From contig JAUXIQ010000185.1 of NCBI GenBank assembly GCA_030620925.1, positions 1 through 5,074 on the forward strand: DNA of 5,074 bases, in the 5' to 3' direction. Position 1 is the first letter of the stretch, and each line of letters starts with the position of its first letter. This document shows, one piece after another, positions 1 through 5,074 of this stretch. The translations under genes and the position numbers were made by a program. Below the pieces are notes generated by a model. It saw only the letters and a program-made list of their open reading frames with translations. It was not told the origin of the DNA and made no database searches. The stretch comes from JAUXIQ01 sp030620925 [NCBI: Nitrospinota bacterium]. GTDB taxonomy: Bacteria > JAUXIQ01.

Positions 1-1
1 G

Positions 2-208
2 ATCAAAGGGCTCTTCGTGCAACTGGGTGACCCGGCGATTCTGGCCCAGCAGAAATCACTGGAGCTGCTCAGAATGATGATGAGTCGCGAGGCGCTCCTT
101 TCCGCTTTCAGCGACGTTTACCTGATAGTGGGCCTGCTCATCATGGCCACCATTATACCCGCGGTTTTCCTGCGCATCAGTCCGCCGAAGTCATCGGCGG
201 TGGATTGA
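2..208 (+). CDS. MFS multidrug transporter, DHA2 (EmrB/QacA-like) type, C-terminal fragment
   Basis: This is the last 68 codons of a gene whose start lies left of the window; the frame is open from base 2 to the TGA at 206-208. A GTG at 17 is an internal valine, not a credible start. The peptide has the look of the C-terminal end of 14-helix drug:proton antiporters: an amphipathic stretch containing AQQKSLELL, then SREALLSAFSDVYLIVG leading into a final hydrophobic helix (about GLLIMATIIPAVFL) and a short polar tail. In that family the protein sits in the inner membrane and exports small molecules using the proton gradient. Only the last helix and the loop before it are visible, so family is likely but substrate is unknown. 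It converges on the dehydratase unit and is probably unrelated to it. Confidence 0.72.
   Translation: MKGLFVQLGDPAILAQQKSLELLRMMMSREALLSAFSDVYLIVGLLIMATIIPAVFLRISPPKSSAVD
182..200. other. Small GC-rich hairpin at the end of the transporter gene
   Basis: CCGCCGA at 182-188 and TCGGCGG at 194-200 form a perfect 7-bp stem with a 5-base loop. It overlaps the last codons of the transporter gene and is followed by a separate 10-base palindrome, CTCTTAAGAG, at 211-220. No T-run follows on either strand, so it does not meet the usual description of an intrinsic terminator. It may protect or stall transcripts at the convergent junction, or be chance. Confidence 0.25.
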
Positions 209-242
209 TGCTCTTAAGAGATGGAAATTCTTATGGGATATG
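209..242. other. Convergent intergenic junction
   Basis: These 34 bases separate the stop of the plus-strand transporter gene from the stop of the minus-strand ATPase gene. They hold the palindrome CTCTTAAGAG (211-220). No stem followed by a T-run is visible on either strand, so how the two converging transcripts end is not shown by the sequence. Confidence 0.6.
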
Positions 243-1016
243 TTATAAACCGATTTTTTTGAGGAGGTTTTCTGCGGCTGTTACGCTCGGTGAGGAGGGA
301 GGCAGGTCGATTACCGGTTCCCCTCGAAAATCGTAGGCGGTAACATTTTCATCATCAGGTATATAACCGAAAATTTCCAGCCCCAGGGAGGACGCGGCGT
401 CTTGCAGCTCCCCCTCGCGGCCCTTTACTTTGTTGATTACCAGACCTTTCTTGCCCAGCTCCAGGGCCGGGTCGTTTTTTGCGATTTCCTGGATGAGGCC
501 CGCTGTGCGGAACGCCCTGCTCGATGTGTCGGTCACCATCATGAGGACGTCTATCTTGGGGACCACGCGCCGGTTTATCTGCTCCGGCCCGGCTTCCCCG
601 TCCACCACCGTCACGTCGTATTCTTTTGACAGCGTATCGATGCCGTAGCGCAGGAGGTCGTTCACGCTGCAGAAGCAGCCCGGTCCCTCGCCCCGCCCCA
701 TCAGCAGCAGGTCGAACCCCGCTCCCCGGTGGAGGCAGCTCTTCATGCCCTCCCTGATATGCCGGCTCTCCAACTCTTTCCGCGCCGCGGGATCGTTGAT
801 GACCTCGTCGCGGATCTGCCCCACCGTCCTTTTTACCTCCACCCCCAGGGCGTGGGGAAGGCTCACCGCCGAATCGGCGTCTATGGCCAGAACGCTCTGC
901 TTCCCTTCTCCGACCAGCACCTTGACCATCAGGGCTGAGAGCACGGTCTTTCCTGTGCCCCCTTTGCCGGTAACGGCGATGACTGTGCCTTTTTTGTTTG
1001 TAGAGGTATTTTCCAT
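243..1016 (-). CDS. CooC/AcsF-family P-loop ATPase (metallocentre maturation type)
   Basis: The 257-residue cytoplasmic protein is a SIMIBI-class ATPase related to CooC, AcsF and NifH. Seen in the sequence: a deviant Walker A, GKGGTGKT, at 17-24, with the second lysine typical of the MinD/NifH/CooC group; IDAD at 45-48; the CooC-like segment GRGEGPGCFCSVNDLLR at about 107-123, with the CxC pair C114 and C116; and a Walker B-like VVDGEAG at 137-143 followed by NRR. In CooC the CxC pair binds metal at the dimer interface, and the family drives nickel insertion into CO dehydrogenase or acetyl-CoA synthase. AcsF and CooC usually read DNEAG-x-EH at the Walker B region; here it is DGEAG-P-EQ. It is the last gene of the unit, 11 bases after the upstream stop. 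No clear Shine-Dalgarno precedes the ATG, suggesting coupled translation. No upstream or in-frame alternative start looks better. The family call is firm; its client here is inferred, perhaps the adjacent dehydratase-like enzyme. Confidence 0.9.
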   Translation of the reverse strand: MENTSTNKKGTVIAVTGKGGTGKTVLSALMVKVLVGEGKQSVLAIDADSAVSLPHALGVEVKRTVGQIRDEVINDPAARKELESRHIREGMKSCLHRGAGFDLLLMGRGEGPGCFCSVNDLLRYGIDTLSKEYDVTVVDGEAGPEQINRRVVPKIDVLMMVTDTSSRAFRTAGLIQEIAKNDPALELGKKGLVINKVKGREGELQDAASSLGLEIFGYIPDDENVTAYDFRGEPVIDLPPSSPSVTAAENLLKKIGL

Positions 1017-1027
1017 TATGAGAATGT

Positions 1028-2284
1028 TCAGCCTAACAGGGTGGTAATAAAGTCTTGCAGCTGGGCCTTGATGGTATCCGACGATTTCATCCTGGGGTCT
1101 ACGAAATCGATATCGAAGATGAAGATGGGTATGCCAAGCTCATCCTGTATGTTGTCTTTCACCAGCTTGATGGTGGCCCAGGCGTGTTTGCAGGCGAAGT
1201 TACCGGCGAAAATAGCTGCATCCGCCTTGTAGTCTCTGCATATATTTATAACCATGTCAGAGTAAATCTCGTAAGGGCCGTTAGCCATGTGCCCCATAGG
1301 GGTATAGGTCAGTCTTTCGGCGAGGCCCAGAAAGATGGATTCCGTGTCGGAAACGTCTTCGATGGTGTTAGCTGAAAAGTTGCTCAATCCATCCTTAACC
1401 ACCATGGCCCCGAACTCCCTCTCCATCCATCTGAAAATACCCGTATCGAATAGGACGGGGGTGAACAGTGAAACCAGCCTTATTTTTTCTTCAGGGATGG
1501 GCCCTCTATTTTCCTCGACTGCGGCTTTACCTATTTCATACTGTTTTTTGTAGAACTCGACCAGCCCCGGGGTCCCAGACATACTGACGCATAAGCTGCC
1601 GGTTACCATCAAATGAAGTGAAGAAAGAGGACAGGGGACGTTTTTCCTGAGCTCGTTTATCTTCGCCAGGTAGCGCAAGGCTTCGTTGGAATATTCCACC
1701 ACTTCCCGCAGCCTGTCCTCGTCGAGCTTCCTGCCGGTATGCTCCTCCAGGAAGGAGACGACTTTTTTCAGCTCCCCGGCCATGTATTTGTAGCTGCGCT
1801 CGTTTTGGGTATAAGGGGTGTCGATGCAGAAATGGGGAACGTCTAAATACTCCGCAATGGTGTCGAAGGAGGCCAATCCCGAATCGCAGGGATGCGCGGC
1901 GTGCACGATGGCGTCGGGGAGGGGTAAATCTCCCGCCATTGCGGCCCCGATCATGCCTTTATTGACCCCGCATATATGGTCCGGCACGTAGCGCTGCGCA
2001 TAGTCCAGATATTTCATCAGCCCCTCCCGAGAACCCGCCAGCAAAGAGGATATTCCTTCCGGGGAAACGGGGAATATATCCATGGCATAAAATAGTTCGG
2101 GGATTGTGCCTGCGCTCATCCAGATAACCGGCTGGCCTCTATCCTTTGCGGTGTAGAGGTCTTCGTAGTATTTGGTATTCAGGTCGTAAATCCATTTATC
2201 TTCCGGCCTCTTCTCGGCAATGTGTTTATTAATGGCCTTAAAGTTTTCCGATAAATACTTAAATACATTCGTGCTCGCTTCCAT
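1028..2284 (-). CDS. 2-hydroxyacyl-CoA dehydratase / benzoyl-CoA reductase family large subunit (HgdA/HadB/BcrB-like), copy 2
   Basis: This 418-residue cytoplasmic protein belongs to the HGD-D family (HgdB/BcrC group, COG1775-like). Length fits the larger subunit of such heterodimers. Family members bind a [4Fe-4S] cluster and use very low-potential electrons to dehydrate 2-hydroxyacyl-CoA or reduce benzoyl-CoA. Cysteines matching the cluster ligands are C105 in ICGVNKG, C133 in HPCDSG and C365 in FACKHAW; the first motif resembles the CxxVK segment of BcrB. Further cysteines are C153, C218, C232 and C349. The C-terminal segment DFVDPRMKSS with AQLQDFITTLL is typical of the family's last helix region. 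It aligns without gaps to the preceding gene, about 72% identical, but carries G59 and S74 where that copy has cysteines. Start ATG at 2284 is supported by AAGGGGG seven bases upstream. A 76-base gap separates it from copy 1, larger than the other gaps in the unit. Substrate is not readable. Confidence 0.9.
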   Translation of the reverse strand: MEASTNVFKYLSENFKAINKHIAEKRPEDKWIYDLNTKYYEDLYTAKDRGQPVIWMSAGTIPELFYAMDIFPVSPEGISSLLAGSREGLMKYLDYAQRYVPDHICGVNKGMIGAAMAGDLPLPDAIVHAAHPCDSGLASFDTIAEYLDVPHFCIDTPYTQNERSYKYMAGELKKVVSFLEEHTGRKLDEDRLREVVEYSNEALRYLAKINELRKNVPCPLSSLHLMVTGSLCVSMSGTPGLVEFYKKQYEIGKAAVEENRGPIPEEKIRLVSLFTPVLFDTGIFRWMEREFGAMVVKDGLSNFSANTIEDVSDTESIFLGLAERLTYTPMGHMANGPYEIYSDMVINICRDYKADAAIFAGNFACKHAWATIKLVKDNIQDELGIPIFIFDIDFVDPRMKSSDTIKAQLQDFITTLLG

Positions 2285-2360
2285 TATTATTCCCCCTTAA
2301 TTATTAATACGAACCGCCGCCGCGTTTTGAGAAGCTGCGCTCCGTTTTTTCACCGGTTGT
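2285..2360 (-). other. Intergenic gap between the two large-subunit genes, with ribosome binding site
   Basis: This 76-base spacer is the longest gap inside the unit. On the minus strand it ends with AAGGGGG (2292-2298), seven bases before the ATG at 2284, a strong Shine-Dalgarno. An AT-rich stretch around TATTAATTATTAA lies just upstream of it and could be a poor -10 element, with TTCTCA 18 bases further up as a weak -35. I regard an internal promoter as unproven. No stem with a T-run is visible. The spacer may be what remains of the duplication that produced the second copy. Confidence 0.5.
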
Positions 2361-3617
2361 TTAGTTTAGCAGGGTGGTGATAAAGTCCGCCAACTGGGCC
2401 TTTACGGTTTCCGACGATTTCATCCTGGGGTCGACGAAGTCTAAGTCAAAAATGAATGTGGGGATACCCAGCTCGTCGTAGATTTTATCCTTTATCAGTT
2501 GGATTATTGCCCATGCGTGCTTGCAGGCGAAGTTGCCGGCGAAAATGGCTGCATCCGCTTTGTAGTCCCTGCATACCTCTATGGCCCAGTCGGAGTATAT
2601 CTCTGTAGGGCCGTGGGCCTGATGTCCCATGGGCACACTGGTTAACCTCCGGGCGAGGCCCATGAATATGGAGTCTCTGTCCGAAACGTTCTCAATGGGG
2701 TTGGCTGAGAAATGGCCCATCATATCCATGGTCACGATGGCCCCGAACTCTTTCTCCATCCAGTCGAAAATCCCCAGGTCGTAAAATATGGGGGTGTAAA
2801 TCCATGCCAGCCGTATCTTTTCATCCGGCAAGTGGCCCTTATTTTCTTCGACGGCTGTTCTGGCTATTTCGTACTGCTTTTTGAGGTATTCAATTAACCC
2901 GGGGGTTCCCGATAAATTGAAGCATGCACTGGCGTTCAGCGTTAAAAACCATGAGGAAAGGGGACAGGGGACGTTTTTCCTAAGGTCGTTTATCTTTGTT
3001 AAGTAGCGCTGGGCCTCGTTGGAGTTTTCTACCACTTCCCGCAGCTTGTCCTCATCTAGCTTCCTGCCGGTATGCTCCTCCAGGAAGGACACCATCTTTT
3101 CCAACTCCCTGGCCAGATATCGGTAGCTCCGTTCGTCTTTGTAATAAGGGGTGTCAATGCAGAACTGGGGGATATCTAAATACTCCGCAATGGTGTCGAA
3201 GGAGACCAGTCCTGAATCACAGGGATGCGCGGTGTGCACGATGGCGTCGGGCAGGGGCAAATCCCCGGCCAGGGCGGCCCCGATCATGCCCTTATTGACT
3301 CCGCACAGGTGGTCCGGCACAAAACGCTGCGCGTGGTCGAGATATTTCACTACCCCCTCTGGCAAGAGAGAAAGGACTCCGGATAAATTCTCAGTGCAAA
3401 CGGGGAAGGTATCCATGGCGTAAAATAGTTCAGGGGTAGCGCAGAAACTTCTCCAAACCACAGGCTGGCCCCTGTCTCTGGCTGTATAAAGGTCTTCATA
3501 GTATTTGGTATTCAGGTCATAAATCCATTTCTCTTCCGGCATATTCTCGGTAATTTGTTTACCAATAGCCTTAAAATAATCCGAAATATCCTCCAATATG
3601 TTGGTACTCGCTTCCAT
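2361..3617 (-). CDS. 2-hydroxyacyl-CoA dehydratase / benzoyl-CoA reductase family large subunit (HgdA/HadB/BcrB-like), copy 1
   Basis: This is the first of two tandem large-subunit genes of the HGD-D family, expected to bind one iron-sulfur cluster and to pair with the small subunit encoded just upstream. Cluster-ligand positions are C105 (LCGVNKG), C133 (HPCDSG) and C365 (FACKHAW). Unlike copy 2 it also has C59, in SFCATPELF, and C74, in FPVCTE. C59 falls near the FCSYVPEE cysteine of the small subunit. I chose the ATG at 3617, giving 418 residues, over the GTG at 3626. GAGGGG (3626-3631) sits eight bases before the ATG but touches the GTG. The copy 2 protein also starts MEASTN and is also 418 residues. 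The gene begins five bases after the small-subunit stop, so the two are probably translated together. The family assignment is secure; dehydratase versus ring reductase versus another low-potential reductase cannot be decided here. Confidence 0.9.
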   Translation of the reverse strand: MEASTNILEDISDYFKAIGKQITENMPEEKWIYDLNTKYYEDLYTARDRGQPVVWRSFCATPELFYAMDTFPVCTENLSGVLSLLPEGVVKYLDHAQRFVPDHLCGVNKGMIGAALAGDLPLPDAIVHTAHPCDSGLVSFDTIAEYLDIPQFCIDTPYYKDERSYRYLARELEKMVSFLEEHTGRKLDEDKLREVVENSNEAQRYLTKINDLRKNVPCPLSSWFLTLNASACFNLSGTPGLIEYLKKQYEIARTAVEENKGHLPDEKIRLAWIYTPIFYDLGIFDWMEKEFGAIVTMDMMGHFSANPIENVSDRDSIFMGLARRLTSVPMGHQAHGPTEIYSDWAIEVCRDYKADAAIFAGNFACKHAWAIIQLIKDKIYDELGIPTFIFDLDFVDPRMKSSETVKAQLADFITTLLN

Positions 3618-3622
3618 CGCTG

Positions 3623-4744
3623 TCACCCCTCTACCATTTCTAAAAACGCATCCAGCCTGTTTTTTATCTGGCCCGCTCCGCTCAATTGATATTCCCGCTC
3701 CAGCGTCAGGACGGGGACACTATCTTCCTCTAATTTTTTATGGATATACATCGATTCCCCGGCCCATAAATCGCAGTGGCGCATCCTCTGGTAAATCACG
3801 CCGTCCACCTTGAAACGGTCTATCATCTCCTTGATAAAACCATATATTTGAGGAATCTGCCCGGCCATCCTGGAACAGGCCGGTCGGCTCAGGTATGCTC
3901 TGGCCAGGTTGGACATGATGTCGCCGTCCGTGGCCACCGGCTCCATGGCATAACGGCTGCCGAAGCAGAGGCCGTCGGTCACCACCAGCCCCCCCGCTTC
4001 TTCGATAATCTGGGTGAACTCCAGGTCGTCGTAGGCGCTTCCAACTATCATCAGTCGCGCCCTATAGTCGGTTGAGCCCTCCTTGCCCTTTATTTCCTCT
4101 AATAAATCTTTCAACATTGAATTAAACTGTTCCTTGGGCATGGCCGTACCCGCCAGCACCACCTGCTGGGTCTCGCTGCCGGAGATGGGAGGGTTATCCC
4201 CCTCCCTCAAGCTGTACAGTTCCTGGAGAAGCGCCCGGCTTTCGTTATAGACATCGATGGAATCCTTCAGCTTCTCTTCAGTGATCTCTGTATCGAAAGA
4301 ACTTTTGAGGCTGTCGCAAAAGGTGGCTATTTCCTCGGTGAACCACTGCACTGCGTCTTCATTGATCTTGTGCGGCACGCTTAAAAAATGCATGTAGTCA
4401 CAGCCCACCTTTTCTTTCCAGATATCGTAAAGCCTGCGGATATGGTCGCAACTGTTCAAAGAGATCAACCCGTCAAGGAACTCGTATTCTCCCTTCAAAG
4501 CATATTCGAGGCAGCTTTTGACGAAAGTGCAGTTATAGGGAGACATGAGCGCGTCGGCCTCAGCCGTAGACTTGCAGCCTATGGGTCTCAGCCGGTAAGG
4601 GAGCGTTCCCGCCGCGTGAAGAACTTCTTCAGGCACGTAAGAGCAGAAATACCCGGTGATCTTCCCCCCCTTCTCTTTCCACTCTTTCGCAGCGGAATTA
4701 TAGATGGTGTCTGCGATTTCGTTTATTTCCTCGAGGGGCGCCAT
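3623..4744 (-). CDS. 2-hydroxyacyl-CoA dehydratase / benzoyl-CoA reductase family small subunit (HgdB/HadC/BcrC-like)
   Basis: The 373-residue protein matches the small subunit of HgdAB, HadBC and BcrBC-type enzymes in length and motif order. Near the N terminus is GYFCSYVPEEVLHAAGTLPYRL (30-51, containing C34), a hallmark of this subunit. Cluster-ligand candidates are C72 in NCTFVKSC, C99 in NSCDH and C324 in MRHCDLWAGE. The C terminus, LTLEREYQLSGAGQIKNRLD followed by AFLEM, is the standard family ending. Other cysteines are C57, C78, C115, C143, C260 and C290. It is the first gene of the unit. AAGGAG (4751-4756), six bases before the ATG, and an extended -10 promoter about 63 bases further up support this start. 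It differs strongly from the two large subunits, so it is a partner and not a third copy. With only one small-subunit gene for two large-subunit genes, it may be shared. Its substrate is unknown. Confidence 0.92.
   Translation of the reverse strand: MAPLEEINEIADTIYNSAAKEWKEKGGKITGYFCSYVPEEVLHAAGTLPYRLRPIGCKSTAEADALMSPYNCTFVKSCLEYALKGEYEFLDGLISLNSCDHIRRLYDIWKEKVGCDYMHFLSVPHKINEDAVQWFTEEIATFCDSLKSSFDTEITEEKLKDSIDVYNESRALLQELYSLREGDNPPISGSETQQVVLAGTAMPKEQFNSMLKDLLEEIKGKEGSTDYRARLMIVGSAYDDLEFTQIIEEAGGLVVTDGLCFGSRYAMEPVATDGDIMSNLARAYLSRPACSRMAGQIPQIYGFIKEMIDRFKVDGVIYQRMRHCDLWAGESMYIHKKLEEDSVPVLTLEREYQLSGAGQIKNRLDAFLEMVEG
3626..3631 (-). promoter_or_regulatory. Ribosome binding site that decides the copy 1 large-subunit start
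   Basis: GAGGGG on the minus strand lies within the last codons of the small-subunit gene, eight bases before the ATG at 3617. The alternative GTG at 3626 overlaps this site and has no other Shine-Dalgarno, so the ATG is favoured. Confidence 0.7.
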
Positions 4745-4750
4745 GGCTCT

Positions 4751-4756
4751 CTCCTT
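4751..4756 (-). promoter_or_regulatory. Ribosome binding site of the first gene in the unit
   Basis: AAGGAG on the minus strand is six bases before the ATG at 4744. It is a near-perfect Shine-Dalgarno and fixes this start for the small subunit. Confidence 0.75.
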
Positions 4757-4813
4757 TTCGTAATCTCGACTAAAACATCAATGGCGTAAAACGATTGATT
4801 AGTATTTTCGCTC

Positions 4814-4841
4814 ACTATAGCACATTGTTGATGGTAGTCAA
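4814..4841 (-). promoter_or_regulatory. Sigma70-like promoter with extended -10, driving the four-gene unit
   Basis: On the minus strand TTGACT (4841-4836) and TATAGT (4819-4814) each match the sigma70 consensus at five of six positions and are 16 bases apart. A TG one base before the -10 makes an extended -10 element. Transcription would start near 4807, giving a leader of about 63 bases before the ATG at 4744. No comparably good promoter was seen elsewhere in the window. Confidence 0.65.
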
Positions 4842-4842
4842 T

Positions 4843-4859
4843 GAAGTACTTCCAATTGG
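4843..4859. promoter_or_regulatory. Adjoining palindromes next to the -35 element, possible operator
   Basis: GAAGTACTTC (4843-4852) is a perfect 10-base palindrome, and CCAATTGG (4852-4859) is a perfect 8-base palindrome sharing one base with it. They begin two bases upstream of the -35 hexamer of the unit's promoter, where an activator or repressor dimer could bind. Palindromes this short do arise by chance, and I recognise no named regulator site. Confidence 0.3.
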
Positions 4860-5037
4860 CAGGATATGTCTTACGTTCACCCGCAGAATCAAAAGGATGA
4901 GCGGCGTTATCGGAAAAAGATATTAGATGGAGGAGGGCTTTGGAGTGGTTTATTATTATAAAGGTGTTTGCAGCATATAAAATTTTCACCGATTTAAAAG
5001 GAAATTAACTCGGACCGAGGATTATTGAGGATTATTT

Positions 5038-5074
5038 ATGAGCACGCCTGAAAAAATGGCCAGTAAAACGGGCC
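5038..5074 (+). CDS. Start of a divergent gene, product unknown
   Basis: An ATG at 5038 opens a frame that runs to the window edge and reads MSTPEKMASKTG. It is preceded by TGAGG (5026-5030) seven bases upstream, a reasonable Shine-Dalgarno. Twelve residues are too few to name the product. Its divergent position next to the unit's promoter is where a local transcriptional regulator is often found, but nothing visible confirms that. Confidence 0.5.
   Translation, partial: MSTPEKMASKTG

What the first reader, a model, noticed from the sequence alone, without database searches (positions are those of the whole stretch)
243..4744. Dehydratase/reductase-type subunits in one unit with a CooC-type ATPase, without the usual activator
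Seen: three HGD-D family genes and a CooC/AcsF-type ATPase gene run in the same direction with gaps of 5, 76 and 11 bases behind one good promoter. Known: HgdAB, HadBC and BcrBC enzymes are normally energised by an ASKHA-fold ATPase with a [4Fe-4S] cluster (HgdC, HadI, BcrAD), often encoded next to them, while CooC-type ATPases serve nickel enzymes. Inference: this ATPase may install or remodel the metal centre of the dehydratase-like enzyme. Alternatively it may replace the ASKHA activator as an ATP-gated partner, much as the related NifH does for nitrogenase. Either would be an unusual pairing of two ATP-dependent metalloenzyme systems. The activator could simply be encoded elsewhere.
Basis: partly seen in the sequence, partly recalled or inferred. 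Interest (0 to 1): 0.72.

Follow-up and report, generated by a model that had tools for sequence, protein, structure and literature searches.

The report
CooC-type ATPase partnered with dehydratase-family reductase
A bacterial operon joins three genes for a demanding iron-sulfur enzyme of the benzoyl-CoA reductase/dehydratase family to a small ATPase of the sort that loads nickel into carbon monoxide enzymes; similar pairings occur in several other bacteria, which suggests an undescribed helper for building this enzyme's metal site.

Summary
In detail: one minus-strand operon of three HGD-D genes (one BzdN/HadC-like, two tandem HadB/BzdO-like copies, 72% identical) and a CooC-like ATPase. The operon has no ASKHA activator, but the genome encodes activators with both cysteine motifs elsewhere. 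No CdhC (acetyl-CoA synthase) or prismane (CO dehydrogenase) domain was found in the 89.5%-complete assembly, so CooC's textbook clients were not seen. The pairing recurs: six loci in six other genomes hold HGD-D, ASKHA, a small protein like the acetyl-CoA synthase A2 domain ("mini-ACS") and CooC. Their CooCs and the window's form one supported group apart from 36 others, 28 of them near acetyl-CoA synthase genes; an AU test of the window's place is not significant (p 0.15). ASKHA and CooC stand together in all six, which argues against CooC replacing the activator. Best reading: a CooC subfamily turned maturation factor for an HGD-type reductase. Cluster ligands are kept (six cysteines as in BzdN's double cubane; three in each large subunit). 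Metal and substrate are unknown; the CXC motif, mini-ACS and LarE beside two relatives hint at nickel. My searches found no paper on this pairing.

The parts
3623..4744 (-). HGDs: small HGD-D subunit, BzdN/HadC/DCCP-like (373 aa), first gene
   Evidence: PF06050 322 bits; NF040772 double_cubane 229 bits, below its 350 cut-off; BzdN E 5.8e-49; C34/72/99/260/290/324 align with the six [8Fe-9S] ligands of BzdN
2361..3626 (-). HGDb1: large HGD-D subunit, HadB/BzdO-like (421 aa from GTG 3626; ATG alternative at 3617)
   Evidence: PF06050 216 bits; HadB E 3.3e-15; C108/136/368 and E79 in the columns of HGDb2's ligand and Glu65 equivalents
1028..2284 (-). HGDb2: tandem paralogue of HGDb1 (418 aa, 72% identical, dN 0.17, dS 1.02)
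   Evidence: PF06050 223 bits; C105/133/365 align with BzdO C95/128/380; sister of HGDb1; dN, dS
243..1016 (-). CooC-type P-loop ATPase (257 aa), deviant Walker A GKGGTGKT, C114-x-C116
   Evidence: CooC 3kje E 4.9e-10; CXC and Walker A; only close match in the genome, next E 1.3e-4
4814..4841 (-). promoter-like site TTGACT-16-TATAGT with TG, about 70 bases before the first start codon
   Evidence: not above chance in number; position fits
2..208 (+). 3' end of a converging open frame (68 aa, no Pfam or NCBIfam hit at 0.001), bounds the operon

Best explanation
The operon encodes an HGD-D family (benzoyl-CoA reductase / 2-hydroxyacyl-CoA dehydratase type) enzyme of one small and one of two large subunits, with its own CooC-type ATPase. 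The ATPase belongs to a subfamily that works with HGD-type reductases instead of CODH/ACS. As in CooC, a dimer is taken to bind a metal ion or cluster part at the CXC motif and release it into the apo-enzyme when ATP binds or is hydrolysed; that is, it matures or repairs the metal site. The finished enzyme is then charged with low-potential electrons by an ASKHA activator encoded elsewhere. Shown: gene order, family, conserved cluster ligands and CXC, recurrence in other bacteria, no CdhC or prismane domain found in this assembly. Inferred: the maturation role, the client, the metal, the substrate (an acyl-CoA by family).
For: Recurrence: HGD-D + ASKHA + mini-ACS + CooC in six loci of six genomes (L125, L126, L130, L131, L150, L077), and HGDs + HGDb within 7 kb of CooC in L060. 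CooC tree of 47 ATPases: the window sits in an 11-row group (99/87 support) with these; the other 36 rows (28 near ACS genes, 8 other) lie on the other side. HGD-D gene found within 7 kb: 7 of 10 in the group (window left out), 0 of 36 outside; 5 of 8 after removing the two found through their HGD-D gene. The window's HGDb pair and HGDs fall into sets that hold most CooC-linked rows and none of the genome's own paralogues used (100/98, 21 of 38 rows; 99/96, 14 of 30 rows). CXC in 47 of 47 ATPases. No CdhC or prismane domain in the genome, with control genomes that ring. ASKHA elsewhere with both Cys motifs.
Against: BzdNO, with the same cluster set, was made in E. coli MC4100 from a plasmid described as encoding BzdNO (passages), so known clusters of this family seem not to need a dedicated CooC. 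The genome's other complete six-Cys HGDs (L018, L085, L086, L087) cannot have a CooC of their own in this assembly, though one could serve several. In L126 the module HGDs lacks two of six ligands and HGDb has His for one of three, so a double cubane is not the common client. The window lacks the mini-ACS that goes with CooC in 8 of 11 mini-ACS loci, and none was found in the genome. The AU test does not reject the window ATPase grouping with the other side (p 0.151). The exact four-gene order was seen in no other locus read.
Confidence: 0.5

Rival explanations
1. The ATPase serves another client (a nickel enzyme or mini-ACS-like protein elsewhere, or general metal handling) and rides in this operon for expression or by history.
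For: In two loci (L061, L127) CooC stands with mini-ACS and no HGD-D gene was found in the stretch, and in L082 with neither. CooC accompanies 8 of 11 mini-ACS genes, so mini-ACS may be the true client. LarE, a nickel-cofactor gene, is next to CooC in L125 and L061.
Against: No mini-ACS, CdhC or prismane domain was found in this genome, yet the ATPase gene is kept 11 bases behind an HGD-D gene; 7 of 10 group members have HGD-D nearby. The genomes of L061 and L127 hold HGDs-HGDb-ASKHA runs on other contigs (L129, L128). Other nickel enzymes were not searched for in this genome.
Confidence: 0.28
2. It is an ordinary CODH/ACS CooC displaced next to HGD-D genes; the CODH/ACS genes are in the missing part of the assembly.
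For: Completeness is 89.5% in 445 contigs. The AU test does not exclude that the window ATPase joins the other side (p 0.151).
Against: Neither CdhC nor prismane found. Starred grouping with HGD-linked CooCs. The five nearest rows are L060, L082, L125, L127 and L061, none of them near ACS genes. The linkage recurs in other families.
Confidence: 0.1
3. The ATPase replaces the ASKHA activator as ATP-gated electron donor, as NifH does for nitrogenase.
For: It is a relative of NifH (PF00142 33.9 bits, cut-off 25; TIGR01287 nifH only 18.6 of 394 bits) in an operon without an ASKHA gene.
Against: ASKHA and CooC stand in the same run in 6 of 6 related modules. The genome encodes ASKHA proteins with both motifs. 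No NifH was among its 8 PDB matches at E 0.001; the best is CooC.
Confidence: 0.06

Closest known systems
BzdNO, class I benzoyl-CoA reductase (and HadBC, DCCP)
   Same: PF06050 family; BzdN-like subunit with all six double-cubane cysteines; BzdO-like subunits with three cluster cysteines and the Glu65 equivalent
   Different: Below the NCBIfam cut-off of every BCR, HadBC and double-cubane model that matched; Gly at the place of BzdO His131 (both copies) and of Trp46 (HGDb2); two large subunits; no ASKHA genes in the operon; a CooC gene instead
CooC, nickel-inserting ATPase of CODH (and AcsF of ACS, recalled)
   Same: P-loop with deviant Walker A, CXC motif, best PDB match
   Different: Group separate from 28 CooCs near ACS genes; no CdhC or prismane domain found in the genome; neighbours are HGD-D genes
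HGD-D + ASKHA + mini-ACS + CooC runs in L125, L126, L130, L131, L150, L077
   Same: Same CooC group; HGD-D proteins in the same tree sets
   Different: Those carry an ASKHA and a mini-ACS gene; the window carries neither but a second large subunit

Membership tests
HGD-D / BCR-I / HAD family | PF06050 over gathering score | tested here: met
   three of three proteins
HGD-D / BCR-I / HAD family | Three cysteines for the large-subunit [4Fe-4S] cluster | tested here: met
   both copies; ligand numbers from PMC11971306 (passages)
Double-cubane (BzdN/DCCP) subunit | Six cysteine ligands of [8Fe-9S] | tested here: met
   CCCCCC in window HGDs; 23 of 30 HGDs rows, one more truncated. The cluster itself is not testable here
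Double-cubane (BzdN/DCCP) subunit | NCBIfam NF040772 cut-off | tested here: not met
   229 of 350 bits
Benzoyl-CoA reductase class I (Bcr/Bzd) | NCBIfam equivalog cut-off | tested here: not met
   best 174 of 454 bits for bzdN, 71 of 449 for bzdO
Benzoyl-CoA reductase class I (Bcr/Bzd) | His131 acid/base residue of BzdO | tested here: not met
   Gly in both window copies; His in 2 of 38 rows, both the genome's own paralogues
HgdAB/HadBC/Bcr systems | ASKHA activator in the operon | tested here: not met
   none among the contig's frames; in the genome on C96, C329, C75, C214
CooC | Deviant Walker A and CXC metal site | tested here: met
CooC | Linked to a CODH or ACS | tested here: not met
   no such neighbour; no PF03598 or PF03063 in the assembly
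CooC | Binds nickel, ATP-driven insertion | not testable with these tools
   needs purified protein
NifH-type ATP-gated reductase | Inter-subunit [4Fe-4S] cysteine pair | not tested
   the ATPase has C94, C114 and C116 only; no column-wise comparison with NifH made

The most novel reading that the evidence does not exclude
The HGD-CooC operons encode a branch of the BCR/HAD family whose active cluster carries, or is assembled with, a second metal such as nickel. The CooC-like ATPase (with mini-ACS, and in some lineages LarE) is its dedicated insertion system: a further nickel maturation route serving an unsuspected heterometal reductase of the Birch type.
Probability: 0.13. Interest if true: 0.88.

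Novelty: new variant of a known kind. Interest (0 to 1): 0.6.

Why it matters
How the double-cubane and [4Fe-4S]-OH2 clusters of this enzyme family are built is not explained in the passages I read ('maturation' and 'assembly' have no occurrence in the main text of PMC11971306), and CooC is known to me only as a CODH/ACS nickel chaperone. A CooC subfamily tied to HGD-type reductases would link two ATP-using metalloenzyme systems and give a concrete gene to delete or co-express. It also points to recurring partners (mini-ACS, LarE, a 202-220 aa protein) worth testing.

Tried and rejected
AlphaFold models of the ATPase alone (mean pLDDT 37.6) and of HGDb1 with a two-row alignment (32.0) are too poor to use; no fold search was run. 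The one genome-contig scan gave one locus (L032, 32% identity): one HGD-D gene beside a CoA-transferase-like gene (my reading); my reference scan found no CooC there. Plasmid searches gave one CooC-like hit, no mini-ACS and 12 records with distant HGD-D genes. Searches in the phyla of G310 (3 genomes) and G376 (1 of 50 genomes at E 1e-60) added no new module; two further CooC hits (G172:C106, G310:C199) were not looked at in context.

Considered and rejected: CooC made necessary by the double cubane (L126 lacks two ligands; BzdNO made in E. coli); the benzene 'Magic' cluster (PMC13101534: abstract, passages and section 12 seen; no such genes named there).

Errors and limits of mine: the reference called CooS_L070 is RACo; it was renamed. 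No CODH catalytic subunit was among my references, so the labels test nearness to ACS genes, not to CODH, and the 8 'other' CooCs outside the group may be CODH-linked. HGD-D neighbours were sought by likeness to the window's three proteins and only within the stretches fetched, some of them cut by contig ends. My ORF picker missed at least one CooC hit (G039:C10:6353-7081), so the tree does not hold every hit. L074, the same locus as L131, was left out of the trees. In one search one column (83) was wrongly numbered for the Glu65 equivalent; one search repeats it at 79.

Literature: (listings); passages of PMC11971306, PMC9164220, PMC13056359 and PMC13101534 (of the last also section 12). None of what I saw describes CooC with HGD-D genes or mini-ACS; most listed papers were unrelated. 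One paper search was left unused.
Full report
What is there. The 5074-base window is a whole contig (G000:C71) of a 2.5 Mb, 445-contig assembly, 89.5% complete (contig length). Four minus-strand genes form one operon: HGDs 4744-3623, HGDb1 3626-2361, HGDb2 2284-1028, ATPase 1016-243. A converging frame ends at 208 and a short diverging frame begins at 5038, so the operon appears complete. Three proteins are HGD-D (PF06050). The ATPase is closest among solved structures to CooC, with deviant Walker A and a CXC motif that aligns with CooC's.

Cluster ligands. PMC11971306 (passages) gives Cys36/73/100/263/293/327 for the [8Fe-9S] double cubane of BzdN and Cys95/128/380 for the [4Fe-4S]-OH2 of BzdO. 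By the printed alignments, counted by hand, these are C34/72/99/260/290/324 in HGDs and C105/133/365 in HGDb2; the same columns in HGDb1 hold C108/136/368. BzdO Glu65 is kept (E79 in HGDb1), His131 is Gly in both copies, and Trp46 is Gly in HGDb2. So the window enzyme keeps the cluster set but not this His, and it scores far below the BCR equivalog cut-offs. The genome has more BCR-like copies: a BcrB over its cut-off on C214, and BzdN- and BzdO-like subunits on C33 that are themselves below their cut-offs. HGDb1 and HGDb2 are a tandem pair under purifying selection (dN 0.17, dS 1.02).

Is the activator missing? In the operon yes. In the genome PF01869 rings seven times over its cut-off, on C96, C329, C75 and C214 (two more below it on C271), and these proteins keep both cysteine motifs (that these are the cluster motifs is recalled). 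CooC's usual clients are what is missing: PF03598 (ACS) and PF03063 (CODH/prismane) give no match, while 2 and 5 of 14 control genomes ring. The window ATPase is the only close one in the genome; the next hit is E 1.3e-4.

Is the pairing conserved? The ATPase matched 17 of 145 genomes, the own one included, at E 1e-15. A joined ATPase+HGDb1 query matched 32 of 386, the own one included, at 1e-40, with at most three candidates scored per genome. All listed genomes share only the domain with the window's. Around the hits a run recurs: HGDs, HGDb, ASKHA, a 244-349 aa protein, CooC. Cases are L126 (G376, single-contig genome, five genes in a row), L131 (G034, six genes overlapping or at most 9 bases apart), L125 (G310, with HGDb further upstream behind a molybdopterin oxidoreductase gene), L130 (G257, one further gene before CooC), L150 (G315) and L077 (G039). 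In L150 and L077 no separate HGDs was found; HGDb is about 600 aa there. L060 (G086) has HGDs and HGDb near CooC but with an opposite-strand gene between and no ASKHA found.

Mini-ACS. The 244-349 aa protein matches the A2 domain of acetyl-CoA synthase (15 profile hits to ACS and ACDS-beta structures, E 9e-18 to 1e-11; hhalign 97.8%), then ends in C-x2-C-x5-C. It stops before the later ACS cysteines, among them the CGC at 606-608 of the L070 AcsB (that these hold nickel is recalled). With its alignment, 35 of 386 genomes rang at E 1e-8; 11 places in 10 genomes reach 1.1e-68 or better, then comes a gap to 2.8e-22, where the matches begin to be ACS-like proteins. Ten of the 11 had served to build the alignment. 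CooC lies beside it, or one gene away, in 8 of 11, HGD-D in 9 of 11 (L139 with some 900 bases and a small opposite frame between), ASKHA in 7 of 11; in L138 the gene is cut by the contig end. The window's genome has none. In L125 and L061 the gene after CooC is LarE (347-348 bits, cut-off 150), a nickel-cofactor gene; in the other modules LarE was not looked for beyond the neighbours I scanned.

Trees. Of 47 ATPases (28 labelled as near ACS genes, 9 other, 6 HGD modules, 1 HGD nearby, 2 mini-ACS only, the window), the window lies with the 6 modules, L060, the two mini-ACS CooCs and L082 (99/87); all 28 near ACS genes are outside. A quick tree without four rows on longer branches keeps the split at 83, not starred. 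The AU test for moving the window to the other side gives p 0.151, so the window's own place is likely but not proven. In the HGDb tree the window pair is in a 21-row set (100/98) with 6 of 7 CooC-linked, 3 of 3 mini-ACS-linked and 0 of 8 of the genome's other HGDb rows. In the HGDs tree it is in a 14-row set (99/96) with 5 of 6 CooC-linked rows and 0 of 9 own paralogues. Rows were gathered by likeness to the window or by nearness to CooC, so these sets are not unbiased. HGD-D near CooC: 7 of 10 in the group against 0 of 36 outside (Fisher 2e-6), or 5 of 8 (5e-5) without the two found through HGD-D; the group was drawn after the tree was seen. CXC is present in 47 of 47.

How it most likely works. 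Shown: operon, families, ligands, recurrence. Inferred: the ATPase matures or repairs the metal site of the HGD-type enzyme, using ATP and a metal or cluster part held at CXC; an ASKHA protein from elsewhere then drives the enzyme. Replacement of the ASKHA activator is unlikely because both ATPases stand together in six of six modules. A strict need of the double cubane for CooC is unlikely too: BzdNO was made in E. coli from a plasmid described as encoding BzdNO, and one module (L126) lacks two of the six ligands. CooC as ATP-dependent nickel inserter is from PMC9164220 (passages). A survey of CODH operons (PMC13056359, passages) reports CooC mainly with CODH clades A, E and F; the words dehydratase and activase do not occur in its main text.

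Verdict. A real and recurrent pairing that my searches found in no paper (listings), best seen as a new variant of the CooC maturation theme attached to a BCR/HAD-type enzyme. The window is an aberrant member without mini-ACS and without a local activator.

Noticed in passing
L126:8898-9668, L131:10695-11429, L125:13922-14737, L130:8661-9473, L127:8278-9051, L061:8841-9650, L139:5921-6709, L150:10608-11540, L077:8452-9501, L155:6673-7776, L138:1-603: A family of small proteins made of the ACS A2 domain plus a C-x2-C-x5-C tail (mini-ACS), mostly beside HGD-D, ASKHA and CooC genes.
   Followed up: partly
L125:15621-16448; L061:7165-7983: LarE (nickel-pincer cofactor sulfur transferase) directly behind mini-ACS and CooC, followed by a histidine kinase (and in L061 a sigma54 response regulator).
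   Followed up: partly
L130:9470-10132; L138:3097-3705; L155:3624-4283: A 202-220 aa protein shared by three mini-ACS/HGD-D loci; the L130 copy has no Pfam hit at 1e-6 or NCBIfam hit at 1e-3.
   Followed up: no
L126:5535-8028: Module HGD-D subunits with cluster cysteines lost (two of six in HGDs, His for the third in HGDb) though ASKHA, mini-ACS and CooC are kept.
   Followed up: no
G000 contigs C44, C29, C33, C241, C232, C281, C302, C382, C96, C214, C118: The window's genome holds 20 HGD-D matches, three of them in the window, including another tandem large-subunit pair (C29) and a contig with HGDs-HGDb-HGDs (C44).
   Followed up: partly
L085:11502-16551: BzdNO-like genes in the window's genome lie beside a MoxR-type AAA ATPase and three genes without Pfam hit at 1e-6.
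   Followed up: no
L065:6935-7888; L083:1102-2076: ACS-like proteins of about 320 aa beside other ACS-like pieces, seemingly split ACS genes, in the same genomes as L060 and L082.
   Followed up: no
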